From Candidatus Hinthialibacter antarcticus (GTDB lineage Bacteria > Hinthialibacterota > Hinthialibacteria > Hinthialibacterales > Hinthialibacteraceae), in contig JAVCCE010000075.1 of assembly GCA_030765645.1 (NCBI GenBank), positions 1 through 64,000 on the forward strand: a stretch of 64,000 nt of DNA, read 5' to 3'. The notes beneath the pieces were generated by a model. That model did no database searches. It was not told the DNA's origin and saw nothing but the letters and a program-made list of their open reading frames with translations. Below are positions 1 through 64,000 of this stretch, piece after piece; position 1 is the stretch's first letter, and each line of letters opens with the position of its first letter. The position numbers and the translations under genes were made by a program.

Positions 1-37
1 CACAGGCGCTTCCAGAGTTGCATCCATGCCTGATTTG
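1..37 (-). repeat. Truncated copy of the 80-nt dispersed hairpin repeat (copy R0)
   Basis: The reverse complement of the first 37 bases matches the left arm of the repeat copies at 26004 and 62612, including GGCATGG, GCAACTCTG and AGCGCCTGTG. The flank ATTGACAAATC just outside the arm is also shared with the copy at 62612. The other half lies beyond the window edge. The match is read by eye. Confidence 0.75.
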
Positions 38-413
38 ATTTGTCAATTTTTGACAGGCCGGAACACGTTTTCCGAAACAAAATTATGGCTATCCATAAAT
101 ACTAGGTACTCAATTACCGGATGAATTTTTTTTTATGAGATCGACGACAGAGCATCACGGCTTAAGCCGTGGGTATTGAATGAGGGCAAACACCATAAAA
201 CTTACATCCGCATGACGACTTTGCGCTGATAATCGTCGAGTGAAAAACCGGTTTTTTCAGGTACGATTACCTGTTATGATCGTGCGGGGCCGTTTACAAT
301 GCTTTAGAACGATCCTGATCTCGATATGTTGTGGCTGTTAAAGAACCCCGTTGTTGCACGCTGGGATGATGGGGTAGAATAATTTTCTGATTTGTATGGA
401 TTGAGGTAACCGT
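38..413. other. Non-coding leader region upstream of the first glycan gene
   Basis: No convincing gene is seen here. The stretch holds the 16-bp perfect palindrome at 156-171 and an AT-rich tract near 120-140. The ribosome-binding site GAGGTAACC lies just before the ATG at 414. A short minus-strand open frame across 338-547 is mostly a shadow of the gene that starts at 414. Confidence 0.5.
156..171. repeat. 16-bp perfect palindrome resembling an IS200/IS605-type terminal hairpin
   Basis: CACGGCTTAAGCCGTG is perfectly self-complementary and is followed by GGTATTGAATG. Short hairpins with a GGTA-TT continuation are typical of the right ends of IS200/IS605 elements and of the end of TnpB-associated RNAs. 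No tnpA or tnpB frame is present in the preceding 155 bases, so this would be a relic at most. Coincidence is possible. Confidence 0.35.
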
Positions 414-1877
414 ATGAAAGCCGCTCCGACGATTTCCATCCTGGCCAACTGTGACCGTTTTGATGAACAAGCCCAGGGGTTCTTTGATTCGATACTTGCC
501 CAGACGTATTCGCAGATTGAACTTCTTGTTCCTAAAGCATTATTCACTTGTGTTCAGGAAAAAAATAACATTGGTTCGATTTCGATCAAGCCGATCTCTT
601 CTTCCAGTCAAAACACGCTTTGGTATAAGGATGCGTTTGCGCAAGCGAGCGGCGACATCATTGTCTTCGCCTCGCCCGAGATTCGATATGCGGCGGACGC
701 CTTTCTCTACGCGGCGTCTGTCTTTGCTCAATATCCCCAGTGTGGAACACTGATCGCCCAGTCTCGGCTGTTATCTCAAAATGGCCCGCTTCCGTTTGAT
801 CCTTATGATTTGATTCCACTGATTCGTTATGATCGTCTTCCCCCGATAGAAACACTCTTTTTTGCAAAACAATTGTGCGCCGGGCGGGTTCATCAATGGA
901 GTGTGGAAGCAAGCATGTTGGGGATGGTTTTTTCGTGGATGATGCATGACGTTCCGATCGTGGTTGCTCAGACTGAAATTGGCGTCATGGATGGTGCGGA
1001 TGACGCTCAAGAAGAGACGGTGGAATCCACCCTGATGGATTGTAAAAAGCGCTTTGAATATCAAAGCCGTTTATTAGAAATATTTTCTCACGATGAAGTT
1101 GTGAAAACATATTGCCCGTATTCAATGACCGAAATCTTCTGCCAGGCGGCTGAGAAAATCGAACGTTTGGAGGGCCAGTCCGAGCGGTTCCGAAATTTAG
1201 TGCAACGCGCAGCGCAGTCGAGCCAAGGAACCTATCGGCTCGAGCAACTCCAAGCAAAACTCACCGGGAAAAGTTCAGATGCTGAAGCGCAAAAAACGCC
1301 TATCGACCCAAACTTTAATGCAGAACACTGGTGGGATTCCCGCTATGCGACAGGTGGGAATAGCGGTGCGGGGAGTTATGGCGCGAACTACATGTTTAAG
1401 CGAGATTATATCAATGCAGTCGTTCGCCGCTTTGAAGTGAAATCTGTTATCGATCTGGGTTGCGGCGATGGATATCAAATTAAAGAAATTGATGTTGAAG
1501 CCTATCAAGGCGTAGACATATCCGCGTCTGTCGTTAATCGATGCCGCAAATTATATGAGAACCAACCCGCCTTTTCATTTAATGTGTATGATGAAATTGA
1601 AATGGAACGGTACGATTTGGCCATGTCGCTGGATGTCTTGTACCATGTGGTTGAGCCAGACCAATATGGCCTCTATCTGAACCGTTTGGTATCTCATTCG
1701 GGATTGATATTAATTTATGCTAATGCCACGCCCCGTTCAGATAATACCGCTCACATGTTATTTCGCGATCATATTGCTGAAATTCAGAAGCGAGCCGTTT
1801 CCGCGCGTATCATTGAGAAAGTGATGAATCCTTTGATTCCAAATGTAGGTTTTATACTGTTTGAAATTACGGCTTAG
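414..1877 (+). CDS. Glycosyltransferase-like / SAM methyltransferase fusion protein
   Basis: 487 residues. Residues 1-190 look like a family-2 glycosyltransferase fold (TISILANCDRF, then SILAQTYSQIELLV). The place where GT2 enzymes carry the acidic sugar-nucleotide motif reads VFASPEIRY, so this half may be inactive or only bind. Residues 310-487 are a class I methyltransferase with motif I VIDLGCGDG at 345-353 and a later LAMSLDVLYHVV segment. The start follows GAGGTAACC with good spacing. The gene leads a same-strand run with a double glycosyltransferase and a DegT aminotransferase, so it probably modifies a surface glycan. The substrate cannot be read from the sequence. Confidence 0.7.
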   Translation: MKAAPTISILANCDRFDEQAQGFFDSILAQTYSQIELLVPKALFTCVQEKNNIGSISIKPISSSSQNTLWYKDAFAQASGDIIVFASPEIRYAADAFLYAASVFAQYPQCGTLIAQSRLLSQNGPLPFDPYDLIPLIRYDRLPPIETLFFAKQLCAGRVHQWSVEASMLGMVFSWMMHDVPIVVAQTEIGVMDGADDAQEETVESTLMDCKKRFEYQSRLLEIFSHDEVVKTYCPYSMTEIFCQAAEKIERLEGQSERFRNLVQRAAQSSQGTYRLEQLQAKLTGKSSDAEAQKTPIDPNFNAEHWWDSRYATGGNSGAGSYGANYMFKRDYINAVVRRFEVKSVIDLGCGDGYQIKEIDVEAYQGVDISASVVNRCRKLYENQPAFSFNVYDEIEMERYDLAMSLDVLYHVVEPDQYGLYLNRLVSHSGLILIYANATPRSDNTAHMLFRDHIAEIQKRAVSARIIEKVMNPLIPNVGFILFEITA

Positions 1878-1910
1878 GCAGAACCTGCTTCTTGAGGGAA
1901 GTGAGTTGAT

Positions 1911-4067
1911 ATGAAATTTTTTTACCTCAATGCGATCGAGCAAAATGCAACCTACGGCGCGGAAGTTTTTATGAACCGCGCTTTTTTGCAGCAAGGGCAT
2001 GAAACACATACGCTCGATTATCGCAAATATCGCCAAGCGCTTCCACAGGCCTTTCTTAACGCGCCTGATTTCGATGTCTTTCTTTTACAGCGCGGCGATT
2101 ATTTTCCATTAGAATTAGTTGACGCCTGCCAGCGCCCGCGCTTGTTTTATTCCAGCGAATTGGTTTCGCGTTGCACCGACCAGTTACATTTATTTCAAAG
2201 CAATCTGTTTGATCATGTGCTTGTCCGTACGCCTACATGTAAGCAAGCAATTATTGACAAGGGGTGGATGCCGGGCGAAAAAATAACGGTGTTCCTCAGC
2301 GCATTTGATGAACAAACGCACCGGCCTTTGGAGGGAATCGAGCGTGATATTGATGTGCTATTTGTCGGCGGCGTCACCCAGCGCCGCCGTGAAATCATTA
2401 CGCGATTAAAAAAATCATTTAACATCGTCGCCTGTCAGGCGTACGGCGCCGATATGGCGAAAATGTTCAACCGGGCGAAGATTGCCGTCAATATTCATGC
2501 AGAGGAATTTCTCGATACGGAAACCCGCGTGTTTGAATGTTTGGGATCAGGCGCGTTTTTAATTTCAGAAACCCTGTCAAACGAAAACCCTTTTCAGCCA
2601 GACCAACATTTTGTCGAAGTCTCATCCATTGACGAGATGGAAGAAAAAATTTCTTATTATCTGGAACACGATGAAGAGCGCTCTCGCATTGCGGATGCGG
2701 GCCGTAAAGAAGCCGTTGCGAACCACAGTTATTTCGCCCGCGCAAGAGAAATCGCAGAACACATGCAGCGCTTGTTGGGCCAAAAAAAAGATTGGTCGAA
2801 GCCCGCCTTGAACCGGGAGGCGGTTCAGCGACTGATCGCGCCTCAGTCAAAGCCGCAGCCCTCAGCCGCAGCGGCGGCTTCGGTTCAAACCAAGCCGGGC
2901 GCATTGCGGATTGGAATTGTGACCACATGGTTTGAGCGCGGCGCCGCCTATGTCTCGAAGCAATACCGCGAGGCGTTACAAGAAAATCACGAAGTCTTCA
3001 TCTATGCGCGCGGCGGCGAGACATCAGGTCAGGGCGACCCGAATTGGGACGACGACCGCGTCACGTGGGGCAAGCCGGTGCAAACCAGCGTGCCAACGGC
3101 GATTGACTTGAACGACTTTCGCGCCTGGCTGCAAAAATGTCAGATCAACACCGTCATTTTTAACGAACAACATTGGTGGGCGCCCGTGGTGGGCTGCTCG
3201 CAAATGGGGATCAAAACCGGCGCGTACGTCGATTATTACACCGAACTGACCATCCCCATTTTTGGCTGCTATGATTTTTTATTGTGCAATACCAAGCGGC
3301 ATTTCTCGGCCTTCGATTGGCACCCGCAAGCGAAATACGTTCCTTGGGGAACCAACACTGATCTATACAAGCCGACTCAATACGAGTTGGTGAATCCTGA
3401 TGTTGTGACGTTTTTCCATTCGGCGGGATATAACCCCAGCCGTAAGGGAACGGATTTTCTGGTCGCGGCGTTTCGCGATGTGAAAGGCCCGGCGCGTTTG
3501 GTGATTCACACTCAAAAGCCTGTGCAGTTGCAGTTCCCTGAATTGGCGCCGTTGGTGAATGCGTTGCAGCAAGAGGGGCGGCTGGTGTATGAAGAGAAGA
3601 CGGTGCCCGCGCCGGGGTTGTATCATGTAGGCGATGTGTATGTGTATCCATCGCGCTTGGACGGCATCGGATTGACGCAGGCGGAGGCGTTGGCGTGCGG
3701 GCTGCCGTTGATCGTCAGCGACAATGGACCAATGAATGAATTCGTCGATGAAACCAATGGCCGCGTGGTGAAGATCGACCGTTTGTATGCGCGTAACGAC
3801 GGCTACTATTGGCCGCAATGCCGGGTGAACATTGAAGATTTGACCCGGCAGATGCAGTATTATGTTGACAATAAAAACCAGATGCCCGAAATGAAACGCG
3901 CAGCGCGTACGTATGCCGAAACGCATTTGGATTGGAAAAAGAACACCGCCGACTTGCCTACAATGATGAACGAGTTGGGCGTGATTCCACAAGACAAGAA
4001 AAAAATCTTTTACCAGCAGGCCCAACAGTATGAACAGCGCCGCGCCGCTTTAAGCGCGAGAGGCTAA
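1911..4067 (+). CDS. Double glycosyltransferase (CgeB-like plus GT4-like)
   Basis: 718 residues with two glycosyltransferase modules. Residues 1-300 resemble CgeB/spore-maturation-type transferases: DVLFVGGVTQRRREII near 145 and a C-terminal block with TRVFECLGSGAFLISE. A linker rich in Pro, Ala and Gln follows. Residues 330-700 are GT4-like, with GIVTTWFERGAAYVSKQY at the start and VYPSRLDGIGLTQAEALACG with the usual Glu near 590. GAGGGAAGTGAG precedes the ATG. It lies 33 bp after the methyltransferase fusion and 20 bp before the aminotransferase, which suggests one operon for glycan assembly. Two transferases in one chain could add two successive sugars; this is inference. Confidence 0.8.
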   Translation: MKFFYLNAIEQNATYGAEVFMNRAFLQQGHETHTLDYRKYRQALPQAFLNAPDFDVFLLQRGDYFPLELVDACQRPRLFYSSELVSRCTDQLHLFQSNLFDHVLVRTPTCKQAIIDKGWMPGEKITVFLSAFDEQTHRPLEGIERDIDVLFVGGVTQRRREIITRLKKSFNIVACQAYGADMAKMFNRAKIAVNIHAEEFLDTETRVFECLGSGAFLISETLSNENPFQPDQHFVEVSSIDEMEEKISYYLEHDEERSRIADAGRKEAVANHSYFARAREIAEHMQRLLGQKKDWSKPALNREAVQRLIAPQSKPQPSAAAAASVQTKPGALRIGIVTTWFERGAAYVSKQYREALQENHEVFIYARGGETSGQGDPNWDDDRVTWGKPVQTSVPTAIDLNDFRAWLQKCQINTVIFNEQHWWAPVVGCSQMGIKTGAYVDYYTELTIPIFGCYDFLLCNTKRHFSAFDWHPQAKYVPWGTNTDLYKPTQYELVNPDVVTFFHSAGYNPSRKGTDFLVAAFRDVKGPARLVIHTQKPVQLQFPELAPLVNALQQEGRLVYEEKTVPAPGLYHVGDVYVYPSRLDGIGLTQAEALACGLPLIVSDNGPMNEFVDETNGRVVKIDRLYARNDGYYWPQCRVNIEDLTRQMQYYVDNKNQMPEMKRAARTYAETHLDWKKNTADLPTMMNELGVIPQDKKKIFYQQAQQYEQRRAALSARG

Positions 4068-4087
4068 TCTCAAATTTTGGTTTTTCC

Positions 4088-5257
4088 GTGAACGATTCTC
4101 CAAACCCATTCCATGATGATTATCTCGTCTTTGGTTCTCCATTGATTGAAGATGACGAGATCAATGAAGTGGTTGATTCTTTGCGCAAAGGCTGGATCGG
4201 CGCCGGCCCGAAAGTCGCGCGCTTTGAACAAGAGTTTGCGGCGTACAAGGGAACCGAACAGGCGGCGGCAGTCAATTCATGCACAGCCGGGTTGCACCTG
4301 AGTTTACTCGCCGCTGGCCTCAAGCCTGGCGATGAAGTGATAACCACTCCGTTAACATTCTGCGCGACGATCAACTCGATTATTCACTCTGGCGCGACGC
4401 CCGTCCTGGCGGACATTGATCCGCGGACGATGAATATTGATCCCGCTGAGATCGAAAAAAAAATCACCCGAAAAACCAAAGCGCTTCTGCCCGTCCATTT
4501 TGCGGGGCGCTCTTGCGAGATGGACTCGATCATTCAACTGGCTGATCGGTATGATCTAAAAATTATTGAAGATTGCGCTCATGCGATTGAGACGGAATAT
4601 CATGGACGCAGGGCCGGGACCATCGGCGATTTTGGTTGCTTTAGTTTTTATGTGACGAAGAATATGACCACTGGCGAAGGCGGCATGGTCGTCGCAAAAC
4701 AAAAGCAAGATATTGACCGCGTCAAAACGCTCGCGCTGCATGGGCTTTCAGCAGACGCCTGGAAGCGCTTTTCGGATGAAGGCTTTAAGCACTATTACGT
4801 TGTTGACGTCGGCTACAAATATAACATGATGGATATCCAGGCGGCGCTGGGCATTCATCAATTGCAGCGGATCGAAAGCCGTTGGAAGCGCCGCCAGGAA
4901 ATTTGGCAGGCATACAACAATACGTTTCGTGATCTGCCGATTACGCTCCCGGCGCCGCCTGAGAACAATACGCGCCACGCTTACCATTTATATACATTGC
5001 TGATTGATGAGAAGAGTGCGGGAATCTCAAGAGATGAGTTTGCTTCACAGTTGCACCAACTTAACATCGGCACAGGCATCCATTATTTAAGCATGACTGA
5101 ACACCCCTGTTATCAAGAACGCTTTGGCTGGACCAACGCCGACTGCCCTCATGCCTTCCAAACCGGCAGGCAAACCGTGAGCCTGCCGCTCTCTCCTAAA
5201 TTGTCGGACCTGGATGTCGAGCGCGTGATTGCTGCGGTTCGAAGCGCGATTTATTAG
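4088..5257 (+). CDS. DegT/DnrJ/EryC1/StrS family sugar aminotransferase
   Basis: 389 residues, the normal length for PLP-dependent nucleotide-sugar aminotransferases. The PLP lysine is Lys191 in FYVTKNMTTGEGG. Other family blocks are visible: VNSCTAGLHLSLLAAG, TTPLTFCATINSI, IIEDCAHAIETEYHG and YKYNMMDIQAALG. The start codon is GTG and no strong ribosome-binding site is seen, so it may rely on coupling to the gene 20 bp upstream. The family transfers an amino group to a keto sugar bound to a nucleotide, as in ArnB, WecE or PseC. Which sugar is made here cannot be told. The product would feed the neighbouring transferases. Confidence 0.88.
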   Translation: MNDSPNPFHDDYLVFGSPLIEDDEINEVVDSLRKGWIGAGPKVARFEQEFAAYKGTEQAAAVNSCTAGLHLSLLAAGLKPGDEVITTPLTFCATINSIIHSGATPVLADIDPRTMNIDPAEIEKKITRKTKALLPVHFAGRSCEMDSIIQLADRYDLKIIEDCAHAIETEYHGRRAGTIGDFGCFSFYVTKNMTTGEGGMVVAKQKQDIDRVKTLALHGLSADAWKRFSDEGFKHYYVVDVGYKYNMMDIQAALGIHQLQRIESRWKRRQEIWQAYNNTFRDLPITLPAPPENNTRHAYHLYTLLIDEKSAGISRDEFASQLHQLNIGTGIHYLSMTEHPCYQERFGWTNADCPHAFQTGRQTVSLPLSPKLSDLDVERVIAAVRSAIY

Positions 5258-5282
5258 ATACATTTGCGTTCTGCAAATGTAA
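5258..5282 (+). other. Short hairpin after the aminotransferase gene
   Basis: ACATTTGC, a 5-base loop GTTCT, then GCAAATGT form an 8-bp stem directly after the stop codon. No clear T-run follows, so it is not a textbook terminator. It may stabilise the 3' end of the transcript. Confidence 0.4.
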
Positions 5283-5449
5283 TATGAAAATAATTATGAG
5301 CGATAGGCCGTTTGATCGTACAGAATAACCATACTCTACGGCTTGAGAGCTGTAGTGTTTTTCCTTACTATACATTGGTCATGCCGCTTTTTTTGTACCA
5401 GGGCGGCGACAATCTCTGAGTTGTCAAACTCGTTTGGAAAGGGATTACG

Positions 5450-6817
5450 ATGAGTAAGTATACCGTTTCACGTCGCTTTTTCCTGGCGGGCGGCTCTGCG
5501 TTAATGGCGGGTTGCGCGACGGGAAGAGTTCCATCATTAAAGAAGTTAGGGTATCGCTCACCCAATGATAAATTAAACTTGGGCGCTATCGGCGCCGGTG
5601 GTAAGGGCTCTGGCGATATTCTCGAACACGAAGGCTATGAGAATATCATTGCGTTGTGTGACGCCGACTGGCGTCGCGCCGACGGCACATTCCGTAAATG
5701 CCCGGATGCGCGCAAGTACAAAGATTTTCGCGAAATGCTTGACAAAGAAAACGATCTCGACGGCGTTACCATTTCAACGCCTGACCACATGCACGCTGTG
5801 GCGGCGATGCGCGCCATGAAAAAAGGCATGGCGGTCTATGTTCAAAAACCGTTGACCCACAACGTGTATGAAGCGCGTATGTTGACTGAAGCCGCGCGCA
5901 AGTATGGCGTCATTACCCAAATGGGCAACCAAGGCCACTCTGGCGACGGCATCCGCGACGCATGTGAAATAATCTGGGACGGCGCTATCGGCCAGGTTCG
6001 TGAAGTTCATTGCTGGACCAACCGCCCCATCTGGAATCAGGGCATGAAAGACATGCTGCCCGCACAACCCGTTCCTGAGGGTATCGACTGGGACCAGTGG
6101 TTAGGACCGGCCCCTTGGCGTCCATTTAACGAAGGCTATGCGCCGTTCAGCTGGCGCGGCTGGTGGGATTTCGGCACCGGCGCGTTGGGCGATATGGCCT
6201 GCCACATTCTCGACGCCCCTTACTGGACTCTCCAATTGGGTTACCCGACCAGCGTCGAATGCATCCACCAAAAAGGCGGCACTGACCAATCGCCTCCGAC
6301 CGAATCCATCATTCGGTTTGAGTTCCCGGCGCGCGGCAGTTTCGCTCCGTTGACCTTCTACTGGTATGACGGCAACTTGAAACCCAAACGCCCCAAAGAC
6401 ATTGACGAAGATATTCGTCTGGGCGATTTGGGACGCGACGGCAACATCAGCGAAAGCGGTTCGTTGTTCGTCGGCGACGAAGGCTACATCACCATGGGCA
6501 CCTATGGAAACAGCAGTCCGCGCTTGTTGCCGGAACGCAAGTTCCAGAATTACAAAAAGCCGGGCGGTTATATTCCTCGCGTTGCCGACCAAAACCACTA
6601 CCGCGCATGGGCGTGGGGAATCAAAAGTGGAAAACAACCCAGCGGCAACTTTGATTATGCTGGGCCGTTCACTGAAATGGTCTTGTTGGGCAACTTGTCA
6701 ATTCGCTGCCCGGGCCAAAAACTGGATTGGGACGGCGATCACATGCGCGTCACCAACTATCCAGAAGCCAATCAGTTCGTCAAACGTTCGTATCGCTCTG
6801 GTTACGAATTGACTTAA
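5450..6817 (+). CDS. Gfo/Idh/MocA family oxidoreductase with Tat/lipoprotein signal
   Basis: 455 residues. The N-terminus has a twin-arginine-like SRRFFLAGG followed by a lipobox-like LMAGC, so export by Tat and lipid anchoring are likely. The NAD(P)-binding Rossmann part reads LGAIGAGGKGSGDIL, and the family Lys is in VQKPLTH (Lys133). The C-terminal half has WRGWWDFGTGALGDMACH, typical of the large planctomycete-type subfamily. The ATG follows AAAGGGATTACG. These enzymes oxidise or reduce sugar or cyclitol hydroxyls; the substrate is unknown. It is flanked by 190-bp gaps on both sides and has its own terminator, so it is probably monocistronic. Confidence 0.88.
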   Translation: MSKYTVSRRFFLAGGSALMAGCATGRVPSLKKLGYRSPNDKLNLGAIGAGGKGSGDILEHEGYENIIALCDADWRRADGTFRKCPDARKYKDFREMLDKENDLDGVTISTPDHMHAVAAMRAMKKGMAVYVQKPLTHNVYEARMLTEAARKYGVITQMGNQGHSGDGIRDACEIIWDGAIGQVREVHCWTNRPIWNQGMKDMLPAQPVPEGIDWDQWLGPAPWRPFNEGYAPFSWRGWWDFGTGALGDMACHILDAPYWTLQLGYPTSVECIHQKGGTDQSPPTESIIRFEFPARGSFAPLTFYWYDGNLKPKRPKDIDEDIRLGDLGRDGNISESGSLFVGDEGYITMGTYGNSSPRLLPERKFQNYKKPGGYIPRVADQNHYRAWAWGIKSGKQPSGNFDYAGPFTEMVLLGNLSIRCPGQKLDWDGDHMRVTNYPEANQFVKRSYRSGYELT

Positions 6818-6840
6818 GAATTGTTTCCATCAACAATCAG

Positions 6841-6880
6841 GCCCAATCCGCTGCGTCGGGTTGGGTCTTTTTCTTTTTCT
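6841..6880 (+). terminator. Rho-independent terminator of the MocA-family gene
   Basis: GCCCAATCCG pairs imperfectly with CGGGTTGGGTC around a short loop, followed by TTTTTCTTTTT. It lies about 25 bp after the stop at 6817. Confidence 0.75.
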
Positions 6881-7003
6881 GCACAATGGAAATTTATGCA
6901 TCAGGCATGTGTCAGCCTTGCCCTTGCCACTTAACTTGAAGGCGTTTCTAATGAACAAAACCAAGCGCTTATTGAGTGATTTGAATTCATACTGAGAATT
7001 TCT

Positions 7004-8827
7004 ATGACAGATACTTGGGTTCCGCTTCATCAAATCCAAACGCCGAACTTGCAGAACAATTTGCAATACCTGCAATCACGTTCGCATGAAGCCATGCAAT
7101 GGTTGTCGAACGCCTACGAAAGCGAAGCGCTTACCTTGCAGCAAAGCGGCGCTTCGATTCGCTGCCGGACGGCGGACGAGTCGTTATGGATCATTGGAGA
7201 GCATAACCCTGAGCAGGAGATCGCGACGCTTCGCTCTCGCCTGCGTAGCCAGGCGCCAACAGAAGGGGTGTGGGTGATTCTTGGCGGCGGCGTTGGCTAC
7301 GGGGCTGCGGAAGCGGCGGCGCAAGTGATCGCCAATGAAGGGGTGCGCGTGGTTGTGATTGAACCGACTGCTGCGCGTTTGATGGCTTGCTTCACGATGG
7401 TTGATTTGCGCAATGGGTTAGCGACGGAGCGTTTGCATTTTAGCGTGGCTGCATTCACCCCCGAGGCGGTTTTTGACGTACTGGTTTCGTATAATTTATT
7501 CGAACACGGCGCAATCACTTTCACCGCGTCTCCAGAGTGTGAAGCATTGGTTGACCTCAATTCTCTCAACGCGCAATTGGATGCGCGCCGCGGACACTGG
7601 CGTCGTGAGCGTGAATCGGTTCTCGCCAGTACGAGCCGCGCGAAGCCTGACGCAGACGTCATTCGCAATGTGTTGATCGTCAATTGCTGGCAGAATGCGC
7701 CCGGCGAGTTGCATCTGAAATCCATTGAAACATATCTCAATGAATGGGGGATCAAGACACATTGGCTTATTCTCAACCGCTATCGTATGGACGCCGCCGG
7801 ACGCGAATATCAACGCCTCGCCGAGCCGTTGCTGCTTGACGCTTTTCAACGCGCACAGCCCAATATGGTCATTAGTTATGGCTATCATGCGCCGCAGTTC
7901 GTTTCGGAAAAAGTCTATGCGTCATTGCCCGCGCGATGGGTGCAGGCGGTTTCAAACATCGCCTATTACGACCAGACCCAGTATCCCGGCGAACTGTGCG
8001 TTCCGATTGACAGAAACTTGATCCCTCTATTTGAACGACGCGGATATACGCAGTGTTTGTTTCAACCCATCATGGCGGATTTCGTTTCTCCTGAACCCAC
8101 GCCAACCGACAACTCGATTCCTATTATCATGGTGGGTAATTCGCTGGCGTTGCCGCTCGCAGGCCAACAAGCGTTTTGGGCGCAATGGCAGGGGCGTGAT
8201 CGCTTACTCCAGGCGATTCGGAATGCCGAGAAAGAACTGAGCGACTTCGATGCGGATGTTGATTTTTATGCGTATTTAAATGAGAACCCCTTGCCTGATA
8301 TCAATCACGAAGATGAATGGTATTCGATCTTTCGTTATTTGCTGAGCCAGGGCACCGCTGCGCGTCGGAGGGCGGTGTTGGAGAAATTGGCGCCAATGGG
8401 CCTGGCGTTATTCGGCTCAGACTGGGACGCGTATCTGCCTCAGAATTCTATTTTGCGGCGCTGTTTGAAAGGGTATTTGCCGATGACGGAAGAACCGAAA
8501 GCGTTTGCGCGCGGCTCGGTGTTCGTCAACATCCATTCAATCGGCCACCAAACGGCGCCCAATATGCGCTATTTCAATGTATGCGGCATGGGCGGATTTC
8601 AAATCAGCGACCGCCCGCAATTTGATGAATATCTCACGGACGGAACAGAAGCGGTCTATGCAAACAGCGTGGATGATTTCGCTGGTAAAGTGAAGCACTT
8701 TTTATCGGCGAAGGATGAACGCGACGAGATTCGCCATGCCGCGCACCTGAGGGTTTCAAAAGACTGGACGTATCAAAACTGGCTGGAGAACGTCATAAAA
8801 AAACTGGGAGCCAAGACCCCCAGTTAA
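7004..8827 (+). CDS. CgeB-like glycosyltransferase with an N-terminal nucleotide-binding-like domain
   Basis: 607 residues. Residues 85-150 contain VWVILGGGVGYGAAEAAAQV and VVVIEPTAARLMACF, which resemble the Rossmann-like core of motility-associated Maf/DUF115-type proteins. Residues 220-600 resemble CgeB-type glycosyltransferases, ending with NIHSIGHQTAPNMRYFNVCG, GGFQISDRPQFDEYL and a WTYQNWLENV tail. This last part matches the C-terminal block of the first half of the protein at 1911. The start ATG has only a weak GAGAA upstream. The gene stands alone between a terminator and a convergent ROK gene. Glycosylation of a protein or glycan is likely; the acceptor is unknown. Confidence 0.68.
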   Translation: MTDTWVPLHQIQTPNLQNNLQYLQSRSHEAMQWLSNAYESEALTLQQSGASIRCRTADESLWIIGEHNPEQEIATLRSRLRSQAPTEGVWVILGGGVGYGAAEAAAQVIANEGVRVVVIEPTAARLMACFTMVDLRNGLATERLHFSVAAFTPEAVFDVLVSYNLFEHGAITFTASPECEALVDLNSLNAQLDARRGHWRRERESVLASTSRAKPDADVIRNVLIVNCWQNAPGELHLKSIETYLNEWGIKTHWLILNRYRMDAAGREYQRLAEPLLLDAFQRAQPNMVISYGYHAPQFVSEKVYASLPARWVQAVSNIAYYDQTQYPGELCVPIDRNLIPLFERRGYTQCLFQPIMADFVSPEPTPTDNSIPIIMVGNSLALPLAGQQAFWAQWQGRDRLLQAIRNAEKELSDFDADVDFYAYLNENPLPDINHEDEWYSIFRYLLSQGTAARRRAVLEKLAPMGLALFGSDWDAYLPQNSILRRCLKGYLPMTEEPKAFARGSVFVNIHSIGHQTAPNMRYFNVCGMGGFQISDRPQFDEYLTDGTEAVYANSVDDFAGKVKHFLSAKDERDEIRHAAHLRVSKDWTYQNWLENVIKKLGAKTPS

Positions 8828-8852
8828 TTGAATGTTTGGTTATGGTTTGTCG

Positions 8853-10088
8853 TTACGTTGCAGTCACTTTCTCTTTGTGATTCGAAATATCCAGCGAAAG
8901 CACTTCGTTCAAAATCAACGCAACCGCTCCCATCTCTTTGGTGCGGGCGCCGTGATAGGCCGGTTGAATAATGACGTCTTCCGCGAGACGGGGCAGGGCG
9001 CGTTCTTTTACCGCATTCTTAATTCCATCAAAGAAAAACTCTCCTGCTTGCGCCACGCCGCCGCCGATAATAACGGCTTGCGGATTGTATAAGTGGATCA
9101 AATTTGACACCGCCGCGCCTAAATAATTCGCCGCGCGGGCAAAGATATCTTTCGAAAGTTCATCGCCGCGATTGGCGGCCAATGCGACGGTTTCAGCAGT
9201 GATTGTATCGGGGCGCCCTTCACAACACTGATGCAGCAGGCTGTCGGGAAACTCGGAGAGACGTTCTTTTGCTACGCGGGCGATGCCGCGTCCACCGGCG
9301 ATCTCTTCGAGAAAGATGCTGCCGCCGCTGGGCATTTCAAATGTACAATGCCCCAATTCGCCGGTCATGCCCGTTGAGCCGTAATGGGGCTTGCCGTCAA
9401 TCACGGCGCACATGCCGATGCCGTGTCCCACATAAATACTCAAAAAATCTTTGACCGATTGACCAATGCCGTACCACAATTCGCCCAACGCCATCACGCG
9501 GGCTACATTGTCAAATTTGATGGGAATGTCTAAATAGCGGCTGAGTTCGCCCGTGATGTCGACGTTTTCCCAACCGAAGGCTGATGAATAGGCCAATAGG
9601 TTTCTTTTTGAATCAATCAAACCGCCAACGCCGATGCCAACGCCTAACACATTATCAATATTGACGCCCGATTGGCGGCTCATGTCTTGGATGGCGCTTG
9701 CAATACGCTTGACCATCGTTTCGATGCCGTCTTCCGCCTGGGTGGGAATGCGAATATCAGTGATGATGTGGGCGTTTAGATTTGACAATAGCGCATAGAT
9801 GTATTTCGGCCCGATGGTGAGGCCGATGACATAATTGGCGTCTCCAGCAAATTTCACCAACTGAGGGGGGCGGCCCCGGCTTGGGGTTGCAGTGCCGATT
9901 TCGAGGACCAGCTTTTCGTGATGGATAAGGCTGTCTACCAACCGGGAAACGGTCGGAAGGCTCAACCCCATCTCTTTGCCGATTTCTGCGCGGGAGATTA
10001 CGTCCCGTGAACGGATGAGAGAGAGTATTTTGCTTTTATTAATTTTACTGACATACGAGATGTCTGTGATTGGATTGTGCTCACCCAT
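8853..10088 (-). CDS. ROK family transcriptional regulator (NagC/XylR type)
   Basis: 411 residues. An N-terminal winged helix-turn-helix (SRAEIGKEMGLSLPTVSRLV, residues 32-51) precedes a ROK sugar-binding fold. Two kinase features are lost. The catalytic block reads FDNVARVMALGE, so the usual catalytic Asp is Val. The zinc motif CxCGxxGCxE is replaced by HCTFEMPSGGSIFLEE. It is therefore a sugar-sensing repressor rather than a kinase. AGGAC lies before the ATG. It ends 25 bp from the convergent gene at 8827 and lies 206 bp downstream of the same-strand aldehyde dehydrogenase gene. Its target genes are not evident. Confidence 0.85.
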   Translation of the reverse strand: MGEHNPITDISYVSKINKSKILSLIRSRDVISRAEIGKEMGLSLPTVSRLVDSLIHHEKLVLEIGTATPSRGRPPQLVKFAGDANYVIGLTIGPKYIYALLSNLNAHIITDIRIPTQAEDGIETMVKRIASAIQDMSRQSGVNIDNVLGVGIGVGGLIDSKRNLLAYSSAFGWENVDITGELSRYLDIPIKFDNVARVMALGELWYGIGQSVKDFLSIYVGHGIGMCAVIDGKPHYGSTGMTGELGHCTFEMPSGGSIFLEEIAGGRGIARVAKERLSEFPDSLLHQCCEGRPDTITAETVALAANRGDELSKDIFARAANYLGAAVSNLIHLYNPQAVIIGGGVAQAGEFFFDGIKNAVKERALPRLAEDVIIQPAYHGARTKEMGAVALILNEVLSLDISNHKEKVTAT

Positions 10089-10294
10089 TTCAGATTGTCC
10101 TGTCCCAGTTTGCTTATCAAAAAGTAATAGATTTCATTATCAACATATAATATGTATGGAATCAATCTTTGGACTATATCATAGTCTCAGTGAAAATCAA
10201 TATACCCCTTATGAGTCAATATGGGGTAAGTGTTTTAAAATCAGTGATTAACAATGCCGATGCAAACAATCTTGCTGTGTAGAAATAAATTGTT

Positions 10295-11722
10295 TCAGGC
10301 TGATCTCAACACCATCAGGCGTAATTCGCTCATGTCTTCAATCGAGTTGCGGATGCCTTCACGGCCAAATCCGCTGTCTTTGACGCCGCCGTAGGGCATT
10401 TGGTCGGCGCGCCAGGACGGCGATTCGTTCACCATCACGCCGCCGACTTCGAGCTGGTTCCATGCTTTCATGGCGTTATGAATATCACGGGTGAATACGC
10501 CCGCTTGCAGCCCAAAGCGGCTTTCATTCATTTTCGCGATGGCGTTGCCAAATTCATCAAACGGTTCAATGCAAACCACCGGGCCAAACACTTCATCACA
10601 ATAGACGGATTCATTTGTTGGAACATTATCAAGAACCGTCGCTTCGACGATGGAACCTTCACGTTGACCGCCGCATAAACGGTTCGCTCCGCTTGCGATG
10701 GCGGATTGTATCCACGATTCGATTCTCTCGGCGTCTTGTTGAGAGATGACGGGGCCGATGAAGGTCTCTTCGTCTTGCGGTTTGCCTGCTTTGAGAGATT
10801 GGGCTTTCTCGATGAACGCGGCTTTGAATGCCTCATAAATGCTCTGATGAATATACACGCGCTGGACGCTGATGCAGCTCTGCCCCGATTGATAAAAGCC
10901 TCCGAAGGCGATGCGCTGTACGGCGTCTTCAATATCAGCGTCTTTGTCGACGATGCAGCCTGCGTTGCCGCCGAGTTCCAGCACAACATGCTTTTTGCCC
11001 GCTTTTTGTTTCAATGACCAACCCACTTCGGCGGAGCCCGTAAAACTCAGCAATTTCATGCGGTCGTCATCGACCAATGGCCCTGCGTCGCTTGCTTTGC
11101 AAGGCAAGACCGAGAATGCGCCTGGCGGCAGGTCGGTTTCAGCGAGCGTTTCTGCAATGATAAGCGCCCCCAGCGGCGTATAACTGGCTGGCTTCAAAAC
11201 AAACGGGCAGCCAATCGCCAATGCAGGCGCGATTTTGTGTGCGGCCAGATTCAGCGGAAAATTAAACGGCGTAATGAACGAACACGGCCCGATGGGGACG
11301 CGTTGGGTAAAGCCAGTGTAGCCTTTGGCGCGGGGAATGCGGTCAAGCGGGGTCACTTCACCGTTGATTCGGACGGCTTCTTCCGCCGCGATTTGAAAGG
11401 TATCAATCAGCCGTTGGGTCTCTCCCCGGCTGTGTTGGATGGGCTTGCCTGCTTCGATGCAAAGGCTTTGTGAGAGTTCTTCGGCGCGTTCTTCGAAGCG
11501 TTTTGCGCAGTGCAAAAGTATTTCGCGGCGTTCATAGGCGGCCATTTCGCGCATGGGTTTGGCTGCGGTTTGGGCTGCGTCGATTGCCTGACGAATGACA
11601 TCCGCGTTTGCCCGTGCAACGCGTGTGACCGTTTCACCAGTGAATTTATCTGCGACCTCTAGGTCAGCATTTGGCGATTCGGGTTTGCCCGCTAAATAAT
11701 AGGGGTAGGTTTCTTTTAACAT
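10295..11722 (-). CDS. NAD(P)-dependent aldehyde dehydrogenase
   Basis: 475 residues, the usual ALDH length. The general-base Glu lies in VLELGGNAGCIV, the catalytic Cys in YQSGQSCISVQRV, and the FITPFNFPLNL and SFTGSAEVGW blocks of the cofactor site are present. The strong site AAGGAGC precedes the ATG. The sequence pattern recalls lactaldehyde/succinate-semialdehyde or phosphonoacetaldehyde-type dehydrogenases; I cannot choose among them. It oxidises an aldehyde to an acid in the cytoplasm. The ROK regulator downstream on the same strand may be co-transcribed, which would fit a sugar-degradation role. Confidence 0.88.
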   Translation of the reverse strand: MLKETYPYYLAGKPESPNADLEVADKFTGETVTRVARANADVIRQAIDAAQTAAKPMREMAAYERREILLHCAKRFEERAEELSQSLCIEAGKPIQHSRGETQRLIDTFQIAAEEAVRINGEVTPLDRIPRAKGYTGFTQRVPIGPCSFITPFNFPLNLAAHKIAPALAIGCPFVLKPASYTPLGALIIAETLAETDLPPGAFSVLPCKASDAGPLVDDDRMKLLSFTGSAEVGWSLKQKAGKKHVVLELGGNAGCIVDKDADIEDAVQRIAFGGFYQSGQSCISVQRVYIHQSIYEAFKAAFIEKAQSLKAGKPQDEETFIGPVISQQDAERIESWIQSAIASGANRLCGGQREGSIVEATVLDNVPTNESVYCDEVFGPVVCIEPFDEFGNAIAKMNESRFGLQAGVFTRDIHNAMKAWNQLEVGGVMVNESPSWRADQMPYGGVKDSGFGREGIRNSIEDMSELRLMVLRSA

Positions 11723-11878
11723 GTTGTGCTCCTTGTTTGTATTCCGTCATGGCTGCGTAGATTCTTGTAAATGGATATGTCTTTTAACATTACAAATCAG
11801 GCAATGTATGATACATTACTAATTATTAAAATTCTGTTAGCGATAGGGAGAAGCGCACAGCGTGCGCAATGTGATTTT

Positions 11879-14800
11879 ATGCCAATTCGTTTATTCATTA
11901 TTATAGCACTTACTCTGTTGAATACCTCAAATCTGTTTGCGCAAGTTGTTATCAATGAGTTCATGGCCAGCAATTCAGGCGTCATTTTTGATGAAGACGG
12001 CGATGACCCCGATTGGATCGAATTGTGGAATGTGGGCGGCGACGCTGTCTCATTAAATGGTTGGTCTTTAAGTGACGACCCTTCTAATGTATCTCAATGG
12101 ACGTTTCCTGACGTTTCGATTGCGCCGGGTGAATTTTTGGTCGTATTTGCATCTGAAAAAGACCGCATGGACTCTGCCCAGGCGTTGCATACAAATTTTA
12201 CTCTTGCTGTCGAAGGCGAATATTTGGCGCTTGCCGATGCTGGTGGAAATATCGTTGATGAATACGCGCCGATGTATCCCAATTTAGACGTTTGGCGCGG
12301 GAACATTTCGTTTGGATTGGATGCGAGTGGGGAGCGGGTTTACTTCGTTCTACCGACGCCGGGCGAAGTGAATGGCGAAAGCGTTGAAGGCTTTTTGGGT
12401 CCCGTTTCGGTGAATGTCGAGCGCGGGTTTTATGATGATCCGTTTACGGTTGAATTGTCAGCCGAACCCGGTTCTGTGATTTATTACACAACCAACGGCG
12501 ATGACCCAACGCCTGAGAACGGCGAATTATATCAGGCGCCTATTTCTATAAACACAACGACGATACTGCGCGCGTCTGCTTATCGAGATGCGTATCAGCC
12601 GAGTGATGCTATTTCTCATACTTATATTTTTCTTGATGACGTTCTTCAACAAGAACGCCCAACCGGCTATCCCTCAACATGGGGCGGAGGCCAGTCTGGC
12701 GATTACGAAATGGACCCGGACGTCGTCGATCATTCAGATTATCGCGATACGATTCGGGACGACCTGAAAACAATTCCATCGTTGTCTATTGTGACAGACC
12801 AGGACCGCTTATTTGACCGCCGGGAAGGCATCTATATGTTCCCTGAAAATAAAGGCGTCGAATGGGAACGGGCCGTTTCTGTTGAATGGATTGATCCGAG
12901 CGGCGCACCTGGGTTTCAAATCAATTGCGGGTTGCGGATTCAGGGAGGATACAGCCGGAGTCCAGGGAATAAGAAATATTCATTTCGCATGTTATTCAAA
13001 CGCGATTATGGGGAGCCGACGCTGCAATTTCCGGTTTTTCCTGATTCAAAAGTTGAAAAGTTCAATACGCTCACGTTGCGTGGGTCTTATAACTATTCCT
13101 GGCATTCAAGTGAAGGCGGCTTCGGCAGCAATATTGGCAAAGCGGAATACATCCGTGACGAGTTTGCGCGAAAAACGCAACTGGCGTTGGGCCAACCCGC
13201 ATCGCATGGGACGTATGTTCATCTTTATTTAAACGGTATGTATTGGGGATTGTATGATCTGGTTGAGCGCCCGGACGACGCCTTTTCGGCGGATCATCTT
13301 GGCGGCGGTAAGGACGAATGGGACGTGATTACCGGCGGTACGCGCGGGTACAATGCCATTCAAGTGAAAGCCGGCGACCAAACGGGATTTAACCGCTTGA
13401 TGCAAATGGTCAGCCGCAGAGAATATGAATCGCCGCAAGGGTACGATGAAATTCAAGATTATGTCAATCTCGATAGCATGATTGATTACATGCTCTGCGT
13501 ATATTTTATCGGCAACCGTGATGCGCCTACCGTTATTGGCGGCGGCGGTACGCCCTGGAATTATTATTCCTCTTACCGCCGAACCGAAACCGATGGTTTT
13601 TATTATTACTTGTGGGATTCGGAATGGTCGTTAGAAGAACCGACGACGAACGTGATTGAATTCCATCGCGGTCGCGACAATCCGGCGTTGGTCTTTCAAT
13701 CGCTGCGCGAACTGCCGGAATTTCGCATGTATGTCGCGGACCGTATTCAAAAACACTTTTTCAATGACGGGCCGCTTTCAGCGGAAGAATCAACGGCGCG
13801 CTATCTTGCTCTTGCAAATCAAATTGACCGCGCCATCGTAGGCGAATCCGCCCGCTGGGGTGACAAGCGCTTCAGTCAGCCGCGTATGCGCGACCCGCAT
13901 TGGTTGGACGAAGTTAACCGTATTTCACAAACGTATCTCCCGGTTCGTTCGGGCATCGTAATCGACCAATTAAAGACCGCGGGGTTGTTCCCCTCGATTC
14001 CTGCGCCGGAATTTAGTCAGCGCGGCGGATTGATCGATTCTCCCATTTCATTAGAACTCACCTCGATACGCCAGCAGCAATATGAAACGGATGATATAAC
14101 CCACTACCTCTCGTTGTGGAGTTATAACCAGGATGGCGTTGATCTGGGAACGGAATGGCGTGAAGTTGATTACGACGATTCGGGCTGGGATACGGGCCGC
14201 TCACTGTTGTATGTTGAATCGTCGGGTTTAGAAGAAGCAAAACGCACTGCGTTGCAACTGGGGCGGAGGACCTATTATTTTCGCAAAGTATTCACCATTG
14301 AAACCGATTACGATTTAAGCGAAGCCAAGGCGACTCTCCGTCCCTTTGTGGATGACGGCGCCGTCATCTATATCAATGGCGCTGAAGCGCTGCGGTTTGG
14401 AATGCCTGCGGGAAACATTTCGTATAATACGTTTGCAAACCGCACCGTTGGCAACGCGACGTATGAAGGGCCGTTTGAAATTGATGCGTCTATGTTGCGC
14501 GCTGGCAAGAATGTGATTGCCATTGAAGTTCACCAGACCAACGCCAATAGTTCTGATGTTGTGTTTGGTTTGGAAATGTCTACGCTATTGCCCGTTCAAG
14601 TTGATGATGCTCCCGTCCCGATTTATTACACGCTTGATGGTTCCGATCCGCGGTTAGAAGGTGGAGCGATTTCATCGAAAGCGGTTCGATATCAGGCTCC
14701 TATCGCAATCAATAGCGCTGCTCAGATTCGCGCCCGCGCAAAAAGTGGAGATGAGTGGAGCGCGATTGATGACGCGACGTTCTTGATTCAAAGTACGCAG

Positions 14801-16333
14801 GACAACATCGCGTTTATTCGTGAAAATCTGAAAATTACCGAAGTCATGTACAATCCGCCGCGCGGTTCGGAATATGAATATATCGAACTGTATAACGCAA
14901 GCGGGACCGATTCGATTGCATTAAGTAATTTGATCTTCAGTAACGGAATTGACTTTCGCTTTGGGACGAATGACGTGTTGGCGCCGCAAACGTATGGTTT
15001 GTTGACTTCATCGCTGAACCTTTCCGAGCGCGCTCAATTTCGCGTCGTGTATGGGCTGAGCGATGACGCAGTCATGTTTGGCCCGTTTGACGGGCGGCTC
15101 TCGAATAACGGCGAACAATTGGAACTGCGCGACAATACCGCTGACGCCTCTATTGTTCAGTTTGAATATGATGATGAAGGGCTTTGGCCTCTGGCGGCTG
15201 ATGGGGCGGGCCACTCGTTGGTTCCCAAAGCGGATGCTTCGCTCCAACAAGAAAATGGAGTGCTGGAGTATCCCGGCAACTGGCGCGCCAGCGGGCTGAT
15301 CGGCGGGTCGCCTGCGGCGGATGGTCCAACCATTGCGGAAGGGATTCAACTGAGCGAATTTCTTGCGTTGAGCGCAGACGGAGATGAAAGCGGCGATTGG
15401 ATCGAAATTGCCAACGCTGGTTCTGATCCGATATCACTCAGCGGTTATTATTTATCTGACAGCGGCGGCGATCTACAAAAATGGGCGATCCCAACTCAAC
15501 AACTTGGCAGCGGCTCGATTAAAATTTTCACGCAAACCGACGACTTTGGCGCTTCAGATGAAACAGGTTTTGGTTTGAGCAAAGACGGCGAAAGCCTTTA
15601 CCTTTCATATCAACCGACGACGCCGGGCGTAGGCCGCGTGGTGGATGCGCTGCGTTTTCAAGCGCAAGAACCGGGCGTGACCTTCGGGCGCGTAATCGGC
15701 GGTTCGTATTGGGCGTCGATGGCGCCTACGCAGAATACCGCGAACACCGAACGCGCGGCGCAACTTAGCATTAGCGAGTTGATGTTCCACCCCAGCGATG
15801 CGCAAGACGCATCGTCAAACGAGAACGCTGAGTTCATTGAACTATACAATGCAAGCGATGAGACGATTGCACTGTGGAATGATCGCGGCGCATATCGCAT
15901 TCGCGGCGGCGTTGATTTTGATATTCCTTTGGGATTAGAACTCGCTCCCAAGAGTACGCTCGTCGTGGTTGGGTTTGATCCATCGTTCAATGCGTTGAAG
16001 CAAGCGTTCTTTGAAACATATCAAGAGAGCGCCTCGGGAAAAACAATCGCAGGTCCGTTTGAAGGACGCCTCGCGAACAACACGGATCGTATCCGTTTGG
16101 AAAAGCCGCAAATCGTAGCCGAAGCCATTGATTTGCTGGCGTGGGTTTTGATTGATGAAATCACTTACTTTGATCAATCGCCTTGGCCCGATGAGGCCGA
16201 CGGTTCGGGTATGTCGCTGGAGCGAATTACTCGAGACCGGGCGGGAAACGATCCAAGCGCGTGGCAGGCAAAAGCGCCGACGCCGGGAGAGGTGATCGAC
16301 GAAGTGGGCATTGAGGCTTGGTCGTTGTATTAA
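11879..16333 (+). CDS. Large secreted CotH / lamin-tail / chitobiase-C domain protein
   Basis: 1484 residues from the chosen ATG, which gives a clean signal peptide (MPIRLFIIIALTLLNTSN then LFAQ). An in-frame ATG at 11771 would add 36 residues without a signal. Domains in order: lamin-tail domain (VVINEFMASNSG, DPDWIELWN); chitobiase/HEX C-terminal-like domain with YYTTNGDDPTPENG; CotH domain with YLNGMYWGLYDLVERPDD and YYYLWDSEWS; a second HEX-C-like domain split by about 190 residues of a galactose-binding-like insert, resuming at IYYTLDGSDPR; then three further lamin-tail-like domains (KITEVMYNPP, QLSEFLALSADGDESGDWIE, SISELMFHPSD). No sorting tail is seen. It is probably a surface or secreted protein; a protein-kinase-like role for the CotH part is known in spores but unproved here. 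Confidence 0.85.
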   Translation: MPIRLFIIIALTLLNTSNLFAQVVINEFMASNSGVIFDEDGDDPDWIELWNVGGDAVSLNGWSLSDDPSNVSQWTFPDVSIAPGEFLVVFASEKDRMDSAQALHTNFTLAVEGEYLALADAGGNIVDEYAPMYPNLDVWRGNISFGLDASGERVYFVLPTPGEVNGESVEGFLGPVSVNVERGFYDDPFTVELSAEPGSVIYYTTNGDDPTPENGELYQAPISINTTTILRASAYRDAYQPSDAISHTYIFLDDVLQQERPTGYPSTWGGGQSGDYEMDPDVVDHSDYRDTIRDDLKTIPSLSIVTDQDRLFDRREGIYMFPENKGVEWERAVSVEWIDPSGAPGFQINCGLRIQGGYSRSPGNKKYSFRMLFKRDYGEPTLQFPVFPDSKVEKFNTLTLRGSYNYSWHSSEGGFGSNIGKAEYIRDEFARKTQLALGQPASHGTYVHLYLNGMYWGLYDLVERPDDAFSADHLGGGKDEWDVITGGTRGYNAIQVKAGDQTGFNRLMQMVSRREYESPQGYDEIQDYVNLDSMIDYMLCVYFIGNRDAPTVIGGGGTPWNYYSSYRRTETDGFYYYLWDSEWSLEEPTTNVIEFHRGRDNPALVFQSLRELPEFRMYVADRIQKHFFNDGPLSAEESTARYLALANQIDRAIVGESARWGDKRFSQPRMRDPHWLDEVNRISQTYLPVRSGIVIDQLKTAGLFPSIPAPEFSQRGGLIDSPISLELTSIRQQQYETDDITHYLSLWSYNQDGVDLGTEWREVDYDDSGWDTGRSLLYVESSGLEEAKRTALQLGRRTYYFRKVFTIETDYDLSEAKATLRPFVDDGAVIYINGAEALRFGMPAGNISYNTFANRTVGNATYEGPFEIDASMLRAGKNVIAIEVHQTNANSSDVVFGLEMSTLLPVQVDDAPVPIYYTLDGSDPRLEGGAISSKAVRYQAPIAINSAAQIRARAKSGDEWSAIDDATFLIQSTQDNIAFIRENLKITEVMYNPPRGSEYEYIELYNASGTDSIALSNLIFSNGIDFRFGTNDVLAPQTYGLLTSSLNLSERAQFRVVYGLSDDAVMFGPFDGRLSNNGEQLELRDNTADASIVQFEYDDEGLWPLAADGAGHSLVPKADASLQQENGVLEYPGNWRASGLIGGSPAADGPTIAEGIQLSEFLALSADGDESGDWIEIANAGSDPISLSGYYLSDSGGDLQKWAIPTQQLGSGSIKIFTQTDDFGASDETGFGLSKDGESLYLSYQPTTPGVGRVVDALRFQAQEPGVTFGRVIGGSYWASMAPTQNTANTERAAQLSISELMFHPSDAQDASSNENAEFIELYNASDETIALWNDRGAYRIRGGVDFDIPLGLELAPKSTLVVVGFDPSFNALKQAFFETYQESASGKTIAGPFEGRLANNTDRIRLEKPQIVAEAIDLLAWVLIDEITYFDQSPWPDEADGSGMSLERITRDRAGNDPSAWQAKAPTPGEVIDEVGIEAWSLY

Positions 16334-16364
16334 CGATATCAATCGGGAATTAACGTAAGAACGT

Positions 16365-16447
16365 GGGGAGGGCGAACCTCCTGGTGAGCCGCATGAGAGC
16401 GAAAAGCAATCTCATTTTCGCGGCTCGTCGGGAGACTCGCCCTCCCC
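16365..16447. repeat. 83-bp long inverted repeat between convergent genes
   Basis: GGGGAGGGCGA (16365) pairs exactly with TCGCCCTCCCC (ending 16447), and inside it CTCC...GAGCCGC pairs with GCGGCTCG...GGGAG. A third inner hairpin, GAGA/TCTC-like, lies at the centre. It sits between the CotH gene and lpdA, so it may end transcription from both sides, though the T-run is short. Long palindromes of this type often belong to dispersed repeat families; no second copy is in this window. Confidence 0.7.
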
Positions 16448-16457
16448 TTTCATTTGT

Positions 16458-17855
16458 CTAAATATGAATGGCGCGGCCATCAACCGCTAACGCGGCTTCT
16501 TTGATGGCTTCGGGTAAGGTCGGGTGCGCGTGAACCGAACGGGCGATGTCTTCGGCGCTGGAATGAAACTCCATCGCGATGGCGCCTTCGGCGATGATAT
16601 CCGACGCGCGCGCCGACATGATGTGCATGCCTAACATGCGGTCGGTTTTGGCGTCGCTGATGATTTTGACCATGCCTTCTTCTTCGTCCATACAGCGGGC
16701 GCGCCCGTTCGCCATAAAGGGAAACTTGCCGACTTTATATTCGACGCCTTTGTCTTTGGCTTGCTCTTCGGTAATGCCGACGCTAGCGACTTCGGGGTGG
16801 GTATACACGACGTTTGGAATCGCGTCATAATTGACGTGCGCCGCGATCCCCGCCATGCGCTCAACGGCGGTCATGCCTTCTTCTTCGGCTTTGTGGGCGA
16901 GCATTGGCCCTGCAATCACATCGCCGATGGCGAACACGCCTTTGACGTTGGTTTCATAATGCTCGTCAACTTCAATGCGTCCCCGGTCGCTGACCTTTAC
17001 GCCTGCTGCGTCAAGATTCAACCCGTCGGTGCAGGGCTTGCGTCCAACCGCGACTAACAGTTTGTCGCAGTCCAGCGTTTCGTCGCCGTCGGGGCCTTTG
17101 AGCGACAGTTTGACGCCGTTCTTGGTGACCTTGGCGGTATCGGCCTTGGTTTCCATCTTGAATTTCAGGCCTTGTTTTTCCAGCGATTTTTTCAGCGCGA
17201 CGGTCATCTCAAGGTCCATCAGCGGCATGATATTGGGCGTCAATTCAATGACGGTGACTTCCGAACCGAGCCGGTTCCAGACCGAGCCAAGTTCTAACCC
17301 AATCGCCCCTGCGCCGATGACCACCATGCGTTTTGGAACTTCGCCAAAGCATAGCGCCTCGGTTGAACTGACAATGCGTTCGCCGTCGAAAGGCAGGTTC
17401 GGCAATTCGATCGGAACGCTGCCGCTGGCGATGAGGATGCGTTTGGTCTTGTATTGTTTCTTTTCTTTGCCGTCTTCGACTTCAACGGTGGTGGCGCCAA
17501 CCACTGACCCCAATCCCATCAATTTGTCGACTTTGTTTTTGCGAAAGAGACCGTTGATGCCGCCAGTCATAATTTTGACGATTTTTTCTTTGCGCCCAAT
17601 CATGGCGCTCACGTCAAAGTCTAACTGGCCGATCTTAACGCCGTGTTTATGCAGAGAATTTTTTGCTTCATAGAAATGATGGCTTGAATCCAACAGCGCT
17701 TTGCTGGGGATGCAGCCGACGTTTAGGCAGGTTCCGCCGAGGTATTGTTTGTCGACGCAAGCGGTTTTGAAGCCCAACTGTGCGGCGCGAATGGCGGCGA
17801 CGTATCCGCCGGGGCCGGCGCCGATCACGATCAGATCATATTGCGTATTACTCAA
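16458..17855 (-). CDS. lpdA: Dihydrolipoyl dehydrogenase (E3)
   Basis: 465 residues. The FAD-binding motif VIGAGPGGYVAAIRAAQLG starts near residue 10, the redox disulfide is Cys43-Cys48 in GGTCLNVGCIPSK, the NAD-binding motif is VVIGAGAIGLELGSVW, and the active-site His-Glu pair is in HAHPTLPEA. The start codon is TTG (CAA on the plus strand at 17853-17855), preceded by GGAGGC with 7-base spacing; no better ATG lies nearby. It reoxidises dihydrolipoamide of the E2 subunit with NAD+. It lies 12 bp after sucB in a sucA-sucB-lpdA operon, so its main partner is 2-oxoglutarate dehydrogenase; it could also serve other lipoyl complexes. Confidence 0.96.
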   Translation of the reverse strand: MSNTQYDLIVIGAGPGGYVAAIRAAQLGFKTACVDKQYLGGTCLNVGCIPSKALLDSSHHFYEAKNSLHKHGVKIGQLDFDVSAMIGRKEKIVKIMTGGINGLFRKNKVDKLMGLGSVVGATTVEVEDGKEKKQYKTKRILIASGSVPIELPNLPFDGERIVSSTEALCFGEVPKRMVVIGAGAIGLELGSVWNRLGSEVTVIELTPNIMPLMDLEMTVALKKSLEKQGLKFKMETKADTAKVTKNGVKLSLKGPDGDETLDCDKLLVAVGRKPCTDGLNLDAAGVKVSDRGRIEVDEHYETNVKGVFAIGDVIAGPMLAHKAEEEGMTAVERMAGIAAHVNYDAIPNVVYTHPEVASVGITEEQAKDKGVEYKVGKFPFMANGRARCMDEEEGMVKIISDAKTDRMLGMHIMSARASDIIAEGAIAMEFHSSAEDIARSVHAHPTLPEAIKEAALAVDGRAIHI

Positions 17856-17867
17856 GATTCGCCTCCG

Positions 17868-19151
17868 TTAAATTTCCAACATCATGCGAGCCGGGTCTTC
17901 GATCAGTTGCTTAATTTTCACCAGAAACGAAACCGATTCCTTGCCGTCGACGAGACGGTGGTCATAGGTCAGCGCAACGTACATCATGGGGTGGACTACC
18001 ACTTCGTCGCCCACGGCAACGGGGCGGCGCTCAATAGCGTGCATTCCCAGGATGGCGGCTTGGGGCGGGTTCAAAATCGGCGTTGACAGCATGGAGCCGT
18101 ACACGCCGCCGTTGGTAATGGTGAAGGTGCCGCCGCTGAGCTCTTGAATGTTGAGTTTGCCGGCGCGGGCGGCTTTGGCCATGCGCTTGATTTCAAATTC
18201 GATCTGGGCGAATGACAAACTTTCCGCATCGCGTAAAACGGGGACGACCAGTCCACGCTCGGTGCTGACCGCCATGCCGAGCTGAATGTGCTGGTGGTAA
18301 ACGATGTCGTCGCCTTCGATGCTGGAGTTTATGCGCGGGAACTCGCGCAACGCAATCCCACAGGCGCGGACGAAGAATGACATCAGGCCGAGCGAGACGC
18401 CGTGGACTTCGTCAAAGCGCTCGCGGTATTTTTCGCGCAACGCCAATACCGCTGACATGTCGATTTCATTGAACGTGGAAAGCGACGCCGTTGTTTGTTG
18501 GGCGGAAACCAATCGTTGCGCAATGCGGCGGCGAATCTTCGTCATTGGAACGCGCTTGACGCCGTCCTCAGGGAACTCCATCGAATGCTTGATTTGGGTC
18601 TGCGTCGAAATTTTTGGGATTTCCGCTTCCGGCGCCGGAGCGGATTCATCCAGATGAGGTTCGGGCGCTTTTTTCATTTCGCTGGCAGGCTTGCCTTTTG
18701 CCGGTTCTTCTTTTTTGGGAGATTTCTTTTGTTTAGTTTCGAGAAATGAAAGCACGTCTTCTTTAATGATGCGTCCGCCGCGCCCACTGCCGTGAATGTC
18801 GGCGGGATTTAGATTATGTTCTTCGATCAGGCGTTTGACGGCGGGGCTGAGATCGGCTTTTGCGCCTGAGTCGCTGCTCGACTCGCTCGCGGGCGCTGCT
18901 GTTTGCGCCGGTGCGCTCGATTCATCGACCTCTGCAACAATAGCGCCGACCTCAATCGTCTCGCCTTCTTTGTGCAGAGTTTTCAATACGCCTGCCGAGG
19001 GCGAAGGCAGCTCAAAGTCCGCCTTGTCGGTTTCCATCAAACAGAGCGGCTCGTCTTTATCCACCTTGTCGCCATCGTGTTTGAGCCATTGGATTAACGT
19101 AACTTCTGTGACGGATTCCCCTACTTGGGGTATTTTAACTGGAGTGGCCAT
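17868..19151 (-). CDS. sucB: Dihydrolipoyllysine succinyltransferase, E2 of 2-oxoglutarate dehydrogenase
   Basis: 427 residues from the ATG preceded by AAGGAGCG. A longer in-frame start adds 21 residues before the conserved [13 protein letters not shown] and is unlikely. Domains: lipoyl domain (residues 1-78, lipoyl Lys43 in METDKADF); E3-binding peripheral domain ([19 protein letters not shown] then GSGRGGRI); charged Lys/Pro/Glu linker; catalytic acyltransferase core from about 200, ending with the active-site [11 protein letters not shown]. The hinge and single lipoyl domain fit SucB rather than the pyruvate E2. It transfers succinyl groups to CoA in the TCA cycle. It is 66 bp downstream of sucA. 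Confidence 0.95.
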
Positions 19152-19217
19152 TCGTATCGCTCCTTGGTATCGCTCTTCCCTTAAACAGCATATCGCCGAA
19201 CCAGAATCATCCAAAGT

Positions 19218-22010
19218 TTAATCTTTGAACGCAGTCTGGATAATCTCTTTTTGTTCGCCCAAGTGAATGGACAGATAGCCGTGGGCCGGGCTGGCGGCGG
19301 CGTCCCGGCCTACGTATCGCAGTTTGGCCCCCTTGGGCAACATGCGGCGTAAACGCGGTTGAATGAAAGTCCAGGCGCCCATGTTTTTGGGTTCTTCTTG
19401 CACCCAGAAAATTTCTTTGAGTTGTTTGTGTTCAAGCAATATTTTTTTCATTTCTTTAAGCGGGAACGGATATAACTGTTCGATTCGTACAACTGCTGCG
19501 GTTTTATTGTCGCTGTCTTCACACTCGCTTTGCAACTCATAATAAATCTTGCCGCTGCAGACGATCAAGCGGGTGACCGCTTCCGGGTCGAGATGGTTCC
19601 CGTCGGGAATCACGGCTTGAAACCCGCCCTTGGTCAATTCCGTGACGGATGAGACCGCCAGCCGATGACGCAGCAAACTTTTGGGGCTCATAATTACGAG
19701 CGGTTTGCGGAAGTCGCGTTTCATTTGCAACCGCAGCAGGTGGAAGATTTGCGCGGGCGAGGTCGGGTAGCAAACCTGAATATTCTGATCGGCGCACATT
19801 TGCAGGAATCGCTCTAAGCGCGCGCTGGAGTGGTCGGGGCCTTGGCCTTCATACCCGTGCGGCAGCAGCAGAACGATGCCGCTCATTTTTTGCCATTTTG
19901 ATTCGGAACTCACGATAAACTCGTCGATGATCGCTTGGGCGCCGTTCACAAAATCGCCGAACTGGGCTTCCCAAATGACCAGTTGATGGGGGTCTGCGGT
20001 GCTGATGCCGTATTCGAATCCCAACACTGCCAGTTCGGAGAGCATGGAATTGACGACGGTGAAATTGGCTTGGTTCTTATCGAGATTTTTCAGCGGCACA
20101 TACGGTTCGCCGTTTTCGTAATCATACCAGACCGAATGGCGGTGGCTAAATGTTCCGCGTTCGCTGTCTTGTCCGGCGATGCGGACTTCGACGCCTTCAG
20201 CCAACAGTGTTCCAAAGGCCAACATTTCGGCGCATCCCCAGTCCATTGGGTCTTCGCCTTCCACCATTTTTTGACGGAGCCCTTGCAGACGCTGCAATTT
20301 GGGGTGAATGGTAAATCCGGGCGGAACCCGCGTCGCTTTGGCGGTGATGGACATCAGCGCGTCTTGTTCAACGCCGGTATCCATGCTCCAGTGTTTGCCA
20401 TTGGCTTTTCCAATGCCGTCCCACCGCTCGTCGCTTGAGGCGGTATGGTCGAGCGGTCGCGCTTCACGGGCGTCTTCAAGCGCAGTATCCAGCCGCTTTC
20501 GAACATCCAGGCGAATTTTCTCGACTTCGCCCGGCGTGATTTTGCCCTCATGGACCAAGCGGTCCGCATAGAGTTTCGCCGTGGTGGGATGGTTGCGTAT
20601 ATCTTTGTACATCATGGGTTGAGTGTAAGTGGGGTCGTCGGTCTCATTGTGACCGTAGCGACGATAGCACATTAAGTGAATCAACACGTCAACCTTAAAT
20701 TGCTGACGAAACGCAATCGCCAAACGCGAAGCGTGAACGACCGCTTGAGGGTCGTCTGCATTTACGTGGAACACCGGCGCCTGGATGGTTTTCGCAACGT
20801 CGGTGGGGTAGGGCGTAAAGCGCGTTTGCAACGGCGTTGCGGTATAGCCCAACTGGTTGTTAACGATGATGTGGATCGTCCCGCCGGTTTTGTAGCCCGG
20901 CAGTTCGGAGAGGCTCAATGTTTCGGTGACGACGCCTTGTCCGGTGAACGCGGCGTCGCCGTGAATTAAAATGGGGACGACTTTCTTGCGCTCAACGTCG
21001 CCCCGGTATTGCTGTTTGGCGCGGACAATGCCCTCAATGACGGGGTTGACCAATTCCAGGTGGCTGGGGTTGGCGCTGAGGCTCAAGCGAACCTGCTTTT
21101 TGTTGGCAGTCATTCTTTCACAGAAATAACCCATGTGATATTTGACGTCGCCGTCGCCTTCGGTGGGTTTCACGAATTTGCTTTCTTCAAATTCGCTCAG
21201 CAGCATTTCGTAGGGTTTGCCCAGGACATGAGTGAGTACGTTCAGGCGCCCGCGGTGGGCCATGCCCATGACGATTTCATCGGCGTCTTTGTCAGCGCTG
21301 ACTTCGATGAGGGTGTTCAGCAAGGGCAGCAAGGATTCGCCGCCTTCGAGCGAGAACCGTTTTTTGCCTAAGAAGCGGGTTTGAAGAAAGTTTTCAAACT
21401 CTTCAGCTTCGATCACGCTTTTTAAAATGTCGTGGCAGATGCTAGAGTCAAACTTGGGCTGGTTGTAGATCGGCTCCATGCGTTGTTCGAGCCAGACGCG
21501 CTGCACCAAGTCGGGAATTTCGGTGTATTGCACCGCGAACGTACCGCAGTAGGTTTTCTGGAGTTTGTCGATGAGGTCGCGCAGCGTACCATCCGTCTTG
21601 CCGAGAAAACCGCCGTGGCTGACATGATGGTCGAGATCAGCATTGGTCAGTCCAAATTCAGACAATTTCAACAAAGGGTGGGTGGTGCGGTTGTGACCGA
21701 GTGGATCAAGGTTCGCAATCAAATGGCCTAATTCGCGATACATGTGGACGAGAGCGTACACGCCTTTGGTTGACGCCTGCCCGGGTTTCGTTTCAGACGT
21801 AACTTGTTGTTGAACATCTGTCGGCAGGTTCTCGATGCGTACGCCGCTGCCGTTGTTGGGAAGAACGCCCGATACGTCGCTCGCCAGTTCGATGCCGGCG
21901 AAAAAGGCGCGCCAGTGTTCATCCAGCGAACGAGGGTCTTTTTGATATTCCTGGTAGAGCGCTTCGATGTAATCTGAATTGGCGCGATTGACAAAATCCA
22001 AAGAATCCAT
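19218..22010 (-). CDS. sucA: 2-oxoglutarate dehydrogenase E1 component
   Basis: 930 residues, close to the 933 of the E. coli enzyme. The N-terminal E2-contact segment YIEALYQEYQKDP, the thiamine-diphosphate region MGMAHRGRLNVL, HGDAAFTGQGVVTETL, NNQLGYTA, and the C-terminal LPHGYEGQGPDHSSARLERF block are all typical. AAGGGACG precedes the ATG. It decarboxylates 2-oxoglutarate and succinylates the lipoyl group of SucB. It is the first gene of the suc operon, and its leader carries an intrinsic terminator 42 nt before the start codon, which suggests control by attenuation. Confidence 0.96.
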   Translation of the reverse strand: MDSLDFVNRANSDYIEALYQEYQKDPRSLDEHWRAFFAGIELASDVSGVLPNNGSGVRIENLPTDVQQQVTSETKPGQASTKGVYALVHMYRELGHLIANLDPLGHNRTTHPLLKLSEFGLTNADLDHHVSHGGFLGKTDGTLRDLIDKLQKTYCGTFAVQYTEIPDLVQRVWLEQRMEPIYNQPKFDSSICHDILKSVIEAEEFENFLQTRFLGKKRFSLEGGESLLPLLNTLIEVSADKDADEIVMGMAHRGRLNVLTHVLGKPYEMLLSEFEESKFVKPTEGDGDVKYHMGYFCERMTANKKQVRLSLSANPSHLELVNPVIEGIVRAKQQYRGDVERKKVVPILIHGDAAFTGQGVVTETLSLSELPGYKTGGTIHIIVNNQLGYTATPLQTRFTPYPTDVAKTIQAPVFHVNADDPQAVVHASRLAIAFRQQFKVDVLIHLMCYRRYGHNETDDPTYTQPMMYKDIRNHPTTAKLYADRLVHEGKITPGEVEKIRLDVRKRLDTALEDAREARPLDHTASSDERWDGIGKANGKHWSMDTGVEQDALMSITAKATRVPPGFTIHPKLQRLQGLRQKMVEGEDPMDWGCAEMLAFGTLLAEGVEVRIAGQDSERGTFSHRHSVWYDYENGEPYVPLKNLDKNQANFTVVNSMLSELAVLGFEYGISTADPHQLVIWEAQFGDFVNGAQAIIDEFIVSSESKWQKMSGIVLLLPHGYEGQGPDHSSARLERFLQMCADQNIQVCYPTSPAQIFHLLRLQMKRDFRKPLVIMSPKSLLRHRLAVSSVTELTKGGFQAVIPDGNHLDPEAVTRLIVCSGKIYYELQSECEDSDNKTAAVVRIEQLYPFPLKEMKKILLEHKQLKEIFWVQEEPKNMGAWTFIQPRLRRMLPKGAKLRYVGRDAAASPAHGYLSIHLGEQKEIIQTAFKD

Positions 22011-22052
22011 GTTTTTATCGTCCCTTACAGTTTACGGCAACGGTTTTTCAAC

Positions 22053-22083
22053 AAAAAAAAGAGGCTCCTATAGAAGCCTCTTT
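22053..22083 (-). terminator. Intrinsic terminator in the sucA leader (possible attenuator)
   Basis: On the minus strand AAAGAGGCT, a 8-base loop, AGCCTCTTT and then a run of seven or more T form a textbook Rho-independent terminator. It points toward sucA, and its T-run ends about 42 nt before the sucA ATG. No gene on the minus strand lies in the preceding 500 bp, so it either ends a small leader RNA or attenuates the suc operon. No known riboswitch was recognised upstream. Confidence 0.75.
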
Positions 22084-22590
22084 CGTGTCAGGTTTTGTTT
22101 TGGTTGTACGGATAAACAAATGGATGACGCCAATAAACAATTAGCGGTCAATTGAAGAAAAAAACGGTTCCAGAATGAGCATTGCAGCCGCGCTAAATCA
22201 TCCATGTCAAGAGTCTAAAAATATCCTGTTTAAATTTGAACCGGGCGCTCATTCGCCAGAAGAGCCCTATTGTGCTGTTTTATTTGAATTTATGCTGATT
22301 CAAACATATCATAACAAAAGAATTACGCCTATTTATTAGATTTTAACCACAATAATATGGAAATTCAATTCAGTTATTCATTTATTCTTCATTTTTTGTA
22401 TCAACGTAATCAATTTTACCGGGGATGTTCCCTTTTATCACAAAATGCCTGGTGGTAGAATTTATATTCTATATGTAATGTAGAATAAAAGGTGGGCGCG
22501 CATTGGATATGCCAAAGCGCATTCCCGCTTTGGTGCAATGTGCTATGCTATTCGGCGTTCACACAGAAACGAGCAGGAGTTGGCAAACGT
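22084..22590. other. Non-coding divergent region between sucA and cysI
   Basis: No gene is seen in about 500 AT-rich bases. The region must hold both divergent promoters. Near cysI there are two small AT-rich inverted repeats: GAATTTATATTC (22458-22469) and TTCTA-N9-TAGAA (22467-22485), about 105-130 bases before the cysI ATG, which could be an operator. AGGAG at 22574-22578 is the cysI ribosome-binding site. Confidence 0.5.
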
Positions 22591-24282
22591 ATGTCCGTAG
22601 AAGATATCAAAAAAGAGAGCAAACGGCTTCGAGGCGGCATCAATCAGACTTTGGCAGGTTCCGTTGACCATTTTGAAGAAGACGATTACCAGTTGCTGAA
22701 GTTTCACGGCATTTATCAGCAAGACAACCGCGACGCCCGCGTTGAACGCCGCAAGCAAGGTCTCGACCGCGAACACATTTTTATGGTGCGCAGCCGCATC
22801 CCCGGCGGGCAAGTGACAGCCAAGCAATATTTGATTCATGACGAGGTGGTCGGCAAATTTGGCAACGGCAGTTTGCGCATTACTTCGCGCCAGGGGCTGC
22901 AAGTTCACTTTGTCGTAAAAGGTGAATTGAAAGACTGCGTCCATGCGATCAATGAATCCGGCATCACCACCTGGGGCGCGTGCGGCGACGTGGTGCGCAA
23001 CGTCATGGGCGCGTCTAGCCCCATTCAAGACGCCGCGCATCAGGATATCTGGAAACTGTCTTCCGAACTTGCGGAAACATTCAAATCCCATAGCCAGGCG
23101 TATAGCGAAATCTGGTTGAACGGTGAAAAACTCGATACGCCCGGCAGCGAAGACGAACCCATCTACGGCGAGTTTTACTTGCCGCGTAAATTCAAATTTG
23201 GCGTCGCGGTCCCGCCGCGCAACGATACCGACCTGTATACCAATGACGTTGGCTTGGCGCCTCATGTTGAAAACGGCGCAGTGGTTGGTTATACGCTGAT
23301 CGTCGGCGGCGGCATGGGCATGAGCCACGCCAAAAAGAATACCCGCCCCATTTTGGGCAAACCCATGTTCTATATTGAACGCGCCCATGTCGTCGATCTG
23401 TGTAAGGCCATCGTGTTGACGCAGCGCGACCTCGGCAACCGCGAAGACCGCAAGCAGGCGCGGATGAAATATCTAGTCGAAAAACTCGGCGTCGAAGCCT
23501 TTAAAAAAGAAGTGGTCTCGCGCCTTGATGACGGCATTCAAGTGTCTGAACCCAAGCCATTGGTTTGGAACACAACCGGCGACTTGTTGGGTTGGAACGA
23601 ACAGGGCGACGGCAAACTTTTTCTTGGCCTATGGGTCCCCGAAGGACGCATCATCGACAGCGATGAAGGCAATTACCGCAGCGCGATTCGCGCCATAGTT
23701 GAAACCTATTCGACGCCTGTGCGCCTGACCCCGAATTGCAACATCATTTTTTGCGATGTTGATCCCAAACATAAAGACGCAATCAACGCTCTGTTGAAAG
23801 AACATAACGTAACCTTGGACGATAGTTTTTCTGAAGCGCGTCGCCTAGGGATGGCTTGCGTATCCTTGCCTACCTGTGGTTTGGCGCTGGCAGAAAGCGA
23901 ACGCGTGTTTCAAGGCGTTCTGGATGAAATTGACGTTCACCTACGGGAACTCGGCCTGGACCAAGACCCGATCTTGATCCGCATGACGGGCTGTCCGAAC
24001 GGGTGTGCGCGTCCGTATAACGCTGACATTGCGTTCGTGGGCAAATCGCCGGGTAAGTATGTCGTCTTTGTTGGCGGGTCGCATCGCGGAGACCGTTTGG
24101 CTGCGTTAGACAAAAAAATGGCGGATATCAAAGACATTCCCGGTTTGGTTCGCGGCTATCTTGATGAATACGTCAGCAACCGAAACGAAGGCGAGTGTTT
24201 CTCGGATTATTGGGGGCGCGCCCATGTTAAAGATGCGAACCCATCGCCCGAGCAGTTTCATCAAGAGCCAGCATCAAACTAA
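22591..24282 (+). CDS. cysI: Assimilatory sulfite reductase hemoprotein subunit (CysI type)
   Basis: 563 residues from the ATG preceded by AGGAG. An upstream GTG would add 33 unlikely residues. The siroheme/4Fe-4S cysteines are all present: Cys423 and Cys429 in ACVSLPTCGLA, Cys468 and Cys472 in MTGCPNGCARP. N-terminal LLKFHGIYQQDNRDAR and YLPRKFKFGVAVPP match CysI closely in order. It reduces sulfite to sulfide with six electrons. No cysJ flavoprotein or cysH is adjacent, so the electron donor may be ferredoxin or a distant flavoprotein. The downstream gamma-carbonic-anhydrase-like gene starts 7 bp later. Confidence 0.88.
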   Translation: MSVEDIKKESKRLRGGINQTLAGSVDHFEEDDYQLLKFHGIYQQDNRDARVERRKQGLDREHIFMVRSRIPGGQVTAKQYLIHDEVVGKFGNGSLRITSRQGLQVHFVVKGELKDCVHAINESGITTWGACGDVVRNVMGASSPIQDAAHQDIWKLSSELAETFKSHSQAYSEIWLNGEKLDTPGSEDEPIYGEFYLPRKFKFGVAVPPRNDTDLYTNDVGLAPHVENGAVVGYTLIVGGGMGMSHAKKNTRPILGKPMFYIERAHVVDLCKAIVLTQRDLGNREDRKQARMKYLVEKLGVEAFKKEVVSRLDDGIQVSEPKPLVWNTTGDLLGWNEQGDGKLFLGLWVPEGRIIDSDEGNYRSAIRAIVETYSTPVRLTPNCNIIFCDVDPKHKDAINALLKEHNVTLDDSFSEARRLGMACVSLPTCGLALAESERVFQGVLDEIDVHLRELGLDQDPILIRMTGCPNGCARPYNADIAFVGKSPGKYVVFVGGSHRGDRLAALDKKMADIKDIPGLVRGYLDEYVSNRNEGECFSDYWGRAHVKDANPSPEQFHQEPASN

Positions 24283-24288
24283 ATCCAC

Positions 24289-24861
24289 ATGAAACTACAG
24301 AACCCAATGGATATCACTGTCCCCGCCTCCGCGTATGGAGGCGGGCTGGTGTTTCCCTATTTAGAGCATCAACCGCAGCTGGGCGAAAATGTGTTTATTG
24401 CGCCCAATGCGTCGGTCATTGGCGAGACTACGCTTGGCGATGAGGTCAGCATCTGGTTTGGCGCGGTACTACGCGGCGATATCGCTCCCGTATCAGTCGG
24501 GCGGGGCAGCAACATCCAAGACAACGCCGTCTTGCATGTCGGTGATGACGAACCATGCTTCGTCGGTGAAAACGTGGTGGTCGGGCATCAGGCGCTTTTG
24601 CATGGTTGCACGGTTGAGGATGATTGTCTGATCGGCATGGGCGCCATTGTGTTGAACCGGGCGGTCATCGGTCGCGGCTCGTTGGTTGGCGCAGGCGCCC
24701 TGGTTACGCAAGGAACAATTATCCCCCCAAACAGCCTCGTGGTCGGCTCGCCCGCAACCGTCAAGCGCGAGTTGAAAGACGACGAACGCCAGCAACAGGC
24801 TGTATACGCCGCGAAATACGTGGAGGTCGCCCATAATTACCGACTAAATTTCTCGACTTAA
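24289..24861 (+). CDS. Gamma carbonic anhydrase-like left-handed beta-helix protein
   Basis: 190 residues. Hexapeptide repeats (FIAPNASVIGETTLGDEVSI, VSIWFGAVLRGDIAPVSVG, NIQDNAVLHV) form a left-handed beta-helix. The metal-binding His set is suggested by VLHVGDD, VVVGHQALLHGC. The family (YrdA/PaaY/CamH-like) binds a metal and is annotated as carbonic anhydrase, often without proof. The ATG at 24289 lies 7 bp after cysI; another ATG at 24307 is possible. There is no strong ribosome-binding site, so it may be coupled to cysI. Confidence 0.85.
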   Translation: MKLQNPMDITVPASAYGGGLVFPYLEHQPQLGENVFIAPNASVIGETTLGDEVSIWFGAVLRGDIAPVSVGRGSNIQDNAVLHVGDDEPCFVGENVVVGHQALLHGCTVEDDCLIGMGAIVLNRAVIGRGSLVGAGALVTQGTIIPPNSLVVGSPATVKRELKDDERQQQAVYAAKYVEVAHNYRLNFST

Positions 24862-24898
24862 TCCCCCTGTATTCCTAAGTTTAGTCTTTTCAAATTGA

Positions 24899-24935
24899 AA
24901 GCATTTCTCTCTCAAATAGAGAGAGATGTGCATTT
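24899..24935 (+). other. Imperfect hairpin after the beta-helix gene
   Basis: GCATTTCTCTCT and AGAGAGAGATGTGC can fold around CAAAT. No T-run of note follows, so it is either a weak terminator or a transcript-stabilising structure. Confidence 0.4.
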
Positions 24936-25099
24936 CCCTCAATTTCCCATTTTTTTGTCCGAAAATAGATAGTGAACGAAATCGTAGATGAATGAATCAG
25001 TTAGATCGTCAAAAACGCCCTTGAGGCATAAATAGAGAAACTGGAATGATTATTGAAGTTCTACAGATCGAGGGCATTGGGATTTCGGAGATTAAGGCC

Positions 25100-25930
25100 A
25101 TGACTGTCGCAGAACGAATTTTAGAAAATATCTTTGAACCGGTCCACGAATTTGGTCCGTATACTCCTATATTGCTTGGACTCGCAGTTATCGTTGCGTT
25201 CATTCTATCCGCCTGGATCGTGTTTGAATTGGTTTCGATGAACCGCGATAAATCTGCGAAACGGACGCGCTTTGACCAAAACGTGGGGCGTATGAACCTC
25301 TCCCGCAAAGAGAAGACCTACTTGCTCCAAGCGGCGATGGCGGGCAATCTGCATGATCCCAACCGTTTGCTGCGCCGCCCTAGCGAATTTGACCGTTGGA
25401 TGTCGCGCTTTGAAGCAAACGGCAACCCCGAAGAACGTCGCATCATTGAGGCATTGCGTAAAAAACTGTTCGGCGCCCAATCAAAATCAAGAGGATGGAA
25501 ATCAACCAGAGATTTCGACCCTGGCTGGCGGATGTCCATGAGGGTTAGCGGTCATCGCGAGTCATTGGTTGAAGGCTTTCTGGCCAGTGTTGACAACGAT
25601 GGCTTGGTTTTGTCGATTAACTCCATTTCATTTAAGGGAGAGAAGACCGATTGGTTGACTGATGGCATTGCCAAGGGAATCATGGTGCGGCTGCAGGGTA
25701 AGAAGCGCACAATCCATGTTCCTCTCGAACCTCAAAGCCGGCTGGAGATTCATTTGACGGCGCCGGATGGACAGGTGTTTAACTTCTCGACGTACTTGCA
25801 ATCGGCGATTCCCGGCCCGCAAAAAATGCTGGTCTGCGACCATAGCAACATGATTCACCTGCGCGGCAAACAACGACCTGGACTGGTGAAGAAAAACCTC
25901 AACGCTTCTGCGGTGCGCAGCGTTGTCTAA
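25100..25930 (+). CDS. Membrane-anchored protein with a PilZN-like cytoplasmic domain
   Basis: 276 residues from the ATG preceded by GGAG with 9-base spacing; an upstream ATG at 25046 would add 18. One membrane segment (PILLGLAVIVAFILSAWIVF) lies near residues 22-41. A charged helical segment follows. The C-terminal 140 residues (SLVEGFLASVDNDGLVLSI, then VFNFSTYLQSAIPGPQKMLV and HLRGKQRPGLV) look like the YcgR-N/PilZN fold that comes before PilZ in flagellar-brake proteins. The usual PilZ RxxxR...DxSxxG set is not seen, so c-di-GMP binding is doubtful. The function is unknown; a link to membrane or motility control is only a guess. Confidence 0.55.
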   Translation: MTVAERILENIFEPVHEFGPYTPILLGLAVIVAFILSAWIVFELVSMNRDKSAKRTRFDQNVGRMNLSRKEKTYLLQAAMAGNLHDPNRLLRRPSEFDRWMSRFEANGNPEERRIIEALRKKLFGAQSKSRGWKSTRDFDPGWRMSMRVSGHRESLVEGFLASVDNDGLVLSINSISFKGEKTDWLTDGIAKGIMVRLQGKKRTIHVPLEPQSRLEIHLTAPDGQVFNFSTYLQSAIPGPQKMLVCDHSNMIHLRGKQRPGLVKKNLNASAVRSVV

Positions 25931-26003
25931 TTGATAAAAAAATGGTTCATCCGGTTTGTGAGTACTGCATTGTTGGATGGCTATGATTACGAAAACGTGT
26001 TCA

Positions 26004-26083
26004 GGCATGGGTGCAACTCTGAGAGCGCCTGTGTATAAGGGCCTGAAAGCCCGCACTGAAGCGAGCAGAGTCATACCCATGCC
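26004..26083 (+). repeat. 80-nt dispersed hairpin repeat, copy R1
   Basis: Outer arms GGCATGGGTGCAACTCTG and CAGAGTCATACCCATGCC pair over about 18 positions. The core has AGCGCCTGTG, an inner GGGC/GCCC hairpin flanked by GTGT/GCAC, and GAAGCGAG. The downstream flank, with TATCCAA and TTTACGG up to about 26136, is shared with copy R2 at 62612. Confidence 0.85.
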
Positions 26084-26160
26084 ACATGCAGCCAAATCTC
26101 AATTCAATTTATAAAAAAAGTATCCAAATTTACGGAAGAACCAGAAAATTGAATTGCTCT

Positions 26161-26190
26161 CGCCCCTGTGTGGATAACGCGCAGGGGCGT
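26161..26190. repeat. Hairpin with CGCCCCTGTG arms
   Basis: CGCCCCTGTG pairs with CGCAGGGGCG around TGGATAACG, a 10-bp stem with one G-T pair. No T-run follows. It is one of several palindromes in this gap. Confidence 0.6.
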
Positions 26191-26216
26191 TATAAGGGCA
26201 ATGTCATTTAAGGGGT

Positions 26217-26274
26217 GGCAAGGGCAAGGCGTCGCGAAGTCTGCCTGACGCAGGCAGGCGACGGCAGCCCTTGA
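26217..26274. repeat. Nested palindromic element
   Basis: Three nested arm pairs fit one long hairpin: AAGGGC with GCCCTT, CGTCGC with GCGACG, and CTGCCTG with CAGGCAG around an ACG loop. It is unrelated in sequence to the neighbouring 80-nt repeat. Confidence 0.65.
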
Positions 26275-26306
26275 TGCAACAAAACTAAAACATATCAGCT
26301 ATGTAG

Positions 26307-26326
26307 GGGCGCAACGCGTTGCGCCC
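26307..26326. repeat. 20-bp perfect palindrome
   Basis: GGGCGCAACGCGTTGCGCCC is perfectly self-complementary. Followed within 10 bases by further C-rich hairpins, it looks like part of a repeat element rather than a gene operator, since it lies about 200 bp from the nearest start codon. Confidence 0.75.
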
Positions 26327-26337
26327 GAATCCCCCCT

Positions 26338-26372
26338 GGCGCTTTCAGCGCCGTCCCCCCTTAAAAAGGGGG
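26338..26372. repeat. Double hairpin with C-run and G-run arms
   Basis: GGCGC-TTTCA-GCGCC is followed by CCCCCTT-AAA-AAGGGGG. C-run/G-run hairpins of this type are a common intergenic repeat in many bacteria. Function is unknown. Confidence 0.6.
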
Positions 26373-26527
26373 CTAAAAGTCTTAAGTCAATGACATTGGT
26401 TATTAGGGCGGCTATTGAATCTTGGGGCGCTGAGGTCAAACTTACCTTTATCAGCAGCTAGACTGCGATGTATCTCATCTCGTCTATGACATCAATGCGA
26501 CTTTCATCACAAAGGGGGAGGCACGGC

Positions 26528-26866
26528 ATGGATTATAATGCTCGCGCTGAAAACGGCGTTTTAGTCATTGATCTTCTCGAAGAAAATATCGACGCAGGCA
26601 ACGCCAAGCGCTTTAAGGTTGAGATACTGAAAGTGCTTGAGCCTTATCCCAAAGCAGTGCTGAATCTGTCTCCCATCCGTTTTATGGATAGTTCGGGTCT
26701 GGGCGCGATGATTTCTTGTTTGCGTCGTCAACAAGAAGCCGACGGTGATTTAAAACTTGCCGGGCTTAAGTCGCCTGCGCTGGATTTGTTCAGACTGGTT
26801 CGGATGGACCGCATCTTTGAACTCTACGATACTGTCGAAGACGCTGTTCAGTCGTATGAGGTTTGA
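26528..26866 (+). CDS. STAS domain anti-sigma factor antagonist-like protein
   Basis: 112 residues from the ATG that follows GGGGGAGG; a longer frame adds 20 unlikely residues. The STAS fold is clear: LVIDLLEENIDAGNAKRF, then AVLNLSPIRFMDSSGLGAMI with the candidate phospho-Ser pair 55-56, then LKLAGLKSPALDLFRLVRMD. SpoIIAA/RsbV-type proteins bind anti-sigma kinases when not phosphorylated. No kinase or sigma gene is adjacent, so the partner is elsewhere. The gene ends 10 bp before the left copy of the ispH promoter repeat, which suggests that it was once the direct upstream neighbour of ispH. Confidence 0.9.
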   Translation: MDYNARAENGVLVIDLLEENIDAGNAKRFKVEILKVLEPYPKAVLNLSPIRFMDSSGLGAMISCLRRQQEADGDLKLAGLKSPALDLFRLVRMDRIFELYDTVEDAVQSYEV

Positions 26867-26875
26867 TTTCGGATG

Positions 26876-26960
26876 CGGCATTGTATCGTTCCTCGGAGGC
26901 GTTTACACTAGTGAGATATGGAACCAATCAAGGAGACCGGTATGCTGCCTCAGGCTCCTG
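26876..26960 (+). repeat. Left copy of an 85-bp direct repeat: duplicated ispH promoter and start
   Basis: This segment matches 32740-32824 with about four mismatches. It contains the same TTGTAT-17-TACACT promoter, the AAGGAG site and the first codons of ispH. The frame here, from the ATG at 26918, ends at TAA 26963-26965 after 15 codons, while the right copy continues into full ispH. With the right copy it brackets the AT-rich litR-lipid module. Confidence 0.93.
26881..26909 (+). promoter_or_regulatory. Duplicated ispH-type promoter, now facing the regulator gene
   Basis: TTGTAT and TACACT are spaced by 17 bases, exactly as in the copy at 32745. If active, it would transcribe rightward, antisense to the regulator gene at 26969-27886. 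Activity is inferred from identity with the ispH copy. Confidence 0.5.
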
Positions 26961-26968
26961 AATAAAAA

Positions 26969-27886
26969 CTAACGGTTACTTTGCAACCCTTTCATCAATG
27001 CTACCAGTTCAATCATAGAATTCACAAAGAATACATTTTGGGTCTCGTCTGAAATGGACTGAAGATTTGCGCTCTCCCAAAATCGACCTCCAATCACTAA
27101 ATAGGCGCCGCATTTTTCTGTGGCTTCCGCCAGTTTTTTAATGTCTAATTTAATGCTGACTCCACGTTTTAAATAGCTGATGCTAAGCCAAACCATAAAG
27201 GGTTTGTGTTCTTTTAATGCGGTATGAAAGACTTCAAATGGCGTATTGGGCCCAAAATTTATCGGGGCAAACCCTTCGGATAATAAAGTCGTAGCGACCA
27301 GAAACGAAGGAACTATATAGGGATCACTTGAAGGCGCCCCTCCAAAAACGACTGGGGAATTTCGCTTTGTTTCAAACATCGCTTTAAAAACGCTTAAGGC
27401 GTTAATACAGATATCCGTCGCTCGATGTTCGACTCCAATGCCGTTCTCGTTATGCTTCCAGAGTTCTCCAATTCGTTCCATCGCATAGGGAATCGTATTG
27501 TCGCAAATTTCTGCAACGCTCATTCCACTTAGATATAGCAGCATGATGTAACCACGGGCTTTCTCTAACTCGCCGTTTTCTAAGAACGCATAGAAGCGGT
27601 CATTTTCTGTGCCGGGAACCCAAACTTCATTTGCGACATGCCGTAAGTCCGAAAATCCGAATATTTCAGGGTTCTCTAATTGAATTTTATTACTTCGTAC
27701 AAAGCGGATTGCTTCTTCCAGCGAAATTTTGCGGTGGCCTCCGATTGTCTTTATCGCTTGGATTTTACCGTCGTCAACCCAGCGTTTAACCGACGATTCG
27801 CTTCGATTGATTGCTGCTGAAAATTCTTTTGGGGACAGGATCGATCGCAATATCTTCAACCTTTTCGGATGTTTATCTCTTTGCAT
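26969..27886 (-). CDS. LitR/CarH-like regulator: helix-turn-helix plus B12-binding domain
   Basis: 305 residues from the ATG at 27886; ATGs at 27904 and 27976 are in frame, but the last would overlap the putative promoters. An N-terminal MerR/excisionase-type helix-turn-helix (LSPKEFSAAINRSESSVKRW, then GGHRKI) precedes a helical domain and a B12-binding fold. The CarH light-sensing motif W-x9-EH is present (W then KHNENGIGV then EH). In the B12 loop, CarH has ExHxxG; here it reads DPYIVP, so the cobalt-ligating His is Tyr. The His next to the Trp of the motif is Lys. It may be a B12-independent or altered sensor. It is divergent from the lipid operon at 28042, its likely target. Confidence 0.78.
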   Translation of the reverse strand: MQRDKHPKRLKILRSILSPKEFSAAINRSESSVKRWVDDGKIQAIKTIGGHRKISLEEAIRFVRSNKIQLENPEIFGFSDLRHVANEVWVPGTENDRFYAFLENGELEKARGYIMLLYLSGMSVAEICDNTIPYAMERIGELWKHNENGIGVEHRATDICINALSVFKAMFETKRNSPVVFGGAPSSDPYIVPSFLVATTLLSEGFAPINFGPNTPFEVFHTALKEHKPFMVWLSISYLKRGVSIKLDIKKLAEATEKCGAYLVIGGRFWESANLQSISDETQNVFFVNSMIELVALMKGLQSNR

Positions 27887-27934
27887 GAACGTTATTACAA
27901 CCATGCAAGGCGGCGTGAGGCTAATATATTTGTG

Positions 27935-27999
27935 ATTATAACTTGACTTTGTTACAATTCTAGGTACTTTATACACATTGAGTGAACGTTTATTCGTTC
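27935..27999. promoter_or_regulatory. Back-to-back promoters and inverted repeat between regulator and lipid operon
   Basis: The minus strand has TATAAT (27940-27935), giving a 5' leader of about 40 nt for the regulator. The plus strand has TTGACT (27943-27948) and TATACA/ACTTTA near 27966-27975. An inverted repeat GAACG-TTTATT-CGTTC lies at 27984-27999. The two promoters nearly overlap, so one bound repressor could silence both. All assignments are by eye. Confidence 0.45.
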
Positions 28000-28041
28000 G
28001 TTTTGGTTGTGGATTAAATACCAGAGCAAGGAAATGATGAA

Positions 28042-28665
28042 ATGAGTATGGTTAGGATCGCCGTTTTGTTCATTCTCATTCTAAGCGTCTCGATAGAAGG
28101 GCGGGAAACGATGCGTACAGTCGAAACCGAAACGGTTTTATTTGATTTTCAACACAAAGAAATGATCAATGTATTTTTCATTACCAATGATTCTGTAATG
28201 GGTGGAAAGTCTCAGAGTCGTCTTTCATGGAACGATCAAGGGCGATTGACATTTACAGGAGACGTTTCGCTTGAAAACAATGGAGGATTTGCGTCCTTTC
28301 GATCAAAAAATATTGATTTTGAATTGAAGGGCCAAAATTATCTAAGCGCAAGCATTATTGGAGACGGTAAGCGTTACAGGCTATCAATTGGAACAAACGA
28401 ACGCCAGAGCGGTGTTTATTACTATTTTGAGTTCGACACAAAGACGGATCAAAAAGAAACCATTGTTGCGCCATTGAAAAACTTTGTCGCAAAATATCGA
28501 GGCCGCACAGTCGGGAATGCGCCCATGTTGAAAGCAGAAAACATCGCGTCGGTCGGATTAATGATCGCAGATTCTCAGCAGGGTGATTTTTCGGTAGAAA
28601 TTGAATGGATCAAGGCGACATTTGATGCAAATAATGAGAATGAAAACCAGGAAAGAAAAAAGTGA
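28042..28665 (+). CDS. CIA30 family protein, secreted
   Basis: 207 residues. A signal-like hydrophobic N-terminus (VRIAVLFILILSVSI) is followed by the CIA30/NDUFAF1 signature FFITNDSVMGGKSQSRL and a beta-rich domain ending WIKATF. AAGGAA lies 8 bases before the ATG. In eukaryotes CIA30 helps assemble respiratory complex I; bacterial members outside that context are poorly understood and often sit beside lipid genes of this same set. It overlaps the next gene by 4 bp (GTGA), so the two are translationally coupled. It is the first gene of the AT-rich lipid operon. Confidence 0.8.
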   Translation: MSMVRIAVLFILILSVSIEGRETMRTVETETVLFDFQHKEMINVFFITNDSVMGGKSQSRLSWNDQGRLTFTGDVSLENNGGFASFRSKNIDFELKGQNYLSASIIGDGKRYRLSIGTNERQSGVYYYFEFDTKTDQKETIVAPLKNFVAKYRGRTVGNAPMLKAENIASVGLMIADSQQGDFSVEIEWIKATFDANNENENQERKK

Positions 28666-29930
28666 CAAAAAATAAACAAAAGATAGCGGTCGTTGGTGCA
28701 GGCGTTGCGGGCATTACTGCTGCGCATGTTCTTCAACGAGAATATGACGTAACAATTTTTGAAAAAAATAATTACTTGGGCGGCCATACCAATACAATCG
28801 TTATTCAAGACGGCCCAGACGCTGGCGTTGCGGTTGATACGGGATTTATCGTGCTTAATGACGAGACCTATCCGACCTTTCATCGCTTGCTTCAACAACT
28901 CGGTGCGCCGGTTCGCAATAGTGATATGTCATTTGGATTTCATTGTGAGAAAACCGGACTGCAATATTGCGGAGATAATTTGAATTCAATATTTGCGCAA
29001 AGAAAAAACCTATTGAATGTTCAACATTGGAAAATGTTATTTGATATTCAAAAATTCGGAAAAGTTGGGTGTGAACAATTAGAAAACAATAATATTGATT
29101 CACTTACATTAGGCGACTTTGTGCAGAAATGTGGTTTTTCAGACAGCTTTATTGAAAACTATATTGCTCCAATGGGCGCAGCCATCTGGTCTACGCCTAG
29201 TAAAGAGGTGATGCGTTTTCCTGCCAAAACATTTTTGGAGTTTTTTAAACATCATGGATTGCTTTCGCTTAAGCCGCCGCAATGGCAAACCGTTATTGGA
29301 GGCAGCCATACATACATCAAAAAATTTATTGAACAATTTAAGGGCCGCTTCAATTTAAATCATTCAATCAACAAAGTTGTTAGAAACAATAATGGCGTTA
29401 CGCTTGAATTATCCAATGGCGAGAAACAAGAATTTGATTGCGCCGTTATGGCGTCTCATGCAAATGAAACATTTAAAATTCTCAACGATCCAACGCCCGA
29501 TGAACAGAGATTATTAGGCGGTTGGAGGTACGTCAAAAATAAAGTCGTACTACATACTGATTCATCCGTCATGCCTTCCAATCATCGAGCCTGGGCTTCG
29601 TGGAATTATAAACGAGAATACATTGAAGATGGCAATAATGCGCTTTCAATGACCTATTATATGAACCGTTTGCAAGGGTTAGATTCAAAGAAGAAATATT
29701 TTGTTACATTGAACAGCCATAAGAAAATTGATCATAAAACGATAATCAAGGAAATCGAATATACACACCCATTGTATGATTTCGATTCTGTACACACGCA
29801 AAGTGAATTACACAAACTGAACGGTATAAACCATACATATTTTTGCGGGAGTTATTTTGGTTACGGGTTTCATGAAGATGCGGTCAAGTCAGGTCTGCAA
29901 GTCGCGAACCTGTTTGGTTTAGATTTATGA
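28662..29930 (+). CDS. FAD-dependent amine-oxidase-like oxidoreductase of the lipid operon
   Basis: 422 residues, GTG start overlapping the CIA30 stop. The dinucleotide-binding motif VVGAGVAGITAAHVLQ starts near residue 10, with EKNNYLGGHTNTI after it and a C-terminal FAD block YFCGSYFGYGFHEDA. This is the COG2907-type flavoprotein that commonly neighbours DUF1365 and Cfa genes; relatives are part of singlet-oxygen responses in photosynthetic alphaproteobacteria. The probable role is oxidation or desaturation of membrane acyl chains, which is inference. It overlaps the next gene by ATGA. Confidence 0.87.
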   Translation: MTKNKQKIAVVGAGVAGITAAHVLQREYDVTIFEKNNYLGGHTNTIVIQDGPDAGVAVDTGFIVLNDETYPTFHRLLQQLGAPVRNSDMSFGFHCEKTGLQYCGDNLNSIFAQRKNLLNVQHWKMLFDIQKFGKVGCEQLENNNIDSLTLGDFVQKCGFSDSFIENYIAPMGAAIWSTPSKEVMRFPAKTFLEFFKHHGLLSLKPPQWQTVIGGSHTYIKKFIEQFKGRFNLNHSINKVVRNNNGVTLELSNGEKQEFDCAVMASHANETFKILNDPTPDEQRLLGGWRYVKNKVVLHTDSSVMPSNHRAWASWNYKREYIEDGNNALSMTYYMNRLQGLDSKKKYFVTLNSHKKIDHKTIIKEIEYTHPLYDFDSVHTQSELHKLNGINHTYFCGSYFGYGFHEDAVKSGLQVANLFGLDL

Positions 29931-31900
29931 AATCAAAAATTTTTCATTGTCAGGTCATGCATGCACGTCTTCATCCAATGGAGCACCATTTTGTGTATCC
30001 GCTTTATATGTATGCTCTTGATTTGAATGAATTGGAGCGACTTGATAATGAAAACCCTTTGTTTGGATATAACCGCTTTCGGCCTGTTTCGATTTACGAT
30101 AAAGATTATTTAAACAAGGAAGACGGCTCGATTCAAACAAAGTTATTTACGCTTTTATCATTACATGGTTTCTCTGAAGAGATAAAGCAAGTCGTTCTAT
30201 TAACGTCGGCTCGGTATTTTAATTACGTCTTTAATCCAGTGAGTTTTTATTATTGCTATAAAAATGATGGATCGCTTGCTTGCGTCGTCGCAGAGGTGAA
30301 TAACACATTCAAAGAAAAGCATGTGTATGTTCTTTCAAGAAGCCAAGAGAGCAATTTGAAAAAATACACGCGCTATTCAGTTGATAAGCAATTTCATGTG
30401 TCGCCGTTTAATGATATGCAAGGGGCGTACGAATTTCATTTTGCGGATGTCACTGATTCAATCGATATCCATCTTGACCTAATGAAACAAGGCCAAGCGT
30501 CTCTTAAAACGCGGTTGTGGGGAAATACCGTTCCACTTACGGCAAAGAACTTGTTTTTTACTTTAATACAACAGCCATTTGTTCCCTGGTTTACAATGCC
30601 AAGAATCGTTTGGCAAGCTGCGAAACTCTATTATGGAAGGAAGTTAAAGGTGTATTCAAAACCCAATCCAAGCAATGTAATGACAGTGCGCCATGCTCAA
30701 ATGCCTTTGATAGACAAATGCTGCGCAATAATGATCAAAAAAGTTTTAACTAATGTTAAGAATGGTTGTTTGCAATTGATTCTAACTGACCATTCTGTTG
30801 AGTTTTATGGTGATTTACATTCAAGACAACGCGTAAGTATAAAAGTGAACCATTCTTGTTTTTTTCGCAAGGCTGTTTTGGGTGGAAATATCGGCTTCGG
30901 AGAATCGTATGTTGCTGGAGATTGGGATACGGATAATTTAACGAAATTACTTGTGTTTTTCTTGGAAAACCAAACTTATTTAAACAACTTTGTTTTAAGG
31001 TCTGCCTGGCTTGGACGTGCAGCGAATCGCGTTATGCATTCTTTTCGAAAAAATACTCTTGTGAGAAGTCGCGAGAATATTCTAGCGCATTATGATTTAA
31101 GCAACGATTTCTTTAAAATCTTTCTTGACGATACGATGACTTATTCATGCGCTCAGTTTAATAGTGAACAAGAAAACCTACAGCAAGGCCAGATCAATAA
31201 GATAAATTTAATGATTGAAAAAGCGAAAATTACCTCCAATGATCACGTTTTAGAGATTGGTTCCGGTTGGGGAAGTTTTGCGATTCAGGCGGTAAAGCAA
31301 ACTGGTTGCCGCGTTACAACAATCACGTTATCTGCTGAGCAACTCAAAATGGCAAGAGACCGTGTTAAAGAAGAAGGATTGCATGATCGGATTGACGTCC
31401 TGAATTGTGATTATCGTAATATGACGGGGCGCTTTGATAAAATTATTTCAATTGAAATGATTGAAGCCGTTGGCCATGAGTATTTGGGCGAGTATTTCAA
31501 GCAACTCGACAAATTATTAAATCCGGATGGGGCAGTTGTTATACAAGCAATTGCTGTAATAGATCAAAACTATGAATCATACAGAAGAGAGAGCGATTGG
31601 ATCCAGAAACATATTTTCCCTGGGGGCGTTGCGCCTTCATTACATGTTATTGCTGAAAATGCAATGAAGAATTCACGTTTTTTTATCGACCATGTAGAAA
31701 ATATTGGAATGGATTATGCTCGTACGTTGCGTGAGTGGAAACAGACATTTCTATCTAAAAAGAAAAACGTAGCGGATATGGGATTTGATGATGAATTTAT
31801 CCGAAAGTGGGAATATTATTTTTCTTATTGTGAAGCGGGCTTTCTCACTCGAATATTAAACACCTATCAAATTGTCTTTAAACGACCTGAAGTTCTTTAG
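29927..31900 (+). CDS. DUF1365 - cyclopropane-fatty-acyl-phospholipid synthase fusion
   Basis: 657 residues in one uninterrupted frame. Residues 1-240 are DUF1365 (HARLHPMEHHFVYPLYMYAL, FNPVSFYYCYKNDG, VSPFNDMQGAYEF, ending with the AAKLYYGRKLKVYSKP type tail). Residues 260-657 are a Cfa/MmaA-type SAM methyltransferase (AHYDLSNDFFKIFLDDTMTY, VLEIGSGWGSF at 441-451, ISIEMIEAVGHEYLG, IQKHIFPGG). These are usually separate adjacent genes. The enzyme should methylate an unsaturated acyl chain on phospholipid, giving a cyclopropane or a methyl-branched product. Base composition is AT-rich like its operon. The next gene starts 8 bp after the stop. Confidence 0.88.
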   Translation: MKSKIFHCQVMHARLHPMEHHFVYPLYMYALDLNELERLDNENPLFGYNRFRPVSIYDKDYLNKEDGSIQTKLFTLLSLHGFSEEIKQVVLLTSARYFNYVFNPVSFYYCYKNDGSLACVVAEVNNTFKEKHVYVLSRSQESNLKKYTRYSVDKQFHVSPFNDMQGAYEFHFADVTDSIDIHLDLMKQGQASLKTRLWGNTVPLTAKNLFFTLIQQPFVPWFTMPRIVWQAAKLYYGRKLKVYSKPNPSNVMTVRHAQMPLIDKCCAIMIKKVLTNVKNGCLQLILTDHSVEFYGDLHSRQRVSIKVNHSCFFRKAVLGGNIGFGESYVAGDWDTDNLTKLLVFFLENQTYLNNFVLRSAWLGRAANRVMHSFRKNTLVRSRENILAHYDLSNDFFKIFLDDTMTYSCAQFNSEQENLQQGQINKINLMIEKAKITSNDHVLEIGSGWGSFAIQAVKQTGCRVTTITLSAEQLKMARDRVKEEGLHDRIDVLNCDYRNMTGRFDKIISIEMIEAVGHEYLGEYFKQLDKLLNPDGAVVIQAIAVIDQNYESYRRESDWIQKHIFPGGVAPSLHVIAENAMKNSRFFIDHVENIGMDYARTLREWKQTFLSKKKNVADMGFDDEFIRKWEYYFSYCEAGFLTRILNTYQIVFKRPEVL

Positions 31901-31908
31901 ATAAAATA

Positions 31909-32694
31909 ATGAATCCATTTATGATTTTTCTTTTTTGTAGTTTACTTGTTTCCTTCATTATGCTTGTTGTATTTTTCATTCAATGGAAGACGAAGGATGC
32001 AAGCATTGTTGATGTAGCGTGGTCTGCAAATTTAGCAATCCTTGTTTTAATATACGCTTTTTTTCTCGATGGTTATGCGTTGAGACAAAATGTTTTGTTT
32101 GCATTGGTCTGCATTTGGTATATTCGTTTATCATTGCACTTGCTTTTTGATCGAGTCATGGGAAAAGAAGAAGACGGACGTTATCAAAGTATACGAAAAG
32201 AATATAAAGGGAATGTTCAATTCTTTTTTCTCGGTTTTTTTCAGTTACAAGCGCTGGCTGATGCGCTGCTTTCAATCTCTTTTCTTATTGTCGCAATCAA
32301 CCCCAAGCCATTTTTAGATGTTTTTGACGGTATAGCGATTGTATTATGGGCGCTTTCATTCACAGGAGGGGCAATCTCTGATTATCAACTTTCAAAATTT
32401 CGTTCAAATCCCCTCAATCGTGGGAAAACCTGCCGAGTTGGATTATGGCAATATAGCAGACATCCAAACTATTTCTTTGAATGGCTTCAATGGCTGGTGT
32501 ATCCATTGCTTGCGGTTGGTTCTCCCTATTGGTATTTAACGCTGCTTGCGCCTGCCATGATGCTATATTTTATTGTATTTGTTACGGGAATTCCGACATC
32601 AGAGACTCAGGCTCTCCGCAGTCGGGGAGGCGATTATCGAGATTATCAAAATACAACGAGTCCATTCATACCATGGTTTCCTAAAAATCGTTGA
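31909..32694 (+). CDS. DUF1295 (steroid 5-alpha-reductase-like) membrane protein
   Basis: 261 residues with about six membrane segments. The C-terminal family signature is clear: GLWQYSRHPNYFFEWLQW and a late PTSETQALRSRGGDYRDYQ. Members of this group reduce double bonds or methylate membrane lipids; DUF1295 commonly closes operons with the FAD protein, DUF1365 and Cfa. Here it is probably the last enzyme of the acyl-modification pathway. It lies 45 bp before the right copy of the 85-bp repeat, and so at the edge of the inserted module. Confidence 0.85.
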   Translation: MNPFMIFLFCSLLVSFIMLVVFFIQWKTKDASIVDVAWSANLAILVLIYAFFLDGYALRQNVLFALVCIWYIRLSLHLLFDRVMGKEEDGRYQSIRKEYKGNVQFFFLGFFQLQALADALLSISFLIVAINPKPFLDVFDGIAIVLWALSFTGGAISDYQLSKFRSNPLNRGKTCRVGLWQYSRHPNYFFEWLQWLVYPLLAVGSPYWYLTLLAPAMMLYFIVFVTGIPTSETQALRSRGGDYRDYQNTTSPFIPWFPKNR

Positions 32695-32739
32695 TTCGAT
32701 TGGCCCGATGACGGTCTGAAAATCTATTTGCCCGGAACA

Positions 32740-32824
32740 CGGCATTGTATCGTTCCTCGGAGGCGTTTACACTATTGAGATATGGAACCAATCAAGGAGA
32801 CAGGTATGCTGCCTCAGGCCCCGG
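32740..32824 (+). repeat. Right copy of the 85-bp direct repeat, with the functional ispH start
   Basis: It matches 26876-26960 with about four differences. It holds the ispH promoter, the AAGGAG site and the first ispH codons. The pair resembles attachment-site duplication or the scar of a recombination event that placed 5.8 kb of foreign DNA before ispH. Confidence 0.93.
32745..32773 (+). promoter_or_regulatory. Sigma-70-type promoter of ispH
   Basis: TTGTAT (32745-32750) and TACACT (32768-32773) are separated by exactly 17 bases, about 33 bases before the preferred start codon at 32806. Confidence 0.55.
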
Positions 32825-34047
32825 ATGTACCAGTTTATCGTAAAGGATTCGGCCTCAAAGAAGATGTTGCGGGCGAATTACGAAAAGAATACCGTAGCGC
32901 GATGATCCAACATTTGCGTGATAATGGCTTCGAAGTGCAAGTGGACAACCTGCGAATCTTGTTAGCCAAAGAGTTCGGTTTTTGTTACGGCGTTGACCGG
33001 GCGATTGATTACGCCTACGAAACGCGCCAGATGTTTCCCGACAAAACGTTGTATATCACCTATCAGATCATTCATAACCCGCGCGTCAATTCTAAATTGC
33101 GCGAAATGGGCGTGCGTTTTTTATCGGGCGGAGAAGACGAAAACTACAGCGTTGACGACGTGACGCCTGATGATGTGGTGATTCTCCCTGCGTTTGGCGC
33201 CAGCATGGAAAAAATGGATGAGTTGAAGCAAATCGGCTGTACGATGGTCGATACCACCTGCGGCTCAGTGATGCACGTTTGGAAGCGGGTGGAGCGCTAC
33301 GCGAAAGATAATTTCACGGCAATTATTCACGGCAAATATTATCATGAAGAAACCATCGCCACCGCCTCGCACGCGACAAAATTTAAAGACGGGAAGTACA
33401 TTATCGTTCGCGATGAAGAAGAAGCGCAGTTTGTTTGCGACTATATTCTCAACGGCGGAGACAGAGATATTTTCTTAAGGAAGTTTGAAAAAGCGATCAG
33501 CCCCAATTTTAATCCTGATACAGACTTGAAGTGCATGGGCGTCGCCAATCAAACTACCATGTTGAGCAGCGAGTCGCTTCATATCGCCAAGATGATTCAA
33601 AAAGCGATGGAAGACCGCTTTGGCAAGGAACACATCAAAGAGCATTTCCGCTCGTTTGATACCATTTGCAGCGCGACCCAAGAGCGCCAGGACGCCATCA
33701 TTGAATTGGGTTCCAAAAAACCGGATTTGATTTTGGTTGTCGGCGGCTACAACAGCAGCAACACCAATCATCTGTGTGAGATTGGTTTGAAGTATGGGCC
33801 TACATATCACATTAGCGATGTCGATGGCATTCTCTCAAGCGATGTGATTCGTCATAAACCCTTTGGCGAGAAAGAAGAAATTCAAACCGAAGGCTGGCTG
33901 CCGCAAGGTAAAGCGACGGTGGGCGTGACCGCAGGCGCTTCGACTCCTGATAAAGTGGTCGGCGAAGTGATCGACCGGGTGTTGGAATGCCGTGGATTTC
34001 GCCTGGAAGAGGTTTTTCAGAATGTGGCGCCTCTGCGGGAATCCTAA
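32806..34047 (+). CDS. ispH: 4-hydroxy-3-methylbut-2-enyl diphosphate reductase
   Basis: 413 residues from the ATG that follows AAGGAG by six bases; an ATG at 32782 adds eight residues but has no such site. The three iron-sulfur cysteines are present: Cys60 in EFGFCYGVD, Cys152 in DTTCGSVM and Cys288 in DTICSATQ. The length fits the long cyanobacterial/plant-type form rather than the 316-residue E. coli enzyme. It makes isopentenyl and dimethylallyl diphosphate in the last MEP-pathway step. Its promoter and first codons are duplicated 5.86 kb upstream. A carotenoid-type regulator and lipid genes now lie directly before it. Confidence 0.95.
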   Translation: MLPQAPDVPVYRKGFGLKEDVAGELRKEYRSAMIQHLRDNGFEVQVDNLRILLAKEFGFCYGVDRAIDYAYETRQMFPDKTLYITYQIIHNPRVNSKLREMGVRFLSGGEDENYSVDDVTPDDVVILPAFGASMEKMDELKQIGCTMVDTTCGSVMHVWKRVERYAKDNFTAIIHGKYYHEETIATASHATKFKDGKYIIVRDEEEAQFVCDYILNGGDRDIFLRKFEKAISPNFNPDTDLKCMGVANQTTMLSSESLHIAKMIQKAMEDRFGKEHIKEHFRSFDTICSATQERQDAIIELGSKKPDLILVVGGYNSSNTNHLCEIGLKYGPTYHISDVDGILSSDVIRHKPFGEKEEIQTEGWLPQGKATVGVTAGASTPDKVVGEVIDRVLECRGFRLEEVFQNVAPLRES

Positions 34048-34074
34048 TAGAAGCCTTTGAATAGCAATAAATGA

Positions 34075-34112
34075 ACGCCTCAGATGATAGTCTGGGGCGT
34101 TTTTCATTTTTC
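34075..34112 (+). terminator. Rho-independent terminator of ispH
   Basis: ACGCCTCAGA and TCTGGGGCGT pair around TGATAG and are followed by TTTTTCATTTTTC. Confidence 0.82.
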
Positions 34113-34190
34113 GTAAATCTTTTGGTACTACAAAAACCGATGGGTTGCCATTAAGATAACCAAAACCGTGTATCGAATTGAGAACCATCA

Positions 34191-34862
34191 ATGGCAAACA
34201 TGAAGGGCAAACTCATCGCCGTCGAAGGACTCGACGGAGCGGGCAAGTCAACCCAGGTCTATCTATTGAAACGTTGGATGGAATTGTCCGGCGTTAAAGT
34301 CTTCTTTACGGAGTGGGACTCGTCTGTCTTGGTTAAGCGCGCGACCAACAAAGGCAAGAAACGTAACCTGCTTACTCCAACGACATTCTCGCTGATTCAT
34401 TGCACCGACTTTGCCGACCGCTATGAACGTCAGGTGCTGCCGCTGTTAAAGGCGGGGTATATTGTTCTTTGCGACCGGTATATTTATACCGCGTTCGCTC
34501 GCGATGCCGTGCGCGGCTGCGACAAAGAATGGGTGCGAAAACTCTATAGTTTTGCGACTCCGCCGGATATCACTTTCTATCTTAAAGCGCCGCTTTCGAT
34601 TGTTCTCGACCGCGTGATGGCCGCCAAGCCGGAGTTTCAATATCACGAGGCGGGGCTGGACCTGAATTTGTCCGACGACACCAACACCAGTTTTTCGCTG
34701 CTGCAAAAAGAACTGCAAAAAGAATATGAAGGCATGATTTCTGAATATAAATTTCAGGTTGTGAATGCTGGAACGCCCATCGAAGAGTTGCAGGAACAAA
34801 TGCGTGAAGTTGTATCAAAGCGCATCGACTTTTCCAACTACCAATGGAGGACAAAAGCATGA
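34191..34862 (+). CDS. tmk: Thymidylate kinase (first of a tandem pair)
   Basis: 223 residues. The P-loop GLDGAGKSTQ is intact, followed by a DRYIYT block (CDRYIYTAFARDAV) typical of dTMP kinases. The lid region lacks a strongly basic LID motif. The family phosphorylates dTMP to dTDP, essential for DNA synthesis. The ribosome-binding site is weak; ATGs at 34191 and 34200 are both possible. The stop overlaps the start of a second, related gene by ATGA, so both are made together. Which of the two is the housekeeping enzyme cannot be proved here, but this copy has the complete nucleotide site. Confidence 0.8.
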   Translation: MANMKGKLIAVEGLDGAGKSTQVYLLKRWMELSGVKVFFTEWDSSVLVKRATNKGKKRNLLTPTTFSLIHCTDFADRYERQVLPLLKAGYIVLCDRYIYTAFARDAVRGCDKEWVRKLYSFATPPDITFYLKAPLSIVLDRVMAAKPEFQYHEAGLDLNLSDDTNTSFSLLQKELQKEYEGMISEYKFQVVNAGTPIEELQEQMREVVSKRIDFSNYQWRTKA

Positions 34863-35563
34863 AGTCCTCGACGAAATCCAAGAAAAAATTCTATGGACGC
34901 GGCATTCCCGCCGTCAATTTGAAAGAGCTGAGCGGCAAATTGATCGCAATCGAAGGCGCTGACGGCTCGGGGCGTTCGACGCAAATCAACATGTTGCGCG
35001 ATGGTTTAGAAAAAGAGGGCTACGCGACCGTACACGTTGGGCTGAGCCGCTCGACTTTGGTGAGTGAGGAACTCGAAAAAGCCAAAGACGGCAATGTGTT
35101 GGGGCGCCGTACGATGGCGCTGTTTTATGCGACCGACTTTTGCGACCAACTCGAAAATGTTATTATCCCTGCGCTGCGTTCGGGGTATATCGTCATTGCC
35201 GACCGCTATATCTATACGCTGATGGTTCGTGATATTGTCCGTAAACTTGAATCGGATTGGATCGAGTCGCTATATGGGATTGCGATCATACCCGATGCAG
35301 TATTTTATTTGCGCGTAAGCCCTGACAATTTACTGGAGCGTACGTTTCAAAAGAGCCGTACGCTCGATTATTGGGAATCGGGCATGGACATCGGGCTTTC
35401 GCTCGATATGTTTGAAAGTTTTAAAAAATATCAGCGGCTGATTCAAATGGAATTTGCGAAAATACAAGACCGCTATGATTTTGAAGTCATCAATGGAAAC
35501 CGGTCTGCAACCGCAATTGGGAAAGAGTTGCAGGAAAAAGTGTTGGCTGTGTTGTCAGAATAA
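34859..35563 (+). CDS. Thymidylate kinase-like paralogue with altered P-loop
   Basis: 234 residues from the ATG that overlaps the upstream stop (ATGA) and follows GGAGGACAAA; an ATG at 34844 is less likely because it overlaps that site. It is related to the upstream gene along its length, with IADRYIYTLMVRDIV. The P-loop reads GADGSGRSTQ, so the phosphate-binding Lys is Arg39 (codon CGT). A basic N-terminal tail of about 25 residues (KSSTKSKKK) precedes the fold. It may be a non-catalytic partner of the first kinase or have a new substrate; this is inference. Confidence 0.78.
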   Translation: MKSSTKSKKKFYGRGIPAVNLKELSGKLIAIEGADGSGRSTQINMLRDGLEKEGYATVHVGLSRSTLVSEELEKAKDGNVLGRRTMALFYATDFCDQLENVIIPALRSGYIVIADRYIYTLMVRDIVRKLESDWIESLYGIAIIPDAVFYLRVSPDNLLERTFQKSRTLDYWESGMDIGLSLDMFESFKKYQRLIQMEFAKIQDRYDFEVINGNRSATAIGKELQEKVLAVLSE

Positions 35564-35588
35564 TTCGCCAAAAAGCGAGGGGTAGAGA

Positions 35589-36578
35589 ATGGCTGCAAGC
35601 GCCGGACAAAAAAATCATGTGGTTGGAATTGACCTGGGCGGGACCAAAATCCTCTCCGCCGTTGTTGATCGAGAAGGCAATGTTCTTTCACGCGCCAAAA
35701 AGAAAACCAAGGCGCAGCGCACTTCAGATGAAATTTTGCTGCGGCTCGAAGAATGCAGCCGCGAAGCGATTGAAGCCTCCGGCGTCCCGGCGAGTGAAAT
35801 TGCCGCTGTGGGCATCGGTTCGCCCGGTCCGCTTGACCCGATCACAGGCTGTATTCTCGAAACACCGAATTTGAACTTAAGCAATGCGCCGATTGCGCCC
35901 TACCTCATTGAGAAATTAGCCATGCCCGTTTTTCTCGATAACGACGTAAACGTGGGCACTTTCGGTGAATTCACCTATGGCGCCGCCAAAGGAAAACAGC
36001 ATGTCATTGGCATCTTTCTTGGAACCGGCGTCGGCGGCGGCGTGATTTTAAACGGCGAGCCGTTTCACGGCGCGAGTTTGAATGCGGGAGAATTGGGCCA
36101 CACCAAAATTGTTGCGTACGGTGACAAATGCGGCTGCGGCGACCGGGGCTGCCTCGAGGCGTACGCCAGCAAAACCGCCATGATTAAACGGATTAAAAAA
36201 CGCATCAGTAAAGGCAAAAAGTCAATTCTAACGGACCTGACGAACGGCGATTGGACAAAACTCACCAGCAGCGTATTCGTCAAGGCGATTGAAGCCAACG
36301 ACAAAATCACCGTCAATGAAATTCATCGCGCTTCAAAATACACGGGCGTTGCGGTCGGCAGTTTGATGAATATTCTCAGCCCTGAAATGGTGGTCATCGG
36401 CGGCGGTTTGGTCGAAGCGCTTGAGGCCCAGATCATGCCGGACATTCGCTACCACGCTGAGCGCAATTGCTTCCCGATCATGTCTGAAAAATGCGAGATT
36501 GTCCCCGCGATGTTGGGCGATGACGCAGGCATTCTCGGCGCCGCCGCGATTGCATGGAAGCGGCTCGAAAGCGCTTAA
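35589..36578 (+). CDS. ROK family glucokinase-like sugar kinase
   Basis: 329 residues. All kinase features are intact: phosphate motif IDLGGTKILSAVV, catalytic Asp in FLDNDVNVGTFGE, zinc motif CGCGDRGCLEAYAS, and IGTGVGGG-like FLGTGVGGGVIL. GAGGGG precedes the ATG. It phosphorylates glucose or a related sugar (N-acetylmannosamine or glucosamine are other options). It lies 25 bp after the kinase pair, so one operon of three nucleotide or sugar kinases is possible. Confidence 0.88.
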   Translation: MAASAGQKNHVVGIDLGGTKILSAVVDREGNVLSRAKKKTKAQRTSDEILLRLEECSREAIEASGVPASEIAAVGIGSPGPLDPITGCILETPNLNLSNAPIAPYLIEKLAMPVFLDNDVNVGTFGEFTYGAAKGKQHVIGIFLGTGVGGGVILNGEPFHGASLNAGELGHTKIVAYGDKCGCGDRGCLEAYASKTAMIKRIKKRISKGKKSILTDLTNGDWTKLTSSVFVKAIEANDKITVNEIHRASKYTGVAVGSLMNILSPEMVVIGGGLVEALEAQIMPDIRYHAERNCFPIMSEKCEIVPAMLGDDAGILGAAAIAWKRLESA

Positions 36579-36698
36579 TCTCTAGAAACGATCTCAACAA
36601 TACTTGCGCCGTTACTTGCGCCGTTATTGAACTCGGCGTGGGCGCCAGATCGGTTCTGTCTGTATGAGACCTGTTTTGATTGCTGCGTGGCTTTTTGT

Positions 36699-38660
36699 TT
36701 AATTTATGAATTGAACGTAGCCGTGTTTTTCTAAAAAGGTAAACCAGGCTGGAATGCACTCGCGAAATTGAGGGATTTCCAGCCGCACCAGCCGCTCGAT
36801 TTCTCCAATCGGGCGTTCTCCATTCGCCAGCCACCACGCCAAGGTGTAAGGCGCGTTGGTGCGAGGCGAGCGCCGGACCGGCGATGTCCATTGGTCGTAA
36901 GGCAAGGCGTCTAAGGTAATGGCGCCGATTGTCTCGCCGATACGTTTTGGGATGCGGTCGTCTTCGTGCGAATGGTCGATGGGTTCTTCCGGCAAAAAGT
37001 CAACTTCCAACGCTGCGGCGCGGGTTTGCAAGTGAGCGCTGACGGCAGCGATCGCCGAATCGGTAAGGTCCCCAATGGTGTAGTTTAATTCGCGTACTAC
37101 GTTCCACTCGGGGCATTCGTGCGCGTGCGGGTCAATTTGTCCGAGGCTTTGCAGCGCAGCGGCTTCAGCGTTCTTTCGCCCCGCCAAGCGCAAACGCGCG
37201 TCACGCCAGATTTCGTGCAAGTCCGCCGCGCTTTTCGCTTCGTCGGCTTTGTCCATCCAGTGGTCAACTTCAGTCCAGATATTTTCTTGCGCGAGGCGGT
37301 AATTCCATTGCGACAAAATTGGAATATCCGGGACGCCCAATACGGACGCGATATAACCCGTCGTCGCCGTCATCACCGCAAGGTCAATACACGAGCGGCG
37401 GCTGACGGCCTCCATGGCGTCGCCCGAGGTGCTGCGTACTTCGTCGCTGGCGCCGCCGTGCAGCCAGTGAGTTGCTATGTTGATCGCCGGATCGTTCCAA
37501 TGAATGTCGGCGCTCAAAGACATGGGCTTGTTTTCGAGCATTCGTTGCGGGCGCCAGTTGCTGAGGTAATCTTTTGCGATATGGCGGATTAACGCATCGC
37601 TAAAGTGGCGTAAAGGCGCGGGCGAGGTTCGCAAGGTCCAGCGGCTCCAGGCGCAATTCGGGTCGCCCGCCGCAGAATCCAAACAGAATGTCAATAAGGC
37701 GCGTTGCGCATTTTCTTTGAATTGATGCGCATACGCCAACGCGCCGTAGGGTCGCGGCGCCAGTAAAAACCGCAGCGTACGCGCGGGCTTGGGCAGCGAT
37801 CCATCTTTAATAACGTCTTGTATGATGCGGGCGGCTTCGAGTAGCGCGGCGGCGGACGCGGCGTGATAATTGGCGCCGGGGCCGTTGAGCGGCGCGAGTA
37901 GCCAGGCTTCTTGTTCGTCGCTCTCTCCTTCAATTTTTGCGTCAACCATCGGCAAGACGCCGGGCTGCATGTGCGCGTCAACGAACAGGCGCAACTTGAC
38001 CGGGCCTTCGGACGCTAACTGATAGAGTTCTTCGCCTTGCGCGGGAGAGACCGACAGGACGATCAATTGTTCATCGTTTTTGTGCGTTCCCCAGCCGCCG
38101 GGGCTGTTGCTGTTCGAGGGAATCCACTGCGTCCAGTCGGGATGGTTGGGCGAATTCGACCAGCATGATATCACCGCCGAGGCGCCTTTATTTGACGCCG
38201 CTTTTCGGACGGCTTCGATTTTTCCTTTGGTCAGAACAATCTTGCCCTCAACGTCGATATTGGGCAGATTGATTGAATCGTCGTTGGCGAGGCAGACCAG
38301 TTCCGCTTCCATGCCGTTGGGGGCCGTGGGCGGAGACCACATACCCAAAAAGAGGTTGTGGTCTTTTCGCTCGGCGATCACTTTTTGTTGGGGCGCAATC
38401 ATCTCTAATTTCGCTTTGCGACCGTTCCATGATTTGGGCATGACGGCGTCGCCGAATTGCGTCTGTCCATCGGCGGGCAGTTCATGGACCTCGGCGGTCA
38501 ATCCGGCGTCTTGAAACGCTTGTTGAGCGAACCGGGCCGACTGCATCCATCCGTCAAAATCCGATGTGTGGTTATTTTTCCAGATGGATTCGGTTTGTTC
38601 TAAAATCGCGTCGCCTGAAACGCGTTGCATAAACAGGTGAAAGATGCCTTGAAAATTCAT
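36699..38660 (-). CDS. M28 peptidase-like protein with degraded metal site
   Basis: 653 residues; ATG at 38660 overlaps the dnaG stop by ATGA. An in-frame ATG at 38756 would add 32 residues inside dnaG and is unlikely. A protease-associated-like insert is suggested by EGKIVLTKG and GASAVISCW. The M28 core is visible in LLAPLNGPGANYHAASAAAL, then LEAARIIQDVI. Where active M28 enzymes have H-x-D and D-N the sequence has P-x-N and Y-H, so zinc binding and peptidase activity are doubtful. Similar domain order is seen in DUF4910-type aminopeptidases. The function is unknown; translational coupling to dnaG is striking. Confidence 0.6.
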   Translation of the reverse strand: MNFQGIFHLFMQRVSGDAILEQTESIWKNNHTSDFDGWMQSARFAQQAFQDAGLTAEVHELPADGQTQFGDAVMPKSWNGRKAKLEMIAPQQKVIAERKDHNLFLGMWSPPTAPNGMEAELVCLANDDSINLPNIDVEGKIVLTKGKIEAVRKAASNKGASAVISCWSNSPNHPDWTQWIPSNSNSPGGWGTHKNDEQLIVLSVSPAQGEELYQLASEGPVKLRLFVDAHMQPGVLPMVDAKIEGESDEQEAWLLAPLNGPGANYHAASAAALLEAARIIQDVIKDGSLPKPARTLRFLLAPRPYGALAYAHQFKENAQRALLTFCLDSAAGDPNCAWSRWTLRTSPAPLRHFSDALIRHIAKDYLSNWRPQRMLENKPMSLSADIHWNDPAINIATHWLHGGASDEVRSTSGDAMEAVSRRSCIDLAVMTATTGYIASVLGVPDIPILSQWNYRLAQENIWTEVDHWMDKADEAKSAADLHEIWRDARLRLAGRKNAEAAALQSLGQIDPHAHECPEWNVVRELNYTIGDLTDSAIAAVSAHLQTRAAALEVDFLPEEPIDHSHEDDRIPKRIGETIGAITLDALPYDQWTSPVRRSPRTNAPYTLAWWLANGERPIGEIERLVRLEIPQFRECIPAWFTFLEKHGYVQFIN

Positions 38661-40483
38661 GGAGTGGGTTCGTCTTTCTGCGCAAACAATTGTTGATCGA
38701 GCGCCTTGAGCGCTTGCATTGGGTCTGATTGCGCGTCTAATTTTGTTTGTTGCCAATTTCGTTTTTGTAATTCTTGTTGCAGACCGTCCATTACTTCATC
38801 GTGCATTTTGCGAAGCCCTTTTTCGCGGTTGGGCATTCCCTCGCTTTCGATGATGCGTAGGAAAGCCGCCGCGTCTTGGTTGTCAGGAAATAAAGAAGAC
38901 AGCCGGAGCGCCGATGGTTCGCTTGTCGGGCCGGGTTTATCGCCTAACAAAGTTTCGATGATTCGATCCAGTCGTGAATTGACGCGAAAGGCTGTCGTCA
39001 ATTCGGGCAAAGTTTGCGACCATTCGGCGTCTTCAAATAGCCACGGCCGTTGTGCTTCTAACATGCCGTCCGGCAAAATGAAGCGGTGTTGAAACGCAAG
39101 CAGACGAACCAGCGCTTCTTTCTGCATACGCATGGGATCGACGACGTCTGTTTGTTGCTGGGTGGGAGGCGCTTCACTGGTTTGGCGAATTTGCGGCGCG
39201 CGGGTTCTGGACGCTTTGGTGTTGATCGCTTCTTGTAAGGCGCCTGCGTCGGAGCCGATGCGTTCCGCTAACATGCGAACGTAGTCGTTGCGAATGAAGG
39301 CTTCGGGGATGCGCAGCAGCAGCGGCGTGACCCCTTCAACGATGGCGCTTTTATCTTGGGGCAGGGACGGATCGCGTCCTTGCATTTCTTGCAATAAATT
39401 AAACTCGAAGCCGTCCAGCGGTTCGTCAAGTAGTTGCTGCATAGCGGCTTCGCCTTTTTCGCGCAAAAAATCGTCGGGGTCTTGTCCGCCGGGCAACAAT
39501 GCGACTTTGACTGCGAGGCCTTGTTCAAAAAATAGTTCGACGCCGCGCCGCGCTGCGCGAATGCCCGCCGAGTCGCCGTCATAGAGCAGCGTATAGCGGT
39601 CGGTGTAGCGGCGCAGCATGTGAACATGTTCCGGCGTCAACGCGGTGCCCAGCGTCGCGATTGCCTGGGTGAAGCCATATTTGTGCAGCATGATGGCGTC
39701 CATGTAGCCTTCGACCGCTACCGCGCCGCGTTCTTTAATGATGGTTTTCGCTTGGTCTAACAAATACATTACTTTCGATTTGTTAAAGAGCGGCGTTTCG
39801 TTGCTGTTCAAATATTTGGCGGTGTCTTCCGGGTCCATGGCGCGACCGCCGAAGGCGATCACCCGCCCAATCGCGTTGCGGATGGGGAACATGATGCGGT
39901 TGCGAAAGCGGTCATAGTAGCCGTCTTTTTTATTGCTTTTGACAATCAGCCCCAGTTCGTCCATCACGGCTTCCGGGACATTTTTCTTTTTGACGGCGTA
40001 GAGCAGGTTGTCCCAGCCCGGCGGCGCAAAGCCCAGCCCGAAGCGTTTGATGTCTTCAGCGGTAAGCCCACGGTCGAGCAAGTAGTCCATCGCGGGTTTG
40101 CTGGAGTCTAAATTGCGTTGGAAGAATCGCGCCGCCGCTTCCATAATTTGATAGCGGTCGATCTCTTGATGTTGGCGGAACGAGCCGTGCGCGGGTTTGA
40201 TTTCGATGCCGAGCTTTTCGGCCAACATGCGGCGCGCTTCGGGGTAGGTCAGGTTCTCGACGCCCATCACAAAGTCGATGGCGTTTCCGCCGGCGCTGCA
40301 ACCGAAGCAGTGATAGAATCCGCGCTCGGCGTTGACGCTGAACGACGGCGTTTTTTCTTTGTGAAATGGACACAGCCCGAACAAGCGCCCGCCTCGCGAT
40401 TTGAGGTGGACGTATTGACCGACGACTTCTGCGATGTCGGCGCGTTCTAGAATTTGTTCTTTGACTGGATCGTTTGATGCCAT
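38657..40483 (-). CDS. dnaG: DNA primase
   Basis: 608 residues from the ATG at 40483, which places ILERADIAEVVGQYVHLK at the usual distance from the N-terminus; an ATG at 40528 would add 15 residues. CHC2 zinc finger at 38-62 (CPFH then HCFGC), RNA-polymerase-like catalytic core, and a TOPRIM domain with VAVEGYMDAIML. The C-terminal third carries a Pro/Gln linker and a helicase-binding-like region. It makes RNA primers for replication. No rpoD or rpsU neighbours are present, unlike the classic macromolecular synthesis operon. Its stop overlaps the start of an M28-like gene. Confidence 0.95.
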   Translation of the reverse strand: MASNDPVKEQILERADIAEVVGQYVHLKSRGGRLFGLCPFHKEKTPSFSVNAERGFYHCFGCSAGGNAIDFVMGVENLTYPEARRMLAEKLGIEIKPAHGSFRQHQEIDRYQIMEAAARFFQRNLDSSKPAMDYLLDRGLTAEDIKRFGLGFAPPGWDNLLYAVKKKNVPEAVMDELGLIVKSNKKDGYYDRFRNRIMFPIRNAIGRVIAFGGRAMDPEDTAKYLNSNETPLFNKSKVMYLLDQAKTIIKERGAVAVEGYMDAIMLHKYGFTQAIATLGTALTPEHVHMLRRYTDRYTLLYDGDSAGIRAARRGVELFFEQGLAVKVALLPGGQDPDDFLREKGEAAMQQLLDEPLDGFEFNLLQEMQGRDPSLPQDKSAIVEGVTPLLLRIPEAFIRNDYVRMLAERIGSDAGALQEAINTKASRTRAPQIRQTSEAPPTQQQTDVVDPMRMQKEALVRLLAFQHRFILPDGMLEAQRPWLFEDAEWSQTLPELTTAFRVNSRLDRIIETLLGDKPGPTSEPSALRLSSLFPDNQDAAAFLRIIESEGMPNREKGLRKMHDEVMDGLQQELQKRNWQQTKLDAQSDPMQALKALDQQLFAQKDEPTP

Positions 40484-40725
40484 CGGCGTAAATTTTATCT
40501 CGCTAGAGTTGCCTTTACTATACATCAAACGACGTTGGGTCTCAGGATGCTCAAAGTGAAATCAAAACCGTTTCAATATATTTACCGTATCGTTGCGTTT
40601 GGGGCGGGCGCCTCAGAACAATCCAATTATGAATAGGAATGTTTTGAATTCCGCCCCCAGCATTTCGGCTTGCTGCTAGTAAAATACGCAGAATGGATTT
40701 TTTCGCTCAAGAAACGAGGTTGTGT

Positions 40726-41760
40726 ATGCGTATCAGATTCAATGGATTGATTGCTCTGCTCGCTTTGATTTTTCCAACGGTCATTCTTGGTGATGTGCTT
40801 GATGAATTTAAACTTGACGCGATCACCGGACAGCCAGCCAAAATTACGATTGAACGCATCATTTGCGATGAATATTCCAGGGCGTGGCTGCAAGGTGAAC
40901 TGGTGACGGTCGAGGTTCCCTCATTGGGAGGCGTGACTTTTCCCGGCGCCGCGCCTTTGCAGAAGCAGGGCCTGTTGCATGAATCGCTGACGCTGCTCTT
41001 CGATGATGCAGGCCGCGCAGTGGAGATTACGCGTGTTCGCGGCGCTTCCGCGACGGAACGGACGGAAATCCAATACACAGAAAACGGTCAGCGCAACGCT
41101 CTCTTATTTTATGGCGCCGATGGGGCGCTCAATCGCAAAGAGACATATTCATACAATACGAAGGGCCTCAAAAGTGAATGGACGATCTATGACGGCAGCG
41201 AAGATTGGATTGAAATCCATCAGTATTTGTATGATGAAAACGAAGTGTTAAATCAGGAACGCCGCCGTTTTTCGCGCCCTCCGCGTGAGGAAATCGTCAA
41301 ATACCGCTATGAACAAGAAGGCCGTCTGGTGTGGATGGACCACTATGACGGGGATGATAATTTCCTTGTTAAGCATGTGAAAATGTATGACGACCAAGGG
41401 AATTTTTTAGGCGAAACTTACTTCGATAAATCCGGTGAAGATTCGGGCAGCGTATTGGTTAGGCGCAACAAGGACTGCCATGTGATCGACCGCCGCATTA
41501 TTACCAAGCGCGGCGGCCAGGAATATCACGGGGAGTTCAAAGTCAACCAATTTGGGCTTCCTGTTGAAGCCAAAGAAACCGGACTCAAAGACCGGTTGAT
41601 TAAACATGAATGGATGGAATATCTCTATGACGACCAAAGCAACTGGACGTTGCGTTGCGCCTACGTCCTCCAGCGTTTGAGCGACCGTCGCGTCTATGTT
41701 CCCACCAGTGTTGACCGTCGTACCATTGAATATTCGGGTTCGGAAACAGGCGCGCAGTAA
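40726..41760 (+). CDS. Secreted protein with YD-repeat-like segments
   Basis: 344 residues from the ATG at 40726, which gives a signal peptide (MRIRFNGLIALLALIF then PTVILG); the frame opens 11 codons earlier. The mature part is rich in short Tyr-Asp units such as EIQYTENGQR, TYSYNTKGLK, HQYLYDENEVL, VKYRYEQEGRL and KMYDDQGNFL, about 25-30 residues apart. These resemble YD/RHS or MORN-like beta repeats. No catalytic motif is seen. GAGG precedes the start. It is probably an exported structural or binding protein; the role is unknown. Confidence 0.6.
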   Translation: MRIRFNGLIALLALIFPTVILGDVLDEFKLDAITGQPAKITIERIICDEYSRAWLQGELVTVEVPSLGGVTFPGAAPLQKQGLLHESLTLLFDDAGRAVEITRVRGASATERTEIQYTENGQRNALLFYGADGALNRKETYSYNTKGLKSEWTIYDGSEDWIEIHQYLYDENEVLNQERRRFSRPPREEIVKYRYEQEGRLVWMDHYDGDDNFLVKHVKMYDDQGNFLGETYFDKSGEDSGSVLVRRNKDCHVIDRRIITKRGGQEYHGEFKVNQFGLPVEAKETGLKDRLIKHEWMEYLYDDQSNWTLRCAYVLQRLSDRRVYVPTSVDRRTIEYSGSETGAQ

Positions 41761-41906
41761 TGCGTTCTTTTCATGTTTGATTGTCCCGCTTGCTTGACAG
41801 CAAGGCGTCCGCCGATATGATCCCGCCATAACCCCTACACAATTTGGTTCGGCCTGGATGATGCAAGCGGGGAAAACTCATAGTGAAAGATTTGAAGGAG
41901 ATAAAC

Positions 41907-42416
41907 ATGGAACGTACAGGCGTAATTACGTTTAAGGGCGGCGCGATGACATTGGTCGGCCCTGAACTCAAAGTCGGCGAAGCGGCCCCGGATTTTTGCG
42001 TGGTTGATAATGGGTTGCAGCCCGTCAAGTTGTCAGATTTCAAAGGCCAAGTGGTGATTATTTCTTCCGTGCCCTCGGTCGATACTCCGGTTTGTGAATT
42101 GCAAACCAAGCGCTTCAACGAAGAAGCCAACAAATTAAACGCCAAAGTGCTGACAGTCAGCCTCGACCTGCCTTTTGCGCAAAAACGCTTCTGCGCGGCG
42201 GAAGGCCTCGACAAAGTTGTGACCGTTTCAGACTACCAACAACGCAATTTCGCCGAAACCTTCGGCGTCTTGATTAAAGAACTCTGCCTTTGTACGCGGG
42301 CGGTGTTTGTGGTCGACAAAGACGGCAAGTTGACGTACCAGGAAATCGTCGGTGAAGTGACCGAACACCCCGACTATGATAAAGCGCTCGAAGCAGCCAA
42401 AGCGGCTGGCGCGTAA
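41907..42416 (+). CDS. tpx: Thiol peroxidase
   Basis: 169 residues from the ATG after AAGGAGATAAAC; a start at 41883 would add eight residues upstream of the ribosome-binding site. The peroxidatic Cys63 is in VPSVDTPVCELQ and the resolving Cys is near 96 in KRFCAAEGL, as in atypical two-Cys Tpx. It reduces hydrogen peroxide and alkyl hydroperoxides, including lipid ones, with thioredoxin. A terminator follows, so it is monocistronic. Confidence 0.95.
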   Translation: MERTGVITFKGGAMTLVGPELKVGEAAPDFCVVDNGLQPVKLSDFKGQVVIISSVPSVDTPVCELQTKRFNEEANKLNAKVLTVSLDLPFAQKRFCAAEGLDKVVTVSDYQQRNFAETFGVLIKELCLCTRAVFVVDKDGKLTYQEIVGEVTEHPDYDKALEAAKAAGA

Positions 42417-42440
42417 CATCTGTCGCATTGAAACCCAAGC

Positions 42441-42472
42441 GGGGCGCGGCGAATGCTGCGTCCCGTTTTTTC
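42441..42472 (+). terminator. Rho-independent terminator of tpx
   Basis: GGGGCGCGGC and GCTGCGTCCC pair (two G-T pairs) around GAAT, followed by GTTTTTTC. Confidence 0.82.
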
Positions 42473-42531
42473 ATTTGGTATAAAAAATAGAATTATGGTA
42501 TGGTGAATGTAGGTGTTTTGAGGAGCCAGAT

Positions 42532-42729
42532 ATGGAAAATTTAAACGAAATCATTGACAGCCTCACCGATGACCAGAAGAAAGAAGTCGCCGAATTTGTC
42601 CAAACCATGATGGCGCGAGGATCGCAGCGGGTCAAAACGCGATTGCGTCAGGACTGGGCGGGCAAACTGTCCCCGGCGCCAAGCGGACAAACCATGTTGG
42701 AATTGCAACAGACCACCTACCACAGCTAA
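42532..42729 (+). CDS. VapB-type antitoxin (DUF2281-like)
   Basis: 65 residues, GAGGAG before the ATG. The N-terminus LNEIIDSLTDDQKKEVAEFV is a short helical segment like DUF2281 antitoxins. The basic centre and the C-terminal tail with AGKLSPAPSG could wrap the toxin. It lies 12 bp upstream of a PIN-domain gene, the usual antitoxin-first order. The DNA-binding part of classical VapB is not obvious in so short a protein. Confidence 0.75.
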   Translation: MENLNEIIDSLTDDQKKEVAEFVQTMMARGSQRVKTRLRQDWAGKLSPAPSGQTMLELQQTTYHS

Positions 42730-42740
42730 GGAGCAAGCGA

Positions 42741-43145
42741 ATGTTTTTGATAGATACGCATGTATGGTTGGAGCGCTTGTTCGACAGCGAACATTCAGAC
42801 GATGTTGGCAAATTGCTCAATCACTATTCGTCTGACAAATTATTTGCAACGGCGTTTTCGCTGAACGGCATTTCGATGATCTTAAAACGCCATCAACATG
42901 ATGATGTGTTGGCGCGGTTTGTTTTGGATGTGTTTGTCGACGGCGGCAGTACGTTGATTCATCTGGAGCCGGAAGACATCAAGCGCATTCTTCGCACCAT
43001 GGACCAATGCGGCCTCGATTATCACGACGCCCATCAGTATGTCGCGGCGGAAAAATATCACCTGACCATCGTCAGTTATAATGACGCTTTTGATAGTACG
43101 CCGTTGGGCCGAAAGACGCCCGCTCAAATCATGGTGATGATGTAA
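42741..43145 (+). CDS. PIN-domain toxin (VapC-like ribonuclease)
   Basis: 134 residues with AAGGAGC before the ATG. The PIN fold begins with FLIDTHVWLE (Asp5), and later acidic residues occur in DYHDAHQYVAAE and VSYNDAFD. VapC-type toxins cut tRNA or rRNA. Together with the preceding small gene it forms a toxin-antitoxin pair. It ends in a convergent arrangement with the DUF1080 gene. Confidence 0.85.
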   Translation: MFLIDTHVWLERLFDSEHSDDVGKLLNHYSSDKLFATAFSLNGISMILKRHQHDDVLARFVLDVFVDGGSTLIHLEPEDIKRILRTMDQCGLDYHDAHQYVAAEKYHLTIVSYNDAFDSTPLGRKTPAQIMVMM

Positions 43146-43176
43146 CATCTAAGTTTGATTCATATAATTAAGGTTG

Positions 43177-43213
43177 AAAAAAAGCCCGGACGCGTTGATC
43201 GCTTCCGGGCTTG
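43177..43213 (-). terminator. Terminator between the PIN toxin and DUF1080 genes
   Basis: GCCCGGA and TCCGGGC pair around a 13-base loop; on the minus strand a run of seven T follows, so it mainly serves the DUF1080 gene. It may act weakly in the other direction. Confidence 0.72.
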
Positions 43214-43237
43214 ATTGTTTGTATTGAGAAAGACGAC

Positions 43238-44275
43238 TTATTTGATGATGGGTTTGAGTATGATGTTTTTGTATTCAACGCCGGTGTGGTCGCCCTGTAA
43301 GTAGAGAGGGCCGGGCTTGAATTCATCTGAAGTCAACGCGCCGCCGGTGCAACCCATGACAGGTTGATTGTCGATAATCACGGTATCATTCAAGATAACG
43401 GTGATGTGACGGTCGCACAATGTGATGTCATAGGTTTGCCATTCGTTTGCGGGTTTTTCCGCGTTCACGCTAGGCGTAATGCGGCTGTAGACGGCGCCCA
43501 TGTTATGGCTGTCGAGCGGCTTGCCGTAGGTGTCTGCAACCTGAACTTCATAGATGCCGCGCAAGTAGACGCCGCTGTTGTTGCCGGGCAGGACTTTCAC
43601 GTTCATGGTGAGGTTGAAGTCTTCAAATTCATTAACCGTGCGTAGGTTTCCGTAGTTGATATGCGGCTTGCCTTTTTCTTGTTTGGGGTCATTGCCCAAG
43701 ACGCCGTCTTTGACGAACCAACCGCTGACAGCGCCGTCATGGGTAAGTTTCCAACCGTCGAGGTTCTCGCCGTTGAATAATTTAACGGGTTCGCCGTATT
43801 TCAGGCTGGACAAATCCGGCGCGGCGGGATGCGGTGGGATGCGCTTGCCTGTGAATTCCATCATGTTGACGCCAAGACCGTTTGATTTGGGTTCACCGCT
43901 GGTAACTTTGATTTTGTCTTTGTCGTCAGGGTCGATGGAGATATACATGGCTTGGGTGCGGGTGTGGCTGCGGACGACTTTGCCGCCTTCCCAAATGCGC
44001 GGGGTGTTGTGCACTCGCGTGACCACCAAGCCGCGTTGGAACCAATAGACGTTCGCGACGGGAACCACGCTGCCGCCCATCCAGAGAATGTCGCCGTCTA
44101 GATACTTGTTATCGACCATACGGACATTCAGCCAACCAGCGCCGCCGGGCAGGTCAAGCGCCCAGTTGCCTAAATACGGCTCAATTTTTTCTTTGGCGAC
44201 ATCGTCTTGAGCATAGACGGCGCCCGAAGCAAAGACTGCGACGGTTAAAGCAAGTAAAACGAATTTGCGAATCAT
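43238..44275 (-). CDS. Secreted DUF1080 (3-keto-disaccharide hydrolase-like) protein
   Basis: 345 residues. Signal peptide MIRKFVLLALTVAVFASG ends at VYAQ; AGGAGG precedes the ATG. Residues 20-150 form an N-terminal domain with a lipocalin-like feel. The DUF1080 concanavalin-like domain starts near 165 with VKLFNGENLDGW and has NNSGVYLRGIYEVQVADTYG and WQTYDITLCDRHITVILND. Planctomycete and Bacteroidetes relatives are proposed to act on 3-keto-glycosides made by MocA-family oxidases; one such oxidase gene is at 5450, but not adjacent. The protein is exported and monocistronic. Confidence 0.87.
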   Translation of the reverse strand: MIRKFVLLALTVAVFASGAVYAQDDVAKEKIEPYLGNWALDLPGGAGWLNVRMVDNKYLDGDILWMGGSVVPVANVYWFQRGLVVTRVHNTPRIWEGGKVVRSHTRTQAMYISIDPDDKDKIKVTSGEPKSNGLGVNMMEFTGKRIPPHPAAPDLSSLKYGEPVKLFNGENLDGWKLTHDGAVSGWFVKDGVLGNDPKQEKGKPHINYGNLRTVNEFEDFNLTMNVKVLPGNNSGVYLRGIYEVQVADTYGKPLDSHNMGAVYSRITPSVNAEKPANEWQTYDITLCDRHITVILNDTVIIDNQPVMGCTGGALTSDEFKPGPLYLQGDHTGVEYKNIILKPIIK

Positions 44276-44472
44276 GTGAGGCCTCCTGTGGGGTTCTAAA
44301 TAGATAGTTCATTTTGCAGTATCGCCCCGCTGACTTCAAGGCGACGACGTAAAATGTATTCATATAGAAACGCGATTCAAACTCCATTGAACAAATGCCT
44401 TGTCGATTTTTGACTCTGTGTCACAATAGAAATTAGATGAAGTATGAACGCTATCCATTAACGATTGAGAAA

Positions 44473-45342
44473 ATGATAAAACAACTCTACTTGTCCATTT
44501 TATTTGCGCTGGTCTCATTCCCGGTTGTCGCCAAACCGCAATATGTCGCGACCATTCAACCGCTTGCGTCTGTTCTTAAGCAAATCGTTGGTGAGCAAGC
44601 CGACGTGGACCGCTTATTGCCGGGCGGGGCGTCGCCTCATACCTATGAACCTCGCCCGTCTGATATGAAGAAAGCGCATAATGCGCTTGCGTTGTTTTTT
44701 GTCTCAAATGAATTAGACGGCTGGGCCAAGCGCCTGACCACAAAACCCGCAATTCAAGCGATTGACTATTTACCAAAATCATTTCAATTGGAACCTCTCG
44801 AAGAAGATCATCACGACCATGACCACGATCATGGCGTTGTTGATCCTCACTTTTGGCTAGACCCGCTTTCCGTCAAAGCCGTAGTCCCCGGATTATTAAA
44901 AGCGCTGCAACAATGCGAGACGGAACTCAAGCCGGAATATACGACGCAGTCGGAGCAACTGATCGCTGAACTCGACTCGCTTCACCAATGGATCGAGAAA
45001 ACGCTGGCGCCGCTACAAGGCAAATCGGTCTTGCTGACGCATTCGGCATTTCAGTATTATTTGAAGCGCTATGGAATCAAAATCGCTGGCGTGATTGAAG
45101 CCTCGCCCGGCAAGACGCCCTCGCCGAAACGTATCAAGCAACTCATTGACTTGGTGAGAGAGCAGGACGTCTCTGCGATCCTGACTGAACCTCAACTGTC
45201 CAATAGTCCCGCGCGGGTATTAGCGGAATCGGTCGGCGTGAAATTAATAGAAGTTGATCCCTTAGGCGGAGTCGAAGGGCGCCTCACCTATCAGGACCTT
45301 CTTCGTTACAATACGAAAAAACTGCTTGAGGCGTTGCAATGA
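44473..45342 (+). CDS. Zinc/manganese ABC transporter substrate-binding lipoprotein-family protein (ZnuA-like)
   Basis: 289 residues from the ATG that gives a signal peptide (QLYLSILFALVSFPVVAK); a start at 44437 adds 12 residues before it. The cluster A-1 fold shows TIQPLASVLKQIVGEQADV, GGASPHTYEPRPSD, and VDPHFWLDP. A short His/Asp-rich loop (DHHDHDHDHG) near residue 115 is typical of zinc-specific ZnuA. No lipobox Cys is seen, so it is periplasmic. The stop overlaps the ATPase gene by ATGA. Confidence 0.87.
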   Translation: MIKQLYLSILFALVSFPVVAKPQYVATIQPLASVLKQIVGEQADVDRLLPGGASPHTYEPRPSDMKKAHNALALFFVSNELDGWAKRLTTKPAIQAIDYLPKSFQLEPLEEDHHDHDHDHGVVDPHFWLDPLSVKAVVPGLLKALQQCETELKPEYTTQSEQLIAELDSLHQWIEKTLAPLQGKSVLLTHSAFQYYLKRYGIKIAGVIEASPGKTPSPKRIKQLIDLVREQDVSAILTEPQLSNSPARVLAESVGVKLIEVDPLGGVEGRLTYQDLLRYNTKKLLEALQ

Positions 45343-46082
45343 ATGGCCCTGCCATCGAAGCGAACGGCTTGACCGTACGTTTCGGAGATTACATCGCGCT
45401 GGATGCGCTGTCGGTTACGGTTCCCGAATCGGCGTTTGTTGCGGTGCTCGGCCCCAATGGCGCGGGCAAGTCGACCTTTCTCAAAGCGTGTTTGGGATTA
45501 CTCCAACCCATTCAAGGTTCCTTAAAAATCTTTAATCAATCGCCTGAAACCTTTCCTGCAGAACGCTTGGGGTACGTCCCTCAGATCAAGACGCTGGACC
45601 GTACCTTTCCCGCATTGGCGATGGAACTGGTTGCGACTGGCGTCAGCTGCACGTGGCCGGGGCGGTTGCGCGGCGAAAAAAAAGACAAAGTGTTTCATGC
45701 GTTAGAACAAGTGGGCGTCGGCCATTTGGCGACGCGCTCGCTCAGCCGCTTGTCGGGCGGGGAACTGCAACGCATTTACCTCGCGCGCGGTTTGATTCGC
45801 GAGCCGCGTTTGGTGTTGTTAGATGAACCCGCAACCGGAATCGACCCGGCGGGCGAGCAGGACATGTTTCGCGTACTTGAAAGTTATCAATCCAGAAGCA
45901 AGGCGACGATCTTGATGATTACCCATGACTGGCACACCGCCGTTCACCACGCCAGTCATATTTTGGTCTTGAACCGCAAAGCAATCGGGTTTGGCGAGTC
46001 GTCGCCTGAACTGGCTGACGCGCTGTCGCGCGAGGCGTTCGGGCATATCGGCCATAACCACCCCTACGAGAGGCATTCTTAA
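45339..46082 (+). CDS. Metal ABC transporter ATP-binding protein (ZnuC-like)
   Basis: 247 residues. Walker A GPNGAGKST, signature LSGGELQRIYLARGLI, Walker B LVLLDEPATGID, and switch His in MITHDWH are all intact. It powers uptake by the ZnuA-like binding protein and the permease, whose gene begins directly after its stop codon. It is part of a three-gene operon with no regulator beside it. Confidence 0.9.
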   Translation: MNGPAIEANGLTVRFGDYIALDALSVTVPESAFVAVLGPNGAGKSTFLKACLGLLQPIQGSLKIFNQSPETFPAERLGYVPQIKTLDRTFPALAMELVATGVSCTWPGRLRGEKKDKVFHALEQVGVGHLATRSLSRLSGGELQRIYLARGLIREPRLVLLDEPATGIDPAGEQDMFRVLESYQSRSKATILMITHDWHTAVHHASHILVLNRKAIGFGESSPELADALSREAFGHIGHNHPYERHS

Positions 46083-46886
46083 ATGTGGGATGCGCTTAGC
46101 CTTCCCTTTATGCAGCGCGCACTGGTCGCGGGCTTTCTGGTCGGCGCCTTGGCGAGTTATTTCGGCGTCTTTATTATTCAGCGCCGCTTGAGTTTCATGG
46201 GCAACGGGCTTGCTCACGCCGCGTTTGGCGGGGTGGCGCTTGGCGTGTTGTTGGGCGTGACGCCGTTGTGGGCGGCGCTGCCGTTTACGGTCGCGGCGGC
46301 GGTGGGCATCACCTGGGTCCGTGATAAAACCGAACTCGGCGGCGATACTGTCGTCGGAATCTTTTTCGCTTTAACGATGGCGCTGGGGATCATCTTTCTT
46401 GCATTAAAACGCGATTACGCCGTCGAAGCGCACACGTTTCTATTTGGATCGATTCTGGCAGTTACGAATACTGACTTGCTGATTACATCGCTGTTATGCT
46501 GTCTTACGCTTGCGATCTGGCCGATCTGGCGGCGCTGGGCGTACGCGACCTTCGATAGGGAACTGGCGCTGACGGATCGCATCCAAGTGAGCCGCGACGA
46601 CTATTGGCTTTCAATCCTGGTTGCATTGACCGTCGTGGTTTGCGTCAAGATGGTGGGGGTGGTATTGATCGCCGCGTTTTTGGTGATCCCCGCCGCGACC
46701 GCGCGATTGTTGGCGCGCACGTTTTTTCAGATGACTTGGCTCTCTGTCGCGCTTGGTTCAAGCAGCGCCGTTGCGGGACTCTTGCTTTCCTATGAACTCG
46801 ACCTGCCCAGCGGCGCGGTGATTGTGTTGTTGCAATCCGCGTTATTCTTCGGGGCCTTCTGCGTACGAAAATTCTTTAATTCCTAA
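46083..46886 (+). CDS. Metal ABC transporter permease (ZnuB-like)
   Basis: 267 residues with seven to eight membrane segments. Family motifs include VGALASYFGVFIIQRRLSFM, NGLAHAAFGGVALGVLLG and VKMVGVVLIAAFLVIPAATA. The ATG directly follows the stop of the ATPase gene. It forms the membrane channel of the transporter. Two copies of the dispersed hairpin repeat lie just downstream and may end or stabilise the transcript. Confidence 0.9.
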   Translation: MWDALSLPFMQRALVAGFLVGALASYFGVFIIQRRLSFMGNGLAHAAFGGVALGVLLGVTPLWAALPFTVAAAVGITWVRDKTELGGDTVVGIFFALTMALGIIFLALKRDYAVEAHTFLFGSILAVTNTDLLITSLLCCLTLAIWPIWRRWAYATFDRELALTDRIQVSRDDYWLSILVALTVVVCVKMVGVVLIAAFLVIPAATARLLARTFFQMTWLSVALGSSSAVAGLLLSYELDLPSGAVIVLLQSALFFGAFCVRKFFNS

Positions 46887-46913
46887 GAGAATTGTAGGGT
46901 GATTTATCAAACA

Positions 46914-46997
46914 AGGGCGTGGGTGCGTCTCTCTTCGCTTCGGTGCGGGCTTGTCGCCCTTTTTGCACAGGCGCTCACAGAGACGCACCCACGCCCT
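46914..46997 (-). repeat. 84-nt dispersed hairpin repeat, copy T1
   Basis: On the minus strand it reads with arms AGGGCGTGGGTGCGTCTCT and AGAGACGCACCCACGCCCT, a perfect 19-bp stem. The core has GAGCGCCTGTGC, an inner GGGC-GACAA-GCCC hairpin flanked by GTGC/GCAC, and CGAAGCGA. The core matches copies R1 and R2, while the stem differs from them with pairing kept. Confidence 0.88.
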
Positions 46998-47084
46998 GAT
47001 TGCGTTAGCGGGTCGGTGGGGCATGGTTGGTCGGATGGGCTTCGCGAAGCAGTAGTTGATTTTTAAAGCGTTGCATGTGAGTAA

Positions 47085-47168
47085 AAGGCGTGGGTACATC
47101 TCTCTTCGCCTCGGTGCGGGCTTGCCGCCCTTTTTGCACAGGCGCTGACAGAGACGCACCTACGCCCT
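47085..47168 (-). repeat. 84-nt dispersed hairpin repeat, copy T2
   Basis: It lies 171 bp after T1 in the same orientation. The core is nearly identical to T1 (AGCGCCTGTGC, GGGC-GGCAA-GCCC, GCACCGA). The outer stem has several changes that mostly turn G-C pairs into G-T pairs, so folding is kept. Confidence 0.87.
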
Positions 47169-47272
47169 TGTTACGTTAGCGGGTCGGCGAACCATTCTCC
47201 ACTCCCCAAATCAGGTTTCTATGGTCATAATGGAAAGGCTTGAGCTTTCCTAAAAGGAGACGTTATCGTCTA

Positions 47273-48046
47273 ATGATGATTCGCTATAGAGAAATTTTCC
47301 GCCGATTGAATGTGCTGTGGTTTTTGCTGGCGGTATTGACTATTTTTTCGTGCGCCAACGATTTGTCGAAAGACCGCAACTATGGGGTGGTGGAAATGTT
47401 CCACGGGCAACCGTTGCCCGCCCGTCAAATCCCCCGGTCGGTATTGGGGTCTTCGCCAAGCGGTCCGTTTGACTCTCATATTTTGCGCGGCGTGTTAATC
47501 ATGGACAGCGGGGCTGATTATCCAGGCCAAACGGGCATGACTTACCTCGCAGAGTTGTTAGAGCGATACAACTTTGACAAGCGCGGCGATTTGCCGGTGC
47601 ATTATTTCATTGATACGGACGGGATTACTTATGCGGGGCGCCAGTACATCACTCCCGCGTTAATTTATGAGGGCGACGCTTTCACTAAGCGCAAGGTCGA
47701 ATTGCCCAATCGGGAAGACCTGATCCGCGCGCGCATGGCGCGTCACTCGGCAGACCATTTAGATTTAGACGGCTACCTGGTCATCATGTTGTTAGGCGAT
47801 TACGATGAGCGGCTGGTTTCCAAAGTGCAAGAGAAAGCGCTGTTTCAATTGATTGCCCATCAGCTCTTTCAACACCAGTTGCCGCGTGAATCCATTACCT
47901 TGCTGAGTTCCTTGCATCCCGAAACCAACAACCCGGGTTTTTACTTGAAAAATTACTTGAACTGGTCTACGTTGGAACAGAATTTACCGCCGCCTCCTGC
48001 GAAGCATCCATTTCTAATTAAGCCATCGAGTCCAAGCGGCCGTTAA
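47273..48046 (+). CDS. Lipoprotein with degraded N-acetylmuramoyl-L-alanine amidase (PGRP) fold
   Basis: 257 residues from the ATG after AAAAGGAGACG; a TTG 11 codons earlier precedes that site. A hydrophobic signal (LNVLWFLLAVLTIFSC) ends at a Cys, a weak lipobox. The amidase_2/PGRP pattern is suggested by LPVHYFIDTDGITYAGRQ, YLVIMLLGDYDE and ALFQLIAHQLF. Active amidases have His-His near the first strand; here the segment is GVLIMDSGAD, so a zinc ligand is missing. It may bind rather than cut peptidoglycan. The next gene starts 26 bp later on the same strand. Confidence 0.55.
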   Translation: MMIRYREIFRRLNVLWFLLAVLTIFSCANDLSKDRNYGVVEMFHGQPLPARQIPRSVLGSSPSGPFDSHILRGVLIMDSGADYPGQTGMTYLAELLERYNFDKRGDLPVHYFIDTDGITYAGRQYITPALIYEGDAFTKRKVELPNREDLIRARMARHSADHLDLDGYLVIMLLGDYDERLVSKVQEKALFQLIAHQLFQHQLPRESITLLSSLHPETNNPGFYLKNYLNWSTLEQNLPPPPAKHPFLIKPSSPSGR

Positions 48047-48072
48047 TCGTCAAACCATTACGGAGAGCACAC

Positions 48073-49671
48073 ATGCAACGAGTTACCTTTCTGGCGCTTT
48101 ATGATGAGTATTGTCTTGGCGTACGCTATATGTCGTCCATTCTCAAAGAAGCGGGACATGACGTAAAAATCATCGTCCACCACGGCGTTGAATACATTTC
48201 ACCGATGGAAGTGCCGCCGCCCGAAGAGCAGGAAGAAGGCGGCTATTACAGCATGTGCACCTATATCACCGGTCAGGAAATGGACCTGCTGCTCAAAGAA
48301 CTGGCGGAGCAAGACCCCTCGCTGGTGGGCATCTCGTTTACCTCGATCAGTTTTGGATTGGCGCAGTTTGTCACCGCGCACATCAAAGCGGCCATGCCGC
48401 ACGTTAAAGTGATCTGGGGCGGCGTCGATTCAACCGTCAACGCCAACGAGAACATACAATACACCGACATGATCTGCATGGGCGAAGGCGAATATCCCAT
48501 CCGCAATCTTGTCAATGCGATGGACAACGGCGGCGACGTCGATCATATTCCCAGTATCTGGGTGAAGAAGCCGGATGGTCAAATCATCCGTAATGCGTCG
48601 CAAAAGTTAGAGCAGAATCTGGATAACTATCCGTTCCCTGACTTTGAACTCGAAGACAAGATCGTTATTCACGACAATAAGATTTACCCTTCGCCCTTTC
48701 CGCCCAAGAGCCATTTATACACCAACTTTATCGTCATGACGGCGCGCGGGTGTCCGTTTACCTGCACCTATTGTTGCAGCGGTCACGACGATGTGATTTA
48801 TAAGGGCGACCGCTTCTTGCGGCGCCGTTCGCCGGAAAACGTGGTTGATGAACTACGCTATCGCGTTCGCACCTGGCCTTGGACGATCGAGCGTATCGAA
48901 TTTTACGATGACGTGCTGCCGCTCAATAAACGCTGGGTCAATGAATTCGGCCCGCGCTACGCGACCGAAGTTGCGTTGCCGTTCTTTGGCTATACCCACC
49001 CCAACGTCGGCGACCCCGAACTGTTGGCGCCGTTGGGCGAGGCGGGGCTGAGTTACATCATCATGGGGATCCAATCCGGCAGTGAGCGTACGCAGCGCGA
49101 GTATTACGACCGTCGCCATCCCAAAGAACAAACCATTCAGACCATCAGAAACATTCAAGCAATCGGCGCCAAGGTGTTAGTCGATTTTATCGGTTATAAC
49201 CCGCTGGAACGCGAAGAAGATAACCTCGAAACGCTGGATTTGATTCTCGATCTGCCTCAGCCGGTCGGCATTATCAAGATTAATCCGATGGCGTTTTATG
49301 ATAACTACAAAATTTTCCACACCGCGCACAAGGAAAACATCATCGACCAGTTGGAGCGTCCCAAGGGCGTCCACGCATTGCAGGCTTTGCCCAACCCGTA
49401 CTTCGTCTTCTGGGAAATGATTCACACGCTTGGTCACTTCGACCAGATGAATCGGCAAGACATGATGACGCTGGTGGGCGACCAACATCTTCGTAAAAGC
49501 CCGGCGCCATTAGAAAAATTTGTGGATGCGCTTTACTCCGCTACCTATCAGGACGGCAATCCGGTTGTGCGCAAAGACGAGTACATTCAACAATTGCGCT
49601 TCCGCATCCATCAACTCGAAGACAACTCGATGTATAAGGCCTTTCGCAAGATCAAGCGCTTGGTTGCGTAG
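48073..49671 (+). CDS. B12-binding radical SAM protein
   Basis: 532 residues; GGAGAG before the ATG. The N-terminal cobalamin-binding-like domain begins YCLGVRYMSSILKEAGHDV and shows VGISFTSISFG and WGGVDST. The radical SAM iron-sulfur motif is Cys227, Cys231, Cys234 in GCPFTCTYC, followed by EFYDDVLPLNKRW and IMGIQSGSERTQ. Class B family members methylate unactivated carbons or catalyse rearrangements, for example in hopanoid, antibiotic or chlorophyll pathways. The B12 part has no clear DxHxxG, as is common in this class. The substrate is unknown. Confidence 0.87.
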   Translation: MQRVTFLALYDEYCLGVRYMSSILKEAGHDVKIIVHHGVEYISPMEVPPPEEQEEGGYYSMCTYITGQEMDLLLKELAEQDPSLVGISFTSISFGLAQFVTAHIKAAMPHVKVIWGGVDSTVNANENIQYTDMICMGEGEYPIRNLVNAMDNGGDVDHIPSIWVKKPDGQIIRNASQKLEQNLDNYPFPDFELEDKIVIHDNKIYPSPFPPKSHLYTNFIVMTARGCPFTCTYCCSGHDDVIYKGDRFLRRRSPENVVDELRYRVRTWPWTIERIEFYDDVLPLNKRWVNEFGPRYATEVALPFFGYTHPNVGDPELLAPLGEAGLSYIIMGIQSGSERTQREYYDRRHPKEQTIQTIRNIQAIGAKVLVDFIGYNPLEREEDNLETLDLILDLPQPVGIIKINPMAFYDNYKIFHTAHKENIIDQLERPKGVHALQALPNPYFVFWEMIHTLGHFDQMNRQDMMTLVGDQHLRKSPAPLEKFVDALYSATYQDGNPVVRKDEYIQQLRFRIHQLEDNSMYKAFRKIKRLVA

Positions 49672-49690
49672 GTTTTGTTTCCATACCAAT

Positions 49691-49726
49691 AAAAAAGCCC
49701 GGAGCGATTCACGCTCCGGGCTTTTT
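49691..49726. terminator. Bidirectional terminator between radical SAM gene and ribF
   Basis: A perfect 10-bp stem (GCCCGGAGCG and CGCTCCGGGC) around ATTCA is flanked by AAAAAA and TTTTT, so it can stop transcription in both directions. Confidence 0.9.
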
Positions 49727-49762
49727 GTTAATTAAATAAAATTTACTTATTGATTCTACTCT

Positions 49763-50707
49763 TTAATTGTTGTTTATGATCCATTGACGGAATGCGGCGA
49801 TATCAGCGTGGATTTGCGTAATCAATTGTTGAGGGCCGTCAAACTTTTGCTCGGCCCGAATATTCATCAACACATCGACAATCAGATATTCATTATACAA
49901 ATCATCGTTAAAATCTAGCAAATGGATTTCAACCGTGCGTTGCGGGGTGTCTTTGAAGGTCGGTACCACTCCAATATTCATCACGCCCCATACCGGCTCT
50001 GCGTCAAACTGATTTCTCATTACGCGGACGCCGTACACGCCGTTAGGCGGCAGCAGTTGGTTGCTGTAATCAATATTCGCCGTTGGGAAGCCAATCGAGC
50101 GTCCTCGAAGATCGCCCTGAACCACGCTGCCCGCAATCTGCACTGTGTGGCCCAATAAATCCGCCGAATGGTCGAGGTCGCCGTTTTTGACTGACTGGCG
50201 GATACGGCTGCTGCTGATGGGTTCGTTGTTGTGAGACATGGGTTCAATGATCGTAACGTGCTCAAACGCAGCTGGTGTTTTCTGTTTTAGCGCTTCCGGC
50301 GTACCTTCGCGGTTGCGTCCAAAAGTGAAATTGAACCCGATCACGATTTCTCGCGCATGAAAACAATCAATCAACGATTGTTGAATAAATTGCTCCGCGC
50401 GGGTCTGGCTGAGTTCTTTTGTAAACGGGACAGCGACCAGATAGTCGGGCGCCAGCGTTTCGATCCATCGTTTTTTGAGCGCATAGGGCGTCAGTAATGG
50501 AGTGGGCGCGTTTGGTTGCAACACATCGCTGGGATGGTTTTGAAAGGTGAAGACGACGGAGACGCCGCCGCGTTGTTTGGCGCGTTCGCAGCAGGTTTGG
50601 ATAATGCGCTGATGGGCGCGATGGACGCCGTCAAAAAAACCCAGTGCGCATACCACGCCGTCGCTGGGTTGAAACGGGCAATTCGCTATCGTTGTCAGTT
50701 CAATCAT
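49763..50707 (-). CDS. ribF: Bifunctional riboflavin kinase / FMN adenylyltransferase
   Basis: 314 residues. The N-terminal adenylyltransferase part has ALGFFDGVHRAHQRII and IGFNFTFGRNREG; SSSRIRQSVKNGD is the usual ISS-type motif. The C-terminal riboflavin kinase part has GRSIGFPTANIDY and VYGVRV. It converts riboflavin to FMN and FAD. It is the last gene of rseP-proS-ribF, 10 bp after proS. Confidence 0.95.
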   Translation of the reverse strand: MIELTTIANCPFQPSDGVVCALGFFDGVHRAHQRIIQTCCERAKQRGGVSVVFTFQNHPSDVLQPNAPTPLLTPYALKKRWIETLAPDYLVAVPFTKELSQTRAEQFIQQSLIDCFHAREIVIGFNFTFGRNREGTPEALKQKTPAAFEHVTIIEPMSHNNEPISSSRIRQSVKNGDLDHSADLLGHTVQIAGSVVQGDLRGRSIGFPTANIDYSNQLLPPNGVYGVRVMRNQFDAEPVWGVMNIGVVPTFKDTPQRTVEIHLLDFNDDLYNEYLIVDVLMNIRAEQKFDGPQQLITQIHADIAAFRQWIINNN

Positions 50708-50717
50708 GCGGGCGGCG

Positions 50718-52442
50718 TCAGGGGCGCAGGCGTTCCATCTCTTGGTTATATAAAGTCTGAATATGGGCGACGGCCTGGTCGGGCGCGATCAACTCTTTTT
50801 CTAATACGCTGCGTTGAACGAACTCAACTTGACCGTTTGCAAGCGACTTTTCACCGACCACGATCCGGTAGGGAAGCCCCATCAAATCGGAATCTTTGAA
50901 TTTTACGCCGGGGCGTTCGTTGCGGTCGTCAACCAACACTTCGAATCCCGCTTGCGTGAGTTGTTGTTCCAAATCGTTCGCTGCTTGGGTGACGGTTTCG
51001 CTCTTGGGCGACAAGTTCAAAATATGCACATGAAACGGCGCGGTCGAAACGGGCCATACGATGCCGTTATCGTCGGCGTTTTCTTCAAGCACGGCGGCCA
51101 ACGTACGGCTGACGCCAATGCCGTAGCATCCCATCACCATCGGCTTGCGGCTGCCGTCTTCATCGGTGAATTGGGCGTGCAGCGCTTCGCTGTACTTGGT
51201 TCCCAAAATAAAAACGTGCCCCACTTCGATGCCCATTGCCATGCTGAGTTTGCCCTGGCTGCATTTGGGGCAGACGTCATCCGGGTTTGCGAGGCGTAAA
51301 TCCACCCAATGGTCAACTTTGTAATCGCGGTCGAGAACGACATTTTGAAGGTGGTAGTCGCCTTTGTTGGCGCCAGTGGTTCCCGCGCCGATAGAGCGTA
51401 CGGAATAATCGGCGTAAATCTTAACGCCTTTGAGACCCGCTGGGCCTGCGAAGCCGACTGGCGCACCGGTGACTTTTTGAATGATTTCCGGTTCGGCGAG
51501 TTCAACTTGCTTGCCGATGGCTTTCGCGACTTTGATTTCGTTTACGGTGTGGTCGCCGCGTAGCAAGACGACGAACGGCCCGTCTTCCGACGTGAAGATC
51601 ATGGTCTTAATCATCTTGTCGGGCGTGGTTTTCAAAAATGCGGAGACGTCTTCAATGGTGCGTTGCTCCGGCGTATGGACTTCTTCCATCGCGGGGGCGC
51701 CGTCGTCAGAAACGGCGTCCGGCGTTGCGCATTCCGTCAGTTCGCGGTTGGCGCGATAGTCGCAGTCGCTGCAACTGACAATTTCTGATTCGCCGATATC
51801 CGCCGGAACCATAAACTCATGCGAATGCGAACCGCCCATCACGCCGGTGTCGGCTTCGACGGGGACAGCGGTTAATCCACAACGATGGAAAATATTCGCA
51901 TAGGCGTCGTACATCGCCTTGTAGGATTTCTCTGCGCCCGCATCGTCGCAATCAAACGAGTAGGCGTCTTTCATAATGAACTCACGCGCGCGGACAATGC
52001 CGAATCGCGGGCGAATCTCATCGCGGAATTTGGTCTGTATCTGATAGAGGTTTTTCGGCAAGTCGCGATAGGATTGAATCTCATTCGCTGCCAGATTGGT
52101 GACGACCTCTTCGTGAGTTGGCCCTAGCACGAACTCGCGTTCGTTGCGGTCGCGCAGGCGCATCATTTCCGGCCCCATCAACTCAAAACGGCCCGAGTCT
52201 TTCCAGAGCGTATCGGGTTGCATACTGGGCATCAGCACTTCGATGGCGCCGGCGGCGTCCATCTCTTCACGAACAATTTGTTCGATCTTGCGTAAGGCGC
52301 GCCACCCCATCGGCAGGTAAATATAAAGGCCCGCCGCCAATTGGCGGACGAGGCCGGCGCGTAACATTAGAATATGGCTTTTGGCTTCTGCTTCTTTAGG
52401 CGCTTCGCGCAGAGTCGGGAAGAATCCAGATGATTGTTTCAT
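50718..52442 (-). CDS. proS: Prolyl-tRNA synthetase (bacterial type)
   Basis: 574 residues from the ATG at 52442, which overlaps the rseP stop (ATGA); a start at 52469 would add nine residues inside rseP. Class II motifs are visible: motif 2 in FRDEIRPRFGIVRAREFIMK and motif 3 in GCYGIGVSRTLAAVLEE. The editing insertion domain lies between about 225 and 400 (TPDKMIKTMIF, LRGDHTVNEIK). It charges tRNA-Pro and edits mischarged alanine. Confidence 0.96.
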   Translation of the reverse strand: MKQSSGFFPTLREAPKEAEAKSHILMLRAGLVRQLAAGLYIYLPMGWRALRKIEQIVREEMDAAGAIEVLMPSMQPDTLWKDSGRFELMGPEMMRLRDRNEREFVLGPTHEEVVTNLAANEIQSYRDLPKNLYQIQTKFRDEIRPRFGIVRAREFIMKDAYSFDCDDAGAEKSYKAMYDAYANIFHRCGLTAVPVEADTGVMGGSHSHEFMVPADIGESEIVSCSDCDYRANRELTECATPDAVSDDGAPAMEEVHTPEQRTIEDVSAFLKTTPDKMIKTMIFTSEDGPFVVLLRGDHTVNEIKVAKAIGKQVELAEPEIIQKVTGAPVGFAGPAGLKGVKIYADYSVRSIGAGTTGANKGDYHLQNVVLDRDYKVDHWVDLRLANPDDVCPKCSQGKLSMAMGIEVGHVFILGTKYSEALHAQFTDEDGSRKPMVMGCYGIGVSRTLAAVLEENADDNGIVWPVSTAPFHVHILNLSPKSETVTQAANDLEQQLTQAGFEVLVDDRNERPGVKFKDSDLMGLPYRIVVGEKSLANGQVEFVQRSVLEKELIAPDQAVAHIQTLYNQEMERLRP

Positions 52443-54223
52443 GAGAGTCCTAGAAGTCCTGCAATCCAACTAAAAAAGTTGATGCGGCTCAGATCATTAA
52501 AGACCAAGAATAATAGCAGCGGCATGACCAGGATGAACCCGATCTTGCCGAAGTTTTCCATTTGACGAAGCGTGATCGGTTTGCGGCGCACGACTTCGTA
52601 GAGATAAAACATAATGTGTCCGCCGTCGAAGGGCGGCATGGGGAACAGGTTTAAGATGCCGAGGTTCGCCGACAACATGGCGATGAAGCCCAAAAACTTT
52701 TCCAGCCCCCAGCGGCCGGATTCGCCCGACATCTGGAAGATCGCAATCGGCCCGCCCATCAGTTTGGGCGAGACGCCGCCAGTGAACAGTTTGCCGATGA
52801 AGTCGAGAATCATAGTCGAGACGCCGACGGTGCGGTTCCAACCTTCGCTTACGGCGCCGACCACGCCCAGGCGGCGGCGGTCGTGTTTGAGGTCAACGCC
52901 GATTTGGGCGATGTTATATTCTTTGCCCGTCTTGATGCTGGACGGCGTCAGGATCGGCGTCTTGCGCACGGTCGGGGTGATTGCTTCGGTCCGCATAGTT
53001 TCGTCTGCGGTCAGCCAGGTGATGTCGAGCGGCTTGGCGGTGACGGTCCCATCTTCTTCGGTTTGCAGCGAATTTTGAATAGTGAGCAGAACGTCCGTCC
53101 AGTCGTCGATGGCTTCGCCGTTGATCTCAACAATGCGGGCGCCTGAATCCAAGCCCGACTTGGCGGCGGGGCTGCCTTCTTGGGCGGTTCCGATCACCGG
53201 CGGCAGTTTCGGCGCAACGCCGATCAGTCCCGTCGAGGGCGTGAGGTAATCTTCGAGTGAGATTTCACCCTGAAAAACCGCGCCGATTCGGGCTACAGGC
53301 TCAAATGGAAGCGCGTCTTCTGCGGGAAGCAATACATCGGGCGTCACTTCGATTTGATGTTCTTCGCCCTGCGAATCAATGGCTTTCAGGGCGATGGGGT
53401 TAGAAACATATTCGCCCGATTCGGTTTTTTCTAATCGCTGGCTTAGGTAATCCGTCCATTGATCGAGGGCGCCAAAGGTTTGCCCGTCAACTTCAGTGAC
53501 GACCCAGCCGGATTTCAAGCCCGATTTTTCAGCGGGCGTGTTAGGCAGAATGCGGGTGACCAGAATGCCTTGTTCAAATTCGGGGGCTTCTACGTCTTGC
53601 AGCGCGTCCCAGAATCCCGGCGGGATATCTTTTGCTTTGGTCATCTGCTGACCGTCGCGTTCAATTTTGACGGACAGCCGGGTGGAGTCAGAATTGCGTT
53701 GATAGGCGCTGACTTCGTCCCATGAAGTGACCGGGCGTTCATTGACGGCGAGAATATTGTCGCCGTCGCGCAGGCCGAGTTCCCATCCCCATGAGCCTTT
53801 GGGGACATGCCCGACGGTGGTGGTTGCGGTGTAGGCTTCGCCGAACCAACCGAGGATGAAGACATATAAAATGAACGCTAATACGAAATTCATCAGCGGC
53901 CCGGCGACGACAATCGCCATGCGTTTCCAGGGAGAGAGTTGCAGGTATTCCCAATCGGCCCCGGTGAGTTCATCTTCGGGGTCCATGCCGGTAATTTTAA
54001 CGTAACCGCCCAGGGGCAGGGCGCAGAGAGCGTATTCGGTGCCATGCCATGTGTAGGTGAAAAGCGACTTGCCAAACCCGACGGCGAAGCGCTCAACTTT
54101 GGCGCCGCACAGTTTAGCGACGATAAAGTGGCCCCATTCGTGTATGATTACTGCCAGGCCGAGTACAACCAGGAAATATCCAAAACTAATCAAACCACCG
54201 AAAAAGGGTTCAAGACTTGTCAT
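52439..54223 (-). CDS. rseP: RseP-type site-2 zinc metalloprotease
   Basis: 594 residues, longer than the E. coli RseP (about 450). The zinc motif HEWGH (His28, Glu29, His32) lies in the first membrane helix, and the second metal motif LNLFPMPPFDGGH is near the C-terminus with the last membrane segments. Two PDZ-like domains with GLRDGDNILAVN and GLDSGARIVEINGE fill the periplasmic part; a further PDZ-like repeat (KSGLKSGWVVTEVDGQ) explains the extra length. It cuts membrane-bound regulators such as anti-sigma factors. It overlaps proS by ATGA. The upstream dxr or uppS neighbours often seen are absent. Confidence 0.92.
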   Translation of the reverse strand: MTSLEPFFGGLISFGYFLVVLGLAVIIHEWGHFIVAKLCGAKVERFAVGFGKSLFTYTWHGTEYALCALPLGGYVKITGMDPEDELTGADWEYLQLSPWKRMAIVVAGPLMNFVLAFILYVFILGWFGEAYTATTTVGHVPKGSWGWELGLRDGDNILAVNERPVTSWDEVSAYQRNSDSTRLSVKIERDGQQMTKAKDIPPGFWDALQDVEAPEFEQGILVTRILPNTPAEKSGLKSGWVVTEVDGQTFGALDQWTDYLSQRLEKTESGEYVSNPIALKAIDSQGEEHQIEVTPDVLLPAEDALPFEPVARIGAVFQGEISLEDYLTPSTGLIGVAPKLPPVIGTAQEGSPAAKSGLDSGARIVEINGEAIDDWTDVLLTIQNSLQTEEDGTVTAKPLDITWLTADETMRTEAITPTVRKTPILTPSSIKTGKEYNIAQIGVDLKHDRRRLGVVGAVSEGWNRTVGVSTMILDFIGKLFTGGVSPKLMGGPIAIFQMSGESGRWGLEKFLGFIAMLSANLGILNLFPMPPFDGGHIMFYLYEVVRRKPITLRQMENFGKIGFILVMPLLLFLVFNDLSRINFFSWIAGLLGLS

Positions 54224-54429
54224 CTATTATTCTCGCTTTGCGTTGGGCCAAGGGCGAAGTCGGCTTACAGTAACATTCAGGCGCCGCTTGGTTTAGAGTA
54301 TTCTTTCCCTAACGAAGCACAGCGGCTGGCGGTGACGGATTATTTAAAAATGCGCCCCTGGCTTAGAAAACAAAACGCGCCGCTTAAAGCAACGCGAATC
54401 AACCCAAAAGGTACTTAGAGCGTCATCGA

Positions 54430-55926
54430 ATGTCAAGCATTGGCCCCAAAACGACTCACACGCAAACAAACGCACCAGAGCAGATTTTCGGCTGGACTGG
54501 GGTCGTTGCGTTGACGTTCCTATCGCTTCTGGTTCGATATTTTCTCATCGGATTCAACCAGACGGAATATACTGACGGTATTATACAATTAAATGTGTGG
54601 GACAGCCCGGTGGTGTTCTTTCCGCCGGGATATTCCGCCGCCGTGTGGTTGTTTGAGTCGCTGGGGGCGTCTTCTTTAATCGCTGGGCAGCTTGTATCGA
54701 TCTTGGCTTCCGCCGCTTGTATGCCGTTGATATACCTTCTTGCCCGCGAAGTTCTCGACGATGAGGGCGAGTCTTTTTGGGCGGCGATATTTCTTGCTCT
54801 GTCACCCATCCTAAACCGATGGGCGATTCGGGTGATGACCGATGCTTTCTTTCTTCCCTGGTTCATTTTGGGATGCTGGCTGATTGTTCGCGGGCTGAAA
54901 GGCAAGGCGAATTCCGCTGCATGGTTGCTGGGCGTTGCGGGAATTGCATCGTTGGTTCGTTACCAAGGTTTCTATTTTATCCCCTGGGTTGGGGTACTGA
55001 TCTTTTTACAACTTAAGACAACTTCGAATAAGAAATTTGGGTCAATTCTGATCTGGATTATTAGCGTCGTTCCGTGGGCGCTGCTTGTGGGTTGGATCGC
55101 CTATCGCGGCTTTGGACATACGGAGCAATTTGTTGAGCGCGGGTCGTTTGGCTTCTGGCTGACGGCGCTGTTGTATTACAACATGTTCGAAACCTTCCTG
55201 ATATATTGGCCGTGGGCAATTACCCATTTGTTATTCGTCATTGGCGTGATTGGCTGGTTCGTTTTCGCAAAAGGGACTGAAATACAAAAACGCTTCGCTT
55301 GGTTTGCGTTAATCACTTCACTTGTGTTTTTGGTTGCCCAGAGCGCGTTTTTATCTTTTCAATACAGATACCTGCTTCCTTTGCTTCCATTATGGTGCGT
55401 CGCGGCGGGGCGGGGAATCGGTTATGTGATAAGCAAGATCAAAATGCCTTATTCAAAATCAATTGTGACGGGGCTGGTTGCAGCAAATCTATTAATCATG
55501 ACCAGCGCGGTGTTATTGATGCAACGCGGCGCCTTTGGCGACATCGCCCAATGCGGAACGTATTTTAGTGATGTCTGGAAAGATGCGCGTCTGCTCTCCA
55601 ATGAACGATACGGGCATTACCCCATCCCGTTTAAGATGCAATTCTGGTCGCAACGTGAGGTGTTGTATTATCCAGTAGAAGAACCGAAAGTCGGCGACAT
55701 CATTGTTTTGCACAACACCAGTGGAGACATAGCGGAAGAATTCGAATATCTAAGCCAGCGCTTTCAGTTGCAGAAACTCGGCGATTGGCGCTCGTCGTCA
55801 ACGCCGCTGTTGCCTGACATCATGGTGACGCCGCCGATGATGACCAGCAATCCGCCCGCGATGGGCTATCGCTTCACCCGTCAGGATTACTACACGCTTG
55901 CGGTGCGGCTTGAGGCGAAGCCTTGA
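54430..55926 (+). CDS. ArnT/PMT-like membrane glycosyltransferase (GT39 superfamily)
   Basis: 498 residues with about 10 membrane segments. The early loop after helix 1 has NQTEYTDGIIQLNVW, with the acidic residue expected for lipid-linked sugar binding. Later segments include GESFWAAIFLALSPILNRW, QFVERGSFGFWLT and FQYRYLLPLLPLW. The family moves sugars from polyprenyl phosphate donors to lipid A, proteins or glycans on the outer face of the membrane. The stop overlaps the TTG start of the next gene (TTGA). The ribosome-binding site is weak. Confidence 0.8.
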   Translation: MSSIGPKTTHTQTNAPEQIFGWTGVVALTFLSLLVRYFLIGFNQTEYTDGIIQLNVWDSPVVFFPPGYSAAVWLFESLGASSLIAGQLVSILASAACMPLIYLLAREVLDDEGESFWAAIFLALSPILNRWAIRVMTDAFFLPWFILGCWLIVRGLKGKANSAAWLLGVAGIASLVRYQGFYFIPWVGVLIFLQLKTTSNKKFGSILIWIISVVPWALLVGWIAYRGFGHTEQFVERGSFGFWLTALLYYNMFETFLIYWPWAITHLLFVIGVIGWFVFAKGTEIQKRFAWFALITSLVFLVAQSAFLSFQYRYLLPLLPLWCVAAGRGIGYVISKIKMPYSKSIVTGLVAANLLIMTSAVLLMQRGAFGDIAQCGTYFSDVWKDARLLSNERYGHYPIPFKMQFWSQREVLYYPVEEPKVGDIIVLHNTSGDIAEEFEYLSQRFQLQKLGDWRSSSTPLLPDIMVTPPMMTSNPPAMGYRFTRQDYYTLAVRLEAKP

Positions 55927-56240
55927 CCCACAGCCTGTTCGTCTACGGCTCATTGCGCGATGCGCGCGTCTACTTTAATGTTGTGGGGGAACCAAAGCCC
56001 GCTGGCCGCGAGGCCGTCCTGCATGATTACCAGTTTGGGGCGCCGATAGACGGTTACCCGGTGATTGTTTCAAAAACAGGCGAAAAAATCGAAGGCGAAA
56101 TACTGGAAGAGATCACTGACGCGGCGCTGGTGAAAATTGACGCCTACGAAGATAATGGCGTTGACTATCATCGTATACGGGTGTGGGTTGCAACGGGGAA
56201 GACCAGGGCGCGGGCCTTTGTCTATGTGGGGACGAAATGA
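55923..56240 (+). CDS. Gamma-glutamylcyclotransferase family (AIG2-like) protein
   Basis: 105 residues, TTG start inside the overlap TTGA with the previous gene. The family signature FVYGSLRDARVYFNVVG is at the N-terminus and the acidic block KIDAYEDNGVDYHRIRV follows, with the Glu expected at the active site. Members cyclise gamma-glutamyl amines or act on other small amides. It overlaps the next gene by ATGA, so three genes are coupled: membrane transferase, this protein, and a GT4 enzyme. Confidence 0.85.
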   Translation: MTHSLFVYGSLRDARVYFNVVGEPKPAGREAVLHDYQFGAPIDGYPVIVSKTGEKIEGEILEEITDAALVKIDAYEDNGVDYHRIRVWVATGKTRARAFVYVGTK

Positions 56241-57316
56241 AAATTTGCTATATTGGCGACGGCGAGTCGGTCCACAATCATTTTATGATTGATTGGTTTG
56301 TCAAAAATGGACACGAAGTCGCGTTTTTGACCGATACGCCCGTCGAGGGCATTCATTGTGAAGTCCATCAGGTCGCTCCCAAAGAACGCAGCGGCGTCTT
56401 GCGCCATTGGCGGGCGTCGCGGCAAGTCAAAAAGTTCATCAAAAAATGGAAACCCGACATCGTCCATGCTCACAATGTGACCGGCTACGGCTACTGGGGC
56501 GCACTGAGTGGGTTCCATCCTTTTTTTCTCACTGCCTGGGGGTCCGATTTAATGATCGAAGTCCATCGCAATGCATTGGTGCGCGGAATCGTGCGTTATG
56601 CCTTACGCAAGGCGGACGTGATAACCGCCGATGCGAAATCATTGTGTGAGACGGCGGACGATCTATCTCGAAACGGCGCGGATATTCGTGAATTACAATG
56701 GGGCGTCCGGCTCAAAGAATTTGACCGGGAACTCGCCCCGGAGGTTCGCGCAAAATACCGCCAGCAAGAAGAATATATCTTTATTAGCAATCGCAGATTG
56801 CGTCCAATTTACAATATAGACGTTATCGTCCGCGCATTTGCTCGCGCCTTGCCGCAGATGCGCGGCAGCCGATTGGTCGTCATCGGCGACGATGAAATGA
56901 CGGACGACTTACACCGCCTGGCGGAACATGTTTGCGCGGCGGAGTTTATTACCTTTACTGGATGGCTTGACCGTAAGGACATGATCGACGCGCTGCTTGC
57001 GTCCGATTGTTATATCAGCGTCCCGTCCAGCGACAGTACGCCGCTATCATTGCTCGAAGCCTTCGCTGCGCGATTGCCCGTCATCGTTTCAGACTTGCCC
57101 GCGATGCACGAATGGGTGATGCAAGGCGACAACGGTATGATTGTGCGCCCCAACCACGAGGCGCAGCTGACGCAAGCGATGATCCGCGCGTTCAAAAATC
57201 CCAAAGCCTGCAAGCAATGGGGACAAGCCAACCGGAAATTGGTGGAAGAACGCGGCAACCGCAATCAGGAAATGAGCAAACTCTTGCGTTGGTACCAAGA
57301 GGCGGTTAAAAAATAA
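56237..57316 (+). CDS. Family 4 glycosyltransferase
   Basis: 359 residues from the ATG that overlaps the upstream stop; a frame opening at 56183 is inside the previous gene. N-terminal KICYIGDGESVHNHFMIDWF and DIVHAHNVTGYGYWG form the acceptor domain. The C-terminal donor-binding block has FITFTGWLDRKDMIDALLAS and STPLSLLEAFAARLPVIVSD with the conserved Glu. It probably adds a hexose in a cell-surface glycan. It is coupled to a GGCT-like gene and a membrane transferase. Confidence 0.9.
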   Translation: MKICYIGDGESVHNHFMIDWFVKNGHEVAFLTDTPVEGIHCEVHQVAPKERSGVLRHWRASRQVKKFIKKWKPDIVHAHNVTGYGYWGALSGFHPFFLTAWGSDLMIEVHRNALVRGIVRYALRKADVITADAKSLCETADDLSRNGADIRELQWGVRLKEFDRELAPEVRAKYRQQEEYIFISNRRLRPIYNIDVIVRAFARALPQMRGSRLVVIGDDEMTDDLHRLAEHVCAAEFITFTGWLDRKDMIDALLASDCYISVPSSDSTPLSLLEAFAARLPVIVSDLPAMHEWVMQGDNGMIVRPNHEAQLTQAMIRAFKNPKACKQWGQANRKLVEERGNRNQEMSKLLRWYQEAVKK

Positions 57317-57342
57317 AAACCAAACGCTTTTGGAGACGATAA

Positions 57343-58185
<843 letters not shown>

Positions 58186-58650
58186 TGCACTATTTGTAAC
58201 ATGCTGCCATGCTTGTGGTATAGACAAAGCAATTATAGCGAGTGTCTGACGCGTCTGCTTCATTGGACGGTATTTAACACCAACCAACCAGATTTCCACC
58301 CAAATCCCCCAACTCAATGAAGAAGACGTGCGCATGAATGATTAATCAAATATAAGACTGTGGAAATATGGAGGTACAATAAGAAATTGACATCATGTTG
58401 GATTGGAGCGAGAAACACCCAAAGAATTCGCACGGGGCGAACACAAAACCAGGAATATCTACCTGGAATTCTCTATATTGAATGGGGGCGCATTTTGGGA
58501 TACCGTCAGAAAGTTGAATGGAATCTCAAAATACTAGTAAACTATACAGATTAAATGGGAAATCTCTATATAAAATTAGTTGTTGTAGTTTACTGACGGT
58601 GTTTATTTTTTATCACTACTAATCTTTAAGAGCAAAATTGTAAAGGCGTA
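58186..58650. other. 465-bp gap without a convincing gene
   Basis: The left third resembles neighbouring DNA; from about 58340 the DNA becomes AT-rich like the hybrid kinase gene that follows. Short frames exist (58360-58554 and 58518-58622), none with a good ribosome-binding site or a family I recognise. The stretch around 58400-58520 looks like eroded coding DNA, since Trp, Pro and Gly codons are frequent, but no parent gene can be named. Confidence 0.4.
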
Positions 58651-61600
58651 ATGAGAAAACTAATTGTATTAATAATGGCCTCGTTGATTTCTATCCCTGC
58701 TGTTTCGCAAGAATGGATGACTAGGCTTTTTATTCCCCCCATAGGTAAAACGTTCGAGGAAGTTCGTGACATCAAGAGGTCAGATGATGACTCTATCTGG
58801 TTCGCATCTTGGGGAAACGGTATTGCATGCTTAAAAGAAAACACTTGGCATGTCTTTACTACAAGAGAAGGGTTACCGTCAAATTTTGTTCCTTCAATAG
58901 AAGTTGATCAAGATGAAGTTTGGGCGGTTACTGATGAAGGTATTGTACATATTTCACAAGATGGTGTTATTCAAACCATAAACCAAAATGCCCTTTCCAT
59001 TATCGATGAAGAATCCTTCAATGAAGTCAAAAGAATGAACAATGGGGAAATCTGGTTTGGGTCTGACAGCGGAAGCATCATTGCATGTACTGGTCTTTCG
59101 GGGACTCCCAGTATTAATCTTGGTGGGGTTCCGATTATTTTTATGAACCGAAAATGGTTCATCGTCAAACCTCCTGCCAATTCAAGTGGAACGGCTATTT
59201 ATGAAATATTTGAAGATAAAGATCAAAAAATATGGGTCGCAGCAGATAGAAACGGACTCTATTTTCTTGAAGACAACGAATGGAAGCGAGCGGAGATTGA
59301 TTTTCTGGAATATGATCGAGTACGTCAAATCGCTCAAGATTCAGATGGAGCCTTGGCGATAACAGGGGGCGCATTTTTATCTTATGATGGCGAGAATTGG
59401 GAGGAACACAAAAGTGTCAATCCTTACACCCTAGAAACTCTGCCTAACGGTCAATTAATTTTAGTTGATCATTCACACGTTTACTATCAAGAACAAAATG
59501 AATGGATAGAAGTTCCTTTTCCTATTGACGCAGGAAATCCGACGCCAAGAGTATTATATTTCGCCAATAATAATCACGGTTGGATAGGGACAAAAGAAGG
59601 CGTCATCGAAGTCATCCGAAAAAGGTTTAAACTATCCACTCAAATAGAAGAAGTTACAACGGGTTCAGACTTTATAGCAAAACCCAACTACCCTCCATTA
59701 GCAATCAATAGCACTCATGAGATACTTCAATTTAGCGACCCGTCGTGGAAATCATTCTTGCAACTTCCTCTAAGCGAATCGTCGATATCACCATTTTTAT
59801 CAAGTGTTGTTAATGATAGATTTTGGGCTTTTACAGGTTCGGCTTTTTATGAGATTTCAATTTACGATAAGAAAATTGTTAAACAAATACCAAAGCCGGA
59901 AGATTTTTCAATTATTGGATTGCTGCATGCCGCTGATAACCGTCTCTATGCTTATTCCAATACTGAAATTTATTTAAATGAAAATGATCAATGGATACCT
60001 TTTGTAGCAAATAATAATCCCAATTCTCAAGATATCGTATTTTTATCACAACAACATGATGGTGCGTTATTGGTTTGTCGAACAAATTGCGTAGAGATTT
60101 GGAAATCAAACCAATTAGCGTCGACTATCAAAATTGACGAGGCAACGGACAATCATCCTTTGACATTTGCATGTCAATCAACAGATGCGCGCATCTGGTT
60201 GGGTACTAGAGGCCTTGGGGTATTTATATGGGATGGTGCTGAATTAATAAAAACAACAACTTCTGATGGTTTATTAAGTAACCGAATTGTCCAATTTTTT
60301 GAAGATTCATTTGGAACCGTATGGCTAGGTACAGAGCATTTAGGTCTTTCGTCTTACAAAGATGGTCACTGGATTAATTATTCTCATTCACAGGGTATTC
60401 CTAGTTCTCAACTAAACTCAATTGGAGAATATCCAGAAGGTACAATTTGGGTAAGTACATTAAAAGACCAAATCTATTCTTATACCAGAGATCGACAACC
60501 ACCCTATACAGTCATTGAAAAATCTCCTGAATCCATTCCATACAATAGTTTTGGCATTTTCTCGTTGGATGGATACGACAAATGGAATCATACTGAAAAA
60601 GAAAAAATCGTTTTTTCATGGAGAATCATTCCCTATCTCAATAAAAATGGAGCGATTGAGTGGTCTCCTTTTAGCCCGGAAAAATCAGTGAGTACTCCAT
60701 TGGCTCTTCCTCCAGGTAAATACCGGTTTGAAGTAAAAGCCGCTGATATGGATAGAAACATTGATTTGACTCCTTCAAGTCATGATTTTGTCATCCTTCC
60801 ACCCCCAATTACATCAAGAGTTTGGTTTATTTTACTTATCACTGCACTATTATTATTAACTTTTTTCATGTTTATCAGCGCGTTTTTCTCAAAAAGAAAA
60901 CTCGCAGTTTATGCAAACAACCTTGAAAAAGAAGTCGATAAAAGAACAGCAGAAATAACAAGTTCCAATCAACAATTAAAAAACGAAATTAGCGAAAGAA
61001 CCGAACTCCAAGAAACCTTGGAGAAAAATGAACGTACGTATCGAATGGCGATTAAGGCAGCTGATGCTGTCCCATATTATAGAAAACATAACTCTGAGCA
61101 CTATGACTACATCGGAGAAGGACTATTTAGAATTACTGGGTGCCATCCAGATGAATTCACAAATTCCATCTGGAAATCGTTAGAGATTGATCGAAACAAT
61201 TATCATCTCATTCAAAAACGCGACAGCAATGATCAAGAAAACCATAGTCAAGCGGATATCAAGATTCAGTCAAAGACTGGTGAGTTGAGATGGGTATCTG
61301 AAACATCTCTGCAACTAAATAACGATCAAGGGCAACCTCTTGGCGTACTTGGTTTGTTTCAAGATATAACTGAGAGAAAACGTATGGAAGAAGAACTCCT
61401 GAAATCCAGAAAACTAGAATCAATAGGTTTATTGGCTGGTGGAATCGCCCATGACTTCAATAACATGCTAACAGCCATTTTAGGAAACATATCGTTAGCA
61501 AGAGTTTTATGTGAAGGAGACGATAATCTCTATAAATACTTAACAAAAGCAGAGAAGGCGTCTTTACGGGCTCAAACTTTAACCCAGCAACTTTTAACTT

Positions 61601-62529
61601 TCTCAAAAGGAGGAGCGCCAGTTAAAGAAGTAATATCCATTCCAGACCTGGTAAGGGAAACCGCATCATTTACGTTAAGAGGTTCAAACGTAATATGCGT
61701 CTACGATATTAATGAAGATGTCTGGACATTAAATATAGATAAAGGCCAAATATGTCAGGTTATTCAAAACCTGTTGATCAACGCAGATCAAGCGATGCCG
61801 GATGGAGGAACACTTGAAATTGGAGTTCACAATGCCTTTATTGAAGAAGGCCAATATCAAGAACTACCATCAGGAAACTATGTAAAAATATTGGTCCGTG
61901 ATTATGGAGCGGGGATTCCTGAAGAGAATCTTACAAAAATTTTTGATCCTTATTTCTCTACGAAACCCAAAGGAAATGGTTTAGGTTTGGCAACTGCTTA
62001 CTCGATTATTAAAAATCACAATGGCCTCATCTTCGTTGAATCGATTGTCAATAAAGGTACTGTTTTCACGATTCTCCTACCCGGCAACAAAACATCAGTT
62101 CCATCTATCCAGGAACCTTCTGAGGTTCATTCGAACTCTAGTGGTATAACAGTATTGCTAATGGATGATGAAGAAATGGTAAGAGACATCACAGGCACTA
62201 TGTTAGAGCATCTCGGCTATAAAGTGAATTATGCAAAAGATGGAAAAGAAGCGATCGATCAATATCAAATTACATATAAATCCGACAATAGAATTGACTG
62301 CGTCATAATGGATTTAACGATCCCTGGAGCAATGGGGGGTAAAGAAGCGATTCAGCACCTTAAAGACATTGACCCCAATGTAAAAGCAATTGTTTCAAGT
62401 GGATATTCCAATGACCCCGTCATGGCAAATTATGCTGACTATGGGTTCTCAGGTGTTCTAAATAAACCCTATCAAATAGAAAAACTGGATGAAGCGTTAA
62501 AAAAAATTATAAACAAGATCAATGAGTAA
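58651..62529 (+). CDS. Hybrid sensor histidine kinase with propeller sensor and receiver domain
   Basis: 1292 residues. Signal peptide (IVLIMASLISIPAVSQ); then many two-component-propeller units (IWFASWGNGIACLKEN, IWLGTRGLGVFIWDG, VWLGTEHLGLSSYKDG); a Y_Y_Y domain near 640-715; one membrane helix near 727-748; coiled coil; PAS domain about 800-905; HisKA with phospho-His934 in GGIAHDFNNMLTAILGN; ATPase with NLLINADQAMPDGG and KGNGLGLATAYSIIKNH; receiver domain with phospho-Asp1221 in DCVIMDLTIPGAMGG. Unlike Bacteroides HTCS proteins it has no DNA-binding tail, so a separate output partner is needed. The gene is AT-rich compared with its neighbours and stands alone. The propeller may sense a polysaccharide. 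Confidence 0.92.
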   Translation: MRKLIVLIMASLISIPAVSQEWMTRLFIPPIGKTFEEVRDIKRSDDDSIWFASWGNGIACLKENTWHVFTTREGLPSNFVPSIEVDQDEVWAVTDEGIVHISQDGVIQTINQNALSIIDEESFNEVKRMNNGEIWFGSDSGSIIACTGLSGTPSINLGGVPIIFMNRKWFIVKPPANSSGTAIYEIFEDKDQKIWVAADRNGLYFLEDNEWKRAEIDFLEYDRVRQIAQDSDGALAITGGAFLSYDGENWEEHKSVNPYTLETLPNGQLILVDHSHVYYQEQNEWIEVPFPIDAGNPTPRVLYFANNNHGWIGTKEGVIEVIRKRFKLSTQIEEVTTGSDFIAKPNYPPLAINSTHEILQFSDPSWKSFLQLPLSESSISPFLSSVVNDRFWAFTGSAFYEISIYDKKIVKQIPKPEDFSIIGLLHAADNRLYAYSNTEIYLNENDQWIPFVANNNPNSQDIVFLSQQHDGALLVCRTNCVEIWKSNQLASTIKIDEATDNHPLTFACQSTDARIWLGTRGLGVFIWDGAELIKTTTSDGLLSNRIVQFFEDSFGTVWLGTEHLGLSSYKDGHWINYSHSQGIPSSQLNSIGEYPEGTIWVSTLKDQIYSYTRDRQPPYTVIEKSPESIPYNSFGIFSLDGYDKWNHTEKEKIVFSWRIIPYLNKNGAIEWSPFSPEKSVSTPLALPPGKYRFEVKAADMDRNIDLTPSSHDFVILPPPITSRVWFILLITALLLLTFFMFISAFFSKRKLAVYANNLEKEVDKRTAEITSSNQQLKNEISERTELQETLEKNERTYRMAIKAADAVPYYRKHNSEHYDYIGEGLFRITGCHPDEFTNSIWKSLEIDRNNYHLIQKRDSNDQENHSQADIKIQSKTGELRWVSETSLQLNNDQGQPLGVLGLFQDITERKRMEEELLKSRKLESIGLLAGGIAHDFNNMLTAILGNISLARVLCEGDDNLYKYLTKAEKASLRAQTLTQQLLTFSKGGAPVKEVISIPDLVRETASFTLRGSNVICVYDINEDVWTLNIDKGQICQVIQNLLINADQAMPDGGTLEIGVHNAFIEEGQYQELPSGNYVKILVRDYGAGIPEENLTKIFDPYFSTKPKGNGLGLATAYSIIKNHNGLIFVESIVNKGTVFTILLPGNKTSVPSIQEPSEVHSNSSGITVLLMDDEEMVRDITGTMLEHLGYKVNYAKDGKEAIDQYQITYKSDNRIDCVIMDLTIPGAMGGKEAIQHLKDIDPNVKAIVSSGYSNDPVMANYADYGFSGVLNKPYQIEKLDEALKKIINKINE

Positions 62530-62611
62530 GTATTCGCTATTTCAATTTGTCTGTTTGTATGATTCAATTTATGATTCATCCGTTTCGGGCATATCAATAA
62601 TTGACAAATCA

Positions 62612-62691
62612 GGCATGGGCGCAACTCAGTGAGCGCCTATGCATGAGGGCCTGAAAGCCTGCACTGAAGTGAACAGAGTTGTACTCTTGCC
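62612..62691 (+). repeat. 80-nt dispersed hairpin repeat, copy R2
   Basis: The arms are GGCATGGGCGCAACTC and GAGTTGTACTCTTGCC (with G-T pairs and a few mismatches); the core has GAGCGCCTATGC, GGGC-CTGAAA-GCCT, GCACTGAAG. The flank ATTGACAAATC on the left is shared with R0, and TATCCAA-TTTACGG on the right (to about 62730) with R1. Confidence 0.82.
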
Positions 62692-62737
62692 AAATGCAGC
62701 GAAAGAAAAAAGTATCCAATTTACGGTAGAATCATAA

Positions 62738-64000
62738 ATGTCGAATACTACAAAAATAGCGCTTTGTTTGCTATTTGCGTGTCTGCAAGGCGCGTTGTTC
62801 ATCGGCGCGGAACGGAGCCTGCATGAGCAGCTGTCGTTCCCGCTGGATGACTCCTTCATTCACCTGCAATACGGCAAACAAATTGCGCGTGGTTATTACT
62901 TCCAGTATCAAGACGCCGACCCGGTCAGCGGAGGCGCGACCAGTTTTTTATACCCGCATTTACTCGCGATTGGTTGGCTGCTGGGGTTCCAACAAAACGG
63001 ATTGGTGCTTTGGGCGCTGCTGATTGCTTTCGCTTCCATTACCGCAATTTTTTATTTTCTCATCCGCTGTGGTGAACATCTCGGCTCGGTGCGGGCCGGC
63101 TGGGCGGCGTTGGCGCTGGTCTTGCTTTCCGGCCATTTGGGTTGGGCGTTTTGGAGCGGGATGGAGATTGCGCTATTTACCGCTTTGTTTCTCTGGATGA
63201 TGAGTGAGGTGTTTCATCCCAGCCCCAACCGGGCGCGGCTGGGCGTAGCAATGGGGCTGCTCGCTTTAACGCGCCCCGAAGGCGTATTGATCGCCGTGAC
63301 GTGTGTTGGATTGATGCTTGCCCGTCGCATCTGGCGTCGAGACATAAAGAGCCTATTCAGTCATCCAAGCCAAACAGTGTTCGCGACATTTTTTATTGGA
63401 GCCTCCATTTTTGGTCCGCCGTTGTTTTATCGCATGGCGATGGGGCGTTGGGGCGGCAATAGCCTGATGGCTAAGAGCCTGCTCTATCATCCCATCAAAA
63501 GCGCCGCGCAACGATTGGGCGAGTGCGCTGTGAATGCGATTGAGATCGTTAAATTTTATATGGGAGCGCCTTCGGTCATTCCGCGCATGGGCGAGTTTAT
63601 GTTTCCCGGCGCTTTGGCGCTCGCTGTTGTCGGCGTCATCGCCTACGCATTTTCACAAACGCCTGCAAAACGCTGGTTCGGCGTACTTGCTGGTTTGCCG
63701 CTATTGATTGTGTTCGCTGCGGTGGCGACGTTGGAAGTCTGGCAGTTGCATAACTTTCGCTATTTGGCGCCGATGATTCCCTGGTTGTTTTTGTGGAGCG
63801 TAATCGGACTCGAAGCGATCTACGCCTCCATGCGGATTCCTTCCGCTCCTCCGGTAATTGCGACGGTTGTTTTGATTGCGCTGTTGGTTTCGCCTTATCT
63901 ACCGGCATGGGCCTCGCGATACGCGCATGAATCGACCGTCATCGCCGAGAAACAACGTCAGGCTGCCGAATGGGCGGCAACGAACTTGAATGGGGCATCG
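62738..64000 (+). CDS. Multi-pass membrane protein, glycosyltransferase-like, truncated by window end
   Basis: The frame from the ATG at 62738 stays open to the last base, giving 421 residues without a stop. An N-terminal membrane helix (ALCLLFACLQGALFIGAE) is followed by a loop with LDDSFIHLQYGKQIARGY and QYQDADPVSGGATSFLYP, which resembles the acidic first loop of GT39/GT87-like and Wzy-type glycan enzymes. At least nine further hydrophobic segments follow. TRPEG in the cytoplasmic loop (LLALTRPEGVLIAV) is common in this protein group. It probably works on a lipid-linked glycan; the C-terminus is not visible. Confidence 0.7.
   Translation, partial: MSNTTKIALCLLFACLQGALFIGAERSLHEQLSFPLDDSFIHLQYGKQIARGYYFQYQDADPVSGGATSFLYPHLLAIGWLLGFQQNGLVLWALLIAFASITAIFYFLIRCGEHLGSVRAGWAALALVLLSGHLGWAFWSGMEIALFTALFLWMMSEVFHPSPNRARLGVAMGLLALTRPEGVLIAVTCVGLMLARRIWRRDIKSLFSHPSQTVFATFFIGASIFGPPLFYRMAMGRWGGNSLMAKSLLYHPIKSAAQRLGECAVNAIEIVKFYMGAPSVIPRMGEFMFPGALALAVVGVIAYAFSQTPAKRWFGVLAGLPLLIVFAAVATLEVWQLHNFRYLAPMIPWLFLWSVIGLEAIYASMRIPSAPPVIATVVLIALLVSPYLPAWASRYAHESTVIAEKQRQAAEWAATNLNGAS

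Follow-up and report, generated by a model that had tools for sequence, protein, structure and literature searches.

The window analysed here is a 64,000-nt stretch of the genome of Candidatus Hinthialibacter antarcticus, in which an AT-rich module lies between a STAS-domain gene and ispH, the gene for 4-hydroxy-3-methylbut-2-enyl diphosphate reductase (Table 1). The module consists of a regulator gene and of four co-directional genes that lead up to ispH, and it is bordered on either side by a copy of the ispH 5' region.

Table 1. Genes and other features in and around the module (positions are those of the window)
Feature	Position	Strand	Assignment or remark
STAS-domain gene, left neighbour of insertion site	26528..26866	+	Pfam STAS 1.2e-15
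Left copy of ispH 5' region	26876..26961	+	truncated frame, TAA at 26963
AT-rich inserted module	26962..32739	.	GC 0.390, about 5.8 kb
LitR/CarH-like regulator	26969..27976	-	Pfam HTH_17, B12-binding_2
CIA30-domain protein	28042..28665	+	Pfam CIA30 1.4e-40
FAD-dependent oxidoreductase, UfaD-like candidate	28662..29930	+	Pfam Amino_oxidase, NAD_binding_8; domain level
DUF1365 (UfaO domain) fused to CFA-family methyltransferase (UfaM-like candidate)	29927..31900	+	Pfam DUF1365 (PF07103) 3.5e-78; CMAS (PF02353) 1.6e-84
DUF1295 / steroid 5-alpha-reductase-like membrane protein	31909..32694	+	Pfam DUF1295 7.3e-65
Spacer, last module gene to right copy	32695..32739	+	45 nt
Right copy of ispH 5' region	32740..32825	+	promoter and start of working ispH
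ispH	32806..34047	+	NCBIfam NF009911 equivalog

Furan fatty acids are made in Rhodobacter and Rhodopseudomonas by UfaD (an NAD/FAD-binding desaturase), UfaO (DUF1365) and UfaM (a methylase) (PMC7380195). The module resembles this UfaM-UfaD-UfaO pathway in that an FAD oxidoreductase, a DUF1365 protein and a CFA-family methylase are encoded together, and judged by its domains it looks like a furan-fatty-acid cluster in which UfaO and UfaM are fused. It is unlike the pathway in that DUF1365 and the methylase form one polypeptide, that DUF1295 and CIA30 genes are added and that the product is a predicted one. The fused protein has 657 aa; similar full-length fusions are found in five of the compared genomes (G002, G004, G173, G257, G021), and the two parts are separate genes in G011 and G020.

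The regulator resembles the light-responsive LitR/CarH regulators in combining a helix-turn-helix with a B12-type sensor domain and in having lipid genes beside it; regulators of this kind adjoin ufaM in Pseudomonas, as well as lipid genes (PMC9758184). Its best solved relative in the PDB is 8jbs, and CarH (5c8d) was matched as well. Its score with the NCBI CarH model is 29.2 bits, far below the cut-off of 400, and DPYxxP stands where the cobalamin-coordinating DxHxxG would be expected, i.e. Tyr takes the place of His. The regulator is thus unlike class I of LitR/CarH, as DPY replaces DxH within its full B12-binding-type domain, and unlike class II, which keeps the four-helix bundle only. Among the closest homologues, three of four also have DPY (G004, G011, G112) and the fourth has DFY (G013), and two more distant ones show DLY or DPY. 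Since the cobalamin-binding His is missing, B12-based light sensing is not to be assumed, and the label of a light module given in the preliminary description has to be considered weak and unproven. These proteins may represent a subfamily of regulators that bind B12 differently or not at all.

The two copies of the ispH 5' region align with 82 of 86 bases identical (95%) and start 5864 nt apart; the four mismatches had been described correctly, while the length is 86 nt, one base more than the 85 bp first given. In a search of the whole 5.15-Mb genome, one copy retrieved the other with E = 1.3e-33 and exactly two copies were present, and none was found in the 13 class relatives searched. No other long repeat pair occurs in the window. 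We further took 460 kb from the same genome, in stretches, as a sample for the comparison of repeats and GC content: nearly all other direct repeats of at least 40 nt in it belong to dispersed palindromic families beginning with GGCATGGGTRCAACTCTG... or CCCCCCTGGCGCTTTCAGCGCC..., the exception being one non-palindromic direct-repeat pair on contig C40. A dispersed repeat element, common across the genome, is ruled out for the pair at ispH by its two copies genome-wide. A draft assembly of 78 contigs leaves some room for error, but that an artefact or a chance similarity produced the pair is extremely improbable: the E value between the copies speaks against chance, in view of their four differences a collapse or mis-joining is unlikely, and the two stand in the interior of a single 78-kb contig. 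Dispersed elements proper are also seen in the window, namely a palindromic, MITE- or REP-like one with many genome copies (GGCATGGGTRCAACTCTG...CAGAGTTGYACCCATGCC, at 26004-26083, 1-30 and 62612-62691) and a member of a second family (CCCCCCTGGCGCTTTCAGCGCCGTCCCCCC, at 26320-26375) that was seen in other contigs of the genome.

Both copies contain a -35 box (TTGTAT), a 17-nt spacer, a -10 box (TACACT), AAGGAG before an ATG and the next codons, which agrees with the earlier account of promoter, ribosome-binding site and first codons. A TTG-16/17-TA...T layout (in the TTG-17-TANACT form) precedes ispH in all six family genomes, and by eye a GGAG-type sequence stands ahead of the second ATG in each of them. 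From this shared promoter layout and Shine-Dalgarno (SD) sequence it follows that the duplicated stretch is the promoter and start of ispH. The right copy continues, as had been proposed, into a complete ispH (543.6 bits against NF009911, cut-off 440; 64-79% identity inside the family). An in-frame ATG at 32782 lies 24 nt upstream of the one at 32806, and the distance from the -10 box to the first in-frame ATG is 0-8 nt in the six family genomes. With the -10 box so near, the second, SD-preceded ATG is probably the true start in all six, so that 32806, and 26942 in the left copy, are the likely ispH start positions. As ispH retains its full promoter and start, the module need not be involved in its expression. 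Downstream of ispH, two adjoining thymidylate-kinase-like genes (34191-35563, + strand) were noticed, a pair also present in the relative G001.

By its sequence, the left copy is a relic of an ispH start with intact promoter motifs, which are directed into the regulator gene, convergent with them, at its 3' end. Its frame stops after 15 codons, as first described, if counted from the first ATG (26918), and after 7 codons from the SD-preceded ATG. Identity is spread evenly along the 86 bp, covering promoter, leader and codons with no short core. None of the four differences falls in the -35, -10, SD or start codon, and those within the reading frame leave the amino acid unchanged. Taking the first ATG as start, p = 0.044 for all four differences being silent and p = 0.011 for the three coding changes being silent; with the SD-preceded ATG as start the pattern is not significant (hand estimate, p about 0.07-0.14). 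The silent differences fit, if weakly, two functional ispH alleles.

The composition of the insert sets it apart from its surroundings. Its GC content compares with 0.507 in the rest of the window and lies 4.3 standard deviations under the mean of 0.519, the lowest of all same-size windows in the 460-kb sample, and GC3 is 0.32-0.42 in its genes against 0.56-0.65 in most neighbouring genes (STAS, 0.48). The preliminary description of some 5.8 kb of AT-richer DNA with a regulator and four genes is borne out by these values and by the gene content, and the comparison of GC and codon use with the flanks that it proposed came out as lower GC and GC3 in the insert. A second AT-rich patch of roughly 36-42% GC (58651-62529, + strand) encodes one 1292-aa hybrid two-component protein with Reg_prop propeller, PAS, HisKA, HATPase and receiver domains; no repeat of at least 20 nt flanks this patch.

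Homologues of the module genes are GC-rich in most genomes of the relatives, and, in answer to another of the proposed checks, the same gene set is found there at other loci: on contig C81 in G002, on C42 in G004 (with the regulator homologue on C34), and, as a whole set including regulator and CIA30, away from ispH in G011. The FAD oxidoreductase and the DUF1365-methylase are 51-52% identical within the family, against 64-79% for ispH, and are thus no nearer to their family homologues than to those from other phyla, where identities to the closest genomes, and between these, are 46-54%. The G002 copy groups with a genome of another phylum, in trees where most forks are weak. These identities do not support a vertical descent of the module within the family, the trees being weakly resolved, and they are what separate horizontal acquisitions would give. 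As for a source, the insert's regulator had no match on plasmids, and the DUF1365-methylase gene was matched on 284 plasmid records, all below 60% identity, so that no donor was found.

The site before insertion can be seen in G004, the closest relative compared, which belongs to the same family and has an ispH 79% identical to the one here. Its gene order (OGDH, a sulfite/nitrite reductase-like gene, a hexapeptide-repeat protein, orf294, STAS, ispH) is the same as in our window, and its STAS homologue, 41% identical, lies directly upstream of ispH: the distance from the STAS stop to the SD-preceded ATG of ispH is 201 bp with no gene between, i.e. an empty site. A relative with STAS directly followed by ispH and without the module, as the preliminary description had asked for, thus exists, though the empty site was seen in this one relative only. 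In the regions taken from the other four family genomes, ispH is not preceded by a STAS homologue, so that these speak neither for nor against; further ispH loci in contigs of other genomes included no congener and none with the module upstream of ispH. Empty site and foreign composition together back the earlier proposal that the module was inserted between STAS and ispH, with the full ispH start at its right end, and we regard a foreign insertion carrying an ispH scar as very probable. The ispH promoter of G004 is only partly similar to the 86-nt repeat, and given the 95% identity between the two copies here, the second copy came from this genome or from a congener.

The 45-nt spacer ahead of the right copy gave no significant match to the STAS-ispH spacer of G004 (shuffle p 0.25-0.4). 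Neither this spacer nor the one to the right of STAS can be assigned to a particular event, which would suit a history of two unrelated steps, the insertion of the module upstream of ispH and a separate local dispersed duplication of the 86-bp piece. Such a history is improbable in our view, as the two copies enclose the module almost exactly and occur nowhere else in the genome; independence would be a coincidence.

Another candidate explanation is an integrase-type element inserted at the ispH 5' end, and the preliminary description had compared the locus to islands that integrate at tRNA genes. Two genes, dusA and prfC, are known to take up integrative elements at their 5' end, with promoter and start restored (PMC8409611), and the present locus resembles them in that a conserved housekeeping gene was entered at its 5' end and regained its promoter and start. 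However, none of the proteins encoded in the 5.8 kb is an integrase, in line with the earlier statement that none is present, and none of the five tyrosine integrases of the genome is on this contig (C75, no PF00589 match). At dusA, the 5' end brought by the element differs from that of the host outside a core (PMC8409611), whereas here all 86 bp, promoter included, are near-identical, and elsewhere in the class the module is not at ispH. The lack of a tyrosine integrase on the contig and the near-identity beyond a short core also leave the likeness to tRNA-gene islands unsupported; a tRNA scan of the window found no tRNA, the target of insertion being ispH, and an Rfam scan gave no matches. 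We therefore consider an integrase-type element very unlikely.

Ordinary recombination probably made the insertion. A horizontal transfer would have brought in the module, with its own regulator, and placed it between STAS and ispH; the event may have taken place here or in a close congener. In the incoming DNA the module would already have been joined to a short ispH promoter and start homologous to that of the host, and RecA-type recombination at this homology would have let it in. Entry could have taken two forms: a single crossover of a fragment that had become circular again, or the integration of a linear fragment of which one end was homologous and the other illegitimate. The module would thereby come to lie before an intact ispH, and at its other end a truncated ispH 5' end would be left. 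An incoming ispH start very like that of the host is required, so that the source was probably a congener. A variant that is not separable from this one would begin with a larger ispH duplication, its left copy trimmed later to 86 bp. A partial duplication of the target gene brackets the foreign DNA and the site is empty in G004, both of which fit a single-crossover or one-sided-homology mechanism, to which we give an even chance.

A precedent comes from E. coli, in which linear DNA with one homologous end was in part degraded, ligated to a circle and integrated by a RecA-dependent single crossover (PMC3240628). Of 60 clones, 56 had a partial duplication of the target gene, which measured 109-950 bp in the 14 that were sequenced. 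Foreign DNA beside a target gene, a bracketing partial duplication and no need of an integrase are common to both cases. In contrast, those experiments used about 1 kb of homology, while the duplication here measures 86 bp and belongs to a past, inferred event. The 86 bp are short for a RecA-dependent crossover, which counts against the single crossover. The form with one homologous and one illegitimate end recalls homology-facilitated illegitimate recombination, which typically deletes target DNA where a duplication is found here. Short microhomology would be expected at an illegitimate joint; at most two shared bases were seen at 26960-26961. The genome encodes a Competence-domain (ComEC) protein, as do most bacteria.

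Alternatively, the duplication might have arisen in situ during the insertion: at a break with long staggered ends, or by template switching in repair, an 86-bp piece of the host's ispH 5' region would have been copied as a foreign fragment was captured, giving what amounts to a long target-site-like duplication. This would account for two near-self copies and for a single 86-bp stretch with sharp edges, and needs no donor in which the module already adjoined ispH. We nonetheless think it unlikely. We know of no transposase-type duplication of 86 bp, and Ku is lacking in this genome and in five family members, so that the classical, Ku-dependent end-joining route seems absent and was rejected, and an end-joining account is weakened.

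Returning to recombination at ispH, a highly improbable extension would make the module an integrase-less mobile cassette, with the ispH promoter and start as homology arm, which loops out and re-enters at ispH by general recombination. If this were true, ispH would be rebuilt each time and the module genes would be joined to ispH transcription.

The kind of event described here is already known, and the fused Ufa enzyme and the Tyr-variant regulator are of secondary interest. The locus is a well-preserved footprint of the gain of a gene cluster without an integrase in a little-studied uncultured lineage. Three traits mark its scar: the DNA is foreign, a relative shows the site empty, and the start of an essential gene is present as a partial copy. 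Environmental genomes could be screened systematically for such scars. The cargo also suggests transfer of furan-fatty-acid genes, together with LitR-like regulators, between phyla, and it draws attention to a subfamily of regulators in which the cobalamin-binding His has been lost.
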